This document shows, in pieces, positions 1 to 64,000 of a DNA stretch of 64,000 bases. Below the pieces are notes generated by a model. That model searched no databases. It was not told where the DNA came from and saw only the letters and a list, made by a program, of their open reading frames with translations. Numbering within the stretch: the stretch's first letter is position 1; each line of letters starts with the position of its first letter. The position numbers and the translations under genes are program-made. Source of the stretch: Tropicimonas sp. IMCC34043 (GTDB lineage: Bacteria; Pseudomonadota; Alphaproteobacteria; Rhodobacterales; Rhodobacteraceae); the NCBI RefSeq assembly GCF_003390845.1, contig NZ_QMEK01000001.1:1364001-1428000 (forward strand). The letters are read 5' to 3'.

Positions 1-96
1 CACGACGGCCGCGCCCTTTTCCAGTTCGCGCGCCAGCAGCCAGCCGTCGAACCCCTCCGGCGCGCCGCCGGCGATGATATGTGCGCCCTTGCTCAT
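1..96 (-). CDS. mfd: Transcription-repair coupling factor Mfd, first 32 codons only
   Basis: Only the N-terminus lies in the window; the gene runs off the left edge on the minus strand. It reads MSKGAHIIAGGAPEGFDGWL and continues to the edge. The GGAPEGFD stretch is typical of the start of alphaproteobacterial Mfd, the ATPase that removes RNA polymerase stalled at DNA lesions and recruits UvrA. The ATG at 96 begins the similarity. With 32 residues the call rests on the N-terminal signature alone; none of the UvrB-like, RNA polymerase-binding or helicase domains is visible. Confidence 0.62.
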   Translation of the reverse strand, partial: MSKGAHIIAGGAPEGFDGWLLARELEKGAAVV

Positions 97-175
97 GACC
101 GATGTCACCTAGGCCAGCCGCGGCCGGTGTCAACCGCGAACCGTCCCGCCGACCCGGCCGTGTGGTGCCGGGCCG

Positions 176-1198
176 TCAATGCCGCCGCGACCGGCTCAGC
201 AGAATTGGCACCAGAATCACGAGGATCACGATCCGGGCAAAGTGGTGCGTCGCGACGTATGCCGGATCGTAGCCGAGCGCGAGGCCGATGGCCGCCATCG
301 CCTCGACCCCTCCCGGCGCATAGGCGATCCAGACCTGCCCCAATGGCAACCCGGTCAGGAACGCCGTCAGGCAGGCAAAGGCAATCGACATCGCAAGGGT
401 CGTGCCAATCAGCACAGCCCCAGCGCGCCCCATGGCCAGCAGCTGCCGCCCCGAGATCGACGTCAGCCGCGTGCCAAGCACGGTTCCGGTGACCACGAAG
501 CTTGCAAAGATGGCCCAGCTCGGCGCGGGGCCATTGGCCAGTCCGGCAACGTGGGCGCTGGCGCTGAGGATCATGCCGATCAGCAGCGACGCGGCCGGGA
601 TTCTCCACCGCGCCGCGGGGATGCTAAGGCCGAGCGTCAGCAGCAGAATCACGGTCAGCGCGAGAGGTTCCATCGCCGCCGAACGGACAAGCCCGACCGA
701 CGGTGCGTCCATTACCGTCGCCAGCGGCGGCACGACGGCCACAAGCACCAGAAGGCGAATGACCTGAAGGATGGTAATGGCCGTGACATCGCCGTGACCG
801 TCAAGCGCAATGGCGATGGCGTTCGACATGGTGCCGGGCGCGCTGGCCAGCAGCGCGGTTTCGGCATCCAGACCGAACCAGTTGCGAAGGATCGCCGCCC
901 CCGCCAGCAAGGTCGTCAGCAGCGACACCGCCAGCAGCAGCAGACTGATGGACCAGGAGCCGAGTTGGCTCAGCGCATCGGCCTGAACGCCGGCGCCGAG
1001 CGAGATGCCGATCATGCCAAAGGCCACGTCGCGCAGCCGACCCGGAACCGCCATGGCAAGACCCGCGGTTGCAGCAATGGCGACCGCGATGCTCGACCCG
1101 ATCAGCGCGGCGGCCGGCAGACCCAGCAGGGTGGCGCAGACGGCGCCGGCCAGACCGATGGCACCGGCCAGAATGCCTTTGCGAACAGCGTCGTTCAT
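176..1198 (-). CDS. AbrB family membrane protein (putative transporter)
   Basis: A 340-residue, very hydrophobic protein with about ten membrane segments in two similar halves. Each half carries a glycine-rich segment (GMIGISLGAGVQ in the first, SFVVTGTVLGTRL in the second) and a polar loop: ASAPGTMSNAIAIA in the first and AYAPGGVEAMAAIG in the second. These paired APG loops are the hallmark of the AbrB duplication family, inner-membrane proteins once called ammonia monooxygenase-like whose substrates are mostly unknown. The ATG at 1198 starts directly before the first membrane helix, with only a weak purine stretch upstream. It is separated from the tct genes by 220 bp. A paralogue lies at 37138-38226. 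Confidence 0.85.
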   Translation of the reverse strand: MNDAVRKGILAGAIGLAGAVCATLLGLPAAALIGSSIAVAIAATAGLAMAVPGRLRDVAFGMIGISLGAGVQADALSQLGSWSISLLLLAVSLLTTLLAGAAILRNWFGLDAETALLASAPGTMSNAIAIALDGHGDVTAITILQVIRLLVLVAVVPPLATVMDAPSVGLVRSAAMEPLALTVILLLTLGLSIPAARWRIPAASLLIGMILSASAHVAGLANGPAPSWAIFASFVVTGTVLGTRLTSISGRQLLAMGRAGAVLIGTTLAMSIAFACLTAFLTGLPLGQVWIAYAPGGVEAMAAIGLALGYDPAYVATHHFARIVILVILVPILLSRSRRH

Positions 1199-1418
1199 CG
1201 TGTCGTTGTCTTCAGCAAGTCTGGCGACCTAGTCCTGTGCGCATTTCGGTTTGCCCGACTGTGGGGTCTTTCCAGACTCTTGCGGGGCGTGGCGAGGCGC
1301 AGGCAGTCAAAGCGCCGGGGCATGACCTTGCCCTCACTCTACGACCGGCACACCCGCACGCGCCGGCCTGACGACCCGTGGTCCCGGCCCGCCAGCGGCA
1401 GGCCGGTTCCCTGTTGCC

Positions 1419-2930
1419 TCAATCGTCGCTGTCGGGCAGCGTCCGCGCGCGTCGGCCGAGCCAGATCGGCAGCACGACGACGACCAGCGCGAGACCGTAG
1501 AGCATGACGCTTTTCCAGTTCTCGATCAGGATGCCCCAGTCGCCGCCCGAGATCGACAGCGCCCGGCGCAGGTTGTCTTCGAACAACCCGCCCAGAACGA
1601 AACCGAGGATCACCGGGGCGAGCGAGAAGTCGAGCTTGCGCAGGAACCAGCCAAAGATGCCGAGCCATGTGATCATGAACAGATCGAACGGGTTGCCGAC
1701 GATGGAATAGATGCCGACGAAGGCCAGGATCGCGATCAGCGGCGTCAGGTAGTGCTGCGGAATGGTCAGCATCCGCGCGAACAGACCGACGAGCGGCAGG
1801 TTGATGATGAGAAGCGCGATATTGCCGACGTACATCGAGGCGATAAGGCCCCACGCAATCTCGGGCCGCTGCGCGAACATCAGCGGACCGGGCTGAATGT
1901 TGAACATCAACAGCGCCCCAAGCAGGATCGCTGTCGTTCCCGATCCCGGGATCCCCAGTGTCAGCATCGGCACCATGGCACCGCCGGCCGAGGCATTGTT
2001 GGCAGCCTCGGGCGCCGCAAGTCCGCGGATGTCGCCGGTGCCAAAATTCTTGCCGCCTTCGCCGGCGATCCGCTTTTCGGTGCCATAGGCGACAGCGGAC
2101 GCCACCGACGCCCCGGTGCCCGGCAGCACGCCGATGAAAAAGCCGATCAGCGAGCAGCGCAGGATCGTCCACTTGGTCGCCATCAGGTCGGACCAGCGCA
2201 CGAAGCTGTTGTCGACCGGAAGCGTCTTGAGCCGGCCCGTCACCTGCTGTTCGACCAGATGCAGCAGTTCCGCCATGCCAAAGAGGCCGACGACCACGAT
2301 CAGGAAATCGATGCCGGCGAGGATATCGGGGATCCCGAAGGTAAATCGGGCGACACCCGTATTGCTGTCGATGCCGACGGTCGCCAGCATCAGGCCGATC
2401 AGGGCGCCGAGCAGCGTCTTGACCGTGCTCTTGCCGACCAGCGAGGCCAGCGAGGCAAAGGCGAAGACCATCAGCGCCACATAGTTCGCCGGCGAGAAGG
2501 TGACCGCGAATTTCGCCAGCAGCGGGCCGAACAAGGTCATCAGGATGACCGCGATGGTGCCGCCGACGAAACTGGCGACAGCGGACAGGGACAGGGCCCG
2601 CCCCGCCTCGCCCTTCAGCGCCATCGGGTGACCGTCGAGCGTTGTCATCACGGCACCGGAATCGCCTGGGACGTTCAGCAGGATCGACGAGATCCGCCCG
2701 CCGTATTCCGCGCCATAATAGATCCCGGCCAGCAGGATCAGCGCGCTTTCGGGCGGAAAGCCAAGGCCATAGGCAATGGGCAGCAGGATCGCGACGCCGT
2801 TGATCGGCCCAAGGCCGGGCAGCGCCCCGATCAGGGTGCCGGCAAAACAGCCCAGCAGCACCAGCATCAGGTTGAACGGCATCAGCGCGACGCCAAAGCC
2901 TGTCGTCAGGCCGGAAAGGACCTCTCCCAT
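1419..2930 (-). CDS. tctA: Tripartite tricarboxylate transporter, large permease TctA
   Basis: The 503-residue large membrane subunit of a TTT-family, cation-driven secondary transporter, which takes a carboxylate from the periplasmic protein TctC into the cell. About 11-12 membrane segments are visible. Family signatures include [20 protein letters not shown] near residue 38, the [19 protein letters not shown] region near residue 75, and the repeat-like [20 protein letters not shown] and [16 protein letters not shown] in the second half. The length matches the family. The ATG overlaps the tctB stop by one base (TGATG), indicating translational coupling. Substrate cannot be read from the sequence; TTT systems carry citrate, tricarballylate, aromatic acids and others. 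Confidence 0.95.
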
Positions 2931-3403
2931 CAGGTTGCTCCTTCGCCGGATGTCGGACGTTGGGTGAAGACCTCGATCAGGTCCCCGCTGGGCAGGTTCA
3001 GATCCAGCAGGCTCACGCAAAGCAGATAGCCGAAGACCCCGGCGCAGACGCCAAAAATGGCCGACCGCCTCCAGGTGGCCCCCAGCATCCGCGCCACAAT
3101 CAGACCGAACAGAATGGTCGAAACGATGAACCCCAGCGGCTCGTATAGCTCGGCATAGGCGACCAGCAGCACGATCATCGCCGCAAGGCGGAACCATGTC
3201 TGACGTGCGACGCCGATGCTGTCGGTGTCAGGCTTCCACAGGATGACCAGGATGCACAGTGTGGCCACGACAGACAGGATCCGCGGCCAGCTTTCCGGCC
3301 CGAGGGGGTCGTATTGAAACGGGGCCTTGATGATGGTGAACGCAATGAAACCATAGATCAGCGTCACGATCAGAAGGACCCCGGCGAAAATCCGGTCGGC
3401 CAT
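2930..3403 (-). CDS. tctB: Tripartite tricarboxylate transporter, small permease TctB
   Basis: The small membrane subunit of the TTT carrier, 157 residues, with four predicted membrane helices: MADRIFAGVLLIVTLIYGFIA at the N-terminus, then SWPRILSVVATLCILVILW, LAAMIVLLVAYAELYEPLGFIVSTILF and IFGVCAGVFGYLLCVSLL. The PLGFxxST motif in the third segment is characteristic of TctB. I chose the ATG at 3403 because AAAGG lies seven bases upstream; an in-frame GTG two codons earlier (3409) is possible. The gene lies between tctC and tctA and couples to tctA through a one-base overlap. Confidence 0.93.
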   Translation of the reverse strand: MADRIFAGVLLIVTLIYGFIAFTIIKAPFQYDPLGPESWPRILSVVATLCILVILWKPDTDSIGVARQTWFRLAAMIVLLVAYAELYEPLGFIVSTILFGLIVARMLGATWRRSAIFGVCAGVFGYLLCVSLLDLNLPSGDLIEVFTQRPTSGEGAT

Positions 3404-3474
3404 GGGCACACCTTTGGAAAATGGGGGCAGAAATCGGCCCGGCGGACGGTGTCGCCGGGCCTTCGGTCACGACA

Positions 3475-4446
3475 TTACTGGATCAGGCCCGCTTCGGACG
3501 CGATCGTCCGCAGGGCGTCCATGCGTGTCTTGATGGAGGCCTGAAGCTCCTCCCCCGCAAGGTTCAGCGGCAGCAGACCCTTGTCGTTCTGGATCTTGGC
3601 CCATTCCTCGGTGCCATAGGCGGTTTTGAAGGCGTCGACCCAGGAGTTGTAATCCGCGTCAGACACGTCCTTGCCCATGTAGAACCCGCGCAGGATCGTC
3701 CATTCGACGTCGAAGCCCTGTTCCTTTGCGGTGGGAATATCGGCGAACGGCACATCCAGACGCTCGGGGGCCAAAACCGCGAGAACGCGCATGGTGCCTG
3801 CTTCCAGATGCGGAACCATTTCGCCGACGTCGCCCATGTAGACGGCAATCGAACCGCCCAGCAGGCCGGCAATCGCATCGCCACCGCCGTCGAACGCGAC
3901 GTATCGCATGGCCATCGGCGATGCACCGGTCTCGCGGATCAGCAATGCCGCCTTCATCCAGTCCTGCGACCCGACCGAGCCGCCGGCGCCGATCACCGTT
4001 CCGGCAGGGTCCGCACCAAGATCGGCCATAAGCTGGTCGAGCGAGGTGTATTTGCTGTCGTCCCGCACCACGACGGCGCCAAAGTCCGCACCGGCAGTGG
4101 CGACGAACCGCACGTCATCCTCGGTGAAGGCGCCATATTTGCCGGTGGCGATGTTCAGAAGCGATCCGGTCGAAAACGCCACGATGGCGTTCGGATCGTC
4201 CCTGCGGGTCGTGTTGAAGAGGTTGTAGGCCACAGCGCCGATGCCGCCGGGCATGAACGTGACCTGCATCGGTCCCCCGAAATGGTCGGCCAGACCGGCC
4301 TGGGCGACACGGCAGGTGACGTCAAAACCGCCACCGGGCTTTGCCGGCGCGATGCATTCGGGTTTGGTGACGTCGGCAAATACGACGGTGGGCAGGGTCA
4401 GGCTGGCGGCTACCAGCAGGCCGCCGCAGAAGCGGATCATCGTCAT
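3475..4446 (-). CDS. tctC: Tripartite tricarboxylate transporter, periplasmic binding protein TctC
   Basis: A 323-residue periplasmic receptor that binds the carboxylate and delivers it to TctA-TctB. It has a signal peptide (about residues 1-21, MTMIRFCGGLLVAASLTLPT, cleaved near VFA-DVT) and a mature N-terminus with KPGGGFDVTCR, the PGGGxD carboxylate-binding loop of the TctC/Bug family. The GAGGSVGSQDW region near residue 142 fits the second ligand loop. The ATG at 4446 is supported by GGAGG seven bases upstream. It is first in the tctCBA operon and divergent from the two-component genes, so uptake is probably regulated by them. Confidence 0.93.
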   Translation of the reverse strand: MTMIRFCGGLLVAASLTLPTVVFADVTKPECIAPAKPGGGFDVTCRVAQAGLADHFGGPMQVTFMPGGIGAVAYNLFNTTRRDDPNAIVAFSTGSLLNIATGKYGAFTEDDVRFVATAGADFGAVVVRDDSKYTSLDQLMADLGADPAGTVIGAGGSVGSQDWMKAALLIRETGASPMAMRYVAFDGGGDAIAGLLGGSIAVYMGDVGEMVPHLEAGTMRVLAVLAPERLDVPFADIPTAKEQGFDVEWTILRGFYMGKDVSDADYNSWVDAFKTAYGTEEWAKIQNDKGLLPLNLAGEELQASIKTRMDALRTIASEAGLIQ

Positions 4447-4515
4447 AGGGTCTCCTCCCATTGAGACTTTTGTTTTCGGTCGGGCAAGGCCCTGCACCAA
4501 CGTTAACAATGATGC

Positions 4516-4581
4516 CTGTCGCGACGCTGTTGCATGGCTGTTGCGGACCTGACCTGAACCTGACCGGACCCTGACCTGCCC
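4516..4581. promoter_or_regulatory. Six tandem 11-bp repeats, candidate response-regulator operator
   Basis: Units beginning CTG start at 4516, 4527, 4538, 4549, 4560 and 4571, exactly 11 bp apart. The last three share CTGACC and the second and third share CTGTTGC. Direct repeats spaced by one helical turn are the usual binding pattern of OmpR/PhoB-type regulators. The array lies between divergent tctC (ATG at 4446) and the response regulator gene (ATG at 4638), so it could serve both promoters. Binding is inferred from spacing and position. Confidence 0.6.
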
Positions 4582-4637
4582 TTCCCGCCACGGGCATGTG
4601 GCTATACCGGCGCCACGCGGGTCTGTAGACTGGCCGC

Positions 4638-5309
4638 ATGCGCATGCTTCTGGTGGAAGATAACGACGACCTGGCCGAGACGATCATCGATCGCCTTCGG
4701 TCCGAAGGTCATTCCATCGACCGCGAATCCGATGGCGACGAGGCGAACGCGCTGCTGCGCCACGCGCGGTTCGACATCATCCTGCTCGATGTGAACCTGC
4801 CGGGCCGCAGTGGCTATGAGACGTTGCGGTCGATGCGCGCGCGCGGCGACCAGACCCCGGTGCTGATCCTGACCGCGCGCAGCCAGATCGACGACCGGGT
4901 GATCGGGCTGGATGCAGGCGCCGATGACTACATGGTCAAGCCGGTCGATTTTCGCGAATTGTCGGCGCGCTGCCGCGTGCTGGCACGGCGGCGGGCGGGC
5001 AACGCCAGCAACGTGTTTTCCGCCGGCGATCTGACATTCGACCGGGCGGCCAAGCGGGCAACGGTGCGCGGACAGGATGCCGAACTGCGCGCCCGCGAGA
5101 TCCAGTTGCTGGAAATCCTGATCGACAACCTCGGCCGGATGCTGACCAAGGAAGAGGTCGCCGACAAGCTCTACAGCTTCGACGAGGCCCCCAGCCTGAA
5201 TGCCGTGGAACAGCTGGTCGCACGCCTGCGCAAGAAGCTCGATGGCACGCCGCTGGTCGTCAAGACCGCCCGAGGATTGGGGTACATGGCCTATGTGGCC
5301 GAGGATTGA
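4638..5309 (+). CDS. tctD: OmpR-family response regulator of the tricarboxylate uptake locus (TctD-like)
   Basis: A 223-residue response regulator. Residues 1-115 form the receiver: acidic pocket ED at 7-8, phospho-acceptor Asp51 in ILLDVNLPG, Thr79 and Lys101 in MVKPVDF. Residues 125-220 form a winged-helix DNA-binding domain (FDRAAKRATV, LRAREIQLLEIL, VEQLVARLRKKL, VVKTARGLGYM). It should bind tandem repeats upstream of tctC after phosphorylation by the adjoining kinase. The start is the first ATG (two ATGs lie close, codons 1 and 3). The 3' end overlaps the kinase start by 17 bp. Confidence 0.9.
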   Translation: MRMLLVEDNDDLAETIIDRLRSEGHSIDRESDGDEANALLRHARFDIILLDVNLPGRSGYETLRSMRARGDQTPVLILTARSQIDDRVIGLDAGADDYMVKPVDFRELSARCRVLARRRAGNASNVFSAGDLTFDRAAKRATVRGQDAELRAREIQLLEILIDNLGRMLTKEEVADKLYSFDEAPSLNAVEQLVARLRKKLDGTPLVVKTARGLGYMAYVAED

Positions 5310-7731
5310 TCGCACCTTTTCACTGCAGAGACGTCTGCTGACGATGATGGCGCTGGGGTTCCTCGGCCTGCTGCTGATCATCTCGGCCCTGCTCTGGCGG
5401 TATTCGCGCGCAGCCTCGAACCACACCTACGACCTGCTTCTGGCAGGTGCGGCGCTGTCGGTACTGGAACGCGTGTCCTCCGGACCGAGCGGCATCACCG
5501 TCGATCTGCCCACATCCGCGATGGATATTCTGGCGCTCGCCCCCGATGATCGGGTCGTCTATCGCGTCTATTCCATGACCGGAGGCGAGATCACCGGAAC
5601 ACCGGCGTTGCCCGGACCGCGCGACGACAGCCCAAGTTCGCAGCCGGCGTTCTATGACGCGGAGTTTGGCGCGCCGTTCCGATTTGTGCAGCAGGGACGA
5701 CAACTGATCACGCCCGGCGGTCAGGAATGGGTGGTCGTCCAGATCGGCCAGACGCGGGCGGCCAGAACGGCGCAGCAATGGTCGCTGTTCCTGAACAGCA
5801 TGGCGGGGCTGGCGGCGGTTTCGCTGATCGGCCTCGGGTTTGTCTGGCTCGCGATCCGCACAGCGCTTGCCCCGCTGCGCGAGCTTGCCATGGACCTGCG
5901 CCGGCGCGATCCCGACGACCTGTCCCAGATCGAAGGCGACCCGCCGCGCGAGATCCGCAGCCTCTTTGATGCAATCAACGGCTTCATCGCGCGCCTGCAC
6001 AGCAACCGAAGACTGACCGAAACCTTCATCGCCGACGTCGCCCACCAGACCCGCACGTCGCTGTCGGCGTTGCAGGGACAACTGGGGCTGGCAGCGGATG
6101 CGACGAGCTTCGAGCAGATGAAACGACGTGTCATCAAGGCAGAAAGCCACGGCAAACGCACGGTGCGCCTGACCAACCAGTTGCTTGCCCATGCGATGGT
6201 CATCCACCGCTCGGAAACCGGCACCCTTCGGCCCGTCGCGTTGAAACCGCTGGTGACCGAGCTTCTGACCGACATGCATCGCGACCTCGACATGCGCGGC
6301 GTGACCGTGACGCTCGACGCAGATGCGCTGGCCCCGGGCGAGGATCTGGTGCGCGGCGACGCGGTGTCGATCCGCGAGGCATTGTCGAACCTGCTGGAAA
6401 ACGCCCGCCGCCACGGTCCGCCCGACAATACCATCGACATCATGCTGGAATCCTGCGGCCCCGACTGTCTGTCGCTGATTGTCGAGGACGCAGGGCCCGG
6501 CATCGCCCCCGCCGACCGCGGGCGCGCGACCGAACGGTTCACCTCGATTGCGCGCGACACCGCCGGATCGGGACTTGGGCTTTCCATCGTGCGCGCGGTC
6601 GCGGACAGCCACGATGCCCATCTGCTGCTCGGAACCTCCCGGCACGGCGGGCTGAGAGCGGAGATCAGGTTCCGCCGTCTCCTGACCGTGCAGACAGGAA
6701 GGGCCGTCCTTGCGGCAACCGCGACCTGCCTTGCGCTGTTGCTCTGCGCCCCCCCGGCACAGGCCGAGGCTCAGACGGTGCTCACGATTGCCAGCTCCAC
6801 CGACGCCCCGACCATGGTCCCGCTGATTGCGGGCTTCGAGGCGCTGCATCCGGGCGTCGAGGTTGCCTACCTCGAATACCAGACCGTCGATCTGTATCAG
6901 GACATTCTGAACGCCGCCCCGGACGACATGCCTGATCTGGTCATCAGCTCCGCGATGGACCTTCAGGTCGATCTGGTGAACCGCGGCCTCGCGCGCCGAC
7001 TTGCCATCCCCGAGGCGTTCAACCCGCCCGAATGGGCGGTCTGGCGGTCGGAGCTGTTCGGGTTCACGTTCGAGCCCGCGGCCATCATCTATAACCTCGA
7101 GGCGATCGAGGCCGGATCGCTGCCGCAGGAACACCGCGAACTGGCAAATTTCATCCGCGACAACGAGGATAGCCTTCAGGGCAAGATCGGCACCTACGAT
7201 CTGCGCCGGTCCGGCATCGGCTATCTCTATGCAACACAGGACGTTGTGCAGGGTCTTCAGGCGCAGCGCATGACCGAGGTGATGGGCCGCGCCCATGTCA
7301 GGACCTATTGTTGCACGTCCGAGATGATCGAGGCGACCGCGCGCGGCGATCTCGCCATCGCGATCAATACCATCGGATCCTATGCGCTCGGCGCCGCCGC
7401 GTCGGATCCCCGTATCGGCGTTCACTTCATGAGCGACTACAATCTTGTCATGGCGCGCACGGTGTTTGTCCCGCAGTCCAGCCAGCACCCTGACCTGGCC
7501 CAGCAGTTCGTCGCGTTCATGTTGTCGGACGGGCAGAAGATCATGGCGGACCAATCCGATCTGATCCCGATTCAGCCATTCGTGGCGCGTGACAACGTGG
7601 CGCCGTCGGGCCTTGCCGACCTTCCCGGCAGCTTCCTGCCGATCCGCCTTGGCCCCGGCCTGCTGACCTATCTCGACGCCCGCAAGAAGGCAGAATTCCT
7701 GTCGAACTGGGATGCCGCCGTCGAGGAATGA
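5293..7731 (+). CDS. Sensor histidine kinase fused to a periplasmic binding protein domain
   Basis: One uninterrupted 812-codon frame with two parts. Residues 1-465 resemble TctE: membrane helix about 16-37, periplasmic sensor, second helix about 165-190, H-box with His251 in FIADVAHQTRTSL, N-box with Asn370 in LSNLLENARRHG, then VEDAGPGIAP and GSGLGLSIVRAV. From codon 466 (a GTG at 6688) a hydrophobic stretch VLAATATCLALLLCAPPAQA, shaped like a signal peptide, leads into about 325 residues resembling an iron-type ABC binding protein (TIASSTDAPTMVPLIAGFEA to WDAAVEE). The topology is consistent: the kinase is cytoplasmic and the third helix puts the binding domain in the periplasm. No stop or strong ribosome site separates the parts. 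Alternatives are internal initiation at 6688 or cleavage after AQA. The ATG at 5293 is chosen for position, with no clear ribosome site. Confidence 0.8.
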   Translation: MWPRIDRTFSLQRRLLTMMALGFLGLLLIISALLWRYSRAASNHTYDLLLAGAALSVLERVSSGPSGITVDLPTSAMDILALAPDDRVVYRVYSMTGGEITGTPALPGPRDDSPSSQPAFYDAEFGAPFRFVQQGRQLITPGGQEWVVVQIGQTRAARTAQQWSLFLNSMAGLAAVSLIGLGFVWLAIRTALAPLRELAMDLRRRDPDDLSQIEGDPPREIRSLFDAINGFIARLHSNRRLTETFIADVAHQTRTSLSALQGQLGLAADATSFEQMKRRVIKAESHGKRTVRLTNQLLAHAMVIHRSETGTLRPVALKPLVTELLTDMHRDLDMRGVTVTLDADALAPGEDLVRGDAVSIREALSNLLENARRHGPPDNTIDIMLESCGPDCLSLIVEDAGPGIAPADRGRATERFTSIARDTAGSGLGLSIVRAVADSHDAHLLLGTSRHGGLRAEIRFRRLLTVQTGRAVLAATATCLALLLCAPPAQAEAQTVLTIASSTDAPTMVPLIAGFEALHPGVEVAYLEYQTVDLYQDILNAAPDDMPDLVISSAMDLQVDLVNRGLARRLAIPEAFNPPEWAVWRSELFGFTFEPAAIIYNLEAIEAGSLPQEHRELANFIRDNEDSLQGKIGTYDLRRSGIGYLYATQDVVQGLQAQRMTEVMGRAHVRTYCCTSEMIEATARGDLAIAINTIGSYALGAAASDPRIGVHFMSDYNLVMARTVFVPQSSQHPDLAQQFVAFMLSDGQKIMADQSDLIPIQPFVARDNVAPSGLADLPGSFLPIRLGPGLLTYLDARKKAEFLSNWDAAVEE

Positions 7732-7769
7732 CGGATCCGGGACATCTCGTCGTTCCATTCACGCAGGAC

Positions 7770-7826
7770 AGCGCCCGGCAGTGGTGACGGCAAGTTTCTC
7801 AGGCGCTGGCACCACTGCCGGGCGCT
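7770..7826. terminator. Long perfect inverted repeat, possible terminator
   Basis: Arms of 17 bp (7770-7786 and 7810-7826, core GCGCCCGGCAGTGGTG) match perfectly around a 23-base loop. It lies between the convergent kinase fusion gene and the membrane protein gene at 7887, where a bidirectional terminator is expected. There is no T-run on either side, so Rho-independent termination is uncertain; a palindromic repeat element is the alternative. Confidence 0.5.
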
Positions 7827-7886
7827 CTGGCGCGGGAAAGGACGCAAGTGACCCCGAGGCCGCCAGACCGTCGGATCTCTGTTCGG

Positions 7887-8402
7887 TCACATCGGGCTCG
7901 GCAGGTTCTGCAGCATGCCCCAGAACGCAGTGGCGAAGATCGCCGTCATGCCGATCACCTGATTGAGCAACCGCTGCCATGCCAGCATTTCATGCATCCC
8001 CTGCCCGTCGGCTGCCCGGATCCGCCGCGCCGTGCGCACCGACAACGCGAAGACGCAGCAAATCGGCAGCGCCAGCAGAAACACCGCCTGGGCCAGTTCG
8101 ATCCCATAGAGGAACCCGAGCAGCGCCAGCGTTGTCAGTGCAAAGCAGGCAAGCCCCAGTATCCAGGCCCCGCCGCTGTCGGCTGCCCGCAACAGCCGGA
8201 TCACCTGCACCCGCACCATGTCGACAAGCTCCGCCTCGGCCTCGGCGCCATCGCGACGGGCGCGCAGGATCATGCCGTAAGGCACACCGAGAACGTAATG
8301 GATGGCCAGCGACCAGGTTGCGACGACGACGATCCAGTACCAAAGGTTCGAGAACGACCGGGTGTCGATCATGTCGAAAGTCGTGTGGTACCAGTCCTGC
8401 AC
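7887..8402 (-). CDS. Conserved rhodobacterial membrane protein (annotated elsewhere as SufBCD component)
   Basis: A 171-residue protein with four membrane helices: NLWYWIVVVATWSLAIHYVLG, GGAWILGLACFALTTLALLG, IELAQAVFLLALPICCVFAL and a C-terminal helix ending FWGMLQNL. The start, with SFSNLWYWIVV and VLGVPYGMILRARR, matches a family found in Rhodobacterales and often labelled 'component of SufBCD complex'. I know of no biochemical support for that label, and no suf genes lie in the window. The start codon follows a divergent intergenic region shared with hemB. Function unknown. Confidence 0.75.
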   Translation of the reverse strand: MQDWYHTTFDMIDTRSFSNLWYWIVVVATWSLAIHYVLGVPYGMILRARRDGAEAEAELVDMVRVQVIRLLRAADSGGAWILGLACFALTTLALLGFLYGIELAQAVFLLALPICCVFALSVRTARRIRAADGQGMHEMLAWQRLLNQVIGMTAIFATAFWGMLQNLPSPM

Positions 8403-8605
8403 CTGCCCGCTCTCCTTCAGACCGTGCCCTCCCCCCTGCCGGCCAGTCAGGGTCCAGAGCCTGACCTACAAGCCCCGCCCATGTCACGCAAGTCCCGGTT
8501 TCCGCAGGCTTCCCCCGGGTGGCTTCCACTGCGTCCGACTGGCGCGCCTCAGGGCTGGCGCTTGTGGCTGCCGTGAAAAGGTGCAACCTGACCGCGACAG
8601 GCTCA

Positions 8606-8625
8606 GGCGCCGGGTGACCGGCGCC
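8606..8625 (+). promoter_or_regulatory. Hairpin in the hemB 5' leader
   Basis: GGCGCCGG and CCGGCGCC pair perfectly around a GTGA loop, 34 bases before the hemB ATG and upstream of its ribosome site AAGGAG. It could be an operator or a leader RNA structure. No T-run follows, so it is not an obvious attenuator. Confidence 0.35.
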
Positions 8626-8659
8626 GCACTTTTGCCGAGACCGAAAGGAGCGCCCCGCC

Positions 8660-9661
8660 ATGCATCCGATCCTCCCCGCCTTTCCCGCGAACCGCCCCCG
8701 GCGGCTGCGCCGCACCGAGCAGCTACGCGCGCTGGCGCGCGAGACATTGCTTGCCCCCGGCGATCTGATCTGGCCGATCTTCGTGCGCGACGGACAGGGC
8801 GTGGCCGAAGAGATCGCATCGATGCCCGGTGTGTTCCGCCGTTCGGTCGACCGGATTGTCGAGGCGGCGGCCGAGGCGGCCGAGCTGGGCGTCTCGGCGG
8901 TCTGTCTGTTTCCTTATACCGACCCGTCGCTGAAGACCGAGGATTGCGCCGAGGCGTGGAACCCCGACAACCTGTGCAACCGGGCCATCCGGGCGATCAA
9001 GGCCGAGGTGCCCGACATCGCCGTCATGACCGACATCGCGCTCGATCCCTACAACAGCAACGGCCACGACGGCCTTGTCGTCGACGGGATCATCATCAAT
9101 GACGAGACGGTCGAGGCGCTGGTGAAGATGGCGCTGGCACAGGCCGAGGCCGGGGCCGATATCCTCGGGCCGTCCGACATGATGGACGGACGTATCGGGG
9201 CGATGCGCACGGCGCTCGAGGCGGCGGGCTATCGCGATGTCGCGATCATGTCCTATTCGGCAAAATACGCCAGCGCCTTCTATGGTCCGTTCCGCGATGC
9301 GGTCGGCGCCTCGGGGGCACTGAAGGGCGACAAGAAGACCTATCAGATGGATCCCGCCAACAGCGACGAGGCGATGCGGCTGATCGCGCGCGACCTGGCG
9401 GAAGGGGCCGACATGGTCATGGTCAAGCCCGGCCTGCCCTATCTCGACATCTGCAGGCGCGCCAAGGACATGTTCGGCGCCCCGGTCTTTGCCTATCAGG
9501 TGTCGGGCGAATATGCGATGATCGAGGCCGCGGCCGCGAATGGCTGGATCGACGGCGAGAAGGTGATGATCGAAAGCCTGCAGGCGTTCAAGCGCGCCGG
9601 CTGCGACGGCATCCTGACCTATTACGCCCCGCGGGTTGCCCGGCGTCTGCGCGCCGGATAG
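8660..9661 (+). CDS. hemB: Delta-aminolevulinic acid dehydratase (porphobilinogen synthase)
   Basis: This cytoplasmic tetrapyrrole enzyme condenses two 5-aminolevulinate molecules into porphobilinogen, feeding heme, cobalamin and, where present, bacteriochlorophyll. The 333-residue length is normal. The two active-site lysines are visible: Lys202 in MSYSAKYASAFYGPFRDA and Lys256 (Schiff base) in MVMVKPGLPYLD. The metal-site segment reads TDIALDPYNSNGHDG, so the cysteine triplet of zinc-dependent enzymes is absent, as in other alphaproteobacterial enzymes. AAGGAG precedes the ATG by ten bases. The gene is divergent from the membrane protein gene at 7887-8402. Confidence 0.97.
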   Translation: MHPILPAFPANRPRRLRRTEQLRALARETLLAPGDLIWPIFVRDGQGVAEEIASMPGVFRRSVDRIVEAAAEAAELGVSAVCLFPYTDPSLKTEDCAEAWNPDNLCNRAIRAIKAEVPDIAVMTDIALDPYNSNGHDGLVVDGIIINDETVEALVKMALAQAEAGADILGPSDMMDGRIGAMRTALEAAGYRDVAIMSYSAKYASAFYGPFRDAVGASGALKGDKKTYQMDPANSDEAMRLIARDLAEGADMVMVKPGLPYLDICRRAKDMFGAPVFAYQVSGEYAMIEAAAANGWIDGEKVMIESLQAFKRAGCDGILTYYAPRVARRLRAG

Positions 9662-9713
9662 GCCACGCCGGCAACACCTCGCCGGTGCAAATGCCATTTG
9701 CCCGGCCGGCCGG

Positions 9714-9749
9714 GTGACAGATCGGCGCAGTTTGCCTATACTGCGCCGA
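9714..9749 (+). promoter_or_regulatory. Promoter with overlapping inverted-repeat operator for the Ysc84-like gene
   Basis: GTGACA (9714-9719) and TATACT (9737-9742) are separated by 17 bp, a good housekeeping promoter. A perfect 10-bp inverted repeat (TCGGCGCAGT at 9722-9731 and its complement at 9740-9749) covers the spacer and the -10 box, where a repressor would block polymerase. The predicted transcription start is near 9749, about 58 bp before the ATG at 9807. The regulator is unknown. Confidence 0.6.
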
Positions 9750-9806
9750 AACCGGCCGTTCAGTGTCGGGCCAGAGGCACACAGGCAGACCCCGGAGAGA
9801 GTTTCC

Positions 9807-10373
9807 ATGCAATCGTTTCTGCCACTATCCCGCCGACGTTTTCTGGCGGTTTCGGCCGCGGCCACGCTGGTTGCGGGCTGCGACAACTCGGTGGGCACGG
9901 ACGGTGCGACCCGGATCGACAACCGTGTCAATGCCACACGCGATTTCCTGTTCCGCAGCTATCCCGGCACCCGCGAGCTTGAAACGAAGGCCGCGGGCGT
10001 TCTGTGGATGCCGCTGGTCACCAAGGCGGGGTTCTTTGTCGGCGGCGGCTATGGCACCGGCGCACTCAGGATCAGCAACATCACCGTCGATTATTACGAG
10101 GCGATCCAGGCCAGCGCCGGGTTGCAGATCGGCGCCCAGCAATATGCCCATGCATTGTTCTTCATGACGCCCGAGGCGCTGGTCGCCTTCCGGACCTCGC
10201 CGGGATGGTCGGCGGGGGCGGATGCCACCTATGCGCTGATCGATCAGGGCGGCAACCTGTCGGCCCAGACCCTTATCTCGCGCGATCCGGTGATTGCGCT
10301 GGTCTTCGGCCAGACCGGGCTGATCGTGGGCGCGACGCTCGAAGGCACCAAATACCGCCGCATCGTTCCCTGA
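9807..10373 (+). CDS. Ysc84/SYLF-domain lipoprotein
   Basis: A 188-residue exported protein. The N-terminus has SRRRFLAVSAAATLVAGC, combining a twin-arginine-like motif with a lipobox (VAGC, lipid on Cys23), so it is probably a lipoprotein. The rest (AAGVLWMPLVTKAGFFVGGGYGTGAL, ISNITVDYYEAIQASAGLQIGAQ, ALFFMTPEALVAF, LIVGATLEGTKYRRI) follows the SYLF/Ysc84 fold, a lipid-binding domain found in bacteria and eukaryotes whose bacterial role is poorly known. The ATG at 9807 has GGAGAG eight bases upstream; an open frame extends further 5' but lacks the signal sequence. It has its own promoter with an operator-like repeat. Confidence 0.85.
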   Translation: MQSFLPLSRRRFLAVSAAATLVAGCDNSVGTDGATRIDNRVNATRDFLFRSYPGTRELETKAAGVLWMPLVTKAGFFVGGGYGTGALRISNITVDYYEAIQASAGLQIGAQQYAHALFFMTPEALVAFRTSPGWSAGADATYALIDQGGNLSAQTLISRDPVIALVFGQTGLIVGATLEGTKYRRIVP

Positions 10374-10385
10374 GGCCTGCCTGCG

Positions 10386-11144
10386 TCAGGCCTGTTGGGC
10401 CTGTTCCGCATGATATCGCCTTGCCGCATCGAGCAGCGAGGCAAGGTCGGGGTCTGCAATGCCGATGGCGTCGAACTGCCGGGCCAGGGTCTCGATATAG
10501 GCAAGACTGGTGCCAATGATGCCCTTGCCGGTCGCGATATATCGGATCTGGTCCTCGCGCGGCAGGTCCGGCACGATCGAGGCGGCAGAGCGGTCGGCGA
10601 CAAAGGCAAGCGCCTGCACGGTGCCGAAATCGGTCTCGGCCGCGACCATGGTGGCATGATATCCCGGCGCAATCCTCTCGCGGCGCCAAAGCCGGTCGGT
10701 TTCGGCCTCGCGATCTGCCTCGGCAATGCAGAACACCAGTCCGTGGCATTCCACCCCCACATCGAGCCCGGCCATCAGCCCCGGCACCTCGGCCGTGCCG
10801 CGCACGCCCAAAGTATCGAGCAGACAGAAGCGTCGGGCATACCCTTCGATCCGGGCGCGTCGCACATCGGTGAAGGCGATCGCGGGGTCCCACATCAGCG
10901 ATCCATAGGCAAAGACCCACATGTCGCCCTTCGGCCAGCTGGCCAGCGTGTGCTTGCGGCAGGCCTCGCGATCGGCCTCGCTGTGACACCAGCCTGCCGG
11001 CACGCCGCGGGCCGCCAGTTTTGCCTCCATTTCCACAGGTTCGAAGTCCCGAAAAAAGGACTGCTCGGACGGGGTGACCAGCCCGCGAAGTTCGGGATGG
11101 TGGCGGAATGGATCGAGAGGCGCGTCGATGGCGGGGGCGAACAT
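10386..11144 (-). CDS. chaC: ChaC-like gamma-glutamylcyclotransferase
   Basis: A 252-residue cytoplasmic enzyme of the ChaC family, which cleaves glutathione to 5-oxoproline and Cys-Gly. The diagnostic glycine-rich YGSLMWDP motif follows MWVFAY near residue 80, and the conserved RRARIEGYARRFCLLDT and RGTAEVPGLM regions follow. About 70 residues precede the core, longer than some relatives. I chose the ATG at 11144 because AGGA lies seven bases upstream; a longer frame to 11297 lacks such support. It converges on the Ysc84-like gene with a 12-bp gap. Confidence 0.88.
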   Translation of the reverse strand: MFAPAIDAPLDPFRHHPELRGLVTPSEQSFFRDFEPVEMEAKLAARGVPAGWCHSEADREACRKHTLASWPKGDMWVFAYGSLMWDPAIAFTDVRRARIEGYARRFCLLDTLGVRGTAEVPGLMAGLDVGVECHGLVFCIAEADREAETDRLWRRERIAPGYHATMVAAETDFGTVQALAFVADRSAASIVPDLPREDQIRYIATGKGIIGTSLAYIETLARQFDAIGIADPDLASLLDAARRYHAEQAQQA

Positions 11145-11272
11145 GGGCGGTTCCTGGCAAATACAGTCCCGATGCATGCAGCAGCGGGTGAACGGTATAT
11201 AAGGCAAAACCGCGCCCGGGTCCTGTGCACTGAGCCACAGGGCCTGTGACCGCATCGCACCCAGACTGAATG

Positions 11273-11313
11273 AAAAAGGGCCCGGGGTGCGCGTCATGCG
11301 CCTCCCGGGCCCT
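11273..11313 (-). terminator. Rho-independent terminator of the cyclophilin operon
   Basis: On the minus strand a perfect 10-bp stem (AGGGCCCGGG at 11277-11286 with its complement at 11304-11313) is followed by TTTTT. It lies just beyond the stop codon of the membrane cyclophilin gene and upstream of chaC, so it separates the two transcripts. Confidence 0.85.
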
Positions 11314-11337
11314 GGCAGGCCGAACCGAAGCTCGGGC

Positions 11338-11944
<607 letters not shown>

Positions 11945-11955
<11 letters not shown>

Positions 11956-12448
11956 CGGCCGCCACCTTGACGCTGATCATCACGTCGGGCTCGCGCGGCG
12001 GCTCGCCACGGGTGATGGCATCGACATGCTCCATGCCTTCGATCACCTGGCCATAGACGGTGTACTGGCCGTTCAGGAAATCGTTGTCGCCGAAGTTGAT
12101 GAAGAACTGGCTGTTGGCCGAGTTCGGGTTCTGCGACCGGGCCGCACCAAGCGAGCCGCGCGCATGCGGCAGGCGGGAGAATTCGGCCGGAAGATCCGGC
12201 AGGTCCGACCCGCCGGTGCCCGCACGGCGCAGGTTGCCGCCGGTCTTGCCGTGTTCGACATCGCCGGTCTGAGCCATGAAGCCGTCGATCACGCGGTGGA
12301 ACACAACCCCGTCATAGGCCCCTGCACGGGCAAGCGTCTTCATCCGCTCGGTGTGCTTCGGCGCCACGTCGGGCAACAGTTCGATCACCACAGTGCCACC
12401 CTTCAGTTCCATGAGGATGGTGTTCTCGGGATCCTTGATATCGGCCAT
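11945..12448 (-). CDS. ppiB: Cyclophilin-type peptidyl-prolyl isomerase, cytoplasmic
   Basis: A 167-residue cyclophilin without signal peptide, close to the length of E. coli PpiB. The active site is visible in YDGVVFHRVIDGFMAQTGD, the substrate-binding segment in GAARSQNPNSANSQFFINF, and the C-terminal strand in LNGQYTVYGQVIEGMEHVD. The ATG at 12448 follows AAGGAGG at a good distance. Its end overlaps the exported cyclophilin by 11 bp, so the two are co-translated. It is divergent from pgk, sharing a 144-bp intergenic region. Confidence 0.93.
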
Positions 12449-12592
12449 CGGGCCCTCCTTACTGACAGCATGGCGGGTATGTTCCCCGCGCTTCGGCGCG
12501 ACCCTAAACCGCGTGAGCGCAAACCGAAAGCCCATAGCTGGCGCCCAAGGGTTGCGATAGAGCTGCGCCGAACCTGACAAGGGAGCACGCAT

Positions 12593-13768
12593 ATGACCTG
12601 GAAGACCCTCGACGACATGGACCTGGCCGGAAAGACGGTTCTGATCCGCGTCGACATCAATGTGCCGGTCGAAGACGGCAAGGTGACGGACGCGACACGG
12701 ATCGAACGGATCGTGCCGACGATCAAGGACGTGCTGGCAAAGGGCGGCAAACCGGTGTTGCTGGCCCACTTCGGCCGGCCCAAGGGCAAGGTTGTGCCCG
12801 AGATGAGCCTGAAGGTGACGGTGCCGACGCTGGAAGAAAAGCTCGGGATGCCGGTGACTTTCATCGAGACCCCGACCCGCGCGATCATCGACGCCGAGCC
12901 GCAGGACAAGGTGATCCTGCTGGAGAACACCCGCTTTGACGCCCGCGAGGAAAAGAACGACCCCGAGCTGGCCGATTTCTATGCCTCGCTTGGCGACATC
13001 TATTGCAACGACGCGTTTTCGGCCGCCCACCGGGCGCACGCCACGACCGAAGGCATCGCACGCCGCCTGCCCTCCTGCGCGGGGCGCCAGATGCAGGCCG
13101 AACTGACAGCGCTCGAGGCCGCACTCGGCAGCCCCAAGCGTCCGGTTTGCGCCGTCGTCGGCGGTGCCAAGGTTTCGACCAAGATCGACCTGCTGAGCAA
13201 CCTGATCGAGAAAGTCGATCATCTGGTGATCGGCGGCGGAATGGCCAACACCTTCCTCGTCGCCCAGGGTGTCGAGGTCGGCAAGTCGCTGGCCGAACGC
13301 GACATGGCCGATACCGCCCGCGCGATCCTCGAGAAATCGAAGACCACGGGGTGCGCCATTCACCTGCCGATCGACATCGTGGTGGCCCGCGAGTTCAAGG
13401 CCGGTGCGGAACACGAGATCCTTCCCGTCGACGAATGCCCGGCCGACGCGATGATCCTCGATGCCGGGCCCGAGACTGTCGCGGAACTGAAGACGATCTT
13501 CGCCGATTGCAAGACCGTGGTCTGGAACGGCCCGCTTGGCGCCTTCGAGATCGAGCCCTTCAACATGGCGACCTTTGCAGCCGCCCGCGCCGCAGCCGAA
13601 CTGACCGCGGTGGGCAAGCTGATCACCGTCGCGGGTGGCGGCGACACGGTGTCGGCGCTGAACCAGTCGGGGGCTGCCAAACACTTCACCTATATCTCGA
13701 CCGCTGGCGGCGCCTTCCTCGAATGGATGGAAGGCAAGGTCCTGCCGGGGGTCGCCGCTCTCGGCTGA
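12593..13768 (+). CDS. pgk: Phosphoglycerate kinase
   Basis: A cytoplasmic glycolytic/gluconeogenic enzyme that transfers phosphate between 1,3-bisphosphoglycerate and ADP. The 391-residue protein has the N-terminal signature [18 protein letters not shown], the 3-phosphoglycerate-binding HFGRPKG and [15 protein letters not shown], and the nucleotide-binding [11 protein letters not shown] and [19 protein letters not shown] precedes the ATG. A strong terminator follows, and the aldolase gene comes next on the same strand, grouping two lower-glycolysis enzymes. Confidence 0.98.
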
Positions 13769-13788
13769 GGCGATTCCACAAACGTTTC

Positions 13789-13824
13789 AGGGGCCCGGCG
13801 GTTCAACCGCGGGGCCCCTTTTCA
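13789..13824 (+). terminator. Rho-independent terminator after pgk
   Basis: A 14-bp stem with one mismatch (AGGGGCCCGGCGGT pairing with 13806-13819) closes on a three-base loop and is followed by TTTTC. It ends the pgk transcript, so the downstream aldolase gene probably has its own promoter. Confidence 0.85.
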
Positions 13825-14036
13825 TTCCGGGAAACCGCCCGACGGCCCGCGCCGGACATTCCCACCCCGCATGGCAGATTTGCGAAACATGGCTTCAAAC
13901 GCGGTTTTCGGCCCAAAAAGCCCGACTTCTGGGCTGAAAGCTGCGACTTAGCGCCATCATTCCGGTATCGTGGTTGCGCTGCCGCCGCCATGCTCGTACC
14001 CCCCGATGGAATCCACAAACATGAGGGATCGGATCC

Positions 14037-14966
14037 ATGAAATCCACCAGAGTTGTCAGCAAGATCCTCGCCAACTACGAAGGCGAGACCCCGGGCGTTA
14101 AGGCCAACCTGTGCCGGATGCTGATGGCCGGAAAACTGAGCGGCACCGGCAAGATGATCATCCTGCCCGTCGACCAGGGATTCGAGCATGGTGCAGTCCG
14201 TTCGTTCGGCCCGAACCCGGCCGGTTACGACCCGCACTACCACTACCAGCTGGCCATCGACGCCGGGCTGAACGCCTATGCCGCGCCGCTCGCCTCGCTC
14301 GAAGCCGGTGCCGACACCTTCGCAGGCCAGATCCCGACGATCCTCAAGGTCAACTCCGCCAACTCGCTGATGTCGGGTACGGCCGCCAAGGATCAGGCCG
14401 TGACCGCCTCGGTTGACGATGCGCTGCGCATCGGCGCCTCGGCCATCGGCTTTACCATCTATCCCGGCTCCGACGCGATGTTCGGCATGTTCGAAGAGAT
14501 CGTCGAGATGCGCAAGGAAGCGGCCGCCAAGGGGATCGCGACCGTGATCTGGTCCTACCCGCGCGGCGAAGGCGTAACCAAGGACGGCGAAACCGCGATC
14601 GACGTCGGCTCCTATGCCGCCCACATCGCTGCCCTGCTTGGCGCCCATATCATCAAGATCAAGCTGACGACCGACCACATCATGCAGGACGAGGCCCGCA
14701 AGGTGTTCGACGAACAGCACATCGACATCTCGACCCTGACCGCGCGCGTCAAGCATTGCGTCGACGCCTGCTTTGCCGGCAAGCGGCTCGTCGTTTTCTC
14801 GGGCGGTGCCAAGAAGGGCGCCGACAGCGTCTATGACGACGCCCGCGCGATCCGCGATGGCGGCGGCAACGGCTCGATCATCGGCCGCAACTCGTTCCAG
14901 CGTCCGCGCGAGGAAGCGCTGGCACTGTTCCAGAACCTGGTCGACATCTACAAGGGCAAAGCCTGA
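14037..14966 (+). CDS. fbaB: Class I fructose-bisphosphate aldolase (FbaB/DhnA family)
   Basis: A 309-residue aldolase that interconverts fructose 1,6-bisphosphate with dihydroxyacetone phosphate and glyceraldehyde 3-phosphate. Family marks are MIILPVDQGFEHGAVRSF near residue 40, TILKVNSANSL, ASAIGFTIYPGSD, the HIIKIKLTTDHI segment, which probably holds the Schiff-base lysine, and a C-terminal phosphate loop VFSGGAKKGADS...GGGNGSIIGRNSFQRP. It belongs to the archaeal-type class I group, not the metal-dependent class II aldolases. The ATG overlaps a run GGATCGGATCC with only a modest ribosome site (GAGGG, 12 bases upstream). It is monocistronic between two terminators. Confidence 0.93.
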   Translation: MKSTRVVSKILANYEGETPGVKANLCRMLMAGKLSGTGKMIILPVDQGFEHGAVRSFGPNPAGYDPHYHYQLAIDAGLNAYAAPLASLEAGADTFAGQIPTILKVNSANSLMSGTAAKDQAVTASVDDALRIGASAIGFTIYPGSDAMFGMFEEIVEMRKEAAAKGIATVIWSYPRGEGVTKDGETAIDVGSYAAHIAALLGAHIIKIKLTTDHIMQDEARKVFDEQHIDISTLTARVKHCVDACFAGKRLVVFSGGAKKGADSVYDDARAIRDGGGNGSIIGRNSFQRPREEALALFQNLVDIYKGKA

Positions 14967-14992
14967 CCCCAGGTCTGAGCCACGACTTGTTC

Positions 14993-15028
14993 CGGCCCGG
15001 CGCGTCATCGCGCCGGGCCGTTTTCTTT
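14993..15028 (+). terminator. Rho-independent terminator after the aldolase gene
   Basis: A perfect 12-bp G+C stem (CGGCCCGGCGCG at 14993-15004 with 15009-15020) closes on TCAT and is followed by TTTTCTTT. Confidence 0.92.
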
Positions 15029-15194
15029 GCGGCCCCGCATTTCGGCCTGCGCAAGTCAGAAATGGTTCCCGGCAACGCCAGTGCTGACAGCAGCCCCTCT
15101 GCTGTGGTGGCCATTCCGGGCGCGGACTTGGATGGAACATGCCCCGGTGCCGGACGTTGACCCGGTATCCCATCACACAAACCAGAGGTGCATT

Positions 15195-15371
15195 ATGTCA
15201 GATCCGGGTGTCGATATCGAAGTCCAGAAAAAGCGTCACAAGGGGCCGCTGATCGGCATGGCCGCTGCGGTGGTCTTCGCATTGGCCGCGATCCTGTTCT
15301 GGGCGCTCGCCTCGGGCGGCGACAGCGACGACACCGAAATGCCGCCCACGGCCCCTGCCGCAGCCGAGTGA
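15195..15371 (+). CDS. Small single-helix membrane protein, function unknown
   Basis: A 58-residue protein that I do not recognise by family. A charged N-terminus (MSDPGVDIEVQKKRHKGPLI) precedes one membrane helix (GMAAAVVFALAAILFWALASG, about residues 21-41) and an acidic, proline-rich tail ending TAPAAAE. The positive charge before the helix suggests an N-in orientation with the tail in the periplasm. AGAGGTG lies five bases before the ATG at 15195. It sits between the aldolase terminator and ftsB, and its codon use matches the surrounding genes. Confidence 0.6.
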   Translation: MSDPGVDIEVQKKRHKGPLIGMAAAVVFALAAILFWALASGGDSDDTEMPPTAPAAAE

Positions 15372-15578
15372 TCGGAGCGGCCGTCTGAACGGCGCGGTGC
15401 CCCGTCCGAAATGTTGCCGAAAAGGCGCACAAATGGCCGAACAGTTGCCTTGCGGCAGGTTCGGCGGCCGCTTGAGATTACAGGGGATTTTCAGGGCGAA
15501 TCGTCTGTGCGATTGTCACTGGACGGGTCGCCGTCAGAGCGGCCGATTGAGGCGACACAAGGCAGAACGGGCAATCAG

Positions 15579-15881
15579 ATGGTCAGCAGTTCGGCGCGTC
15601 CGGCGGTGAAATCCGCGGTCTTCCTGACCCTCACCTTCTCGCTTGGGATGTATTTCACCTTTGCAGCGGTACAGGGCGATTACGGCCTGTTCCGCCGTAT
15701 CGAGGTCGAGGCCGAGACCCGCGCGCTGCTGAAAGAGCGCGCCGACCTGCAGGCCCGCGTGGCCGAGATGCAGAACAAGACTCACCGTCTGTCCGAGGAT
15801 TTCCTCGACCTCGACCTGCTGGACCAGCAGGCGCGCGACGTGCTGGGCCTGATCCGGCCCGACGAGATCGTGATCCGCTGA
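15579..15881 (+). CDS. ftsB: Septum formation initiator FtsB-like protein (DivIC family)
   Basis: A 100-residue bitopic cell division protein. It has a membrane helix (AVFLTLTFSLGMYFTFAAVQG, about residues 13-33) followed by a periplasmic coiled coil (IEVEAETRALLKERADLQARVAEMQNK) and the conserved LDLLDQQARDVLGLIRPDEIVI tail of the FtsB/DivIC family. FtsB bridges FtsQ and FtsL in the divisome. The ATG at 15579 is the first that leaves a short cytoplasmic N-terminus. It lies upstream of pdhABC, as in many alphaproteobacteria. Confidence 0.88.
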   Translation: MVSSSARPAVKSAVFLTLTFSLGMYFTFAAVQGDYGLFRRIEVEAETRALLKERADLQARVAEMQNKTHRLSEDFLDLDLLDQQARDVLGLIRPDEIVIR

Positions 15882-16101
15882 CCCGGCGTCGCCAACCCGA
15901 ACCAAGTCACGCATCGCACACCCGTCGGCACAGCATCGGTCGATCCTGATCTACCCTCGGTTGAAGCAATCGCCAGATTCCACGCGTCGCGTCGACAAAG
16001 ACCCTGATTTGACCCGATATTCGGCGCCAGGCGACCAGCGTCCCGGCCAGCGCATGACGGGTTTTCCCCGTTGCGGACGCCGCGGCGATTTTTCAAATGC
16101 T

Positions 16102-16130
16102 TTGCCTCCGGGGCTCTGCTAGACCATAAT
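16102..16130 (+). promoter_or_regulatory. Promoter of pdhABC
   Basis: TTGCCT (16102-16107) and CATAAT (16125-16130) are separated by exactly 17 bp; the boxes match the housekeeping consensus at four and five positions of six. It lies 40 bp before the pdhA ATG in a locally A+T-richer stretch. Confidence 0.65.
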
Positions 16131-16169
16131 TCAACATTAAACTATTTCCTGGCGAGGGAGGCCACGCGG

Positions 16170-17180
16170 ATGGCAGTTCGACGGACCACCAAGAAGCCCA
16201 ACGTCTCCAAAGAGGAGCTGCTCGGCTATTATCGTGACATGCTGTTGATCCGGCGCTTCGAAGAGAAGGCGGGTCAGCTCTATGGCATGGGACTGATTGG
16301 CGGCTTCTGCCACCTCTATATCGGCCAGGAGGCCGTGGTGGTGGGAATCGAGGCGGCAGCCGAAGAAGGCGACAAGCGCATTACCTCGTACCGCGACCAT
16401 GGCCACATGCTGGCCTGCGGGATGGACCCCAAGGGGGTGATGGCCGAACTGACCGGACGGTCGGGCGGGTATTCCCGTGGCAAGGGCGGCTCGATGCACA
16501 TGTTCTCGAAAGAGAAGCACTTCTACGGCGGCCACGGCATCGTTGCCGCCCAGGTGCCGCTTGGCGCCGGGCTTGCCTTTGCCGACAAGTACAAGGGCAA
16601 CGGCCGGGTGAGCTTTGCCTATTTCGGGGATGGCGCAGCCAACCAGGGGCAGGTCTATGAAGCCTACAACATGGCCGAGCTTTGGGATCTGCCGGTGATC
16701 TTCGTGATCGAGAACAACCAGTATGCCATGGGCACTTCGGTCGCCCGCTCGACCAAATCCAAAAGCCTGAGCGACCGTGGCCTTGCCTATGGGATCGAGG
16801 GCGAGGAAGTCGACGGAATGGACGTGCTGGCGGTGAAGGCCGCGGCCGAAACTGCGGTCGCCTACTGCCGCTCCGGCAAGGGCCCCTATATCCTCGAGGT
16901 CAAGACCTATCGCTATCGCGGCCACTCGATGTCGGACCCGGCCAAGTACCGGACCCGCGAAGAGGTGCAGAAGATCCGCGAAGAACGTGACGCCATCGAA
17001 TCGGTGCGCCAGCTTTTGCTGACCGGCAATCACGCGACCGAGGACGAGTTGAAGGCGATCGACAAGGAAACCAAGGACGTCGTCAACGAGGCGGCCGAGT
17101 TCGCCAAGGAAAGCCCGGAACCGGCGCTCGACGAGCTCTGGACCGATATCTACGCCGACGAAGTACCGCAGCACGCCTGA
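16170..17180 (+). CDS. pdhA: Pyruvate dehydrogenase E1 component, alpha subunit
   Basis: The thiamine diphosphate-dependent E1 alpha subunit decarboxylates pyruvate in the pyruvate dehydrogenase complex. The 336 residues include MLLIRRFEEKAGQLYGMG, the HLYIGQEAVVVG motif, SYRDHGHMLACG, and the cofactor site GDGAANQGQVYEAYNMA with NNQYAMGTS about 30 residues on. The phosphorylation-loop equivalent YRYRGHSMSDP is also present. I chose the ATG at 16170, where GAGGGAGG lies ten bases upstream; an open frame extends to 16071 across the promoter and is unlikely to be translated. First gene of pdhA-pdhB-pdhC. Confidence 0.96.
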   Translation: MAVRRTTKKPNVSKEELLGYYRDMLLIRRFEEKAGQLYGMGLIGGFCHLYIGQEAVVVGIEAAAEEGDKRITSYRDHGHMLACGMDPKGVMAELTGRSGGYSRGKGGSMHMFSKEKHFYGGHGIVAAQVPLGAGLAFADKYKGNGRVSFAYFGDGAANQGQVYEAYNMAELWDLPVIFVIENNQYAMGTSVARSTKSKSLSDRGLAYGIEGEEVDGMDVLAVKAAAETAVAYCRSGKGPYILEVKTYRYRGHSMSDPAKYRTREEVQKIREERDAIESVRQLLLTGNHATEDELKAIDKETKDVVNEAAEFAKESPEPALDELWTDIYADEVPQHA

Positions 17181-17204
17181 TCCGCGACCGGGAGAAAAAC
17201 ACAC

Positions 17205-18590
17205 ATGGCAACCGAAGTACTGATGCCCGCCCTGTCGCCGACCATGGAGGAAGGCACGCTGGCAAAATGGCTGGTCAAGGAGGGCGACGCCGTCTCCTCC
17301 GGTGACATTCTGGCCGAGATCGAAACCGACAAGGCGACGATGGAATTCGAAGCGGTCGACGAGGGGATCGTCGGCAAGATTCTGGTGGCGGCCGGCACCG
17401 AGGGCGTGAAGGTCAACACGCCGATCGCCGTGATGGTGGAAGAAGGCGAGGACGCCGACGCCGCGGTGGCCAGCGCCCCCGCCAAGGCCGAGGCCGAGGC
17501 CGATACCCCCGCCCCCGCCGCAAAGGCCCCCGCCGCCGCAGCAGAGGCTCCGGCCGCCGCCGCGCTGGCAGGCAAGGTGCCCGACCCCGATTTCCCCGCC
17601 GGCACGCCGACAAAGTCGATGACCGTGCGCGAGGCCCTGCGCGACGCCATGGCCGAGGAAATGACCCGCGACGAAAACGTCTATCTGATGGGCGAGGAAG
17701 TTGCCGAGTATCAGGGCGCCTACAAGATCAGCCAGGGACTGCTGGACAAGTTCGGCGCCAAGCGGGTGATCGACACGCCCATCACCGAACACGGCTTCAC
17801 CGGCATCGCGGTCGGCTCGGCCTTTGCCGGCCTGCGCCCCATTGTCGAGTTCATGACCTTCAACTTTGCCATGCAGGCGATGGACCAGATCATCAACTCG
17901 GCCGCCAAGACGCTGTACATGTCCGGCGGCCAGATGGGTTGCCCGATCGTGTTCCGCGGCCCGAACGGGGCCGCCGCCCGCGTCGGCGCCCAGCACAGCC
18001 AGGACTATGCTGCCTGGTATGCCATGGTTCCGGGCCTGAAGGTCGTCATGCCCTATTCGGCCGCCGACGCGAAGGGCCTGCTGAAAACTGCGATCCGCGA
18101 CCCGAACCCGGTGATCTTCCTCGAGAACGAAATCCTCTATGGCCGCAGCTTCGAGGTGCCGGTGCTGGAGGATTTCACCATTCCCTTCGGCAAGGCACGG
18201 ATCTGGCGCGAGGGCAGCGATGTCACCATCGTGTCGTTCGGCATCGGCATGCACTTCGCGCTTGAAGCCGCCGAAAAGCTGGCGGCCGACGGTATTTCGG
18301 CCGAGGTGATCGACCTGCGCACGCTGCGCCCCATCGACTATGACACGGTGCTTGCCTCGGTGATGAAGACCAACCGCTGCGTCACCGTCGAGGAAGGCTG
18401 GCCCGTGGGCGCCATCGGCAACCACCTGTCGGCCTATATCATGACCCATGCCTTCGATTACCTCGATGCGCCGGTCCTGAACTGCACCGGCAGGGACGTG
18501 CCGATGCCCTATGCCGCCAATCTGGAAAAACTGGCGCTGGTGACCACCGATGATGTGATCGCCGCCGTCAAATCCGTGACCTACCGCTGA
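17205..18590 (+). CDS. pdhB: Pyruvate dehydrogenase E1 beta subunit with N-terminal lipoyl domain
   Basis: E1 beta forms the cofactor site with E1 alpha. This 461-residue version carries a lipoyl domain at residues 1-80 (lipoyl-lysine in [13 protein letters not shown]), an Ala/Pro-rich linker at about 85-125, and then the transketolase-like E1 beta domain ([71 protein letters not shown]). Lipoylated E1 beta is known from alphaproteobacteria. The lipoyl domain is nearly the same as the one in PdhC. The gap to pdhA is 24 bp, with GGGAG before the ATG. Confidence 0.96.
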
Positions 18591-18600
18591 GGAACGCGCC

Positions 18601-19911
18601 ATGCCCACCGAAGTTCTGATGCCCGCCCTGTCTCCGACTATGGAAGAAGGCAAGCTGGCGAAATGGCTGGTCAAGGAAGGTGATACCGTCGCCTCGGGCG
18701 ACATCCTGGCCGAGATCGAAACCGACAAGGCCACGATGGAGTTCGAGGCGGTCGACGAAGGCATCGTCGGCAAGATCCTTGTCTCCGAGGGGACCGAAGG
18801 CGTGCCGGTCAACACGCCCATCGCCGTCATGCTGGCCGAGGGCGAGACCGCCGCCGACATCGGCGCGGCCTCGACACCCGCCCCCGCGGCCGCCGCGGGC
18901 AACGAGGCGGCCCCAGAAGGGGCCTCCGAGGCGCCCGCCACCCCGGCACCGGCAGCCCCCGCCGCCAGTGACGGCAGCCGCATCTTCGCCTCGCCGCTTG
19001 CCCGCCGGATCGCTGAATCGAAGGGCATCGACCTTGCCACCGTCGCCGGGTCCGGCCCGCACGGACGCATCGTCAAGGCCGATGTCGAAAACGCGAGCCC
19101 TGCCGCCGCCAAACCGGCACCTGCCGCCGCCGCGGCCGCACCCGCGCCTGCGGCGCCTGCCGCAGCAGCGGCCCCCGCCGGCCCATCGACCGCCACCGTG
19201 CTGAAGATGTACGAGGGCCGTCCCTATCAGGAAATCGCGCTCGACGGGATGCGCAAGACCATCGCCGCGCGGCTGACCGAAGCCAAGCAGACGATCCCGC
19301 ATTTCTATCTGCGCCGCGATATCCGGCTCGACGCGCTGCTGAAGTTCCGCGGCACGTTGAACAAGCAGCTCGAGGCGCGGGGCGTGAAGCTGTCGGTCAA
19401 CGACTTCATCATCAAGGCCTGCGCGCTGGCGCTGCAACAGGTGCCGACCGCGAACGCGGTCTGGGCCGGCGACCGGGTGCTGCAACTCAAACCCTCGGAT
19501 GTGGCGGTTGCCGTCGCCATCGAGGGCGGGCTGTTCACCCCGGTTCTGAAGGACGCCGAGATGAAGTCGCTGTCGGCGCTGTCGGCCGAGATGAAGGATC
19601 TGGCGAAGCGTGCCCGCGACCGCAAGCTTGCGCCGCATGAATACCAGGGCGGAACCTTCGCGATCTCGAACCTCGGGATGTTCGGGATCGACAATTTCGA
19701 TGCCGTGATCAACCCGCCGCACGGCGGCATCCTGGCCGTGGGTGCCGGCGTGAAAAAACCCGTTGTCGGCGCGGATGGCGAGGTGACCGTGGCCACGGTC
19801 ATGTCGGTCACCCTGTCCGTCGATCACCGGGTGATCGACGGCGCGCTTGGCGCGGAACTACTGAAGGCAATTGTCGAGAATCTGGAGAATCCGCTCGGCA
19901 TGCTCGCCTGA
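18601..19911 (+). CDS. pdhC: Dihydrolipoamide acetyltransferase (E2) of pyruvate dehydrogenase
   Basis: E2 is the core of the complex and passes the acetyl group to CoA. Its 436 residues contain one lipoyl domain (1-80, [13 protein letters not shown]), a flexible Ala/Pro linker, a peripheral subunit-binding domain (about 122-160, [20 protein letters not shown]), a second linker, and the catalytic domain with His409 in [18 protein letters not shown]. The gap to pdhB is ten bases. No E3 (lipoamide dehydrogenase) gene follows here; the next gene is an unrelated glycosyltransferase, so lpd must lie elsewhere. Confidence 0.97.
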
Positions 19912-19997
19912 CCGACCCTGTGTGGGGCTGGCGGCAAGGCGAAAAGCTGCGCTCAAGGTCCACATGACCGAAGCGCCCGACCATGACGTGAGGGAAA

Positions 19998-21539
19998 ATG
20001 AAAACAGGTTCCCTTCGCCAGGCCGGGCGCCGCGCGGTCGATAGGGTTTCGGCCCTCTTCCGCAGGTTTCTGGCCCTGCCCGCCCCCTGGCCGCCGGTCA
20101 TTGCGACGGTTCTGGTCATTTTGCTTGTCTGGGCGATCCCGGCCAGCAACGTCGGCGTCGGCGATCTGACCCAGAACGACGAGTTCCTGACGCTCGACCG
20201 TTCAACGTCCTTTGTCCGGCATCACGACTGGATGAACGTCTATTCGCTGAACGCGGTCTCGTTCCGCAAGCCGCCGCTGCAATACTGGATGAGCGCGCTT
20301 CTGATCGAGAACGGGATGGATCTGGTCCCGGCGCTGCGCTGGCCGTCGGTCCTGTTCGGTCTGGCGACGCTGGTTGCAACAGCGCTTCTGGCCGCGGCGG
20401 TGATGCCCGCGAACCTCTGGGCGATGCCCGCCGCGGTGCTGCTGACGGCCAGTTCCGACCGCTTCTGGAAAGGGTCCGTTTCGGCGATCCTCGATTCGGG
20501 CGCGATCTTTTTCTCGGTGCTTGCAGTCGCCGCCACGATTCTGGCGCTGCGCCGACCGGGCTGGTGGTATGTCGCGGCGGCGGCCATCGGACTGGGGGCG
20601 TTGCAGAAGGCGCCGGTCGCGCTGGCGTTCGTGGCTCTCTACCTTGTGTTCCTGTGGCTCACCGCGCGCTGGCACCCCTGCGGGTTTCGCAAGATCACGG
20701 GCGACAGGCACTTTCGGCGTAGCCTCGGTCTGGCGCTGGTCCTGGCGCTGTCCTGGCATGTGTTCCAGCTTGCCCAACACGGAATGGTTGCCATCACGGA
20801 GAGTTTCGGCGACCAGATGATCGGGCGGTTTTCCCCCTCGGCCGAAGCCGGTCTGATCCGCACCCCGGGCGAGGTCCTGAACCACCTTCTGGGAAGCGAG
20901 GATGTGCTGCGCGGCCTCGGCCTGCTGGCCCTGATTGTGCTTCCCTGGCGATTGAAGCGGTTCGAGCTGCTGCCGCTGCCGCTGATCGTGCTCTGCTATG
21001 CCACGGCGATCGCCTTCGCGACGGGCTTCATCTCGTATCGATACTCGATCTTCTTCGTGCCGTTCCTGTCGGTCGCGCTGGCGGCCGTGCTGCTGACGCT
21101 GCCTTTGGCGCCACGGTGGCTGACGGCTATCGTGATCGTGATCTCTCTTGCAGCCGGCGGACCGTTCAAGACCCGCGGCAGGCTCAGCGTCGATCCTGCC
21201 GCCGATACCCGCGCACAGATCGCCATCCTGGCCAGCGCCGGGCACAGCAATCGCCCCGACGACTCGCTGGTGATCTGCGGTTGGGGGGATGGCGATCATC
21301 TGCCGCCGGGCGCGATCAGCTACTACGCCTCGGAAGGTCGCCCTTTCATCCGCTTGTCCGACCCGGCGGAACTTGCGCGGCTCGCCGCCGCTGGCAACAT
21401 TCCGGGCGGGATCCACGGCGTCTGCACCGCAGACCAGCTCGCACAACTCAAGGACGATCTCGTCGGGCTGGAAATTCTCGACACGCAGGAAGATTTTCGC
21501 CACTGGGCCGCTGCGGGGGCCATCGCGGGGGGCGGGTGA
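19998..21539 (+). CDS. GT39/ArnT-like membrane glycosyltransferase
   Basis: A 513-residue inner-membrane protein with about ten helices in the first 390 residues and a soluble periplasmic C-terminal domain. A first-loop acidic motif (TQNDEFLTLDRSTSFV) and the following FRKPPLQYWMSALLIE resemble the DE and KPPLxYW motifs of the dolichyl-phosphate-mannose/ArnT group, which use polyprenyl-linked sugars outside the membrane. Acceptor and donor cannot be inferred; modification of lipid A, polysaccharide or protein is possible. GAGGGAAA lies directly before the ATG. It follows pdhC by 86 bp but is functionally unrelated. Confidence 0.78.
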   Translation: MKTGSLRQAGRRAVDRVSALFRRFLALPAPWPPVIATVLVILLVWAIPASNVGVGDLTQNDEFLTLDRSTSFVRHHDWMNVYSLNAVSFRKPPLQYWMSALLIENGMDLVPALRWPSVLFGLATLVATALLAAAVMPANLWAMPAAVLLTASSDRFWKGSVSAILDSGAIFFSVLAVAATILALRRPGWWYVAAAAIGLGALQKAPVALAFVALYLVFLWLTARWHPCGFRKITGDRHFRRSLGLALVLALSWHVFQLAQHGMVAITESFGDQMIGRFSPSAEAGLIRTPGEVLNHLLGSEDVLRGLGLLALIVLPWRLKRFELLPLPLIVLCYATAIAFATGFISYRYSIFFVPFLSVALAAVLLTLPLAPRWLTAIVIVISLAAGGPFKTRGRLSVDPAADTRAQIAILASAGHSNRPDDSLVICGWGDGDHLPPGAISYYASEGRPFIRLSDPAELARLAAAGNIPGGIHGVCTADQLAQLKDDLVGLEILDTQEDFRHWAAAGAIAGGG

Positions 21540-21791
21540 CAGGTGTTGCCCTCGGGCGCCTGACCCCGGGTCCGGGTTTGTATCCCACCGCCCATCGAGC
21601 CGCCGATGCCGCGCCCGCCGTGCGCAACGGCCCGTTTGGGTGTGGCGGATTGTTTGCCCCGCTGAACCGGACCAATGTTCAACTTATGTTTCCCTTCGCG
21701 GGCTTGTCCTTTCCGCAGCGGCCAGCTAGCCCTGTTGCGGTGCTGCGGTCGGCGAGAAGGCCCCGAAGAAGACCCGGCAAAGGGATATGGA

Positions 21792-22466
21792 ATGGGTGAT
21801 TTCGGCAAGAGTTTCGAATTGCTGCGCGATGTGGCGGCACCGCAGTGGCAGGCGCTGACAGGGCATGCCTTCTTCGAAGAGCTGGCGCTTGGTACCCTGC
21901 CCGAGCCCGCCTTTGCCCGCCATCTGGCGCTGGAATACCACCGGCTGGTGCATCTGGCCCGCGGCTGGGCGATTGCCGTCTCGCGCAGCGAATCCGCCGA
22001 GGAAATGCAGATCGCGACTCTCGTGCTCTCGGGTCTGGTTCTGGACGAGATCGACCTGCAGGCCGCGGCCTGCCTGGCCTGCGGGCTCGACGATGACGAT
22101 CTGGTCGAGGCAGCGGCGGCGCCCGCCACCTGTGCGGCAAGCCAGCCGGTGCTGGAGGCGGCGATGACCGGCGATCTGGCGGATATCCTGGCCGCAATCG
22201 TGCCCGGCATGTTCGCCCGCGCCGAGGTCGGCCGCTGCCTTGTCGAGGCGGGTGCCGAAACGCCCTTTGCCGGCTGGATCGAAACGTTCGCAAGCCCCGA
22301 ATACCGCGCCACCTGCAATGACATCGGCACGCTGCTGGACGCAGCCCTGGAATGGCGACTCGGGGCCGACCCGACGGCAAGCCCGCGCTGGAACGCCGTC
22401 TGCGCCCGTTTTGCCGCCGCCGCCGCCGGCGACCGGCTGTTGTGGGACAGTGCACTGCGGGGCTGA
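21792..22466 (+). CDS. TenA/thiaminase II-like protein with an altered active site
   Basis: A 224-residue all-helical protein of the TenA group, which hydrolyses degraded thiamine pyrimidines. The pattern ALTGHAFFEELALGTLPEPA followed by FARHLALEYHRLVHLARGWA matches the start of the family. Aligned by eye, the three usual catalytic positions differ: the QDY aspartate reads LEY, the PC cysteine reads PGMFARAEVG, and the FW-adjacent glutamate region reads GDRLLWDSA. It may therefore be a non-catalytic or differently acting member. The ATG at 21792 follows AAGGGATATGG. No TPP riboswitch and no thiamine genes are adjacent. Confidence 0.7.
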   Translation: MGDFGKSFELLRDVAAPQWQALTGHAFFEELALGTLPEPAFARHLALEYHRLVHLARGWAIAVSRSESAEEMQIATLVLSGLVLDEIDLQAAACLACGLDDDDLVEAAAAPATCAASQPVLEAAMTGDLADILAAIVPGMFARAEVGRCLVEAGAETPFAGWIETFASPEYRATCNDIGTLLDAALEWRLGADPTASPRWNAVCARFAAAAAGDRLLWDSALRG

Positions 22467-22595
22467 TCCGCTGCCTGCGCGTACGGGCCGGGCGCGCGGG
22501 AGTGCGGGCTTCCGCGGCTCCCGGGACACCCCGACGCTTGCGGCCTCGCGCCCTACCGCTCATAAGGTCAGGGAAATTCCCTAACGAGCCGGGCC

Positions 22596-23900
22596 ATGGA
22601 CAGCGCCTCCCCCCTTCTTGACATCACCTTCTGGTTAACCGCGGCAGCCATCCTGTGTCTGCTGGTCTTTTCTGCCTTCTTTTCGGGGACCGAAACCGCC
22701 CTGACCGCCGCCTCGCGCGGCAAGCTGCGCAGCATGGCCGACAAGGGAAACCAGGGCGCTCAGGCCGCCCTTGACCTCAAGGAGGACAACGAACGCCTGA
22801 TCGGCGGCATCCTGCTTGGCAACAACCTGACCAACATCCTGGCGACGTCGCTGGCCACCGCCATCTTTACCCGCGCCTTTGGCGACAGCGGCGTGGCGCT
22901 GGCGACGCTCGTAATGACGGTGCTGGTGCTGGTGTTCTCCGAGGTACTGCCCAAGACCTATTCGATCATCGACCCGGAAAGAGCGGCGACCCGGACCGCA
23001 CCGCTGATCGGCCCGGTGATCGTGGTGCTGTCGCCGCTGGTCGCCGCGGTGCGGCTGATCGTGCGCACGGTGCTGCGGATCTTCGGCATGAACGTCGATC
23101 CCGATTCCATGCTGAGCGTCAGGGAAGAGATCGTCGGCGCGCTGCAGATCGGCCATTCCGAAGGCGTGGTCGAGAAGGAAGACCGCGACCGGCTGCTTGG
23201 CGCGCTCGATCTGAGCGAGCGTATGGTCGAAGAGATCATGTTGCACCGCAGCCAGATCGAGATGGTCGACGCCGATGCCGACCCGCAGGCGATCTTCAGC
23301 CAGTTGCTGGCCTCGTCCTTCACAAGGCTTCCGGTGTACCAGGGCGAGCAGGAAAACATCGTCGGCGTGGTGCATGCCAAGGACTTGCTGCGCGAGGTCG
23401 ACAAGCTTCTGCGCGAACCCGGCGACAGCGCGAGCGCGCTTGGCAACCTGAAGATCATGGAGATTGCCAAGGAACCCTATTTCGTCCCCGAGACCACGAC
23501 GCTCGACGATCAGATGCGCGAGTTCCTGCGCCGGCACACGCATTTCGCGCTGGTCGTCGACGAATACGGTGTGCTCGAGGGGCTGATCACGCTCGAGGAC
23601 ATCCTCGAGGAGATCGTCGGCGAGATCACCGACGAATTCGACCTCGACGCCGCACACCCGCTGCGGCGGAGCGAGAGCGGCGACTATCTGATCGACGGGG
23701 CGATGACGATCCGCGACCTGAACCGCGCGACAGACTGGCAGTTGCCCGACGACGAAGCCAACACCATCGCGGGTCTGGTGATCCACGAGGCCCAGACCAT
23801 CCCGACCGCGGGCCAGGTGTTCTCGTTCCACGGTTTCCGGTTCGAGGTGGTGGCGCGCGAAGACAACCGCCTGACCCGGCTGAAGATCCGCCCGCTCTGA
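22596..23900 (+). CDS. CorC/HlyC-type CNNM membrane protein with CBS domains
   Basis: A 434-residue protein: an N-terminal CNNM (DUF21) membrane domain of about 190 residues with four helices (ITFWLTAAAILCLLVFSAFFSG, GTETALTAASRGKL, LATLVMTVLVLVFSEVLPKTY), two CBS domains (about 215-340, RLPVYQGEQENIVGVVHAKDL, FALVVDEYGVLEGLITLEDI) and a C-terminal CorC_HlyC domain ending FRFEVVAREDNRLTRLKI. The family is linked to Mg2+ and Co2+ efflux or homeostasis; relatives were once called hemolysins. The ATG at 22596 has only a weak ribosome site. It converges on the HerA-like gene with a 13-bp gap. Confidence 0.9.
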   Translation: MDSASPLLDITFWLTAAAILCLLVFSAFFSGTETALTAASRGKLRSMADKGNQGAQAALDLKEDNERLIGGILLGNNLTNILATSLATAIFTRAFGDSGVALATLVMTVLVLVFSEVLPKTYSIIDPERAATRTAPLIGPVIVVLSPLVAAVRLIVRTVLRIFGMNVDPDSMLSVREEIVGALQIGHSEGVVEKEDRDRLLGALDLSERMVEEIMLHRSQIEMVDADADPQAIFSQLLASSFTRLPVYQGEQENIVGVVHAKDLLREVDKLLREPGDSASALGNLKIMEIAKEPYFVPETTTLDDQMREFLRRHTHFALVVDEYGVLEGLITLEDILEEIVGEITDEFDLDAAHPLRRSESGDYLIDGAMTIRDLNRATDWQLPDDEANTIAGLVIHEAQTIPTAGQVFSFHGFRFEVVAREDNRLTRLKIRPL

Positions 23901-23904
23901 ACGA

Positions 23905-23927
23905 TCCGGGGCGCTATTTGCCCCGGA
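23905..23927. terminator. Shared hairpin between convergent corC-like and HerA-like genes
   Basis: TCCGGGGC and GCCCCGGA form a perfect 8-bp stem with a seven-base loop holding the TAG stop of the minus-strand gene. It lacks a long T-run, so terminator function is inferred from position. Confidence 0.5.
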
Positions 23928-25467
23928 ACAGCCCGCCCATGATACCGCGCACCACCGCCCTGCCCGCCTGCGTGCCGACCTGACGGGCAAAGGATTTGGC
24001 AAAGGCCTCGGCCGTGCTGTCGCTGCGCGAACCGCTGCGCCGGCTGACGGGCTTGGCGGTCGATTGTTCGACACGGGTTCCGGTATAGCGCCGGCCGGCG
24101 CGGTATTCGCGGTCGGCGGGCGGCGCATCCTGCTCGGCCGCCTCGTGGCGTTCGGCCTCGGCCGCGGCCGTGGCGGCGCGGGCTGTCAGGATCTCGTGCG
24201 CGCTTTCGCGGTCGATGGCCGTGTCGTACTTGCCGGCCAGCGGCGATCCGGCGACCAGTACGGCCCGCGAACCGACATCGATTGCGCCAAGCCGGCTGGA
24301 AGGCGGGCGGATCAGGGTGCGTTCGGCCACCCCCGGCGCGCCCTTCGGTTCCAGGAACGAGGTCACCGCCTCGCCGGTGCCGACCTCGCGAATCGCTGCT
24401 TCGATGTCAAAGGCGGGGTTGTCGCGATAGGTCTCGGCCGCCTGCTTCAGCGCCCGGCGGTCCTGCGCGGTAAAGGCGCGCAGCGCGTGCTGCACCCGGT
24501 TGCCAAGCTGGCCGAGGATGTCGCCCGGCACGTCATCCGGGTTCTGGGTGACGAAATAGACCCCGACGCCCTTCGAGCGGATCAGCCGCGCGACCTGTTC
24601 GACCTTGTCGACCAGCGCCTTAGGGGCGTCCTCGAACAACAGATGCGCCTCGTCGAAGAACAGCACGAGGCAGGGCTTTTCGGGGTCGCCGACCTCGGGC
24701 AGGGTCTCGAACAGCTCGCTCAGCAGCCACAGCAGGAACGTCGCATAGAGCCGGGGCGCCGTCATCAGCCGGTCGGCGGCAAGGATGCTGATCCGGCCGC
24801 GGCCCTCGGCATCGGTCAGCATCAGATCGGAAAGCGCCAGCGCCGGTTCCCCGAAAAAGCTCGCCCCGCCCTCGCCCTCCAGCACCAGCAGACGACGCTG
24901 GATCGCACCGACCGAGGCGGTCGAGATCGCGCCATAACGCAGCTCCAGCGCCTTGCGGTTCTCGCCGAGCCAGACCAGCAGCGAGCGCAGGTCGGGAAGA
25001 TCGAGAAGCGGCCAGCCCTCCTCGTCCGCGATACGGAAGGCGATGTTCAGGATCCCTTCCTGCGCCTCGGACAGGTCGAGCAACCGCGCCAGCAGCAATG
25101 GTCCCATCTCGGCCAGCGTGGTGCGCACCGGATGGCCCTGCTGTCCGAAGATGTCCCAGAAGGTGACGGGGAACGACCGATAGGCATAGTCGGTCAGACC
25201 GATCTTCGTTGCGCGCTCGGTAAAGCTCGCATGGGTCTTGGCCTGCGGGTCGCCCGGCAGGCTAAGCCCTGCCAGATCGCCCTTCACGTCGGACAGGAAC
25301 ACCGGCACCCCCGCGGCCGAAAACCCCTCGGCCAGGATCTGCAGGGTCACGGTCTTACCGGTGCCGGTCGCGCCCGCGATCAGGCCGTGCCGATTGCCCA
25401 GTCGCAACAGGATGTTCTGCGCCGCGCCATATGCCGCGCCACCGCCCCCAACGAAGATCCCGTCCAT
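23914..25467 (-). CDS. HerA-like helicase/ATPase of the DUF853 family
   Basis: A 517-residue cytoplasmic P-loop ATPase. Walker A is GATGTGKTVTLQIL near residue 33, Walker B LVLFFDEAHLLFED near 268, and YFVTQNPDDVPGDILGQLGNRVQHALR follows as sensor region. This layout is the DUF853 branch of the HerA/FtsK superfamily, often annotated as helicase HerA-like; E. coli YjgR is a relative. Residues after about 440 are charged and low-complexity, ending in the glycine-rich GGLFRGK. No nurA-like nuclease is next to it, so a HerA-NurA resection role is not supported. DNA or nucleic-acid pumping is a guess from the fold. Confidence 0.88.
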   Translation of the reverse strand: MDGIFVGGGGAAYGAAQNILLRLGNRHGLIAGATGTGKTVTLQILAEGFSAAGVPVFLSDVKGDLAGLSLPGDPQAKTHASFTERATKIGLTDYAYRSFPVTFWDIFGQQGHPVRTTLAEMGPLLLARLLDLSEAQEGILNIAFRIADEEGWPLLDLPDLRSLLVWLGENRKALELRYGAISTASVGAIQRRLLVLEGEGGASFFGEPALALSDLMLTDAEGRGRISILAADRLMTAPRLYATFLLWLLSELFETLPEVGDPEKPCLVLFFDEAHLLFEDAPKALVDKVEQVARLIRSKGVGVYFVTQNPDDVPGDILGQLGNRVQHALRAFTAQDRRALKQAAETYRDNPAFDIEAAIREVGTGEAVTSFLEPKGAPGVAERTLIRPPSSRLGAIDVGSRAVLVAGSPLAGKYDTAIDRESAHEILTARAATAAAEAERHEAAEQDAPPADREYRAGRRYTGTRVEQSTAKPVSRRSGSRSDSTAEAFAKSFARQVGTQAGRAVVRGIMGGLFRGK

Positions 25468-25633
25468 TGCCGTCTCCTGCCCCTGCGCGTCCTCTATCGC
25501 GCGATCCTAGCCGCCGCGCCGGCTTTTTCCAGCCCCGCCGCTGGCTCGCCCCAAGGGAAAGCAGTCTGGATTGGCTTGTTCCCGGATACCCCCGATCTGG
25601 ATAAAGAAAATGCAAAGGATGGCCAAATGTGAG

Positions 25634-25674
25634 TTGACGGAAATGTGTCTTGGACATAGCTTTTGACGCGTCAA
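25634..25674 (+). promoter_or_regulatory. Candidate promoter and palindrome for a small RNA
   Basis: TTGACG (25634-25639) and TAGCTT (25657-25662) are 17 bp apart. Directly after the -10 box is a perfect 12-bp palindrome TTGACGCGTCAA (25663-25674) at the predicted start site, a likely regulator target. The -10 match is only moderate. Confidence 0.45.
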
Positions 25675-25765
25675 GTCGGCCCGTCCGACAGGGAGTCAAG
25701 ATAAGGCGCACAAGCGCCGTGGGGTCACCCCACAGAAAAGGGTCCCTTCGGGCCCTTTTTTCGCC
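25669..25765 (+). ncRNA. Candidate small RNA of three consecutive hairpins, the last a terminator
   Basis: No convincing reading frame occupies the 461-bp gap between the divergent HerA-like and ialB genes, yet it holds three stems in a row: GGCGC/GCGCC (25705-25718), GTGGGG/CCCCAC (25719-25733), and AAAAGGGTCC/GGGCCCTTTT (25736-25759) followed by T-rich sequence. A terminator in front of no gene implies a short transcript of roughly 90-100 nt from the promoter at 25634. The stem also has a T-run on the minus strand, so direction is not certain. I do not recognise a known RNA family. Confidence 0.5.
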
Positions 25766-25928
25766 GTATCCGTGCCGCTTGAACAGCTTTCCGCCAGTGC
25801 CCGCGCGCCAGGTAGGCGCCGACGATATCGCCAAATGGTGATGATATCGCCCGTTTCTTCACTGACACCTGACGGCTCGCGTGGTACACGCGCAGCCAGA
25901 GCAACAAAAGCCGTGAAGCGATCAGAAA

Positions 25929-26582
25929 ATGACGACACACCTGACCAACCCCCTTTCCATTCTGGCGCTGGCAGCGATGCTGGCGGCCGCCCCCGCATTG
26001 GCACAGGAGACGGCGACGACGCCACCGCCGGCCGCGCCCGCCACCGCCCCGGCCGAGGCGCCAGCCGAAAGCGATCTTGGCAAACCCTATGTCAAGGATG
26101 TCTCGGGCGATTGGGAGATCCACTGCGTCCACACCGATCTGGACGCAGATCCCTGCACGCTGCATCAGGTGCTGCGCGACGACAATGGCTCGCCGGTCGC
26201 GACGATGGAGATCGTCAACATCCCCGGCAACCCGCAACTGGTCGCCGGTCTGACCATTGTCACCCCGCTCGACACTCTGCTGACCGAACAGGTCGCATTT
26301 TCGATCGACGGCGGCCAGGCGGCGAAATATCCGTTCTCGTTCTGCACGCCGCGTGGCTGCGTCTCGCGCGTCGCGGTGACCAATGCCGAACTTGACGCCA
26401 TCAAGCGCGGCAACCAGGGCAAACTGCAGATCGTGCCGCTGGCGGCGCCGGACCAGAAAGTGGACCTGGCAATTTCGCTGGCCGGTGTCACCTCGGGGTT
26501 CGATACCCTGACCGAACTGAACGCTGCCTATTCCAAGGTGGCGCAAGAGGCCGCGGCCGCCAAGCAGGCGACCGGCAACTGA
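25929..26582 (+). CDS. Invasion-associated locus B (IalB) family periplasmic protein
   Basis: A 217-residue secreted protein with a signal peptide (about residues 1-26, LSILALAAMLAAAPALAQE) and a Pro/Ala-rich spacer. The IalB domain contains VKDVSGDWEIHCVHTDLDADPCTLHQVL, TPLDTLLTEQVAFSIDGGQAAKYPFSFC, GCVSRVAVTNAELDAIKRGN and the final beta strand VDLAISLAGVTSGFDTL. Four cysteines probably form two disulfides. IalB was named in Bartonella for erythrocyte invasion; in free-living Rhodobacterales the family is widespread and its role unknown. A 6-3-6 inverted repeat (CGCGTG at 25878, CACGCG at 25887) lies upstream of the ATG. Confidence 0.85.
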   Translation: MTTHLTNPLSILALAAMLAAAPALAQETATTPPPAAPATAPAEAPAESDLGKPYVKDVSGDWEIHCVHTDLDADPCTLHQVLRDDNGSPVATMEIVNIPGNPQLVAGLTIVTPLDTLLTEQVAFSIDGGQAAKYPFSFCTPRGCVSRVAVTNAELDAIKRGNQGKLQIVPLAAPDQKVDLAISLAGVTSGFDTLTELNAAYSKVAQEAAAAKQATGN

Positions 26583-26612
26583 CGCCGACCGAGGCTTGGG
26601 ACGATAAAAGCG

Positions 26613-26636
26613 AACGCCGCCCTTCGGGGCGGCGTT
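26613..26636. terminator. Bidirectional hairpin between ialB and fabF
   Basis: AACGCCGCCC pairs with GGGCGGCGTT around a TTCG tetraloop closed by C-G, an unusually stable form. It sits between convergent genes. Only short T-runs flank it. Confidence 0.65.
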
Positions 26637-26713
26637 ATGCGTTTCCGGAACGGAACGACGGGGCGAACCGGACACCGGGGCCAGAGCTTCGATGTGCCCG
26701 CCCGGCTCGCGCC

Positions 26714-27922
26714 TCAGACCCGGCGCAACGCCAGCACCGCGTTGAGGCCGCCGAAGGCGAAGGCGTTCGACAACACCACCTCGACCCGCACCTCGCGCGC
26801 CACATTCGGAACCACGTCGAGCGCGCATTCCGGGTCCGGTTCTTCATAACCGATGGTGGGGGCGATCACGCCCTGCCGCAGGGCCAGCGTGCAGGCCAGC
26901 AGCTCGACCGCGCCGGTGCCGCCGATCAGGTGGCCGTGCATCGATTTGGTCGACGAAATCATCAGATTGTCGGCGTGATGGCCGAAGGCATCGGCCACGG
27001 CGGCACATTCGGTCTTGTCGTTGGCGGCCGTCCCGGTGCCATGGGCGTTGATATAGCCGACCTCCTCGGGGTTGAGGCCGGCATCCTTCAGCGCCTCGGC
27101 AATGGCCCGCGCGGCACCCTGTTTCGAGGGCATCACGATGTCCGAGGCATCCGAGGTCATGGCAAAGCCGATCACCTCGGCAATGATGTCGGCGCCACGG
27201 GCGCGGGCATGTTCATATTCCTCGAAGACGAAGATCGCGGCCCCCTCACCCTGGACCATGCCGTTGCGGTTGGCCGAGAACGGACGGCAGGCGTCCTTGG
27301 ACATCACCCGCAGCCCTTCCCAGGCCTTGACCCCGCCGAAACAGAGCATGGATTCCGAACCGCCGGTGATCATCGCCTCGGCCATGCCGGCGCGGATGAA
27401 CTGGAACGCGAGCCCCATCGCATGGTTCGACGAGGCGCAGGCGGTGGCGACCGTGAAGGTCGGTCCCTTGAGGTTGAATTCCATCGAGACATGGCTCGCC
27501 GCGGCGTTGTTCATCAGCTTTGGCACCACAAAGGGATGAACGCGGTTCTTTCCCTCCTCGTAGACCGAGCGATAATTCTCGTCGAGCGTGTTCATGCCGC
27601 CGCCCGAGTTGCCCAGAACCACCCCCGAGCGCGCCGCAAGATCGCCCACAAAGCTGAGCCCGGACTGGGCGATCGCTTCGCGCGCGGACAGCAGCGTGAA
27701 CTGCGTGAAGCGGTCATAAAGCGAGATCTGCTGGCGGTTGAACACCGCTTCGGGATCATAGCCGCGAACCTGACCGCCGATCTGGATCGACAGCCGCTCG
27801 ACATCGCGCAGATCCAGCGGTCCGATGCCACAGCGGCCCTCGCGCATGGCCTCCCATGTCTCGGCCGCCGAGGCGCCGATCGAATTGATCGACCCCTGCC
27901 CGGTAATGACTACGCGTCTCAC
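26714..27922 (-). CDS. Beta-ketoacyl-ACP synthase (FabF/FabB family)
   Basis: A 402-residue condensing enzyme that elongates acyl chains with malonyl-ACP. The catalytic triad is visible: Cys in TVATACASSNHAMG near residue 163, His in INAHGTGTAANDKTECAA, and His in SSTKSMHGHLIGGTGAVE. NAFAFGGLNAVLAL at the end completes the thiolase fold. The ATG at 27922 overlaps the acyl carrier protein gene by four bases. Because it follows lpxD and a separate acp, it is probably a specialised synthase for lipid A or another envelope acyl chain, not the housekeeping FabF. Confidence 0.92.
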   Translation of the reverse strand: MRRVVITGQGSINSIGASAAETWEAMREGRCGIGPLDLRDVERLSIQIGGQVRGYDPEAVFNRQQISLYDRFTQFTLLSAREAIAQSGLSFVGDLAARSGVVLGNSGGGMNTLDENYRSVYEEGKNRVHPFVVPKLMNNAAASHVSMEFNLKGPTFTVATACASSNHAMGLAFQFIRAGMAEAMITGGSESMLCFGGVKAWEGLRVMSKDACRPFSANRNGMVQGEGAAIFVFEEYEHARARGADIIAEVIGFAMTSDASDIVMPSKQGAARAIAEALKDAGLNPEEVGYINAHGTGTAANDKTECAAVADAFGHHADNLMISSTKSMHGHLIGGTGAVELLACTLALRQGVIAPTIGYEEPDPECALDVVPNVAREVRVEVVLSNAFAFGGLNAVLALRRV

Positions 27923-28188
27923 GAGTGGGTCTGTTCTGCGACCAGCGACGAGACCGCATCAACGATGGCAGCGACCGAGGAAATGTCGAACTCGCTGTTC
28001 TCGGGCTCGTTGGCATTGAACGGCACCTGGATATCGAAGGCCTCCTCGATCGCGAAGATGCTTTCGACCAGACCGAGGCTGTCGATCCCGAGGTCTTCCA
28101 GCGTCGATTCCATCTTCACGTCGCCTGGCTCCAGCACGGCCTGCTCGGCGATAATAGTGATCACCCTGTCCCTGACGCTCTCGGTCAT
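27919..28188 (-). CDS. Acyl carrier protein, specialised copy
   Basis: An 89-residue acyl carrier protein. The phosphopantetheine site is the Ser of LEDLGIDSLGLVESIFAIEE, near residue 37; the four-helix pattern and acidic composition fit. The C-terminal half (VPFNANEPENSEFDISSVAAIVDAVSSLV) differs from housekeeping AcpP. GGGAGA precedes the ATG. It lies 35 bp after lpxD and overlaps fabF by four bases, so it likely carries an acyl chain made by that synthase and used by LpxD or a neighbouring pathway. Confidence 0.88.
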   Translation of the reverse strand: MTESVRDRVITIIAEQAVLEPGDVKMESTLEDLGIDSLGLVESIFAIEEAFDIQVPFNANEPENSEFDISSVAAIVDAVSSLVAEQTHS

Positions 28189-28223
28189 GCTGTCAGTTCT
28201 CCCGATCTTGATGTTCGGCTCAT

Positions 28224-29315
28224 TTAGTCCTTGAGGTCTGCCTTGGAAAGCAGATTTCGCAACTTCTCGACCTCGCGGATCAGCCGCGGCAGTCGGCGCA
28301 GCGCCTTGTAGCTTTCGACCTGCGTCGACATCCTGGTGGCGGGATAGCCCATCATGACCCGCCCCGCCGGCACGTTCGAAAGAACCTTGGTGCCGGCCGA
28401 GATCACCACGTCGCTGCCGATGGTGATATTGTCGACAAGACCCGACTGGCCAGCCATAACCACCCGGTCGCCGATCACGGTCGATCCCGCGACACCGGCC
28501 TGACCGCAGAACAGGCAATCGCGCCCCGCGACGACATTATGCGCAATGGTCACCAGATTGTCGATCTTGGTGCCGCTGCCGATGCGGGTGGCGCGGATCG
28601 TGCCGGCATCGATTGCAGAATTCGAGCCGATCTCGACATCGTCGCCGATCTCGACCCCGCCGAGCGAGTGGATCTTGACCCAGTTGTGAGCGGTCGCTGC
28701 GACCTCGTCGCGCATGGTTCCGCGGGCCTGTTCCATGCCCGACGCCTCGGGCGTGACAAAGGAAAACCCGTCGCCACCGACGACCGCGCCCGGCTGGGCC
28801 GTGAACCGGTCGCCGATCTTCGCGTTGGCGCATATCCGAACCCCGGCGTGGATCAGCGCGTCGTCACCCAGGCGGGCGCCGGCGGCGATGCTGACATGGG
28901 GGCCGATCCTTGCGTTGCGGCCGATCTGAACCCCGCGCGCAATTACCGCATAGGGCCCGATCGCAGCGCCTGGCCCGACCGTGGCGGAAGGATCGAGAAC
29001 GGCCGTGGGATGAATGCCCTCGGGCAGATCGAGGCCCTGGTCGAGCAGCCGGGTGAGACCCGACAGCGCATAGCGCGGCCGCCCGACGAGGATCGCCGCC
29101 TCGAGCCCCAGCGCCTGCCAATCGGCATCCGCCCAGAGGATCGCCGCCCGCGCGGCCCCTTTTGTCAGCGCCTCGGCATAGCGTGGCGCCATTGCGATGG
29201 CGAGCGCGTCGGGCCCGGCGTCGCCCGGTTCGGCGGCACCGGTGACAACGAGCGCCGTATTCCCCGCCGCCGTCGCGCCCAGTGCCTCGGCAATCTCGGC
29301 AATGCTGTGACCCAT
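28224..29315 (-). CDS. lpxD: UDP-3-O-acylglucosamine N-acyltransferase LpxD
   Basis: A 363-residue LpxD-type enzyme that transfers a 3-hydroxyacyl chain from ACP to UDP-3-O-acylglucosamine in lipid A synthesis. An N-terminal uridine-binding domain (residues 1-100) precedes a left-handed beta helix with hexapeptide repeats (IGPYAVIARGVQIGRNARIGPHVSIAAG). The catalytic histidine is probably in KIDNLVTIAHNVVAGRDC; VMAGQSGLVDNITIG follows. I chose the ATG at 29315 with GGGAGAGGG upstream; an open frame reaches 29342. It is not in the usual bamA-fabZ-lpxA cluster, so it may be a second copy or belong to a special acyl pathway with the downstream acp and fabF. Confidence 0.88.
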   Translation of the reverse strand: MGHSIAEIAEALGATAAGNTALVVTGAAEPGDAGPDALAIAMAPRYAEALTKGAARAAILWADADWQALGLEAAILVGRPRYALSGLTRLLDQGLDLPEGIHPTAVLDPSATVGPGAAIGPYAVIARGVQIGRNARIGPHVSIAAGARLGDDALIHAGVRICANAKIGDRFTAQPGAVVGGDGFSFVTPEASGMEQARGTMRDEVAATAHNWVKIHSLGGVEIGDDVEIGSNSAIDAGTIRATRIGSGTKIDNLVTIAHNVVAGRDCLFCGQAGVAGSTVIGDRVVMAGQSGLVDNITIGSDVVISAGTKVLSNVPAGRVMMGYPATRMSTQVESYKALRRLPRLIREVEKLRNLLSKADLKD

Positions 29316-29357
29316 GATCCGCCCTCTCCCAGCCCGTGGCATGTTCGGGCGCGAGAC

Positions 29358-30974
29358 TTAGCCCTCGGCGGCGCGCAAGGAAACCCCGGCCTTCTGCATC
29401 GCGGTCCAAAGCCTGGCGTCGCGGCCATAGACGTCGTCGCGATAATTCATCCGCTGCTTCGGCACCGCCCAGGCGGTGCGATAGATCAGGTGCACCGGCA
29501 CCGGCGGCGTGATGTTGATGCGGGATTCCTTGCCACCGTCCAGCTTGCTCTGGAACAGGGCCTTGGGGTCCGAGGTCTGCGGCGCCAGCAGGACATAGGC
29601 AAAGCCGAAAGGATCGCTCAGTCGCACACACCCGTGGCTGAAGTCGCGACGGTCACGGGCGAACAGGCTTTTGGACGGCGTATCATGGAGATAGATGTTG
29701 TAGGGGTTCGGGAACATGAACTTCACCTGACCGAGCGCGTTGCCGTCGGAGGGCGGCTCCTGCAGCCGGTAGGGGAAGGTGGCGGCGGTGTACTGCGAGA
29801 AGTTCACGCTGGCGCGGCTGACCCGGCGACCGTTCGAATCGACAAGCTGCAGCTGGCTGGCGGCGTTGGGGTTCTTCTGCAACTGCGGCAGGTATTCCTT
29901 GATCGTGATAGACCGCGGCACATTCCAGCTCGGGTTGATGATCATGAACTCCATCAGGTCCGAGAATTCCGGCGTGCGGCGGTCGGCACTATTGGAGCCG
30001 ACGACGGCGCGGGTCACGAAGGTCTCCTTGCCGTTGTCGATCACCCGTGCCGTGTAGTCGGGGATATTGACCAGGATATGGCGGCGGCCAAGCGGCATGT
30101 TGAGCCAGCGTTCGCGCTCCATCCCGACCAGAATCTGGCCGAGCCGGTCTTCTGGCTGGATGTTGACCGCTTTCAGCGTGTCGGGCCCGGCGACACCGTC
30201 AGTGCTGAGCCCGTGGTCGCTCTGGAATTGCTGGACTGCCTTCTGCAGCGCCCCGTCATAGGTCGAGGACGCGCTGCGCCTGAGATATTCCATGGCGATC
30301 AGACGATTGCGCAATGCGACGACCTGCGCGCCCGACTGACCGACGGTCAGCGACTTGGCACTGACCTGCGGACCCCAGCCGCCCCGGCCAAGCACCTTTT
30401 CAAGCCGCTGCTTCTCGGCCATCAGGCTCGCATATTGCGGGGTTGCCGGCGGCAACGCGCGCAGGAAACCGGCCGGCGAGGACTTGGAGAACGCCTGCAA
30501 CTGCTGCAGCGGGTCGCGTCGCGGCAGCGTGCGGACGATGCCGCTGTCGACGGAACGCGGATTGAGCATGCCGGACTGAACGTCATGCGCATATTGCAGG
30601 AACATCTTGGCCGCGAGCACCTCGGCCTGGCCAAGCGCGCGTTCGCTCGTCGCCGACTTGAGGGCCGTCTGAAGCGCTGCCGCATCATAGCGGCTGGCGG
30701 GCAGACCCTGAGCGCCTGCATTGTCGAGCGCCGTCAGCAGCGCGGCGCGGCGCTTGCCGTCGCCGCGGCCGGTGAACAACGGTTTGTAGTCCCGCCCAGC
30801 GTAAAATGTGGCGATGGCCTGATCGCCCTGCGCGGCCTCTGCGACCGCCTGTTTGAAGGCAATTCCTTGGGCATGCACCGGCGCCAGCCATGCGAACAAC
30901 CAGATCAGGAGGGTCGCAAGAAGCCCCGTCGCGACGCGCTGCGGCCGGAGCCGGCGGAAATCCGTGGTCGACAT
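29358..30974 (-). CDS. ldtD: L,D-transpeptidase of the YcbB/LdtD type
   Basis: A 538-residue periplasmic enzyme that makes 3-3 crosslinks in peptidoglycan. The order is signal/anchor helix (about 18-38, GLLATLLIWLFAWLAPVHAQ), an alpha-helical domain, a peptidoglycan-binding repeat (LQKAVQQFQSDHGLSTDGVAGPDTLKAV, about 230-260), and a YkuD catalytic domain with Cys449 in RRDFSHGCVRLSDP. The length is close to E. coli LdtD (615). GAGG lies eight bases before the ATG at 30974; an in-frame ATG at 30995 is less likely. It is first in a possible operon with lpxD, acp and fabF (42-bp gap) and is divergent from the mepK-like gene. Confidence 0.9.
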   Translation of the reverse strand: MSTTDFRRLRPQRVATGLLATLLIWLFAWLAPVHAQGIAFKQAVAEAAQGDQAIATFYAGRDYKPLFTGRGDGKRRAALLTALDNAGAQGLPASRYDAAALQTALKSATSERALGQAEVLAAKMFLQYAHDVQSGMLNPRSVDSGIVRTLPRRDPLQQLQAFSKSSPAGFLRALPPATPQYASLMAEKQRLEKVLGRGGWGPQVSAKSLTVGQSGAQVVALRNRLIAMEYLRRSASSTYDGALQKAVQQFQSDHGLSTDGVAGPDTLKAVNIQPEDRLGQILVGMERERWLNMPLGRRHILVNIPDYTARVIDNGKETFVTRAVVGSNSADRRTPEFSDLMEFMIINPSWNVPRSITIKEYLPQLQKNPNAASQLQLVDSNGRRVSRASVNFSQYTAATFPYRLQEPPSDGNALGQVKFMFPNPYNIYLHDTPSKSLFARDRRDFSHGCVRLSDPFGFAYVLLAPQTSDPKALFQSKLDGGKESRINITPPVPVHLIYRTAWAVPKQRMNYRDDVYGRDARLWTAMQKAGVSLRAAEG

Positions 30975-31308
30975 AGCCAAATCCTCGATGCCCATACCCT
31001 ATGATCGATCCCACGCCGGGACCGGGCAAGTCCATGCGGTTATGGCCCGAGAAGGTTACCAAATCTGGCTGTGTGGCCCCGAAACATCGCTTCGCTTGCG
31101 GTGCCACCGGGGGTGTTACCGTTGCGCGTTTAACGCTTTTTCAGCAGGTTTCTGCCTATTTCCGGTTATCCGCATAGGTTGTGGGAACAGAAGTCTTGGA
31201 CGGTGGAACATTTTGTGGCATCAAGATTCTGCACCTGGGGATGAGGTGTAAAAAAGACCGCAAAGAAAAAAGCGGACGTGAAAAGAGCAACGGGACAGGC
31301 AAGAACCG
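30975..31308. promoter_or_regulatory. Divergent intergenic region between the L,D-transpeptidase and mepK-like genes
   Basis: 334 bp that is more A+T-rich toward the mepK side (31130-31280, with runs of A between 31245 and 31275). It must hold promoters for two cell-wall genes. I could not pick out convincing -35/-10 pairs or a regulator site, and I see no reading frame of note. Confidence 0.5.
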
Positions 31309-31884
31309 ATGACAGAAGTTTCGGCGACCCTTAGGGGTCTCTCTCGGCGTGGCATTCTACGTGCTTTCGCCGCAACGGCGGTTGCGGCCGCCCCTACCTT
31401 TAGCAATGCCGCGGGCTTCCTGCGGGGAGGCGGCGATATCCGGCGCCTCAAGATGTACAACGGTCGTACCGGCGAGTCACTCGACACGATCTACTGGATC
31501 GAAGGCAACTACATCAAGGACGCCAAGAAGGAGATCGACCTGTTCTTCCGCGACTGGCGCCGCAACGAAGTCAAGACCATCGATTTCCGCACCCTGGACA
31601 TCATGGCGGCTTCGCACAACCTGATGGATACCAGCGAACCCTACATGCTGCTGTCTGGCTACCGCTCGCCGCAGACCAATGCGATGCTGCGGGCGCGATC
31701 GGGTGGCGTTGCCAAGAATTCGTTGCACATGAAGGGTCAGGCCGGCGATCTGCGCATGAGCAGCAGGACGATCTATCAGATGGCGAAAGCGGCGCAATCC
31801 TGCCAGGCCGGCGGAGTGGGCACCTATCGCGGTTCGAATTTCGTTCACATGGACTGCGGCGATACGCGGACCTGGAACGGCTGA
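31309..31884 (+). CDS. mepK: MepK/YcbK-like peptidoglycan endopeptidase (DUF882, M15 family)
   Basis: A 191-residue exported protein. The N-terminus LSRRGILRAFAATAVAAAPT is a twin-arginine signal. The M15-like zinc motif appears as SGYRSPQTNAMLR, SLHMKGQAGDLR (His and Asp ligands) and NFVHMDCG (second His). E. coli MepK cleaves the 3-3 crosslinks made by LdtD and is encoded next to it; the same pairing is seen here with genes divergent. ACAGGCAAG before the ATG at 31309 is a weak ribosome site. The predicted hydrolase balances the neighbouring transpeptidase. Confidence 0.87.
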   Translation: MTEVSATLRGLSRRGILRAFAATAVAAAPTFSNAAGFLRGGGDIRRLKMYNGRTGESLDTIYWIEGNYIKDAKKEIDLFFRDWRRNEVKTIDFRTLDIMAASHNLMDTSEPYMLLSGYRSPQTNAMLRARSGGVAKNSLHMKGQAGDLRMSSRTIYQMAKAAQSCQAGGVGTYRGSNFVHMDCGDTRTWNG

Positions 31885-32625
31885 GCCAACCTCTGGGACC
31901 TCACCGGTCCTGGGCACGAAGAGCGCAATGGGACACGGCTGCGGCCGTGTGCATTGTCTAGTATTGTTTTCACGTATCAGCGTTTGTTTGTGGGGCTCCG
32001 TCTGGTCTGGACGGGGGCTTTTGGGTTTTTTTGAGCTGATCGCGTGGCTGGTTCCTGCGCTCCAACCGACAAGACACGCCGCTGCCGTCGCGGCTGTTGC
32101 GATTGCGTCTCAACACGCTGACCGTGCGGCGTCCGAGTGTTGGGGCCGTGCAACCCTTGCCCTTGCGCAGTCTCGACCACTTTGTCGAAAAAGGTCTCGG
32201 CGCGGGCCTTGCAGTGCCAACGCTGCGGATCTGGCCTGCATCGCGCCGCTCCTGCCCGCCATGGGTCGAACTTCCCGCCGCGGCCCCCTCTCAGCGATCA
32301 CCAATCCGGTCTTCGTCCTCGTCTTGCGACGACGATCCGGACTTGATGGCTTCCCATTCCGTATCGCAAACCTCCGGCGAACCGGCGCGCCGCAGCGAGC
32401 AGGCGCGAATCGTCGGGGTCGATGACTGCACCCGGTCCGGGCATCGCCCGCGGAAAGAGATTGCCGCATCGGCGCCGGCGACACCCTGGGCCACACCGCT
32501 CCGAAACCGCGAGCGAGGGATGGATCCCTCCGGCCCCGCAACCCTCCGGTCAAGGCGCTATGCGCGTTAACCTTTCTCCCGGAAAATCGATGCTAACAGA
32601 GTCTTAACGGCGTAGCCTCGGCGCC
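31885..32625. other. 741 bp with no clear gene; possible decayed coding sequence
   Basis: Apart from one terminator-like hairpin near the left end, I found no family I recognise. On the minus strand two frames look partly protein-like: one ends at 32291 with an acidic tail (SSSQDEDEDRIGDR), the other runs from about 32272 to 31977 and includes RWHCKARAETFFDKVVETAQ. They are in different frames with a stop between, so if real they are remnants. Base composition is uneven, T-rich around 31960-32040. This could also be untranslated or horizontally acquired sequence. Confidence 0.4.
31995..32032 (+). terminator. Terminator-like hairpin downstream of the mepK-like gene
   Basis: CTCCGTC pairs with GACGGGG (one G-T pair) around a seven-base loop, followed by CTTTTGGGTTTTTTT. 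It is about 110 bp past the mepK stop and is the best candidate for its transcript end. Confidence 0.6.
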
Positions 32626-32982
32626 ATGAAAACGCTCCTGTACCTATACCTCCCCCTCGCCCTCGCACTTGCCGCATGTTCCGGCGACAAGACCGATACG
32701 CCCATGCAGGTGACATCCCGCGCCGCGACCGCGACCCATGACTGCGTCGAACAGCGGCTCGGGCGGCTGCCGGTTCGCACCCTATCCCAGATGACGGGCG
32801 ACGGCTGGCGGATCGATGTGCAGGTCTATGGGACACCGCCGGCCGGATGGTACCGAAAAGGGACGATCGAGCATTCCCACGGGCTGGTGTTTTTCCTTCC
32901 CGACAGCGCCAGCGACGGGATCGGTCTGCGCGAGATCGAGGACAGGATCGATCCGATCCTGCGCCGCTGTGCGGGCCATTGA
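32626..32982 (+). CDS. Small putative lipoprotein, function unknown
   Basis: A 118-residue protein whose N-terminus MKTLLYLYLPLALALAACSG is a lipoprotein signal with lipobox LAAC (lipid on Cys18). The mature part has no family I recognise: it contains THDCVEQRLGRLPVRTL, WRIDVQVYGTPPAGWYRKGT and a C-terminal IEDRIDPILRRCAGH. Two further cysteines (near residues 45 and 115) could form a disulfide. The ribosome site is weak. It converges on the Lrp-type regulator gene with a 12-bp gap. Confidence 0.72.
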   Translation: MKTLLYLYLPLALALAACSGDKTDTPMQVTSRAATATHDCVEQRLGRLPVRTLSQMTGDGWRIDVQVYGTPPAGWYRKGTIEHSHGLVFFLPDSASDGIGLREIEDRIDPILRRCAGH

Positions 32983-32994
32983 ACGCGCATCCCC

Positions 32995-33459
32995 TCAGAA
33001 CGCCTCGTCCTTGACTGCCTGCATCGCGACATAGGTCGAGGTTGCGCCCACATGCGGCAGCGCCGAAAGCCGTTCGGCCAGGACCCGACGGTAGCTCTGG
33101 ATATCGGCGGTGCGCACCTTGAGCAGATAGTCGAAGCTGCCGGCGATCATGTGGCAGGATTCGACCTCGGCAACCGCCTGCACCGCGCGGTTGAACGCGG
33201 AGAGCGCGGCCTCGCGGGTGTCGGTCAGCCTGACCTCGACAAAGGCGACATGGGCGAGCCCGAGCTTGATCGGGTCGAGCAGCGCGCGATAGCCGGTGAT
33301 GACGCCCTCTGCCTCCAGCCGCTTCAACCGCGCCTGGGTCGGGGACTTCGACAGGCCGATGCGGCGGGCAAGCTCGGTGACCGGCATCCGGCCATCGCCC
33401 GCCAGCAGGTTCAGAATCGCCCTGTCGAAAGGGTCCAGATCGCTGCGGTTCGGGGGCAT
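32995..33459 (-). CDS. putR: Lrp/AsnC-family regulator, probably of putA
   Basis: A 154-residue Lrp-type regulator: N-terminal helix-turn-helix (LDPFDRAILNLLAGDGRMPV, then LARRIGLSKSPTQARLKRLEAEGVITGYRA) and C-terminal ligand-binding RAM domain (HVAFVEVRL, CHMIAGSFDYLLKVRTADI). It is divergent from putA with a 132-bp gap, the arrangement of proline-responsive PutR activators in Agrobacterium and Rhodobacter. It should activate putA in the presence of proline. The ATG at 33459 fits the family start; a much longer upstream open frame is antisense to putA and not real. Confidence 0.88.
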   Translation of the reverse strand: MPPNRSDLDPFDRAILNLLAGDGRMPVTELARRIGLSKSPTQARLKRLEAEGVITGYRALLDPIKLGLAHVAFVEVRLTDTREAALSAFNRAVQAVAEVESCHMIAGSFDYLLKVRTADIQSYRRVLAERLSALPHVGATSTYVAMQAVKDEAF

Positions 33460-33591
33460 CGCGGGCGCCTTTCCTGAGAAGTCATCGAAATTCGATCCTA
33501 TGGCCTGGCAATCGGCAAAAGAAGGGCGAACTGCCTGGGGCTGACGGATTAGAATGAGCCATTCTCCCCCTGCCCCGCGATGGAACCCCAG

Positions 33592-36500
33592 ATGTCCGAC
33601 CGTCCTGCTCCTGCCCGTCTCGATCCACGCCGCCTGTCCACCGAAGCCGAGGCCGACTGGCTGCCCCGCCTGAAGGAGCGCGCGGCGCTGAGCGACGCCG
33701 ACCGCGCTGCCATCGTGACAAGCGCCACAGCGCTCGTCGAGGCGATCCGCGCCTCGGACGATCCCGGAATGATGGAGCTGTTTCTGGCCGAATACGGGCT
33801 TTCGACCTCGGAAGGCATCGCCTTGATGTGCCTTGCAGAAGCGCTGCTGCGGGTGCCCGATGCGCCCACCATCGACGCGCTGATCGAGGACAAGATCGCG
33901 CCCTCGGACTGGGGGCTGCACATGCGCAAGTCGGCCTCGATGATGGTCAACGCCTCGACCTGGGCCTTGATGCTGACCGGCAAGGTGCTCGACAGCGACC
34001 ATCCGGGGGTGGCGGGCGTGCTGCGCGGCGCGGTCAGGCGGCTCGGCGAGCCGGTGATTCGCGCCGCCGTCGCCCGCGCCATGCGCGAGATGGGCAACCA
34101 GTTCGTGCTGGGCGAGACAATCGAGGCAGCATTGAAGCGCGCGGAAAAACGCGAGGCGCAGGGCTACAGCTATTCCTATGACATGCTGGGCGAAGCCGCG
34201 CGCACCGGGGCCGATGCGCTGCGCTATCATCAGGACTATGTGCGCGCGATTGCCGCCATCGCGACCCGCTGCAAGGGCCGGGACATCCGCGCCAACCCCG
34301 GCATCTCGGTCAAGCTTTCCGCGATCCACCCCCGGTTCGAGGTTGCCCAACGCGCGCGGGTCATGGACGAACTGGTGCCGCGGGTGCTGGAACTGGCGCG
34401 CGCCTGTGCAAAGGCCGGCATGGGCCTGACCATCGACGCCGAGGAAGCCGACCGGCTGGAACTGACACTCGATGTCTTCGCGGCCGTTGCCGCCGACCCC
34501 AAGCTTGCGGGTTGGGACGGCTTCGGGACCGTGGTGCAGGCCTATGGCCCACGCGCGGCCGCGACGATTGACTGGCTGGTGGCGCTGGCGCATCGGCTTG
34601 GCCGCCGTTTTACCGTTCGGCTGGTCAAAGGCGCCTATTGGGATGCCGAGATCAAGCGCGCGCAGGTCATGGGGCTGGACGGTTTCCCCGTCTTCACCCG
34701 CAAGTCGATGACCGATGCGAGCTATATCTCCTGCGCCCGCCAGCTGCTGCTGGCCTCGGACGCGATCTATCCGCAGTTCGCCACCCACAATGCCCATTCG
34801 GCGGCGGCAATCCTGCATATGGCGCCCTCGGTTGCGGCCTTTGAATTCCAGCGCCTGCACGGCATGGGCGAACGGCTGCACCAGATCGTCATGGACCAGA
34901 ACCGTACCCGCTGCCGGATCTATGCCCCGGTCGGCGCCCATCGCGACCTGCTGGCCTATCTGGTGCGGCGGCTGCTGGAGAATGGCGCCAACAGTTCGTT
35001 CGTGCATCAGATCGTCGACAAATCCTATCCGGCCGCAAAGGTCGCCCGCGACCCGTTCGACGAAGCCGCCACAGCGCTGCAACGGCCAACGCCGGTGAAG
35101 CCCGCGTCGGCGCTGTTTGGGGCGGCGCGGCAGAACTCCCGCGGCTGGGACCTGGCCGATGCCGAGGACAGCGCCGAGATCGAGGCGGCGCGCGCGCCGT
35201 TCCGCACCGCACAGTTCCACGCGGGCGCGATCCTTGCGGGTGCCGAGGCGACTGTGGGCGGCGTTGCCGTCGTCAACCCGGCCGATCCGGGCGATATCGT
35301 CGGGCATGTGGCCGAGGCGACGCCGGACCAGATCGCGACAGCCCTGTCGGCTGCCGCCCCCTGGCAGGCGAGCCCGGAGGACCGCGCCGCAGTGCTGCGC
35401 CGCGCCGCGGATCTGTACGAGCAGAACTTCGGTCGGTTCTTTGCACTTGCCGCGCGCGAGGCTGGCAAGTCGCTGCCCGACGCGGTGGGCGAGCTGCGCG
35501 AGGCGGTGGATTTCCTGCGCTATTACGCGGCCCGCATCGACAGGCTCGACCGGCCGGCGCGCGGGGTATTCGCCTGCATTTCGCCCTGGAACTTCCCGCT
35601 TGCCATTTTCACCGGCCAGATCGCCGCGGCGCTTGCGGCCGGCAACGGGGTGATCGCAAAGCCCGCCGAACAGACGCCGCTGATCGCCGCCACTGCCGTC
35701 CGGCTGTTGCACGAGGCCGGCGTGCCGCGCGAGGCGCTGCAGCTTTTGCCCGGGCGGGGCGAGACGGTCGGTGCGGCGCTGACCTCGGATCCGCGCATCG
35801 CCGGGGTCTGCTTTACCGGCGGCACCGACACCGCACAGGCGATCCATCGCGCGATGGCCGATCACCTCGACCCCGCCGCGCCGCTGATCGCGGAAACCGG
35901 CGGGCTGAACGCCATGATCGTTGACAGCACCGCGCTGCCCGAACAGGCGGTGCGCGACGTTATCGCCTCGGCGTTTCAAAGCGCGGGTCAGCGCTGTTCG
36001 GCGCTGCGTTGCCTCTATCTCCAGGAGGATGTCGCCGAAGGCATGTTGAAGATGCTGGAAGGCGCGATGGACGAACTGCAGCTTGGCAATCCCTGGGATC
36101 TGTCCACCGACATCGGCCCGGTGATCGACGCCGAGGCGCAATCTGCGATCGAGGCGCATGTGGCAAAGGCCGCGGCCGAGGGCCGGTTGCTGCACCGCCT
36201 CGACGCCCCTGAATCCGGGTTGTTCTGCGGCCCTGCGGTCATCCGGGTGACGGGGATCGGCGATCTGCAACGCGAGGTCTTCGGCCCCGTCCTGCATGTC
36301 GCGACCTTCCGGGCGGCGGATCTGGAACAGGTGGTCGCGCGCATCAACGCCACTGGCTTTGGCCTGACCTTCGGGCTGCACAGCCGCATCGACGACCGGG
36401 TGCAGACCGTGGTCGAACGGGTTGCGGCCGGCAACATCTATGTTAACCGCAACCAGATCGGCGCCGTGGTGGGAAGCCAGCCTTTCGGCGGCGAGGGCCT

Positions 36501-37056
36501 GTCGGGCACCGGCCCCAAGGCCGGGGGGCCTGCCTATCTGCCCCGCTTCACCGGTGACGGGCCGGTTGCCGAGGCCCTGGACTGGACCACGCCCGCCGAT
36601 CCCCCCGCGGTCGAGTCCGCGCTGCGCGAGGCGCTTCGGTCCGCCGATGCCAACCCGGTGCTGGCGCGCGAGGAGATGCCGGGGCCGACGGGGGAATCGA
36701 ACGGCCTGATCACCCGGGCGCGCGGCCCGGTTCTGTGCCTTGGCCCGGGCGCCGAGGCGGTGGCCGAGCAGGTTGCCGCGGTTCGACGTGCGGGTGGCAT
36801 GTCGGTTGCAGTCGAGGGCGCGCTGGCACCCGAAGCGCTGCGCGGGATGCCCGAGGGCCTTGCCGCTGTGCTGTGGTGCGGCCGTGCCGAGACTGCGCGC
36901 GCCTATCGCCAGGCACTGGCGGCGCGGTCGGGGCCGATCCTGCCGCTGCTGAGCTCTGCCAGCGACCCGGCGGTGTTTCACATCGAACGTCATCTCTGCA
37001 TCGACACCACCGCCTCGGGAGGCAACGCAGCACTGCTGGCCGCCGCCGCGGGGTAA
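33592..37056 (+). CDS. putA: Bifunctional proline dehydrogenase / delta-1-pyrroline-5-carboxylate dehydrogenase
   Basis: PutA oxidises proline to glutamate in two steps. The 1154 residues comprise an N-terminal arm, an FAD-binding proline dehydrogenase barrel (about 130-430: GYSYSYDMLGEAART, ISVKLSAIHPRFE, VRLVKGAYWDAEIKRAQ, FEFQRLHGMGE), an NAD-dependent P5C dehydrogenase (about 520-1000: ISPWNFPLAIFTGQIAAALA, ETGGLNAMIVD, catalytic Cys802 in QSAGQRCSA) and a C-terminal domain. There is no ribbon-helix-helix domain at the start, so it should not repress its own gene; the adjoining Lrp regulator does that job. The start may be 33580 (four codons earlier); neither has a strong ribosome site. 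Confidence 0.95.
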   Translation: MSDRPAPARLDPRRLSTEAEADWLPRLKERAALSDADRAAIVTSATALVEAIRASDDPGMMELFLAEYGLSTSEGIALMCLAEALLRVPDAPTIDALIEDKIAPSDWGLHMRKSASMMVNASTWALMLTGKVLDSDHPGVAGVLRGAVRRLGEPVIRAAVARAMREMGNQFVLGETIEAALKRAEKREAQGYSYSYDMLGEAARTGADALRYHQDYVRAIAAIATRCKGRDIRANPGISVKLSAIHPRFEVAQRARVMDELVPRVLELARACAKAGMGLTIDAEEADRLELTLDVFAAVAADPKLAGWDGFGTVVQAYGPRAAATIDWLVALAHRLGRRFTVRLVKGAYWDAEIKRAQVMGLDGFPVFTRKSMTDASYISCARQLLLASDAIYPQFATHNAHSAAAILHMAPSVAAFEFQRLHGMGERLHQIVMDQNRTRCRIYAPVGAHRDLLAYLVRRLLENGANSSFVHQIVDKSYPAAKVARDPFDEAATALQRPTPVKPASALFGAARQNSRGWDLADAEDSAEIEAARAPFRTAQFHAGAILAGAEATVGGVAVVNPADPGDIVGHVAEATPDQIATALSAAAPWQASPEDRAAVLRRAADLYEQNFGRFFALAAREAGKSLPDAVGELREAVDFLRYYAARIDRLDRPARGVFACISPWNFPLAIFTGQIAAALAAGNGVIAKPAEQTPLIAATAVRLLHEAGVPREALQLLPGRGETVGAALTSDPRIAGVCFTGGTDTAQAIHRAMADHLDPAAPLIAETGGLNAMIVDSTALPEQAVRDVIASAFQSAGQRCSALRCLYLQEDVAEGMLKMLEGAMDELQLGNPWDLSTDIGPVIDAEAQSAIEAHVAKAAAEGRLLHRLDAPESGLFCGPAVIRVTGIGDLQREVFGPVLHVATFRAADLEQVVARINATGFGLTFGLHSRIDDRVQTVVERVAAGNIYVNRNQIGAVVGSQPFGGEGLSGTGPKAGGPAYLPRFTGDGPVAEALDWTTPADPPAVESALREALRSADANPVLAREEMPGPTGESNGLITRARGPVLCLGPGAEAVAEQVAAVRRAGGMSVAVEGALAPEALRGMPEGLAAVLWCGRAETARAYRQALAARSGPILPLLSSASDPAVFHIERHLCIDTTASGGNAALLAAAAG

Positions 37057-37137
37057 GCCACGCGGCTGGCGTGATTCTTTGTATACGCTTGCATACCGGC
37101 GGCTAACATGGCAAAGCGCAGGGAGGATGACTCTTGC

Positions 37138-38226
37138 ATGACCCTGCGTTTCCCTCCGACGTCCCGGGCGCTGATGACCCTGCTGGCGGCCGCAATCGGC
37201 ATCGCCTCGGGGCTTCTGGCGTCGCGGATCTCCATGCCGCTCCCATGGATGCTGGGGCCGATGCTGGGATGCTGCCTCGCCGCGATCATGGGCGCCCCTG
37301 TCTTTGGCCCGAACAGCCTGCGCCCGGCGGTGATCCCGGTGATCGGGGTCATGCTTGGCTCGGGCTTTCACCCCGGACTCCTCGGCCATGCGAGCGAATG
37401 GACCGGCACGTTGCTGTTGCTGCCGGCATTTCTGGTGACGGCCACGGCGACGGGCTTTGCCTTTTACCGCTATGTGGGCGGATACAAACCGGTCGATGCG
37501 TTCTTCTGCGCAGCCCCGGGCGGGCTTAACGAGATGATCATTCTGGGCACGGCCGCCGGTGGCGACGAGACGCGGATCGCGCTGGCCCATGCGCTGCGGG
37601 TGTTTCTGGTCGTGTCGGCTGTCGTTTTCAGCTTTGCGCTGGGGCTGAACATCCGCTCGGCGGGCGGCCCGGGCGCCTGGATCGGCCTCTCAGATCTGAC
37701 GCTTTTCGACTATGCGGTCCTGACGGCATCGGGACTTGCCGGCGTCGTGCTCGGCCGCAGGCTGCGCCTGCCCGCGCCGCAGCTGTTCGGCCCCATGGTG
37801 CTGAGCGCCGCGGCCCACATGACCGAGGTCATCACCGTACCGCCGCCGACGATTTTCGTGGTGGCAAGCCAGATCACCATCGGCACGATCCTCGGCTGTC
37901 GCTTTGTCGGGCTCGACGCCCGGCGGATGCGGCGCGACATGGCGCTGGGGTTTGGGGCGACGCTGGTCCTTCTGTGCGTGACCTTGCTGTTCGCGGCCCT
38001 GCTCGGCCCGCTGACCGGAACGCCGCTCAGCCAGGGGGTGCTTGCCTTCTCGCCCGGCGGATTGACCGAGATGAGCCTGCTTGCCCTGACCATGGGCCAG
38101 GACGTTGCCTATGTCTCGACCATGCACGTGGCGCGGATCGTGCTGGTGATCCTTGGCATGTCGCTGGTGTTTCGCTGGATCGGCCACCGTCTGGTGGCGA
38201 CAGAAACCCGCTCGACCGAGCGTTGA
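37138..38226 (+). CDS. AbrB family membrane protein (putative transporter), second copy
   Basis: A 362-residue inner-membrane protein with about ten helices in two repeats. The paired loops FCAAPGGLNEMIILGTAAGG and LAFSPGGLTEMSLLALTMGQ, both with PGGLxEM, define the AbrB duplication family. It is more typical of the family than the copy at 176-1198. GGGAGGA lies ten bases before the ATG at 37138; an ATG at 37108 has no such site. Upstream, GTATACGCTTGCATAC (37081-37096) is a near-palindrome resembling GntR-type operators. Substrate unknown. Confidence 0.87.
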   Translation: MTLRFPPTSRALMTLLAAAIGIASGLLASRISMPLPWMLGPMLGCCLAAIMGAPVFGPNSLRPAVIPVIGVMLGSGFHPGLLGHASEWTGTLLLLPAFLVTATATGFAFYRYVGGYKPVDAFFCAAPGGLNEMIILGTAAGGDETRIALAHALRVFLVVSAVVFSFALGLNIRSAGGPGAWIGLSDLTLFDYAVLTASGLAGVVLGRRLRLPAPQLFGPMVLSAAAHMTEVITVPPPTIFVVASQITIGTILGCRFVGLDARRMRRDMALGFGATLVLLCVTLLFAALLGPLTGTPLSQGVLAFSPGGLTEMSLLALTMGQDVAYVSTMHVARIVLVILGMSLVFRWIGHRLVATETRSTER

Positions 38227-38395
38227 CACGACTGTGATCGTTGCATTTTTGGCGTCCAGCCGCGGAATTTCCCGACATCACATCCTTTTTGCTGTCAACT
38301 TCCTGCGCGCTGCGGTTGTCATTGTAGTTACAACGAGCATCCGGGCCCGAGTCGAGGCCCCCGCCAAAAAAAGTCGATCAACCAAGGCCAGTGAA

Positions 38396-38545
38396 ATGCG
38401 TGACCAGCAAACCCAGCCCGTGAAATCCCGCGTCAGCGACAAGGCTCAAAAGCAGCAGCCGCAATCCAACCCGAAAAAGAAGCAGCCTCCGCATGGCGAG
38501 CCCAAACGGCGTCCGCCCAGCATCACCGATTACGCCAGCATCTGA
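38396..38545 (+). CDS. Small basic, disordered protein
   Basis: A 49-residue frame rich in Gln, Pro and Lys (VSDKAQKQQPQSNPKKKQPP) ending RRPPSITDYASI. It has no hydrophobic segment or recognised domain. AAGG lies eight bases before the ATG, and about 170 bp of A+T-richer sequence upstream could hold a promoter. It may bind nucleic acid through its basic residues. Its reality rests on the ribosome site and ordered composition, so it is tentative. Confidence 0.45.
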   Translation: MRDQQTQPVKSRVSDKAQKQQPQSNPKKKQPPHGEPKRRPPSITDYASI

Positions 38546-38589
38546 AGCCGGGGCTTGCGCAAGCGCTGCAGGCGGCTAGCCTCTGCGCC

Positions 38590-38919
38590 ATGTCGACTCC
38601 CGTATCCTCGATCCGAAACCTCGGTCCGGCCATGGAGGCCGCCTGTCGCCGCGCCGGCATCGGCTCGGCCGAAGAGGTGCGCGCGCTTGGCACCGACGCC
38701 GTCTATCGCCGGCTGCTCGAAACCGGAGGGCAGCCGCATTTCATCGGTTATTACGTGATCGAAATGGGGTTGCAGGGCCGTCCCTGGAACGACTGCCACG
38801 GGGCCGAAAAGGAAGCGCTGCGCCGTCGGTTCGACGTCATCGTGGCCGCGGTCAAGGGCACCGGCCTGAGCGGAATAGAACGCCAGCTCGACCAGATCGG
38901 CACCGGCCTGCGCCGCTGA
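38590..38919 (+). CDS. TfoX C-terminal domain protein
   Basis: A 109-residue protein with the helical TfoX/Sxy C-terminal domain in residues 7-85 (IRNLGPAMEAACRRAGIGSA, VRALGTDAVYRRLLETGG). It lacks the N-terminal TfoX domain of the Haemophilus and E. coli competence regulators. Stand-alone forms are common in alphaproteobacteria, where a competence role is not established. The ATG at 38590 follows GCGCC and has no strong ribosome site. A GC-rich hairpin follows, shared with ndk. Confidence 0.82.
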   Translation: MSTPVSSIRNLGPAMEAACRRAGIGSAEEVRALGTDAVYRRLLETGGQPHFIGYYVIEMGLQGRPWNDCHGAEKEALRRRFDVIVAAVKGTGLSGIERQLDQIGTGLRR

Positions 38920-38931
38920 GCGCCAAAAAGC

Positions 38932-38962
38932 AGCGCCGCCGCGGGGATCCCGGGGCGGCGCT
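38932..38962. terminator. Shared hairpin between the TfoX-like gene and ndk
   Basis: AGCGCCGCC (38932-38940) pairs perfectly with GGCGGCGCT (38954-38962); the loop itself can fold (CGGGGATCCCGG). CTTGTCTC follows on the plus strand and CTTTTTGG on the minus strand, so it may work in both directions, better for ndk. Confidence 0.7.
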
Positions 38963-39038
38963 CTTGTCTCTATCGTGGCGCGGCTGGCCACCGACGAAGG
39001 GCTGGAATCACGCCGTCGCCGAAGACCTGGCGCAGTCT

Positions 39039-39461
39039 TCAGCCGACCAGTTCGAGGCCCGAGAAGTAGAACGCGATCTCGACCGCTGCAGTCTCCGGTG
39101 CGTCCGACCCGTGGACCGAGTTCTCACCCACCGACTCGGCGAATTCGGCGCGGATCGTGCCCGGCGCCGCATCGGCGGGGTTGGTCGCGCCCATCACTTC
39201 GCGGTTCTTGGCAATCGCGCCCTCACCTTCCAGCACCTGCACGACCACGGGCTCCGAGGCCATGAAGGTTGTCAGTTCGTCGAAGAACGGCCGTTCCTTG
39301 TGGACGGCATAGAACTCGCCGGCCTGGGCCTTGGTCAGGTGGATCCGCTTTTGCGCGATGATGCGCAGGCCCGCATCCTCGAACTTGGCGTTGATCTTGC
39401 CGGTCAGGTTGCGCTTGGTGGCGTCGGGCTTGATGATGGAAAGCGTGCGTTCGATGGCCAT
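39039..39461 (-). CDS. ndk: Nucleoside diphosphate kinase
   Basis: A 140-residue housekeeping enzyme that equilibrates nucleoside triphosphates through a phosphohistidine. The protein begins [20 protein letters not shown] and carries the active-site His in [20 protein letters not shown] near residue 117. The length is typical. AGAGG lies eight bases before the ATG. Confidence 0.98.
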
Positions 39462-39771
39462 GTTTGGTGCCTCTTGTTCTGTCCGCGACCGGCCCTTTGC
39501 CAGCCGCGCAAATCCGGCGCCGCCCTAACACGGGATCTTCGGCGGGGAAAGAGCAAGCCGGGGTTTACCGCCCCGCGATCTGACGCTAGACATCCCGCAG
39601 GGTCCGCAGTTCACCCAGGCGTCGCCGGTCATGTACCATGCTAAACCTGCCTTCTGGTCGACGTTTGCGCATGAGGAACTTCTCCACGCGCGCCGGTGAC
39701 AAGGGCGACCCTCCTCCGGGCTTCGGATTGCGAACGACGGACAGGCGCGCGGCAGGGTGAGGATACCTCCC
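39462..39771. other. Divergent intergenic region between ndk and the DUF2087 gene
   Basis: 310 bp that must contain promoters for both genes. I see no strong promoter pair, no hairpin terminator and no credible small gene; overlapping open frames on the minus strand are antisense to the DUF2087 gene. Confidence 0.45.
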
Positions 39772-40290
39772 ATGGCACGTGAAGACATGCCTCTTTATAT
39801 CGCCGATGTTTCGGCGTTTTCCCGAAACCTGCGGGCCGGGCTGGAACGTCTTGGCCAGCTTCCCGGACATCTCGAAATGCTGGGGCTGATCGCCGCTTCG
39901 GCCGGGCATCGCAACTATCAGCTTCTGAAGGCACGCACACCGGCCGCGCCGGCGCTCGACGGTCCGGCGGAAAAGGCGCTGCGCGTATTCGACGCCGAGG
40001 GCCGCATGCGCCGCTGGCCGGCCCAGACCCAGGTTCAGGCGCTGTGCCTGTGGGTCCTGTGGCACCGCCTGCCCGCGGGCTGCGAGATGACCGAGCCCGA
40101 GGTCAACGCGATCCTGCGCGCTGCCGACGGATTCGGTGACCATGTGCTGCTGCGCCGGTCGCTGGTCGACCACAAGCTTGTCACCCGCAGCCGCGACGGC
40201 CGGATCTATCGCCGGATCGAGCAGCGGCCGCCCGAAGCAGCGCGTGCCGTGCTGCGGGCGATGCTGGGGCGACCGGCACGGACCGTCTGA
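39772..40290 (+). CDS. DUF2087 domain protein
   Basis: A 172-residue protein. The first half is helical (LYIADVSAFSRNLRAGLERL, LGLIAASAGHRNYQLLKART); the second half matches the DUF2087 pattern (ALCLWVLWHRLPAGCEMTEPEVNAIL, FGDHVLLRRSLVDHKLVTRSRDGRIYRR), a winged-helix-like module often attached to regulators. A DNA-binding role is possible but unproven. The ATG at 39772 has AGGA eight bases upstream; a GTG at 39757 in the same frame is less likely. Confidence 0.72.
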   Translation: MAREDMPLYIADVSAFSRNLRAGLERLGQLPGHLEMLGLIAASAGHRNYQLLKARTPAAPALDGPAEKALRVFDAEGRMRRWPAQTQVQALCLWVLWHRLPAGCEMTEPEVNAILRAADGFGDHVLLRRSLVDHKLVTRSRDGRIYRRIEQRPPEAARAVLRAMLGRPARTV

Positions 40291-40297
40291 TCGGGGT

Positions 40298-40327
40298 CTG
40301 CCGCCGCCGCCCGCGCGGCGGCGGCAG
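40298..40327 (+). terminator. Perfect 13-bp GC hairpin after the DUF2087 gene
   Basis: CTGCCGCCGCCGC (40298-40310) pairs with GCGGCGGCGGCAG (40315-40327) around CCGC. It directly follows the stop codon. There is no T-run, so factor-independent termination is doubtful. Confidence 0.45.
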
Positions 40328-40436
40328 CGCCGCTGCGGGGTCCCGCGCCCCGGATCGGTTCGCCCGGCAAGGCGGGATGGCCGAGAACGTCACGGCCGCC
40401 GTTGACAGTCCGCCTCACCTCGGGCAGTGCCAGCCC

Positions 40437-42290
40437 ATGCTGAAGCTCAATGATATCTCCTATTCGGTCGACGGCCGCCTCCTGCTCGATCACACCTCGG
40501 CGGTCATTCCGACCGGCCACAAGGTCGGCGTGGTCGGGCGAAATGGCACCGGCAAGACCACGCTGTTCCGGCTGATCCGCGGCGAGCTCGCGCTCGAAAC
40601 CGGTTCGATCGAAGTGCCGCGTGGCGCCAAGATCGGCGGCGTGGCGCAGGAGGTCCCCGGCAACGAGGTCTCGCTGCTGGACACGGTTCTTGCGGCCGAT
40701 GTCGAACGCGCTGCACTGATGGCCGAGTCCGAGACCGCGCACGACCCGCACCGGATTGCCGATATCCATACCCGGCTGAACGACATCGACGCCTGGTCGG
40801 CCGAGGCGCGGGCCAGTTCGATCCTGCGTGGCCTTGGCTTTGAACCCGACCAGCAGTCCCTGCCCTGCTCGGCGTTCTCGGGCGGCTGGCGGATGCGGGT
40901 GGCGCTAGCGGGCGTGCTGTTTGCCGAGCCCGACCTGCTGCTGCTTGACGAACCGACGAACTACCTCGACCTCGAGGGCGCGCTCTGGCTCGAAACCTAC
41001 CTCACCCGCTATCCGCACACCGTGCTGATCGTCAGCCACGACCGGGCGCTGCTGAACCGGTCGGTCGGCGCGATCCTGCATCTCGAGGATCGCAAGCTGA
41101 CGCTCTATTCCGGCGGCTATGACACTTTCGCCGAGACGCGCGCGGCGCGGCTTGCCTCGGCCGACGCCGAGTCGCGAAAGCAGGAGACCCGGCGCGCGCA
41201 CCTGCAAAGCTACGTGGATCGTTTCCGCTACAAGGCGAGCAAGGCCAAGCAGGCGCAATCGCGGCTGAAGATGATCGAACGGCTGAAGCCGATCAGCACC
41301 CCGCAAGAGGCAGCGCTGCGCCGCTTCACCTTCCCGGTGCCAGAGGAACTGAGCCCGCCGATCATCGCGACCGAGGGCGCCGCGATCGGCTATGGCGAAA
41401 CCACAGTGTTGTCGCGGCTGAACCTCAGGATCGACCAGGACGACCGTATCGCGCTGCTTGGCCGCAACGGCGAGGGCAAGTCGACGCTGTCGAAGTTTCT
41501 GGCCGGACGGCTCGAGGTGCAGAAGGGCCGGATCACCCGGGCCAACAAGCTGCGCGTCGGCTATTTCGCCCAGCATCAGGTCGACGAGTTGTTCATCGAC
41601 GAGACCCCTCTCGATCACATCCGCCGGTTGCGGCCGGACGAGACGCCGTCAAAGCTGCGGGCACGGCTTGGCGGCTTCGGGATCGGGGCCGAGCAGGCCG
41701 AGACGATTGTGGCGCGACTGTCGGGCGGCCAGAAGGCGCGGCTGAGCCTGATGCTGGCCACCAACGACGCGCCGCATCTGCTGATCCTCGACGAACCGAC
41801 CAACCACCTCGACATCGAGAGCCGCGAGGCTCTGGTCGAGGCGCTGACCGATTATTCCGGCGCGGTGATCCTCGTCAGCCACGACATGCACCTGCTGAGC
41901 CTTGTCGCCGACCGGCTGTGGCTGGTCTCGGGCGGGCAGGTGAAGCCGTTCGAGGACGATCTGGAAGGCTATCGCAAGCTGCTGCTGGAAAAAGACCGCG
42001 GCGACGGCCCGGCCAAGCCTGCGGCGCCCGCGCCAAAACGTGCCTCGCAATCCGAGATTCAGGATCTTCGGACAGAGGTTCGGAAATGCGAGCAACGGAT
42101 GGAAAAGCTGGAAGCGATGCGCGGCACGCTTGCCACGAAACTGGCCGACCCCGCGATCTATGAAGACGAGAACCGCGGCAAGCTGGACATCTGGCAGGCG
42201 AAATATGCCGAAGTGATGGAGGCGCTCGGGCGGGCCGAGGCGCTGTGGATTGCGGCCGAGGAGAAACTGGAGGCGGCGCGGGCCAGCTGA
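40437..42290 (+). CDS. ABC-F family ATPase (YheS/Uup-like)
   Basis: A 617-residue soluble protein with two ABC domains and no membrane segment. Domain 1 has Walker A GRNGTGKTTL near residue 36 and signature SGGWRMRVALAG; domain 2 has GRNGEGKSTL near 345 and LSGGQKARLSLM. Both Walker B motifs read LLLDEPTNYLDLE or LILDEPTNHLDIE. The interdomain linker (HLQSYVDRFRYKASKAKQAQ) and C-terminal coiled coil are typical of ABC-F proteins, which act on ribosomes. The ATG at 40437 matches the family start; an upstream ATG at 40377 adds 20 unlikely residues. It is closely followed by marC. Confidence 0.92.
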   Translation: MLKLNDISYSVDGRLLLDHTSAVIPTGHKVGVVGRNGTGKTTLFRLIRGELALETGSIEVPRGAKIGGVAQEVPGNEVSLLDTVLAADVERAALMAESETAHDPHRIADIHTRLNDIDAWSAEARASSILRGLGFEPDQQSLPCSAFSGGWRMRVALAGVLFAEPDLLLLDEPTNYLDLEGALWLETYLTRYPHTVLIVSHDRALLNRSVGAILHLEDRKLTLYSGGYDTFAETRAARLASADAESRKQETRRAHLQSYVDRFRYKASKAKQAQSRLKMIERLKPISTPQEAALRRFTFPVPEELSPPIIATEGAAIGYGETTVLSRLNLRIDQDDRIALLGRNGEGKSTLSKFLAGRLEVQKGRITRANKLRVGYFAQHQVDELFIDETPLDHIRRLRPDETPSKLRARLGGFGIGAEQAETIVARLSGGQKARLSLMLATNDAPHLLILDEPTNHLDIESREALVEALTDYSGAVILVSHDMHLLSLVADRLWLVSGGQVKPFEDDLEGYRKLLLEKDRGDGPAKPAAPAPKRASQSEIQDLRTEVRKCEQRMEKLEAMRGTLATKLADPAIYEDENRGKLDIWQAKYAEVMEALGRAEALWIAAEEKLEAARAS

Positions 42291-42312
42291 ACCGCACGCC
42301 TTACCCTGCACC

Positions 42313-42933
42313 ATGGATCTGACATTCATCATCAGTGCCTTCGTCACGCTGTTCGTGATCATCGACCCGATCGGGATGGCGCCGCTGTTTCTGGCGCTGA
42401 CGCAGGACAACACGCAGTCCGAGCGGCATGCCATCGGGTTGCGCGCCTGCGTGCTGGCCTTCGGCATCCTGACGCTGTTCGGTCTGGCCGGTGAGGCGGT
42501 TCTGAACTTCGTCGGGATCTCGTTCCCGGCGTTCCGGATCGCGGGCGGCATACTTCTGTTTCTGACCGCCCTCGACATGCTGTTCGAACGCCGCACCCAG
42601 CGGCGCGACCAGCAGGCGGGCGAAGAGACACGGGCCGACCCATCGGTCTTTCCGCTGGCAATCCCGCTGATCGCGGGGCCGGGTGCCATCACCACGATGA
42701 TCCTGCTGGTCGGTCAGAGCCGGGGTCTGGACCAGCAGATCGGCGTTTTCGTGGCGATGACGCTGGTTCTGGGCGTGGTCGCGGCGCTCTACCGGGCCTC
42801 GGGGCTGCTGGAACGGGTGCTGGGGCGAACCGGCACGGTGGTGGCGACACGGCTGCTTGGCATGTTGCTGGCCGCACTTTCGGTGCAGTTCGTGCTCGAT
42901 GGGTTGCGCGGCGCCGGGTTGATGGCGCTCTAG
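42313..42933 (+). CDS. MarC family membrane protein
   Basis: A 206-residue inner-membrane protein with six helices. The start MDLTFIISAFVTLFVIIDPIG and the following GMAPLFLALTQ, AFRIAGGILLFLTALDML and PLAIPLIAGPGAITTMILL match the MarC (UPF0056) family. Despite the name it is not an antibiotic-resistance determinant, and its function is unknown. The ATG at 42313, 22 bp after the ABC-F gene, gives the family N-terminus, though no strong ribosome site is seen. Confidence 0.9.
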   Translation: MDLTFIISAFVTLFVIIDPIGMAPLFLALTQDNTQSERHAIGLRACVLAFGILTLFGLAGEAVLNFVGISFPAFRIAGGILLFLTALDMLFERRTQRRDQQAGEETRADPSVFPLAIPLIAGPGAITTMILLVGQSRGLDQQIGVFVAMTLVLGVVAALYRASGLLERVLGRTGTVVATRLLGMLLAALSVQFVLDGLRGAGLMAL

Positions 42934-43197
42934 GCAGTCGCGGGTCACGGGCTGGCGCCTCGTCTGCGCCAAGGCAGGCCTTCCGGCCAGATGCCGACCG
43001 AATGGCCCCCCAAGAGACGCCTCCCGGGTCGTAACGTCTTGCGGCTACGACCGGCTCCGCTCCGGCCAAAATGCCCGCCATGAGACGCCCGGGCACTGGC
43101 GAGAGCGGACCTCCAGCCCTACATGTTCCAGACAGAAGCCGCACCGGCCGCCGTTCCGGGCGCGGTTTGGCCCGCAGGAGAGCCTGAGAATACGCCG

Positions 43198-43782
43198 ATG
43201 ACCGCCGACCAGACCGCCTCGTTCATCTATCTGAGCCTGCTTGTCGTTCTGATAGGCAGCTATTTCTTTCTGGCGCAGCGCCGCGATCTTGGCCGCAGCC
43301 TGCGGCATGCCGGGCTTTGGGCGCTGATCTTTGTCGGCGTGATTGTGGCCTACGGGCTGTGGGACGACGTGAGCAACACGGTGATGCCGCGCCAGTCGGT
43401 CTATGCCGAACAGGGCCGGATCGAGGTGCCCATGGGCCGCGACGGCCATTATCACATGGTGCTCGGGATCAACGGCACCCCGGTCCAGTTCATCGTCGAC
43501 ACCGGCGCCTCGGACATGGTGCTGTCGCGCGAGGATGCGAGCCGGGCCGGGATAGACCTCGATGGGCTGCCCTTTGGCGGCATGGCCAATACCGCAAACG
43601 GGCCGGTGCGGACGGCCTTTGTGCGCGTGAACGAGGTGTCGCTCGGCGGCGGCATTGTCGACCGCAACGTTCCGGCACTGGTCAGTGGCGGCGACATGCC
43701 GGGCTCGCTGCTGGGGATGGGTTATCTCAACCGGTTCTCGCAGGTCAGCTTCGGCAACGGGCGGATGGTTCTGACGCGCTAG
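43198..43782 (+). CDS. Membrane-anchored clan AA aspartic protease (TIGR02281 type)
   Basis: A 194-residue protein. Two N-terminal helices (SFIYLSLLVVLIGSYFFLAQ and AGLWALIFVGVIVAYGLWDD) anchor a retropepsin-like domain with the active-site motif FIVDTGASDMVLSREDA near residue 105 and the second strand GSLLGMGYLNRFSQVSFGNG. Retropepsins act as dimers with one DTGA per chain; substrates are unknown for this group. The ATG at 43198 places a short tail before the first helix; an open frame to 43123 adds a Pro/Ala-rich stretch. Confidence 0.85.
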   Translation: MTADQTASFIYLSLLVVLIGSYFFLAQRRDLGRSLRHAGLWALIFVGVIVAYGLWDDVSNTVMPRQSVYAEQGRIEVPMGRDGHYHMVLGINGTPVQFIVDTGASDMVLSREDASRAGIDLDGLPFGGMANTANGPVRTAFVRVNEVSLGGGIVDRNVPALVSGGDMPGSLLGMGYLNRFSQVSFGNGRMVLTR

Positions 43783-43809
43783 CGTCGGGCGCCATCTGCC
43801 GCCCGACGC
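43782..43809. terminator. Hairpin between the convergent protease and tail-collar genes
   Basis: GCGTCGGGC (43782-43790) pairs perfectly with GCCCGACGC (43801-43809), starting inside the protease stop codon. No T-run; terminator function inferred from position. Confidence 0.5.
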
Positions 43810-43822
43810 CTGCAGCCCTTCG

Positions 43823-44428
43823 TCAGCTGCGCGACGGATAGATCCCTTGCAGGACCACGCAGAACTTGAGCCCGAGGTAGGGGTTCGTGATGTCAAAGGG
43901 CTGGCCGCCACCGGCATTGTCGACCGTGACCGCAACCGAACCCGGCGCCATGTCGACAACCGTGCCGCCCGGCGTGGCATAGGCCGGGGCCGTTGGCGTC
44001 AACGCCGGAAGGCCACCAGCCGGGCTGGGCGAGTTGCCGGGCGTCGGCACCCCGCTTGGCGTGCCCTTGGCGCCGTGGCTGTGGGCCGGCATCTGCGCCA
44101 CGGCGAGTGTCTGGCTGGTTCTGCCGCCCGCCTGTCCCTGAGTGACCGGCCCAAGGCCGGGGCCCTGACCGCTGTGCATCGCGATCCGGCCGCGCAGGTC
44201 CGGCAGCGCGAAGGTCGTGCGCCCGTCGCCGCCATACATGGTGCCGACGAGCGAGAACAACGCCTGGTTTTCGGCGATCGGCAGGATCTGACCGTTGGCT
44301 TCGGCCGTGAGGCGCGGGCAGAAGTTGGCCCCGGTCATGAATATCTGGCCGATGTACATTTCCTGGGCCTGAACCGCGGGGGCGGCAAGCCCGCAGGCCA
44401 GCGTCAGCACGGCAAGAGTCGTTTTCAT
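43823..44428 (-). CDS. Secreted tail-collar domain protein
   Basis: A 201-residue protein with a signal peptide (about 1-21, TLAVLTLACGLAAPAVQAQE) and a phage tail-collar fold: MYIGQIFMTGANFCPRLTAE, GQILPIAENQALFSLVGTMYGGDGRTTFALPDLRGR, and AVAQMPAHSHGA. The domain is shared with microcystin-dependent proteins and phage fibres, but here it is a stand-alone exported protein with no phage genes nearby. Its middle is rich in Pro, Gly and Thr. It lies 24 bp downstream of the VPLPA-CTERM gene and is probably co-transcribed with it. Role unknown, perhaps at the cell surface. Confidence 0.85.
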   Translation of the reverse strand: MKTTLAVLTLACGLAAPAVQAQEMYIGQIFMTGANFCPRLTAEANGQILPIAENQALFSLVGTMYGGDGRTTFALPDLRGRIAMHSGQGPGLGPVTQGQAGGRTSQTLAVAQMPAHSHGAKGTPSGVPTPGNSPSPAGGLPALTPTAPAYATPGGTVVDMAPGSVAVTVDNAGGGQPFDITNPYLGLKFCVVLQGIYPSRS

Positions 44429-44452
44429 GGCAATCTCCTTTGGTCTGATGGA

Positions 44453-45136
44453 TCAGCGACGGGCGCGGCGGCGCGCGGCGGCGACGGCAAGGGCCAGGGC
44501 GGCCGCGCCAAGCAGCGGGGCCGAGGCCGGAAGCGGGACTGGCGCGGTCGTGTCGGCGGTCACGACCGTCAGGCTCGCATAGTCGATCGCATAGGACTCG
44601 TACTGGGCGAGGCCAAAGTCGCTTTCAGGCGAGATCGCCAACACATTGCCGGAGCCGAAGTTCAGATCGCCCAGGTCGATCGAAAAGGTCAGTGTCGTGA
44701 TCGCACGCTGGTTGATCGTGCTGCCGATCACCACCGGCTCGTGATAGGTGCCGATCAGGGTGCCGTTCAGGGCGAATGTCGCCCCGACGTTGGCATCGCC
44801 GCCACCCGAGGGCTCGATGTAGATGTCGATGCCCGCCACGCGGATCTCGACACTGGCCGAGGTGGCCGTCAGCCCGCCAAGATCGAGCGGGCCGAAGGCG
44901 AGCGTGACCGTGCCGAGCGTGCCGAGGACATCGGTGCCGGCCGGATCGCCCGGGCTGGAGTTGTCAAAGCTCGGGATCGTCGCAAAGGCGCCAGCGGCGC
45001 ATTCGCTGGCCCCCGCGCCCAGCCCGAAGCAATCGGCATCGCCGACGGTCTGGGTCACGGTGGTGGCGCTGGCGGACGATGCCGCAAGCGTCGACAGAAA
45101 AGCGGCAAGGCCTGCGAGCGAAAGAACTGATTTCAT
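44453..45136 (-). CDS. Secreted protein with VPLPA-CTERM sorting signal
   Basis: A 227-residue protein: signal peptide (about 1-24, SLAGLAAFLSTLAASSASA), a beta-rich Gly/Ser/Thr body, and a C-terminal sorting region PVPLPASAPLLGAAALALAV followed by RRRARR. The V-P-L-P-A motif, hydrophobic helix and basic tail define VPLPA-CTERM, the rhodobacterial form of PEP-CTERM processed by an exosortase and linked to extracellular polysaccharide. No exosortase gene is in the window. AGGAGG precedes the ATG. It probably forms an operon with the tail-collar protein. Confidence 0.88.
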   Translation of the reverse strand: MKSVLSLAGLAAFLSTLAASSASATTVTQTVGDADCFGLGAGASECAAGAFATIPSFDNSSPGDPAGTDVLGTLGTVTLAFGPLDLGGLTATSASVEIRVAGIDIYIEPSGGGDANVGATFALNGTLIGTYHEPVVIGSTINQRAITTLTFSIDLGDLNFGSGNVLAISPESDFGLAQYESYAIDYASLTVVTADTTAPVPLPASAPLLGAAALALAVAAARRRARR

Positions 45137-45220
45137 ATCGTATCCTCCTGAACCGATGCTGCGCCCGCCGCAGTGACGGGGCGAGCGGCCATGGTTCATT
45201 GGTGGAACGTCCCTGCAAAG

Positions 45221-45240
45221 CCTGCGCAATTTCGCGCAGG
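45221..45240. terminator. Hairpin between holC and the VPLPA-CTERM gene
   Basis: CCTGCGC and GCGCAGG form a perfect 7-bp stem around AATTTC. It lies beyond the holC stop and 85 bp before the next ATG on the same strand. It could end the holC transcript or serve as an operator; there is no T-run. Confidence 0.4.
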
Positions 45241-45288
45241 GCGCGAGCACCCCGGGCCGTCAAAAGCCCGCAAGTTCGCCTCAATGCG

Positions 45289-45786
45289 TCAGGATTCGGC
45301 CTTCATCTGCCAGCGGCCCGCATCCTCGGACCAGTATTGCGCCGATACCCCGGCGCCGGTCAGCGCTTTCCACTGGCCGCGGGCGTGCTGGACCGCGGCC
45401 GGATCGTGGCCGTCGAAAAGGATGCAGACACGTTCAAGGCGCGCGGCCTCGGCGGCCGCGACGGCGGCTCCGTCGATCGCGATGAGGCAGGCCGCGCCGT
45501 TCGGTGGAGGCGCTTCGCCCGCCTCGCCCAGGGTGCCGAGCAGCACGGGCTGGTCCTCATCGTGCGGCCCGCCCTCCAGCCCGTGAGGCAGGAACTCTTC
45601 CTCGGGCCCGAGCCACAGCTTCTGGTCGAGCCAGTCAAGCCGCGCCGCGTCGCTGCTGCGCACCATGACACGCCAGCCGCGTTGCAGCGACCGGTCGAGC
45701 AGCAGGTGCAGGGTCGCCTCAAGGGGTTGGCGCGTCAGGTGATAGAACAGCACCTGCCCCGTGTGTTTTTCCAATGCCTTACTCAT
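45289..45786 (-). CDS. holC: DNA polymerase III chi subunit
   Basis: A 165-residue clamp-loader accessory protein that links DNA polymerase III to single-strand binding protein. Features of alphaproteobacterial HolC are visible: VLFYHLTRQPLEATLHLLLD near the start, RGWRVMVRSSDAARLDWLDQ, KLWLGPEEEFLPHGL, and ERVCILFDGHDPAAVQHARG. The ATG at 45786 adds a short lead (MSKALEKHTG) before the conserved start. In many proteobacteria holC directly follows pepA; here pepA is 9.8 kb away with the sugar operon in between. Confidence 0.9.
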   Translation of the reverse strand: MSKALEKHTGQVLFYHLTRQPLEATLHLLLDRSLQRGWRVMVRSSDAARLDWLDQKLWLGPEEEFLPHGLEGGPHDEDQPVLLGTLGEAGEAPPPNGAACLIAIDGAAVAAAEAARLERVCILFDGHDPAAVQHARGQWKALTGAGVSAQYWSEDAGRWQMKAES

Positions 45787-45957
45787 GCAACTTCGACCTT
45801 GTTGCGCCCATCGGCCGGGATATCCGCATACATATGGCCTAGAGGATCGCCTCAGGCCGCGCAATGCCGGTGTCCGGGCGCACCTTCGGCGACAAGCGGC
45901 TGTCGGCCCTGCGCTTTGGCTTCGCTGGCCATGTCGAGGCGCCGAAGCTGCGCCGGC

Positions 45958-46983
45958 TCAGCCGCGCCGGCCCGATCCGCCCAGCCGGGCCGTCGACCCC
46001 CGTACCACCAGCTCGTTCGGCAGCACGGTCTGCCGGCTTGGCAGATCGAGCCCGAGGATCAGTGGCAGCAGCATGTTGACCGCCGAGCGCCCCATCTCCT
46101 GCAGGGGCTGCCGAACCGTCGTCAGTGGCGGATGCATCTGATGGGCCAGCGGAATGTCGTCGAAACCGACGACCGAGATATCCTGCGGCACTTGCAGCCC
46201 GGCCTCGCGGATCGCCGCCATGGCGCCAAGCGCGCTGAGATCGTTTGCGGCAAAGATCGCCGTCGGCCTTTGCGGCAGCGCCAGCAACTGGTTGGCCGCA
46301 TCGAATCCGCCCCTCTGGGCAAAGTTGCCCTCGGTGACCAGCCATGGATCGGGATCGAGCGACATCTGCGCGACGCTGTCGCGACAGGCCTGCAGCCGGG
46401 CGCGGGCCGAGCTTAACCGCATGTTGCCGGTAATGAAGCCGATCCGATGGTGGCCAAGCTCGGCCAGATGCCGAACCGCCAGCAGCCCGCCCTGATAGCT
46501 GTCCGAGATCACCGAAGGATAAGGCGAATCATCGGTCTGGGTATCGACCGTGACCACCGGCACCGCGGCACCGGCCAGCGTATCGAGATACTCGGACGTG
46601 TAGGGCAGGATCGCGATCACCCCGTCGGTGATCTGCTGCAGCAGGCTGACGACTTTGCCGGGAGGGGCGCTGTCGTCGGCGGGCAGCGAATAGGCCAGCA
46701 TCTCGTAGCCGGCATTCCGCGCCGTGCTGCCAATGCCCAACACCAGATCGGCCGCGAAGGGCGTGTGAAGCTGCACCACCACGCCAATGATCCGGGTGCG
46801 CCCCGTCGACAGTTTTTGCGCCAGCGGATTGACGACATAGCCCATTTCGTCGGCAATGCGCAGGATGTCCTCGCGCGTCTTCGCCGAAACACCGGGCTGA
46901 TTGTTGATCGCACGCGAGGCGGTCATCCGCGAGACGCCGGCGACCTTCGAGACCTCTGCGAGCGTTGCGGGTCGTTTTTTCAC
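45958..46983 (-). CDS. LacI-family repressor of the sugar uptake operon
   Basis: A 341-residue regulator: N-terminal helix-turn-helix (ATLAEVSKVAGVSRMTASRA, residues 6-25, then INNQPGVSAKTREDILRIAD) and a sugar-binding domain (RIIGVVVQLHTPFAADLVLG, DTQTDDSPYPSVISDSYQGG, FAANDLSALGAMAAIREAGL). I chose the GTG at 46983 because GGGAGG lies about eight bases upstream; a GTG at 47001 gives six more residues. It is divergent from the ABC operon and should bind the GTAACGTTAC operator there, releasing it when a xylose- or oligosaccharide-type inducer binds. Confidence 0.92.
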   Translation of the reverse strand: MKKRPATLAEVSKVAGVSRMTASRAINNQPGVSAKTREDILRIADEMGYVVNPLAQKLSTGRTRIIGVVVQLHTPFAADLVLGIGSTARNAGYEMLAYSLPADDSAPPGKVVSLLQQITDGVIAILPYTSEYLDTLAGAAVPVVTVDTQTDDSPYPSVISDSYQGGLLAVRHLAELGHHRIGFITGNMRLSSARARLQACRDSVAQMSLDPDPWLVTEGNFAQRGGFDAANQLLALPQRPTAIFAANDLSALGAMAAIREAGLQVPQDISVVGFDDIPLAHQMHPPLTTVRQPLQEMGRSAVNMLLPLILGLDLPSRQTVLPNELVVRGSTARLGGSGRRG

Positions 46984-47265
46984 GCTCTGCCCTCCCCTCA
47001 CCTGACCATCTCACCCAACCGCACCTGAAACCCGATCCCGGGCTGCGGTGCCACTCTTCTGCAGCGCGAACCGCGCGCCCAGCCCACAGAGGTGCCAGAC
47101 CGCCCTGGCCGCGCCGCTCGCCCGCGATAGCATCGGAAAGCGCGCAGTTCCTCCTGTTTCGCGTGCAGCTGGCAGAAACTTTCCCGCCTGCAGTTCTGCG
47201 GCATCGAGCGCGCTGCCCCGCGTTTTTCTTCCACTGCTGATCGGCAATCGGTGCTGCTGCGTGGC
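46984..47265. other. Intergenic region upstream of the sugar operon promoter
   Basis: About 280 bp between the regulator start and the operon promoter. It should hold the regulator's own promoter; I see no convincing box pair, hairpin or small gene in it. Confidence 0.4.
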
Positions 47266-47294
47266 TTGACACACCGTAACGTTACCGATACCGT
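47266..47294 (+). promoter_or_regulatory. Promoter with LacI-type operator in the spacer
   Basis: A perfect -35 box TTGACA (47266-47271) and TACCGT (47289-47294) are 17 bp apart. The perfect palindrome GTAACGTTAC (47276-47285), with the central CpG typical of LacI-family sites, lies between them, so bound repressor would block polymerase. Transcription should start near 47301, about 40 bp before the first gene. Confidence 0.78.
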
Positions 47295-47339
47295 AGCACA
47301 TGTGACCCAAAGACTCAAGTCACCGCATGGGAGGAAGAC

Positions 47340-48629
47340 ATGCAATCCAGAGATACCGCCAAGCGCGCAAAGCTGCTGTGCAGCGCCCTTGTCGCCGGGC
47401 TGCTGCCGCTTGCAGGCAACGCCCAGGACACCAAGGAAATCACGTCGTGGGACTTGCAGACCCAGGACCGTACCGTCGCGAATATCCGCGCCGGGATGGA
47501 CCGGTTCGAGGCCGCGAACCCCGGCTACAAGGTCGTCGATTCCCACTTTGCCAACGATGCCTACAAGACCAAGCTGAAGATCGCCTTTGGCGCCAACCAG
47601 CCGCCGTGCGTCTTTGCCTCCTGGGGCGGCGGACCGCTGCGGGAATACATCAGGGCCGGCGAGGTCGTGGATCTGTCGCCCTACCTCGACGCGAATCCGG
47701 CGGTTAAGGGCTATTTCATGCCGGCCAGCTATACGCCGGTGACCTTCGAGGGCGACATCTATGGCCTTCCGGCACGCGGCACCTCGATCGGCGTCATCCT
47801 CTACAACAAGGAAATCTTCGAGAAACTCGGCCTGACCCCGCCCGCGACCTGGGGCGAGCTGATGAATGTTTCCAAGGTCCTGAACGAGAATGGCATCGCC
47901 CCCTTCGCGCTGGCCAACAAGTCCAAATGGCCCGGCTCGATGTTCTATGTCTATCTCGTCGACCGCATCGGCGGACCCGAGGTGTTCCTGGCCGCAGCCG
48001 ACCGCCAGCCCGGCGGCAGCTTCGAGGACCCGGCCTTTATCCAGGCAGGCGAGATGCTGCAGGATCTGGTCAAGGCCGACGGCTTTGCCCGCGGCTTCAA
48101 CGGCCTCGACTATGACATCGGCGGCTCGCGCCGGCTGCTCTACTCCGGCCGCGCGGCCATGGAGCTGATGGGCAACTGGGAGATTGGCACGATCGCCAAT
48201 GAAAACCCCGAATTCCTGGGCAAGCTCGGCTTCTTCCCCTTCCCCGCAGTCGAAGGCGGCAAGGGCGATCCCGCCAATGTCGTCGGCACCCTCGGCGACA
48301 ACTACATCAGCATTTCAACGCAATGCCCCTATCCGGATGCGGCCTTCGACCTGCTGGTGAAGCTCACCGACCAGACCTCGACCGAGGAACAGCTTCTGGA
48401 CAACATCGTCTCGCCGGTTCTCGGGATCGAGGTCGGGGATCCGACCCTGCAGGGTGTAATCGACCTTGTCGGCAAGGCGCCGAGCGTCCAGCTCTGGTAC
48501 GATCAGGAACTGCCGCCGACCCTGGCCGAGGTCCACAAGGACACGACCCAGCAATTGTTCGGCCTGTCGATCACCCCCGAGGAAGCGGCTGCCACGATGG
48601 AAGCCGCGGCCAAGGCGGAAGCGAACTGA
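47340..48629 (+). CDS. Sugar ABC transporter, periplasmic binding protein (family 1)
   Basis: A 429-residue binding protein with a signal peptide (about 1-29, LLCSALVAGLLPLAGNAQ) and the family 1 fold: SWDLQTQDRTVANIRAGMDR, VFASWGGGPLREYIRAGEVV, GDIYGLPARGTSIGVILYNK, ALANKSKWPGSMFYVYLVDR and FPAVEGGKGDPANVVGTLGD. Aromatic residues at WGGG, YLPARG-like and MGNWEIG positions fit sugar stacking. GGGAGGAAG precedes the ATG. First gene of a six-gene operon with permeases, ATPase, GH3 glycosidase and xylose isomerase, suggesting a xyloside or xylo-oligosaccharide ligand. Confidence 0.9.
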   Translation: MQSRDTAKRAKLLCSALVAGLLPLAGNAQDTKEITSWDLQTQDRTVANIRAGMDRFEAANPGYKVVDSHFANDAYKTKLKIAFGANQPPCVFASWGGGPLREYIRAGEVVDLSPYLDANPAVKGYFMPASYTPVTFEGDIYGLPARGTSIGVILYNKEIFEKLGLTPPATWGELMNVSKVLNENGIAPFALANKSKWPGSMFYVYLVDRIGGPEVFLAAADRQPGGSFEDPAFIQAGEMLQDLVKADGFARGFNGLDYDIGGSRRLLYSGRAAMELMGNWEIGTIANENPEFLGKLGFFPFPAVEGGKGDPANVVGTLGDNYISISTQCPYPDAAFDLLVKLTDQTSTEEQLLDNIVSPVLGIEVGDPTLQGVIDLVGKAPSVQLWYDQELPPTLAEVHKDTTQQLFGLSITPEEAAATMEAAAKAEAN

Positions 48630-48745
48630 TCCTTCCCTGAGCGGGTGCGGGGCCATGCCCTGTGCCCATTCCCCCCTCCCCTCCCTGCCGGTCGCCGTTC
48701 GAACAGAGCGGCGACCGGACCCCTCACCATGGAAAGGCGGTTCCG

Positions 48746-49681
48746 ATGTCTGTCGGTGAAGCGGTTACGGCAGCCGAGAAGTTACGCCGGTCGCGCGCCG
48801 GATCGCGGCGGCTGCACAAGGCGGCTCCGACGATCTTCCTCGCCCCTGCAATCCTGCTGCTTATGGTTTTCCTGCTCTATCCGCTGCTTTCGAGCTTCCG
48901 GCTGTCGCTGCTGGACTGGAACGGCCTGGGCGACGGTGCAAGATTCATCGGCCTGCAGAACTGGGTGCGGCTGGCGCATGATACGGTGTTCTGGAATTCG
49001 GCCTGGAACAACATCCTGCTCGCGTTCTTTTCGGTCGTGGTCCAGTTGCCCATCGCCGTCGTGCTGGCGGTCGTGCTCGATGAGGCATCCAAGGGCTCAC
49101 GCCTGCTCAAGATACTGTATTTCCTGCCGCTTCTGATGTCGAGCGTGGCGCTAGGCGTGCTTTTCAAGAACGTCTATGACCCGAACTTCGGTCCGATCAA
49201 CGGCATCCTCGGTGCGATGGGCCTCTATTCCTGGACCCAGGACTGGCTGGGCGATCCCAACTTCGCGCTCGGGTCGGTGATCGCGGTGGTCTGCTGGCAG
49301 AACATCCCGTTCTACATGGTGCTGTTTCTGGCCGCACTGTCGTCCTTCCCGCGCGAGATCACCGAGGCCGCGCGGCTCGACGGCGCCACGGGGCGCACGA
49401 TCTTCTGGCGGCTCAAGCTGCCGCACCTTCAGGGCACGTTCCGGACCGCTGTCCTGCTCGCCGTGATCGGGTCGATGCGCTACTTCGACCTGATCTATGT
49501 GATGACCGGCGGCGGACCCGAGAATGCCTCGGAGGTCATGGCGACCTACATGTATCGCACGGTCTTCAACTCGTTCGAGCTCGGCTATGGCAGCACGGTC
49601 GCCTCGGCCATGTTCCTGATCATCATGGTCATCGCCGCAGTGTCGCTGCGCATCTCCAAACGCTTCGAGACGGAGGTCTAG
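48746..49681 (+). CDS. Sugar ABC transporter permease (MalF/UgpA-like)
   Basis: A 311-residue permease with six membrane helices (for example [20 protein letters not shown] and [12 protein letters not shown]) and the ATPase-contacting EAA loop [20 protein letters not shown] near residue 212. The ATG at 48746 follows AAAGGCGG. The 116-bp gap after the binding protein gene is large for this operon, but no terminator hairpin is clear there. With the next gene it forms the heterodimeric channel. Confidence 0.93.
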
Positions 49682-49684
49682 ACC

Positions 49685-50518
49685 ATGGCAAACCGCAATT
49701 TCCAGCCTGCCCGCGTCGCGATCCCGGTCCTCGGACTGTTCTGGCTCGCGGTCACGACCCTGCCCTTCATCTTCGTGGTCTTCACCAGCATGAAGACCCT
49801 GCAGGAGACCTATACCAACCCGGTCTGGGCAATGCCCGAACAGCTCAACCTGTCGAACTATATTCAGGTGCTGCAGGGATCGTTCCTGATCTACCTGCGC
49901 AACAGCCTGTTCGTGATTTCAGTCTCGGTGGTGCTGATCGTTCTGGTCAGTTCCATGGCGGCCTTTGCGCTGGCGCGGCTGAAGTTCCGCCTGAACGGCC
50001 CGCTGTTCGGCCTGATCGTCGCCGGCATGATCGTACCGCTTCATGTCACGCTGGTGCCGGTCTATCTGATGATCCGCACCGCCGGGCTTTATGACACGCT
50101 GTTTGCGCTGATCGGCCCCTATGTGGCGACCAGCCTGCCGATATCCGTCTTCATCCTGACCGAGTTCATGCGCCAGGTCCCGAAGGAACTTGAAGAGGCG
50201 GCGCGGCTCGACGGCTGCGGGCCATTCAAGATCTTTGCCCGCATCTTCTTCCCGCTGTCGGGTCCCGGCATCGCGACCGTCGCGATCTACAACGGGATCA
50301 TGCTCTGGAACGAATTCGTCTTCGCCTATGTGCTGACCTCGTCGCCCGACAAGCGCACGCTGCCACTCGCGGTCTGGGACTTCCAGGGCCAGTACGCATC
50401 CGACATCCCGGCGGTTCTTGCCGTCGTCACCCTCAGCACCCTCCCGCTGATCATCGTCTACGCGATCGGTCAGGAGCGCATCGTCAACGGCATGATGGCC
50501 GGATCGCTCAAGGGCTAG
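49685..50518 (+). CDS. Sugar ABC transporter permease (MalG/UgpE-like)
   Basis: A 277-residue permease with six helices. The EAA loop is [20 protein letters not shown] near residue 163, and [21 protein letters not shown] after the first helix is typical of MalG partners. The start lies three bases after the previous stop, so the two permeases are translationally coupled. Confidence 0.94.
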
Positions 50519-50530
50519 GGAGGAACACAT

Positions 50531-51679
50531 ATGACCAGTATCACCTTGAAGAACGTCGCGAAACGCTTTGGCCAGGTCTCGGTCCTGCAAGACATCGACC
50601 TCGACATCGCCGAGGGAGAATTCTGCGTGTTCCTCGGGCCCTCGGGCTGCGGGAAATCCACCCTGCTGCGCATGATCGCGGGGATCGAGGCCACCTCGGC
50701 GGGCGAGCTTCGGATCGCCGGCGAGTTGATGAACGACGTCGAACCCGCCGACCGGCGCGTTGCGATGGTGTTCCAGAACTATGCGCTTTATCCCCACATG
50801 AGCGTCTACGAGAACATGGCCTTCGGCCTGCGTCAGGCCAAGACGCCCAAGCCCGAGATCGACGCCCGCGTGCGGGCCGCCGCCCAGACGCTTCAGATCG
50901 AGCCGCTGCTCGACCGCCGGCCAAAGGAACTGTCCGGCGGCCAGCGTCAGCGCGTTGCCATCGGCCGCGCCATCGTCCGCCATCCGGCCGTGTTCCTGTT
51001 CGACGAACCGCTCAGCAACCTCGATGCGGCGCTGCGTGTGCACATGCGCACCGAGATCGCCAATCTTCACCGCGATTTCCCCGAAGCAAGCATGGTCTAT
51101 GTGACTCACGACCAGACCGAGGCCATGGCGCTGGCCGACAAGATCGTGTTGCTGCGGGCCGGCCCCGAGGTCAGGACCAGAGGCTCCATCGCCCAGGTCG
51201 GCGCGCCGCTGGAGCTGTACCATCGCCCGGCCAATCTGTTCGTCGCAGGCTTCCTTGGCTCGCCCTCGATGAACTTCCTGCCGGCCGAGCTGGTGGGCGC
51301 CGACGCCGATGGCGCCAATGTCCGGCTTGCCAGCGGCGAAACCCTGCGGGTGGCGGTCGATGCGGGTGGCCTTGCCACCGGCACCGCCCTGACGCTTGGC
51401 CTGCGACCCGAACACATGCGCCTTGCCGAAGGCTCCGACAGCCAGGCGATCCGCCGCCGCGTCCGGGCGGTCGAGAACTTTGGCGAATACAGCTACCTGT
51501 TTCTATCGGAAAGCAGCGACGAGCCGCTGATTGCCAAGATCTCTGGGGACATGCTCGACATCCCCGACGCGCCGATCGCGCTGCACGTCGATCCCGCCGA
51601 ATGCCACCTCTTCGACACCAAGGGCGATGCGCTGCCTCACACCACCGCTGCGGCACCCCAAGCCGCCCGAATGGACTGA
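50531..51679 (+). CDS. Sugar ABC transporter ATPase (UgpC/MalK/MsmK-like)
   Basis: A 382-residue ATPase: Walker A GPSGCGKSTLLRMIAGIE near residue 37, Q-loop FQNYALYPHMSVYENMAFGL, signature LSGGQRQRVAIGRAIVRHP, Walker B VFLFDEPLSNLDAALR and switch His in VTHDQTEAMALADK. A C-terminal OB-type regulatory domain follows (residues 240-380, FLGSPSMNFLPAEL, LGLRPEHMRLAE). AGGGAGGAACACAT leads to the ATG. Such ATPases often serve several sugar importers, but this one is clearly part of the operon. Confidence 0.95.
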   Translation: MTSITLKNVAKRFGQVSVLQDIDLDIAEGEFCVFLGPSGCGKSTLLRMIAGIEATSAGELRIAGELMNDVEPADRRVAMVFQNYALYPHMSVYENMAFGLRQAKTPKPEIDARVRAAAQTLQIEPLLDRRPKELSGGQRQRVAIGRAIVRHPAVFLFDEPLSNLDAALRVHMRTEIANLHRDFPEASMVYVTHDQTEAMALADKIVLLRAGPEVRTRGSIAQVGAPLELYHRPANLFVAGFLGSPSMNFLPAELVGADADGANVRLASGETLRVAVDAGGLATGTALTLGLRPEHMRLAEGSDSQAIRRRVRAVENFGEYSYLFLSESSDEPLIAKISGDMLDIPDAPIALHVDPAECHLFDTKGDALPHTTAAAPQAARMD

Positions 51680-51684
51680 TCCAC

Positions 51685-54096
51685 ATGACCGACCTTTACA
51701 AAGATCCCGCACAACCCGTCTCCGCCCGTGTCGAAGACCTGCTGGGGCGCATGACGCTGGCCGAAAAGATCGGCCAGATGCATGCGCTGTGGCTGATCCT
51801 CGAGGCCGACGGCCGCCACCAGATCCGCTCCGACCAGTTCACCGGCGCAGCCGACCCCGAAACGCTGCGCGAGGTGCTCGCCGCCGGACTTGGCCAGATC
51901 ACCCGCCCGCTTGGCACTCGCAGCATCGACGCCGCCGAAGGCGTTCGGGCGCTGAACCATCTGCAGAAGTTCATGGTCGAGCAGACCCGGCTTGGCATCC
52001 CGGTGATGTCGCACGAGGAATGCCTGTCGGGGATGATGGCCGCAGGCGCAACGCTGTTTCCCTCGGCGCTTGCCTTCGGCGCCACCTGGAACCCCGAGCT
52101 GATCGAACGCGTTGGCGAAGCCATCGGCGCCGAGGCCCGTTCGGTCGGTTGTCATCAGGGTCTTGCGCCGGTGCTCGACGTCGCCCGCGACGCCCGCTGG
52201 GGTCGCACCGAGGAGACCTTTGGCGAGGATCCCTATCTGGTCGGAACCCTTGCCAGCGCCTATGTCCGCGGCCTGCAGGGCGAAAAGCGCGACCTGCTGG
52301 CGACGCTGAAACACTATGCCGGCCATTCCTCCAGCGAGGGCGGTCGCAACCATGCCCCGGTCCACATGGGCTGGCGCGAATTGAACGACACCTTCCTGCT
52401 GCCCTTCGAGATGGCGGTAAAGCTGGCGAATGCGGGATCGGTGATGCCCGCCTACCATGACATCGACGGCGAACCGAGCCACGCCTCGCACCACCTGCTG
52501 ACCGAGGTGCTGCGCGACGCCTGGGGGTTCGACGGGCTGATCGTCGCCGATTATGTCGGCGTCAGCCTGCTGTACCAGCACCACGCGCTGGCCGCCGACG
52601 CGGCCGAAGCGGCGGCGCTGTCGTTCAACGCCGGGCTCGACATCGAACTGCCGGGCAACGACTGCGCCCGCGACCTGGCCGACGCGGTCGATCGCGGACT
52701 GATTTCCATCGACAAGATCGACGAGATCGTGCGCCGTGTCCTGACCGAGAAATTCCGCATCGGCCTGTTCGAAAACCCCTATGCCGATCCCGATGCGGTC
52801 GCGCTGCAGACGCCCGAGGCCGTCGCCATCGCCCGCGAGGTTGCCGAACAATCGGTGGTGATCCTCGACAACAACGGCATCCTGCCGCTGAAACCGCAGG
52901 CCAATGTGGCGGTGATCGGCCCGACTGCGGACGATCCGCTGGCGATGCTGGGCGACTACAGCTTTCCGGTGCATCTGATCACGAACGACCTGACCGGAGA
53001 CGCCTCAAGCGTCATCACACCGCTGAAGGGGCTGCAGGCAGCGCTCGGGGCGGATCGCGTCCGCTATGCCCGCGGCTGCAATATCCTTGACGCACGCCGC
53101 GCCGGGGCGCCGGTCTTCCCGGGCGATGTTGACGACGCCACCAGCCTTGAGCAGGCCTCGTCGCTTTCGACCCGGCTCGACATGATCCCCGAGGCGGTCG
53201 CCGCGGCCGAGGCCGCCGATGTGGCAATCGTCTGTGTCGGCGATCTTTCGGGCATCTTCCAGACCGGAACGGTGGGCGAGGGTTCGGATGTCGACAGCCT
53301 CGTTCTGCCCGGCGTCCAGCAACAGCTGCTCGACGCGGTGGTGGCCACCGGCACGCCCGTCGTCGTCGTGCTGACCAGCGGCAGACCCTATAACCTCGGC
53401 GGGCTCGAAGAGGTCGTCGCGGCCCAGGTCATGGCCTTCTTCGGCGGCCAGCAGGGCGGGCCCGCGCTTGCCTCGGTGTTGACGGGCGCGGTCGAGCCCT
53501 CGGGCCGGCTGACGCTGTCGATCCCGAAAAACGTTGGCGCCGTGCCCTATTTCTACAACCACAGCTTCAAAAGCTCGGGCACGCCCGTCGCCCAGCATTT
53601 CGGCAGCCGCTATCCCTTTGGCCACGGCTTGTCCTATACCGACTTTGCGTTTTCCGATCTGGCGCTCGACGCCGACACGGTCGATCTTGCCACCGGCGAG
53701 GTGCGGGTATCGTTCAGTGTCCGCAACACCGGGACCCGCGCAGGCGTCGCCGTACCGCAGCTTTATGTCCGCGACATGGTGGCGAGCTTCGTTCGGCCGG
53801 TGAAAGAACTGAAGGCCTTCGGCAAGGTCGCCCTCGCCGCAGGCGACGAGGCGCGTGTCACGTTTGCGGTGCCGACCGACATGCTCGGCTTCACCGGGTC
53901 GCAGGGCGCGCGGCTTGTCGAACCGGGCAGTTTCGAGTTGATGATCGGCGCATCGAGCGGCGACATCCGGCTGCGCACGCAGGTCGAGCTGACCGGCGCG
54001 ACCCGCGAGCTGCCAAGGGACTGGCGGATGCAGAGCCGGTTCGAAACCCTACCCGCCGACGCCCCCGCCGGGGCCGTCGCGATCACAGGAGAGTGA
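51685..54096 (+). CDS. GH3 family glycosidase, probably beta-xylosidase/beta-glucosidase
   Basis: An 803-residue glycoside hydrolase with the three-part GH3 layout: a TIM barrel (GQITRPLGTRSIDAAEGVRA, ARDARWGRTEETFGEDPYLV, LKHYAGHS), an alpha/beta sandwich and a C-terminal fibronectin-like domain. The nucleophile is probably Asp289 in GFDGLIVADYVGVSLL, and the acid/base Glu532 in TVGEGSDVDSLVLPG. No signal peptide, so it acts in the cytoplasm on imported oligosaccharides. Neighbouring xylose isomerase points to xylobiose or xylo-oligosaccharide substrates, though glucosides cannot be excluded. The start is five bases after the ATPase stop, with a weak ribosome site. Confidence 0.92.
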   Translation: MTDLYKDPAQPVSARVEDLLGRMTLAEKIGQMHALWLILEADGRHQIRSDQFTGAADPETLREVLAAGLGQITRPLGTRSIDAAEGVRALNHLQKFMVEQTRLGIPVMSHEECLSGMMAAGATLFPSALAFGATWNPELIERVGEAIGAEARSVGCHQGLAPVLDVARDARWGRTEETFGEDPYLVGTLASAYVRGLQGEKRDLLATLKHYAGHSSSEGGRNHAPVHMGWRELNDTFLLPFEMAVKLANAGSVMPAYHDIDGEPSHASHHLLTEVLRDAWGFDGLIVADYVGVSLLYQHHALAADAAEAAALSFNAGLDIELPGNDCARDLADAVDRGLISIDKIDEIVRRVLTEKFRIGLFENPYADPDAVALQTPEAVAIAREVAEQSVVILDNNGILPLKPQANVAVIGPTADDPLAMLGDYSFPVHLITNDLTGDASSVITPLKGLQAALGADRVRYARGCNILDARRAGAPVFPGDVDDATSLEQASSLSTRLDMIPEAVAAAEAADVAIVCVGDLSGIFQTGTVGEGSDVDSLVLPGVQQQLLDAVVATGTPVVVVLTSGRPYNLGGLEEVVAAQVMAFFGGQQGGPALASVLTGAVEPSGRLTLSIPKNVGAVPYFYNHSFKSSGTPVAQHFGSRYPFGHGLSYTDFAFSDLALDADTVDLATGEVRVSFSVRNTGTRAGVAVPQLYVRDMVASFVRPVKELKAFGKVALAAGDEARVTFAVPTDMLGFTGSQGARLVEPGSFELMIGASSGDIRLRTQVELTGATRELPRDWRMQSRFETLPADAPAGAVAITGE

Positions 54097-54099
54097 CCC

Positions 54100-55410
54100 A
54101 TGACAACCGACTTCTTCGCAGGGATCGAGCCCGTCCGCTATGCCGGACCCGACAGCACCGATCCGCTCACCTTCCGTTATTATGACAAGGACCGGATGGT
54201 GGCGGGACGGCGGATGGAGGACCATCTGCGGTTCTCGATCGCCTACTGGCATTCCTTCACCTGGCCCGGCACCGACCCGTTCGGCGGCGAAACCCTGCTG
54301 CGTCCCTGGATGTCGGGCGCCGATCCGATGACGCTGGCGCGCCAGAAGGCCGATGTCGCCTTCAGGATGTTCGAACTGCTCGATGCGCCCTACTTTGCCT
54401 TCCACGACCGCGACGTGGCGCCCGAAGGCGAGTCTCTGTCCGGCTCGATTGCCAATCTGAACGCCATCGCCGACATCTTCGAGGCCAAGATGGAAACCGC
54501 CAAGGTGCGGCTGCTGTGGGGCACCTCGAACCTGTTCTCGCACCGCCGCTTCATGTCGGGTGCGGCCACGAACCCCGACCCCGAGGTCTTCAGCTATGCC
54601 TGCGGTCTGGTGAAAGCGGCGCTTGACGTCACTCACCGGCTTGGCGGCGAAAACTATGTCTGCTGGGGCGGTCGCGAGGGCTATGAGACGCTGCTCAACA
54701 CCAACATCGGGCAGGAACTCGACCAGCTCGGCTGTTTCCTGTCGATGCTTGTCGACTACAAGCACAAGATCGGCTTCGCCGGCCCGATCCTGATCGAACC
54801 GAAACCCAAGGAACCGACCAAGCATCAGTACGACTTCGATGTGGCGACCGTCTATGGCTTCCTGCAGCGCTATGACCTGCTGGGCGACGTGAAGGTGAAT
54901 ATCGAACAGAACCATGCGGTTCTGGCCGGCCACAGCTTTGACCACGAGGTCCGGCTTGCCTATGCCACCGACATCTTCGGCTCGATCGACATCAACCGCG
55001 GCGACGACCTGCTGGGCTGGGATACCGACCAGTTCGGCATGAACGTGCCCGAGATCACGCTCCTGATGCACGAGATCCTCAAGCATGGCGGCTTCAAGAC
55101 CGGCGGGCTGAACTTCGACGCCAAGATCCGCCGTCAGTCGATCGACCCGGCGGACCCGCTGATCGCCCATGTCGCCTCGATGGATGCCTGCGCCCGCGGG
55201 CTGCTTGCCGCCGAGAAGATGCTGGAGGACCGCGCGCTCGAAGGCCCGCTGGCCGACCGTTATGCCGGCTGGAAGACGCCAGAGGCGAAGGCGATCCTTG
55301 CTGGCGAGCGCAGCCTCGAACAGGTCGCCGAAGCGGCGCTTTCGCTCGACCCGCAGCCGCGGTCGGGACGGCAGGAATACCTCGAGGGCGTGCTCAACCG
55401 CTACGTCTGA
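54100..55410 (+). CDS. xylA: Xylose isomerase
   Basis: A 436-residue cytoplasmic enzyme converting D-xylose to D-xylulose. Metal- and substrate-binding motifs are visible: catalytic His102 in [31 protein letters not shown] near 185, [18 protein letters not shown] near 230 and [20 protein letters not shown] near 267. The length matches class II xylose isomerases. It starts three bases after the GH3 stop with GGAGAG upstream. No xylulokinase is in the window, so the next step is encoded elsewhere. Confidence 0.97.
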
Positions 55411-55423
55411 GCCGCACCTCAAG

Positions 55424-55455
55424 CTGGCCGGACCGCCCTCCCACGGCCCGGCCAG
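55424..55455 (+). terminator. Hairpin after xylA
   Basis: CTGGCCGGACCG pairs with CGGCCCGGCCAG (one A-C mismatch) around eight bases, 13 bases beyond the xylA stop. No T-run follows; it probably marks the end of the sugar operon. Confidence 0.5.
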
Positions 55456-55609
55456 CACCAGAATTCTGCAGCCTCCGGGAGTTTCCTCGGGGGTCCGCGC
55501 GGGATACTGCCCACGCCCGGCGCCGTTCCGCCACGCGCGCGTTCCGCGGCCAAACCTCGTTAGGCCAGGCTGCCGCCCTTGCCGGATCAGCAGCTGCCCG
55601 ATGGCGCGA

Positions 55610-57091
55610 TCAGCCCTTGAGGCCCTCGAAACGGTCGCGGATCATCCGGTCGAGCGCCAGAACTCCCCAGCCCGAAGCGCCCTTCGGCGCAAGATCGGGG
55701 GCCGAGTTCGGCTGCGCCACGCCGGCGATGTCGAGGTGTATCCAGGGCGTGCCGTCCTTCACGAAGCGGTGCAGGAACTCGGCCGCGGCGATGGCGCCGC
55801 CCCAGCGGTTGCCGACGTTCTTGACGTCGGCCTTGTCGGATTTCAGTGCCTTGGCATAGGCGGGCGCCAGCGGCATTCGCCAGGCGCCCTCGCCCTCGGC
55901 TGCGGCCGCCTTGAGGAACCCGTCGCAGAAGCCGTCGTCGTTCGAGAACACGCCTGCGTTCTCGTGGCCGAGCGCGACAATGATGGCGCCGGTCAGCGTC
56001 GCCAGATCGACCATGCCTATGGGCTTGAAACGTTCCTGCGCGTACCACATCACGTCGCCCAGCACGAGCCGGCCCTCGGCATCGGTGTTGATGATCTCGA
56101 CCGTGTCGCCCTTCATCGAGGTGACGATGTCGCCCGGACGCTGGGCGCGGCCGTCGGGCATGTTCTCGACCAGACCGACAAGTCCGACGACATTGGCCGC
56201 GGCCTTGCGCAGCGCGAGGGTCTTCATGACCCCGGCAACGACGCCGGCGCCGCCCATGTCCATGGTCATGTCTTCCATGCCACCCGCAGCCTTGATCGAA
56301 ATGCCGCCGGTGTCGAACACGACCCCCTTGCCGATCAGCGCCAGCGGCGCCTCGGCGCCACCGCCGGCCCAGCGCATGACGACAACCTTGGTCGGGCTGT
56401 CAGATCCCTGCCCGACCCCCAGCAGCATCCTCATGCCCAGTTCGGCAAGCTCGGGTTCGTCCAGCACTTCGACCTCGAGCCCGATCTCGCGAAGCGCCAC
56501 CAGCCTGTCGGCGAAGTTTTCGGTGGTCAGCAGGTTCGACGGCAGGTTCACCAGATTGCGGGTAAAGAAGACCCCTTCGGCCAGCGCCTGCACTGCCACC
56601 ATTTTGCGCGTCAGTGCGACCGGATCGCTGACCATGACGACGGTGCGGCCCGGGGCGGGCGCCTTGCCTTCGCCGGTCTTGCAGGCATCAAAGGTATAGC
56701 CGCGCAGCAGGATGCCCAGCACCAGTTCAGACAGACGCGAGCGCGTGCCGCCAAGCACCAGCACATCGGCCTTGCCGCGCGCCTTGCCGATTGCAGCCCC
56801 CGCTCGCCGGACCTCGATCACAGTCGCGGTCTTGTCGAGCCGGACCACCTGGATCGCCGCCGCGGCCATGCCGGAGGGACAGGCAAGATCGGCCGACTGT
56901 CCGGATTTGAGATCCGAGAAGCCGTCGCTCTCGACAAACCGCCCGACCATCCCCTTGCAAAGCCGGTTGACCCGGCGGGTCGCAGCATCGAGCCGTCCCT
57001 CGCCAGAGACGAGAACGACGATGCGGCCCTCGAAGTCCTTGAGCGGCTCGAGGTCGGTAGCGACGATTTCGACCGGAGGTAGATCTGTCAT
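55610..57091 (-). CDS. pepA: Leucyl aminopeptidase (M17)
   Basis: A 493-residue cytosolic hexameric metallopeptidase that removes N-terminal residues from peptides. The two-metal active site is clear: LIGKGVVFDTGGISIKAAGG, MTMDMGGAGVVAGVMKTLAL and EIINTDAEGRLVLGDVMWYA, in the conserved C-terminal half. In E. coli, PepA also binds DNA; nothing in the sequence tests that. It is divergent from the lpt chain, and holC, its usual downstream partner, is displaced by the sugar operon. Confidence 0.97.
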   Translation of the reverse strand: MTDLPPVEIVATDLEPLKDFEGRIVVLVSGEGRLDAATRRVNRLCKGMVGRFVESDGFSDLKSGQSADLACPSGMAAAAIQVVRLDKTATVIEVRRAGAAIGKARGKADVLVLGGTRSRLSELVLGILLRGYTFDACKTGEGKAPAPGRTVVMVSDPVALTRKMVAVQALAEGVFFTRNLVNLPSNLLTTENFADRLVALREIGLEVEVLDEPELAELGMRMLLGVGQGSDSPTKVVVMRWAGGGAEAPLALIGKGVVFDTGGISIKAAGGMEDMTMDMGGAGVVAGVMKTLALRKAAANVVGLVGLVENMPDGRAQRPGDIVTSMKGDTVEIINTDAEGRLVLGDVMWYAQERFKPIGMVDLATLTGAIIVALGHENAGVFSNDDGFCDGFLKAAAAEGEGAWRMPLAPAYAKALKSDKADVKNVGNRWGGAIAAAEFLHRFVKDGTPWIHLDIAGVAQPNSAPDLAPKGASGWGVLALDRMIRDRFEGLKG

Positions 57092-57295
57092 TGCGGTACC
57101 TTCGCTTTCTCGTTGCTACCTTCCTAGCCCGGCTTGTTCTCCGGCGCCAGCAGCCCGCGGCGTCTTTACCTGCATCATTCAGTCCCGCCGAATGCCGGTT
57201 TCCGCAACGGCACAGCTTGGATAGGCTGGCGGCCAGGGCCCGGCGCGGGGAGGCGCCGGCCGAACACCGAGGTCCGTGATATCCGGGGAGGGATC

Positions 57296-57973
57296 ATGTC
57301 CGACAGCGTCAGCGAGACAAAGCGCGAATTCACCCAGGCCGAGATTGGCGCGCTCGCGCATCTCTATCGCGGCGAGGTCTATCGCAGCACGATCTGGCGC
57401 ACCCGGCTCGACACAACCACCAACTGGTCCGTGGTCTCGCTCGGCGCCGCATTCTCGATCTCGTTCTCCAGCCCCGAGGCCTCGGCGCTGCCGATCCTTC
57501 TGGTCGGCGTTCTGATCTTCACGCTGATGCTGCTCGAGGCGCGGCGCTATCGCTATTTCAACGTCTGGCGGGCGCGGGCGCGCTATATGGAGGTTCACTT
57601 CTATGCCCCTCTCCTCGACGACGGCAACCTGCACACCGAAGACGACTGGCAGAAGGTTCTGGCCAAGGATTACTGGCGGCCCGACTATCACATCAGCCTG
57701 CTGACGGCGATGGGGCGGCGGATCCGGCGCAACTATCTCTGGATCCTGACCATCCAGATCATGGCCTATGTCGGCAAGCTGGTGATCCATCCGACCTCGG
57801 CCACAAGCCTGCACGAGGTCATCCGCCGGGCCGATACCGGGCCCATCCCGGGCGAGGTCATTCTGGGGATCGGTGTGCTCTATCTCGGCAGCTTCCTGGC
57901 GATTGCGCAGATCACCGGATGGCGCGATGCGCAACGCTCGGTGAAGCGAAATCGCGGCCGTCCTCTGGGCTGA
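57296..57973 (+). CDS. DUF2270 membrane protein
   Basis: A 225-residue protein with three or four membrane helices: SVVSLGAAFSISFSSPEASA, ALPILLVGVLIFTLMLLEAR, LWILTIQIMAYVGKLVI and ILGIGVLYLGSFLAIAQITG. The stretches LAHLYRGEVYRSTIWRTRLD, YRYFNVWRARARYMEVHFYA and MGRRIRRNYLWIL are typical of DUF2270, of unknown function. GGGGAGG precedes the ATG at 57296. It sits between pepA and lptF, a place that is usually empty. Confidence 0.82.
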   Translation: MSDSVSETKREFTQAEIGALAHLYRGEVYRSTIWRTRLDTTTNWSVVSLGAAFSISFSSPEASALPILLVGVLIFTLMLLEARRYRYFNVWRARARYMEVHFYAPLLDDGNLHTEDDWQKVLAKDYWRPDYHISLLTAMGRRIRRNYLWILTIQIMAYVGKLVIHPTSATSLHEVIRRADTGPIPGEVILGIGVLYLGSFLAIAQITGWRDAQRSVKRNRGRPLG

Positions 57974-58114
57974 ACGCCGGGCGCCGCGGCCCGGCCGGAT
58001 CCCCCCGGTGCGGCATGGCGGCATCGTACCGCCGGACGCTGCGTGTGCGGGTTTTACGTGCCCCGGAAATTCGGTTACTCCAAAGAACCGATACCCAATC
58101 AATGCAGCGGTGGC

Positions 58115-59248
58115 ATGGCCAGATTCGACCGATATTTCCTCTACCAGCTGATGGTGCTTTTCGGCTTCTTCTCGCTGGTTCTGGTATCGGTCTACTGGAT
58201 CAACCGTGCGGTGACGCTTTTCGACGAATTGCTGTCGGACGGGCAGTCGGCCGGAACCTTCTTTACCCTCACGCTCTTTACCCTGCCGAACGTGGTGCGC
58301 ATGGTGCTGCCGATCTCGGCCTTTGTCGCGGCGGTCTATGTCACCAACCGCCTTACCACGGAAAGCGAACTGGTGGTGGCGCAGGCCACCGGCATGTCGC
58401 CCTGGCGGCTGGCGCGGCCGGTCATGGTGTTCGGATTGCTGATCGCGTTGCTTATGGGGCTGCTCGTGCACGTGCTGGTGCCGGTCAGTCGCACGCTGCT
58501 TGCCGAGCAGACCAGGGCAATCGAACAGAACCTGGCGGCGCGGCTGCTGAACGAGGGGCAGTTCCTGCACCCGTCGAGCGGGCTGACCTTCTATGTCCGC
58601 GAGATCACCGCGGATAACGAGATGCTCGACGTCTTCCTGTCCGACGCACGATCGAACCGCACCCGCACCGATTATCTGGCCCGCAGCGCCTATCTGGTCC
58701 GCGACGCGCAGGACCGGCCGACCCTGGTGATGATCGACGGCACCGCACAGACGCTCAATCTGACCGACACACGTCTGACCGTCACCACCTTCGACAGCTT
58801 CAGCTATAACCTCGATTCGATGATGGAGGCGACCGGGCGCGGTCGGCGCGACGTGCGCGAATTCGGCACTCCGACCCTGTTCCGCCCGGACGCCGCGGCG
58901 CTGGAGGCGACACGCAGGGACCCGGCGGTGTTCCTATACGAGGCGCATCTGCGGCTGGCGCAGCCTTTCAATCCTCTGGTCGCGGCGTTGCTGGGGTTCT
59001 CCACCCTGATGCTTGGCGGCTACAGCCGGTTCGGGGTCTGGTGGCAGATCGCGCTGGCAATCGCGCTGATCATCTCGCTGCAGGCGATCGAGAACGTGAC
59101 CGCCGACATCGCCCGTCGCGACACATCGCTCTGGCCGCTGGTCTATGTGCCGACGCTGCTGGGGTTCGGGGTGATTGCCGGGCTGCTGTCGGCAGCCGGC
59201 CGGCCCTCGATATTTTCCCGGCGCCGCCGGCAGAGGGCGGCCGCATGA
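58115..59248 (+). CDS. lptF: LPS export permease LptF
   Basis: A 377-residue inner-membrane subunit of the LptB2FG extractor, which lifts LPS from the inner membrane toward LptC. Three helices in the N-terminal part (FLYQLMVLFGFFSLVLVSVY, FTLPNVVRMVLPISAFVAAV, ARPVMVFGLLIALLMGLLVH), a periplasmic beta-jellyroll (about 130-260), and three C-terminal helices match the family. The ATG at 58115 gives the expected short N-terminus; the open frame upstream to 58043 is not supported. Its stop overlaps lptG by four bases. Confidence 0.94.
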   Translation: MARFDRYFLYQLMVLFGFFSLVLVSVYWINRAVTLFDELLSDGQSAGTFFTLTLFTLPNVVRMVLPISAFVAAVYVTNRLTTESELVVAQATGMSPWRLARPVMVFGLLIALLMGLLVHVLVPVSRTLLAEQTRAIEQNLAARLLNEGQFLHPSSGLTFYVREITADNEMLDVFLSDARSNRTRTDYLARSAYLVRDAQDRPTLVMIDGTAQTLNLTDTRLTVTTFDSFSYNLDSMMEATGRGRRDVREFGTPTLFRPDAAALEATRRDPAVFLYEAHLRLAQPFNPLVAALLGFSTLMLGGYSRFGVWWQIALAIALIISLQAIENVTADIARRDTSLWPLVYVPTLLGFGVIAGLLSAAGRPSIFSRRRRQRAAA

Positions 59249-60351
59249 AACTGCAGCTCTACTTCGCGCGCAAGTTCCTGAAGATAACGCTCGGGATCTT
59301 CCTCGGGTTTGCAGCGTTCCTGGTGATGCTCGACATGGTCGAACAGGTGCGGCGCTTCGATTCGTTCCAGATCACGCTGTTTGACGCCTTCCGTCTGTCG
59401 CTGCTGTCGGTGCCCGAGACCTTGTATTCGATCCTGCCGCTGGTGATCATGCTGGCAACGCTGGCACTGTTTTTGTCGCTGTCGCGCACGTCGGAACTGG
59501 TGGTCACCCGCGCGGCCGGCCGCTCCGCGATCCGGGCGATGTTCGCGCCGGCCTTTGCCGCGGCGGCGGTGGGCGTGCTGGCGGTCACCGTGTTCAACCC
59601 GATCGTCGCGGCAACCAAGAAGGTCTACGACCAGCGTGCCACCCAGTTTGCCGGTCAGGACGCCAGTGCCCTGTCGGTCAGCCGCGAGGGGCTGTGGTTG
59701 CGGCAGGGCAGCGACGACGGCCAGACCGTGATCCGTGCGGCCCGCTCCAACCCCGACGGATCGACGCTCTACGACGTTTCTTTCGTCGCCATGGCGCCGC
59801 ACGACAGCGACGGGCCGGCAGCGATCAGCCGGATCCAGGCCAGCAGCGCGACCCTGACACCGGGGTCCTGGAAGCTGACCGACGCCAAGATCTGGCCGCT
59901 CGACGTGTCGAACCCCGAGACCGCCGCGACCTTTCGCGCCGAGTATGAGGTGCCCTCACCGCTGACCCTGGAACGGATCCGCGACAGTTTCGGCGAACCC
60001 GCGGCCATCCCGATCTGGGAATTGCCTGCGTTCATCCGGGCGCTCGACGCAGCCGGGTTTTCCGCCCGAAAACACAGGGTCTGGTTCCAGATGGAGCTTG
60101 CGCAGCCGCTGTTTCTGGCCGCTATGGTGATGATCGGTGCGGGGTTCACCATGCGCCACACGCGGTCGACCCGGACCGGATTGATGGTGATGTTCGCGCT
60201 GCTGTTCGGCTTTTCCGCCTTCTTCATCCGTAACATCGCCCAGGTTCTGGGCCAGAACGGCGACATCCCGGTCATTCTGGCCGCCTGGGCGCCGCCGATC
60301 GCGGCAGCGCTTCTGTCGCTCGGGCTGCTTTTGCATCTGGAGGACGGATGA
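59245..60351 (+). CDS. lptG: LPS export permease LptG
   Basis: A 368-residue partner of LptF with the same plan: N-terminal helices (FLKITLGIFLGFAAFLVMLD, ETLYSILPLVIMLATLALFL), a periplasmic beta domain, and C-terminal helices (QPLFLAAMVMIGAGFTM, IAAALLSLGLLLHL). The TSELVVTRAAGRSAIRAMFA coupling region interacts with LptB in the family. It overlaps both lptF and lptD by ATGA, so the three are translated together. Confidence 0.94.
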   Translation: MKLQLYFARKFLKITLGIFLGFAAFLVMLDMVEQVRRFDSFQITLFDAFRLSLLSVPETLYSILPLVIMLATLALFLSLSRTSELVVTRAAGRSAIRAMFAPAFAAAAVGVLAVTVFNPIVAATKKVYDQRATQFAGQDASALSVSREGLWLRQGSDDGQTVIRAARSNPDGSTLYDVSFVAMAPHDSDGPAAISRIQASSATLTPGSWKLTDAKIWPLDVSNPETAATFRAEYEVPSPLTLERIRDSFGEPAAIPIWELPAFIRALDAAGFSARKHRVWFQMELAQPLFLAAMVMIGAGFTMRHTRSTRTGLMVMFALLFGFSAFFIRNIAQVLGQNGDIPVILAAWAPPIAAALLSLGLLLHLEDG

Positions 60352-62495
60352 CCCGCCGCCACCGCCTTACCCTGCTTGCGGCAACACTCGCGCTTGCCCT
60401 GCCACTGCTGGCGCCAATCCCGGCTGCGGCGCAGTCGGACTCGGCGTTTTCAACGCTGATCGCCGACCAGGTCGAATTCAGCCAGGATGGCAAGCTTGTT
60501 GCCACTGGCAATGTCGAGGCGATCTATGGCGACAGCCGGCTGACCGCGAAGCGCATCACCTATGATCAGGAGGCCGACACGCTCCAGATCGAGGGGCCGA
60601 TGGTCCTGACCCAGGGCGCGGATTCGATCGTGGTCGCCGACAGCGCCGATCTTTCGACCGATCTGCGCGAAGGCATATTGCAGTCGGCCCGCGTGGTGCT
60701 GAACCAGCAGTTGCAGATTGCAGCGGCCGAGGTCGACCGCACCGGCGGCCGCTATACCCAGCTCTACAATACCGTCGCCTCGTCCTGTCAGGTCTGCGCC
60801 AAACGGCCGATACCGCTGTGGCGGATTCGCGCGAAACGGGTGGTGCATGACGAGCTGGAGCATCAGATCTATTTCGACCAGGCCTGGTTCGACGTGATGG
60901 GGGTCCCGCTCGCCTATTTCCCGCAGTTGCGGATGCCCGACCCCAGCCTGAAACGCGCCACCGGCTTCCTGACGCCGAAACTCGTCTTTTCGGACCAGCT
61001 CGGCAACGGGATTAAGGTTCCCTATTTCATCGTCCTCGGCGACAGCCGCGACCTGACGGTGACGCCCTTTTTGGCCACCAATACCGCCACGCTGGAACTG
61101 CGCTATCGCCAGGCGTTCCGCAACGGGAAGGTCGAATTCAACGGCGCGATGACCGAGGACACGATCCTGCCCGGAAAATTTCGCGGATACCTTTTCGGCA
61201 AGGGCGAATTCGATCTGCCGCGCGACTTCAAGCTCGAGTTCGATCTGCAGACGGTGACCGACAAGACCTATCTGGAGGACTACGACTATTCCGACGACGA
61301 CGTGCTGCAAAGCTCGGTGACCCTGAGCCGGGTAAAACGCGACCGACTGTTTTCGGCCGAGGCGATCCATTACTATTCTCTGCGCGAGGACGACAGCAAC
61401 GAAACCGACCCCTATTTCGAAGGCGACCTGATCTGGGTGAACCGCAGCCACCCGGATCTGATAGGCGGCACGCTGACCACCGATCTGGTCGGCCACACGC
61501 ACCTGCGCCATTCCGATCAGAATATCGTCGGCCGTGACGTCGCGCGCCTGTCCGGGCATGTCGGCTGGGAACGGGCCTGGACCCTGCCCGCCGGGCTGCG
61601 CTTTACCGGCGCGGCGGACGCCTACCTCGACTACGAGGTCGTGAGGAACGACAGCGACTATCCCGACCCGATCCAGAATTTCGTCCCCTATGGCGTGGCC
61701 GAACTGAGCTGGCCCTGGATGCGTCAGGGCGCGCGGGCGACGCATATCATCGAACCGATCGCCCAGGTGGTCTGGGCCCCGGACGACATTGAGCAGGGGC
61801 CCAACGACCAGAGCACCCAGGTCAACTTCGATCAGGGCAACCTGTGGTCGCTGTCTCGCTTTCCCGCGGGCGACGAACGCGAGCTCGGAACCCGCGCCAA
61901 CATCGGGATGCGCTGGACGCGCTATGACCCCTCGGGCTGGACCGCGGCACTGACCGTCGGGCGGATCGTGCGCCAGGAGGATCTGGGACAGTTCGCCGGG
62001 ATCGTGCCGCTGGAAGGCACCGTGTCCGACTGGATGTCCGCCATCACCCTGCGGCTGCCGGGAAGACTGACACTGATGAACCAGTCGCTGTTCGACGAGA
62101 GCTTCGCAGTGACGGGCAACGAGGCGCAATTGAACTGGAACATGCCGCACATGGGCCTTGGCGCCACCTATATCTGGCTGCAGCCCTATTCGGTGCCGAA
62201 CCAGCCCGACGTGTCGAACGAATGGACGCTGAACGGCAACTGGAACTTTTCGGACCGCTGGGCGACACGGGTGAACTGGAACTATGACGTCGAACTCGAC
62301 CGGTCTGCCTCGGCGCGCTGGGGGCTGACCTATACCACCAATTGTGCCAGCTTCGACGTCACGATGCGCCGCCGCTATACCTCGAACAATTCCGACGAGC
62401 AGGTCTTCGATTATACCTTCGCGATCGAACTGGCGGGCTTCGGTGCCTCGGGGGTCGAACGGAAATGGCCGACACGCGCGGGCTGCCGCGGTTAG
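60348..62495 (+). CDS. lptD: LPS-assembly protein LptD
   Basis: A 715-residue outer-membrane protein that inserts LPS into the outer leaflet. It has a signal peptide (about 1-28, LLAATLALALPLLAPIPAAA), an N-terminal OstA/jellyroll domain (LIADQVEFSQDGKLVATGNV, AKRITYDQEADTLQIEG) and a large beta-barrel from about 190 onward. Cysteines at SSCQVCAKRP, TTNCASF and the extreme C-terminus (TRAGCRG) can form the inter-domain disulfides known for LptD. The ATG overlaps lptG. LptE is not adjacent. Confidence 0.95.
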   Translation: MTRRHRLTLLAATLALALPLLAPIPAAAQSDSAFSTLIADQVEFSQDGKLVATGNVEAIYGDSRLTAKRITYDQEADTLQIEGPMVLTQGADSIVVADSADLSTDLREGILQSARVVLNQQLQIAAAEVDRTGGRYTQLYNTVASSCQVCAKRPIPLWRIRAKRVVHDELEHQIYFDQAWFDVMGVPLAYFPQLRMPDPSLKRATGFLTPKLVFSDQLGNGIKVPYFIVLGDSRDLTVTPFLATNTATLELRYRQAFRNGKVEFNGAMTEDTILPGKFRGYLFGKGEFDLPRDFKLEFDLQTVTDKTYLEDYDYSDDDVLQSSVTLSRVKRDRLFSAEAIHYYSLREDDSNETDPYFEGDLIWVNRSHPDLIGGTLTTDLVGHTHLRHSDQNIVGRDVARLSGHVGWERAWTLPAGLRFTGAADAYLDYEVVRNDSDYPDPIQNFVPYGVAELSWPWMRQGARATHIIEPIAQVVWAPDDIEQGPNDQSTQVNFDQGNLWSLSRFPAGDERELGTRANIGMRWTRYDPSGWTAALTVGRIVRQEDLGQFAGIVPLEGTVSDWMSAITLRLPGRLTLMNQSLFDESFAVTGNEAQLNWNMPHMGLGATYIWLQPYSVPNQPDVSNEWTLNGNWNFSDRWATRVNWNYDVELDRSASARWGLTYTTNCASFDVTMRRRYTSNNSDEQVFDYTFAIELAGFGASGVERKWPTRAGCRG

Positions 62496-62564
62496 AGCGG
62501 CTTGTCGTGCCGGGTCGGCTGGCATAGAACCCGAAGGACCGGCAGGCAGCAGGGCGAGGCAAGG

Positions 62565-63800
62565 ATGCGACATTTGCGGCAGAGTCTTGGGACCGTTGTC
62601 CTTTTGGTCCTGGGCGCCGTTCTGAACGTCGCCCCGGCTCTGGCGCAGCAGGGCAGCCCTTTTGTGCCTGTCGTGATCGTCAACGACCGGCCGATTACCG
62701 AATACGAACTTGAGCAGCGGATCCTGATGCTGCAGCTGTTCCGCACCCCGGGCGATCTGAAGAAACAGGCGATGGACGGGCTGATCGACGACCGGCTGCG
62801 GCGCCAGGCCGCCGAGTCCATGAGCATCGAGATGACCGAGGAGCAGCTGACCGAGGGCATGACCGAATTCGCCTCCCGGGTGAATATGGACCTGCCCACT
62901 TTCCTCGACACGCTGTCGGCAAACGGCGTCGCGCCGGAAAGCTATCGCGACTTCGTGCAGGCGGGGATCGTCTGGCGCGAAGTGGTGGGAACCAAATTCG
63001 CTGCGCGCACCCAGGTCGGCGACACCGAGATCGACCGCGCGTTGGCGCTGTCGTCGCGCAAGGGCGGCGCCGAAGCGTTGCTGGCAGAAATCATCCTGCC
63101 GGCACGCGACGAGCAGGAAACCGCCAGCAGCAACGAGATCCTCCAGCAGATCCAGGACAATGTGAAAACCCGCGCCGAATTCGCCGCGGCGGCGCGCGAG
63201 TATTCTGCGGCCCCTTCGGCGCCCCGGGGCGGCCGGCTTGAAAAGTTCCTGCCGCTGTCGGACCTGCCGGCGCCGGTCCGCTCCCAGATCCTGACCATGG
63301 CGCCCGGGCAGATGACCGAGCCGCTGCCGGGCAACGGATTTATCGCGATCTTCCAGTTGCTGGAGCTGCGCGAGACCGGGACTGTCGAGTCCGGCAATGT
63401 GGCGCTCGAATACGCGATCTATCTGATCCCCGGCGGGCGCAGCCAGGCAGCATTGTCCGAGGCCGCCAAGGTCCGCGCGCGGGTCGATACCTGCAGCGAC
63501 CTCTACGGCGTTGCCAAGGGTCAGCCCCCCGAGCGGCTGGTGATCGAGACCCGACCGCTTGACAAGATCCCCGCAAGCACCGCGATGGAACTTGCAAAGC
63601 TCGACCCGGGCGAAAGCTCGACGGCGCTGGTTTCGGGCCAGAACCTCGAATTCCTGATGCTCTGTGCCCGCACGCCGATCTTCGACGAGGAGCTCGACCG
63701 GGCAGTCGTCCGCAACAACCTGCGCAACCAGCGGATCGCCGCGTATGGCGACGGCTATCTGGCCCAGTTGAAGGCCGACGCGACGATCCGCTACCCATGA
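62565..63800 (+). CDS. surA: SurA-like periplasmic chaperone/peptidyl-prolyl isomerase
   Basis: A 411-residue periplasmic chaperone that escorts outer-membrane proteins such as LptD. It has a signal peptide (about 1-29, TVVLLVLGAVLNVAPALAQ), a SurA N-terminal helical domain (VVIVNDRPITEYELEQRILM, DLKKQAMDGLIDDRLRRQAA), and one parvulin domain (about 180-270, ALLAEIILPARDEQE, FAAAAREYSAAPSAPRGGRL, MTEPLPGNGFIAIFQL). E. coli SurA has two parvulin domains. GGGCGAGGCAAGG precedes the ATG at 62565. It overlaps pdxA by four bases. Confidence 0.9.
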   Translation: MRHLRQSLGTVVLLVLGAVLNVAPALAQQGSPFVPVVIVNDRPITEYELEQRILMLQLFRTPGDLKKQAMDGLIDDRLRRQAAESMSIEMTEEQLTEGMTEFASRVNMDLPTFLDTLSANGVAPESYRDFVQAGIVWREVVGTKFAARTQVGDTEIDRALALSSRKGGAEALLAEIILPARDEQETASSNEILQQIQDNVKTRAEFAAAAREYSAAPSAPRGGRLEKFLPLSDLPAPVRSQILTMAPGQMTEPLPGNGFIAIFQLLELRETGTVESGNVALEYAIYLIPGGRSQAALSEAAKVRARVDTCSDLYGVAKGQPPERLVIETRPLDKIPASTAMELAKLDPGESSTALVSGQNLEFLMLCARTPIFDEELDRAVVRNNLRNQRIAAYGDGYLAQLKADATIRYP

Positions 63801-64000
63801 CGGGCACAGGCGGAATCCTGGCCTCGGCCGCCAGCCTTCCACCGGTTCTGACCTGCGGCGAACCCGCAGGCATCGGTCCAGAGATCGCGGCCCGCGCCTG
63901 GGACAGGCTGCGGGGCACCCTGCCGTTTGCCTGGATCGGCGACCCAAGGCACCTGCCCGCCGGCACGCCGATCGCCGAGATCGCGACGCCGGCCGAGGCG
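63797..64000 (+). CDS. pdxA: 4-hydroxythreonine-4-phosphate dehydrogenase PdxA, N-terminal part
   Basis: The first 68 codons of PdxA, running off the right edge. PdxA oxidises 4-phosphohydroxy-L-threonine in pyridoxal phosphate synthesis. The signature LTCGEPAGIGPEIAARAW lies near residue 25. The ATGA overlap with surA and the order lptD-surA-pdxA, common in proteobacteria (often followed by ksgA), support the call. Confidence 0.93.
   Translation, partial: MTGTGGILASAASLPPVLTCGEPAGIGPEIAARAWDRLRGTLPFAWIGDPRHLPAGTPIAEIATPAEA

Follow-up and report, generated by a model that had tools for sequence, protein, structure and literature searches.

A TctE-type histidine kinase joined in frame to a periplasmic solute-binding protein in Tropicimonas and its relatives, with a probable internal signal peptide at the junction

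The window, a 64,000-nucleotide stretch of the Tropicimonas sp. IMCC34043 genome, contains a single open frame that runs from an ATG at 5293 to a stop codon at 7729 to 7731, with 812 codons ahead of the stop. Its product is a TctE-type histidine kinase joined in frame to a periplasmic solute-binding protein (SBP). The reading that we favor, with good though far from complete confidence, is that this product is a precursor, which signal peptidase I would split into a freed SBP of the citrate type and a kinase that would induce the divergent tctCBA operon. The features of the locus are as follows.

176..1198, minus strand: AbrB-family membrane protein (Pfam PF05145), which often adjoins tctA in relatives
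1419..2924, minus strand: tctA, start approximate (Pfam PF01970, E 9.9e-156)
2930..3409, minus strand: tctB (Pfam PF07331)
3475..4446, minus strand: tctC, the SBP of the tripartite tricarboxylate transporter, start approximate (Pfam PF03401; conserved divergent neighbor)
4638..5309, plus strand: TctD-like OmpR-family response regulator, with a 17-base overlap with the kinase start
5293..7731, plus strand: the fused frame, 812 aa, histidine kinase (residues 1-465) plus SBP (466-812) (ORF, Pfam, full-length fused homologues)
5335..5397, plus strand: kinase transmembrane helix 1, about residues 15-35 (hydrophobicity; AlphaFold helix 11-58)
5365..5781, plus strand: 2CSK_N sensor region, a periplasmic domain with flanking helix (Pfam PF08521, E 1.6e-26)
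6022..6189, plus strand: HisKA dimerization and phospho-acceptor domain, with His251 in AHQTRT (Pfam PF00512)
6355..6675, plus strand: HATPase_c catalytic domain with intact N and G boxes (Pfam PF02518, E 5e-19)
6688..6690, plus strand: GTG codon (Val466), a candidate internal start that lacks a Shine-Dalgarno-like sequence and is not conserved in position
6703..6750, plus strand: hydrophobic core of the predicted internal signal peptide, residues 471-486 (hydrophobicity; pLDDT <50 over 465-491)
6757..6771, plus strand: signal peptidase I-type site, AQA/E (after residue 491) or the overlapping AEA/Q (after 493) (small-x-Ala in all intact fused homologues)
6781..7548, plus strand: SBP domain, predicted to be of the citrate-binding MctA/3c9h type (Pfam SBP_bac_11; citrate-site residue matches)

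The Pfam scan, in which the frame was opened two codons 5' of the ATG at 5293, returned 2CSK_N, HisKA, HATPase_c and then SBP_bac_11 or SBP_bac_1 in this order, with HAMP below threshold. The kinase domains lie within approximately the first 461 residues, while the SBP match starts at about residue 497. The kinase half thus contains the three domains of a TctE-type kinase together with its conserved histidine and its N and G boxes, and His251 and the boxes are invariant across the fused relatives (20 fused rows). An earlier note, made from the DNA letters alone, had described the in-frame fusion and a topology with the kinase inside and the SBP outside. The fusion is borne out by the open frame, the Pfam domains, some 20 further genomes and single coding sequences on finished plasmids, and the implied topology is supported as well; the 2CSK_N/TctE kinase type, the tctCBA neighbor and the citrate-type SBP were not named in that note.

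Genomes of the window's family (199), order (393), class (385) and phylum (349) and of a second family (17) were searched, which is also the search for the same junction in relatives that the earlier note had proposed. Kinase/SBP gene pairs are numerous in these genomes, and single-frame fusions, some of them in Rhodobacterales, form a minority; parsing of the loci left 22 fused and 59 split pairs once redundancy was removed. The in-frame join is seen in many Alphaproteobacteria, in Loktanella, Maritalea, Salipiger, Sulfitobacter and Palleronia and more distantly in Azospirillum. Within the window's own clade full-length identity is mostly 49-72%, the nearest fused relative being that of Loktanella atrilutea, with 72% identity across the whole protein. 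In Salipiger profundus, Sulfitobacter sp. THAF37, Palleronia sp. LCG004 and Azospirillum brasilense the fused gene lies on a finished plasmid and is annotated by RefSeq as a single CDS of 799-837 aa under the bare name "extracellular solute-binding protein" (loci L170, L171, L172 and L174), so that the kinase half is missed in kinase counts based on names.

The commoner state is a kinase and an SBP encoded by two adjacent genes, in most cases with an overlap of 4 to 31 bases or with hardly a gap between them, so that a small indel would be enough to join them. Both forms occur within one species, as a plasmid of Maritalea myrionectae has a split copy with the genes 4 bases apart (L173:5899-8341), and another strain's assembly has a fused one (L041:4549-6984). 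A third layout is found at four loci (L080, L085, L089 and L092), where the SBP and kinase genes are oppositely oriented and about one gene length apart. One fused copy, in genome G304 (L139:8789-10594), belongs to a decayed locus, in which the kinase is disrupted and lacks its last part and the signal segment, the regulator and tctA are truncated and tctC was not found; it was excluded from all junction statistics.

In the window, the junction reads RRLLTVQTGR / AVLAATATCLALLLCA / PPAQA / EAQTVLTIASSTD, such that the last strand of the ATPase domain is followed by a basic stretch, a hydrophobic core and then a small-x-Ala motif. The uninterrupted hydrophobic length has a median of 15 residues in 21 fusions, compared with 21 for helices 1 and 2 of the same kinases. 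Thus, of the signal-peptide-like helix that the earlier note placed here, the signal-peptide character stands, whereas the hydrophobic part, at about 15 residues, is shorter than an ordinary transmembrane helix. In the AlphaFold model of the whole protein (mean pLDDT 90), the segment 465-491 falls below 50 and has no confident helix, which is suggestive of a signal peptide rather than a helix but no more than suggestive.

The motif after the core is constant. Alanine occupies position −1 in 21/21 fusions used for the analysis and in the 4/4 checked later, and position −3 is always small or aliphatic. In the window clade 13/13 rows have Ala at −1 and 13/13 have A, S or G at −3, whereas entropies elsewhere between −14 and +4 are approximately 2.0 to 2.7 bits. 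As the junction alignment was anchored on the cleavage site, a shuffle test and the four later loci served as controls. When residues were shuffled, the site appeared in a mean of 3.4 of the 13 rows and in 13/13 rows in none of 20,000 shuffles, a figure that, with related rows, is not a probability for independent events. The four later-found fusions all contain the site, as AEA, AQA, GVA and AQA. In addition, all 21 fusions pass a site test that only 11 of their own 21 first helices pass, with a strong score in 16 versus 4. The short hydrophobic segment, the positive charge before it and the small-x-Ala motif after it are those of a signal peptide, and the junction segment probably works as one, internal to the protein and cut by signal peptidase I.

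The alternative with the best claim, though we consider it unlikely, is an uncut single-chain receptor, in which the third segment would be a transmembrane helix and the tethered SBP would combine capture and signaling in one molecule. The topology fits this arrangement, a 1:1 stoichiometry would suit a dedicated sensor, and the junction segments of the fusions somewhat exceed the signal peptides of the split genes in length and hydrophobicity (hydrophobic length 15 versus 12; a 19-residue KD above 1.6 in 86% of fused segments versus 36% of split signal peptides), which leaves room for a retained anchor. However, the segment is short for a helix, a folded SBP would begin only a few residues past the membrane, and every intact fusion keeps the small-x-Ala site though the linker has strongly diverged. 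The ATPase domain is separated from the hydrophobic segment by 2-14 residues in most members, and in 10/21 fusions the segment begins 2 to 4 residues past the last ATPase strand. Such spacing would keep the ATPase domain at the membrane in the cut and the uncut product alike, an awkward geometry in either case. A more specific form of the uncut receptor, in which the third helix pins the ATPase domain and the C-terminal SBP folds back onto the kinase's own sensor domain, seems to us marginally more doubtful still. The earlier note had left open a one-chain sensor and cleavage at the AxA site; the latter is the better supported by the conserved −1 Ala, the small or aliphatic −3 residue and the signal-peptide length, and one-chain sensing is the less likely of the two.

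Separate production of the SBP from an internal translation start, with the full fusion as a by-product, is improbable. The GTG at 6688 does sit just ahead of the signal segment, and a GTG or ATG is found nearby in some relatives, but no internal start near the junction is conserved among the aligned fused rows, candidate starts near the segment lack a Shine-Dalgarno-like sequence in nearly all rows, and the hydrophobic segment often lies only 2 residues past the last kinase strand. In high-GC DNA a long frame may stay open by chance, against which stands the in-frame recurrence of the join in about 20 further genomes. That two genes were joined by an error of sequencing or assembly, or by decay into a pseudogene, has next to no probability, since, one decayed relative notwithstanding, the join recurs with intact catalytic residues in many independent genomes and on finished plasmids, which excludes the frameshift or missed stop near 6685 that the earlier note had raised; its other concern, that homologues might always be two genes, is answered by the existence of both fused and split forms, and the join is real.

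How often the fusion arose was examined on a tree built from the kinase plus the SBP with the junction omitted, on which the fused rows need at least three fusion or fission changes. They fall into the window clade (13 rows), a second clade (7 rows) and a lone row, G777, and the second clade includes, on a long branch, a paralogue from the window's own genome. Holding all fused rows as one clade was rejected in an AU test on a 39-row set (p-AU 2.7e-55). Repeated fusion is the simplest account, and fusion followed by later splitting may also fit the number of changes.

Among solved structures, the SBP is closest in sequence to 3c9h (E 3e-58), followed by the metal-citrate-binding protein MctA (E 1.6e-31; approximately 27% identity), and a fold search ranks the same two first, with TM scores of 0.84-0.87 by target length. 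An AlphaFold prediction of the SBP alone, made with no alignment, had a mean pLDDT of 36 and was unused. The structure depositors mutated six MctA residues, the entries for four of the mutants (S79, S164, T199 and Y221) being marked as apo. Mapped through the MctA mutant sequences and a printed alignment, S26, D28, S79, S164, T199 and Y221 correspond to Ser502, Asp504, Ser553, Ser640, Thr675 and Tyr697. Among the pairs examined, only the own-genome paralogue lacks the equivalents of D28 and Y221, those of S79 and S164 are nearly always kept, that of T199 is mostly T or S and that of S26 is variable. The SBP thus resembles an MctA-type citrate-binding SBP in sequence, fold and citrate-site residues, and these likenesses, together with the adjoining tctCBA, make citrate or a similar tricarboxylate its likely ligand. 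The own-genome paralogue (G000:C14, L146:8466-10988, minus strand) is a second fused kinase-SBP gene, approximately 28-30% identical, in which the citrate-site residues are lost and which adjoins a phosphonate-type ABC importer instead of tctCBA, suggesting that the module can be retuned.

The order of the locus, with a divergent tctCBA operon and then a response regulator, kinase and SBP, is kept among relatives. In a neighborhood survey based on Tct, AbrB and regulator queries and a few annotated loci, tctCBA adjoins most of the relatives' loci that have enough flank. The response regulator has TctD as its top NCBIfam match, at 179 bits, under the equivalog cut-off of 337, and is TctD-like, not TctD itself. 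A role for the SBP as a component of an ABC transporter was considered and rejected, as the conserved neighbors that these queries and annotated loci bring out are Tct genes; the own-genome paralogue, for its part, does have an ABC importer beside it. On the other side of the SBP gene lie a short frame predicted to encode a membrane protein and lacking a Pfam match (7887-8402, minus strand) and, beyond it, a hemB-like frame (8660-9661) recognized by eye.

In the cleaved-precursor model, translation would yield the TctE-type kinase and its dedicated citrate-type SBP as one chain. The kinase would insert by two membrane helices with its catalytic part in the cytoplasm, after which the hydrophobic segment past the ATPase domain would re-enter the translocon and export the binding domain. 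Signal peptidase I would cut after Ala491 (or Ala493), releasing the SBP into the periplasm at a 1:1 ratio to the kinase, and the cut signal segment would remain, at least initially, as the kinase's third membrane anchor. Ligand-loaded SBP may then dock on the 2CSK_N domain, upon which the kinase would phosphorylate the TctD-like regulator and the tctCBA operon would be induced. What the data show is a recurring fusion with a conserved site, in a conserved locus and with the citrate-pocket residues kept; cleavage, ligand, docking and tctCBA as the target are what we infer. Going by known systems, one would expect the fused SBP to be dedicated to sensing, and TctC to be a different protein that serves transport.

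None of the parts is new in kind, and the three-gene arrangement occurs widely; the fusion is a variant of the TctE-type sensor with an accessory binding protein. No description of a kinase-SBP fusion was found in the literature searched, which covered few subscription papers and is weak evidence on this point. The fbcH cytochrome b/c1 precursor of Bradyrhizobium is an alphaproteobacterial two-protein precursor that is cut at an internal signal peptide, although it belongs to a respiratory complex and is not a signaling protein. MctA (PDB 7f6e, 7f6f) and PDB 3c9h are the nearest solved structures, and MctA shares the citrate-site residues, but both are free SBPs that the PDB descriptions assign to ABC transporters. 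Closest in organization are the split triplets of a TctD-like regulator, TctE-type kinase and SBP in Pseudomonadota, which have a homologous kinase and SBP in the same order beside the same divergent tctCBA. They differ in that separate genes, which usually overlap or almost abut, encode the kinase and the SBP, the latter with a start and a signal peptide of its own.

Only about 10 cases in which a separate binding protein stimulates a sensor kinase have been characterized (PMC9602780). In BctCDE of Bordetella pertussis, as here, the kinase lies beside a tricarboxylate transporter, and the response to citrate needs a binding protein, citrate-loaded BctC being required for BctE to raise bctCBA expression (PMC5812351, PMC9602780). 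There, however, the signaling SBP is the transporter's own TctC-family protein, whereas in the window tctC is a separate gene and the fused protein is a second SBP that matches SBP_bac_11/1 and not TctC. A second SBP dedicated to sensing is also found in the three-component system CuaDSR of Ruminiclostridium cellulolyticum, where CuaD binds the sensor CuaS; in contrast to the window's fusion, that system has separate genes, a cellobiose ligand and a Firmicutes lineage (PMC10384115). Set against these systems, the fusion indicates an SBP dedicated to its kinase and in equal supply. Cleavage would make the product a two-component sensor that is synthesized as a polyprotein, with the kinase's ATPase domain leashed to the membrane by the leftover signal peptide; without cleavage, it would represent a new sensor architecture.
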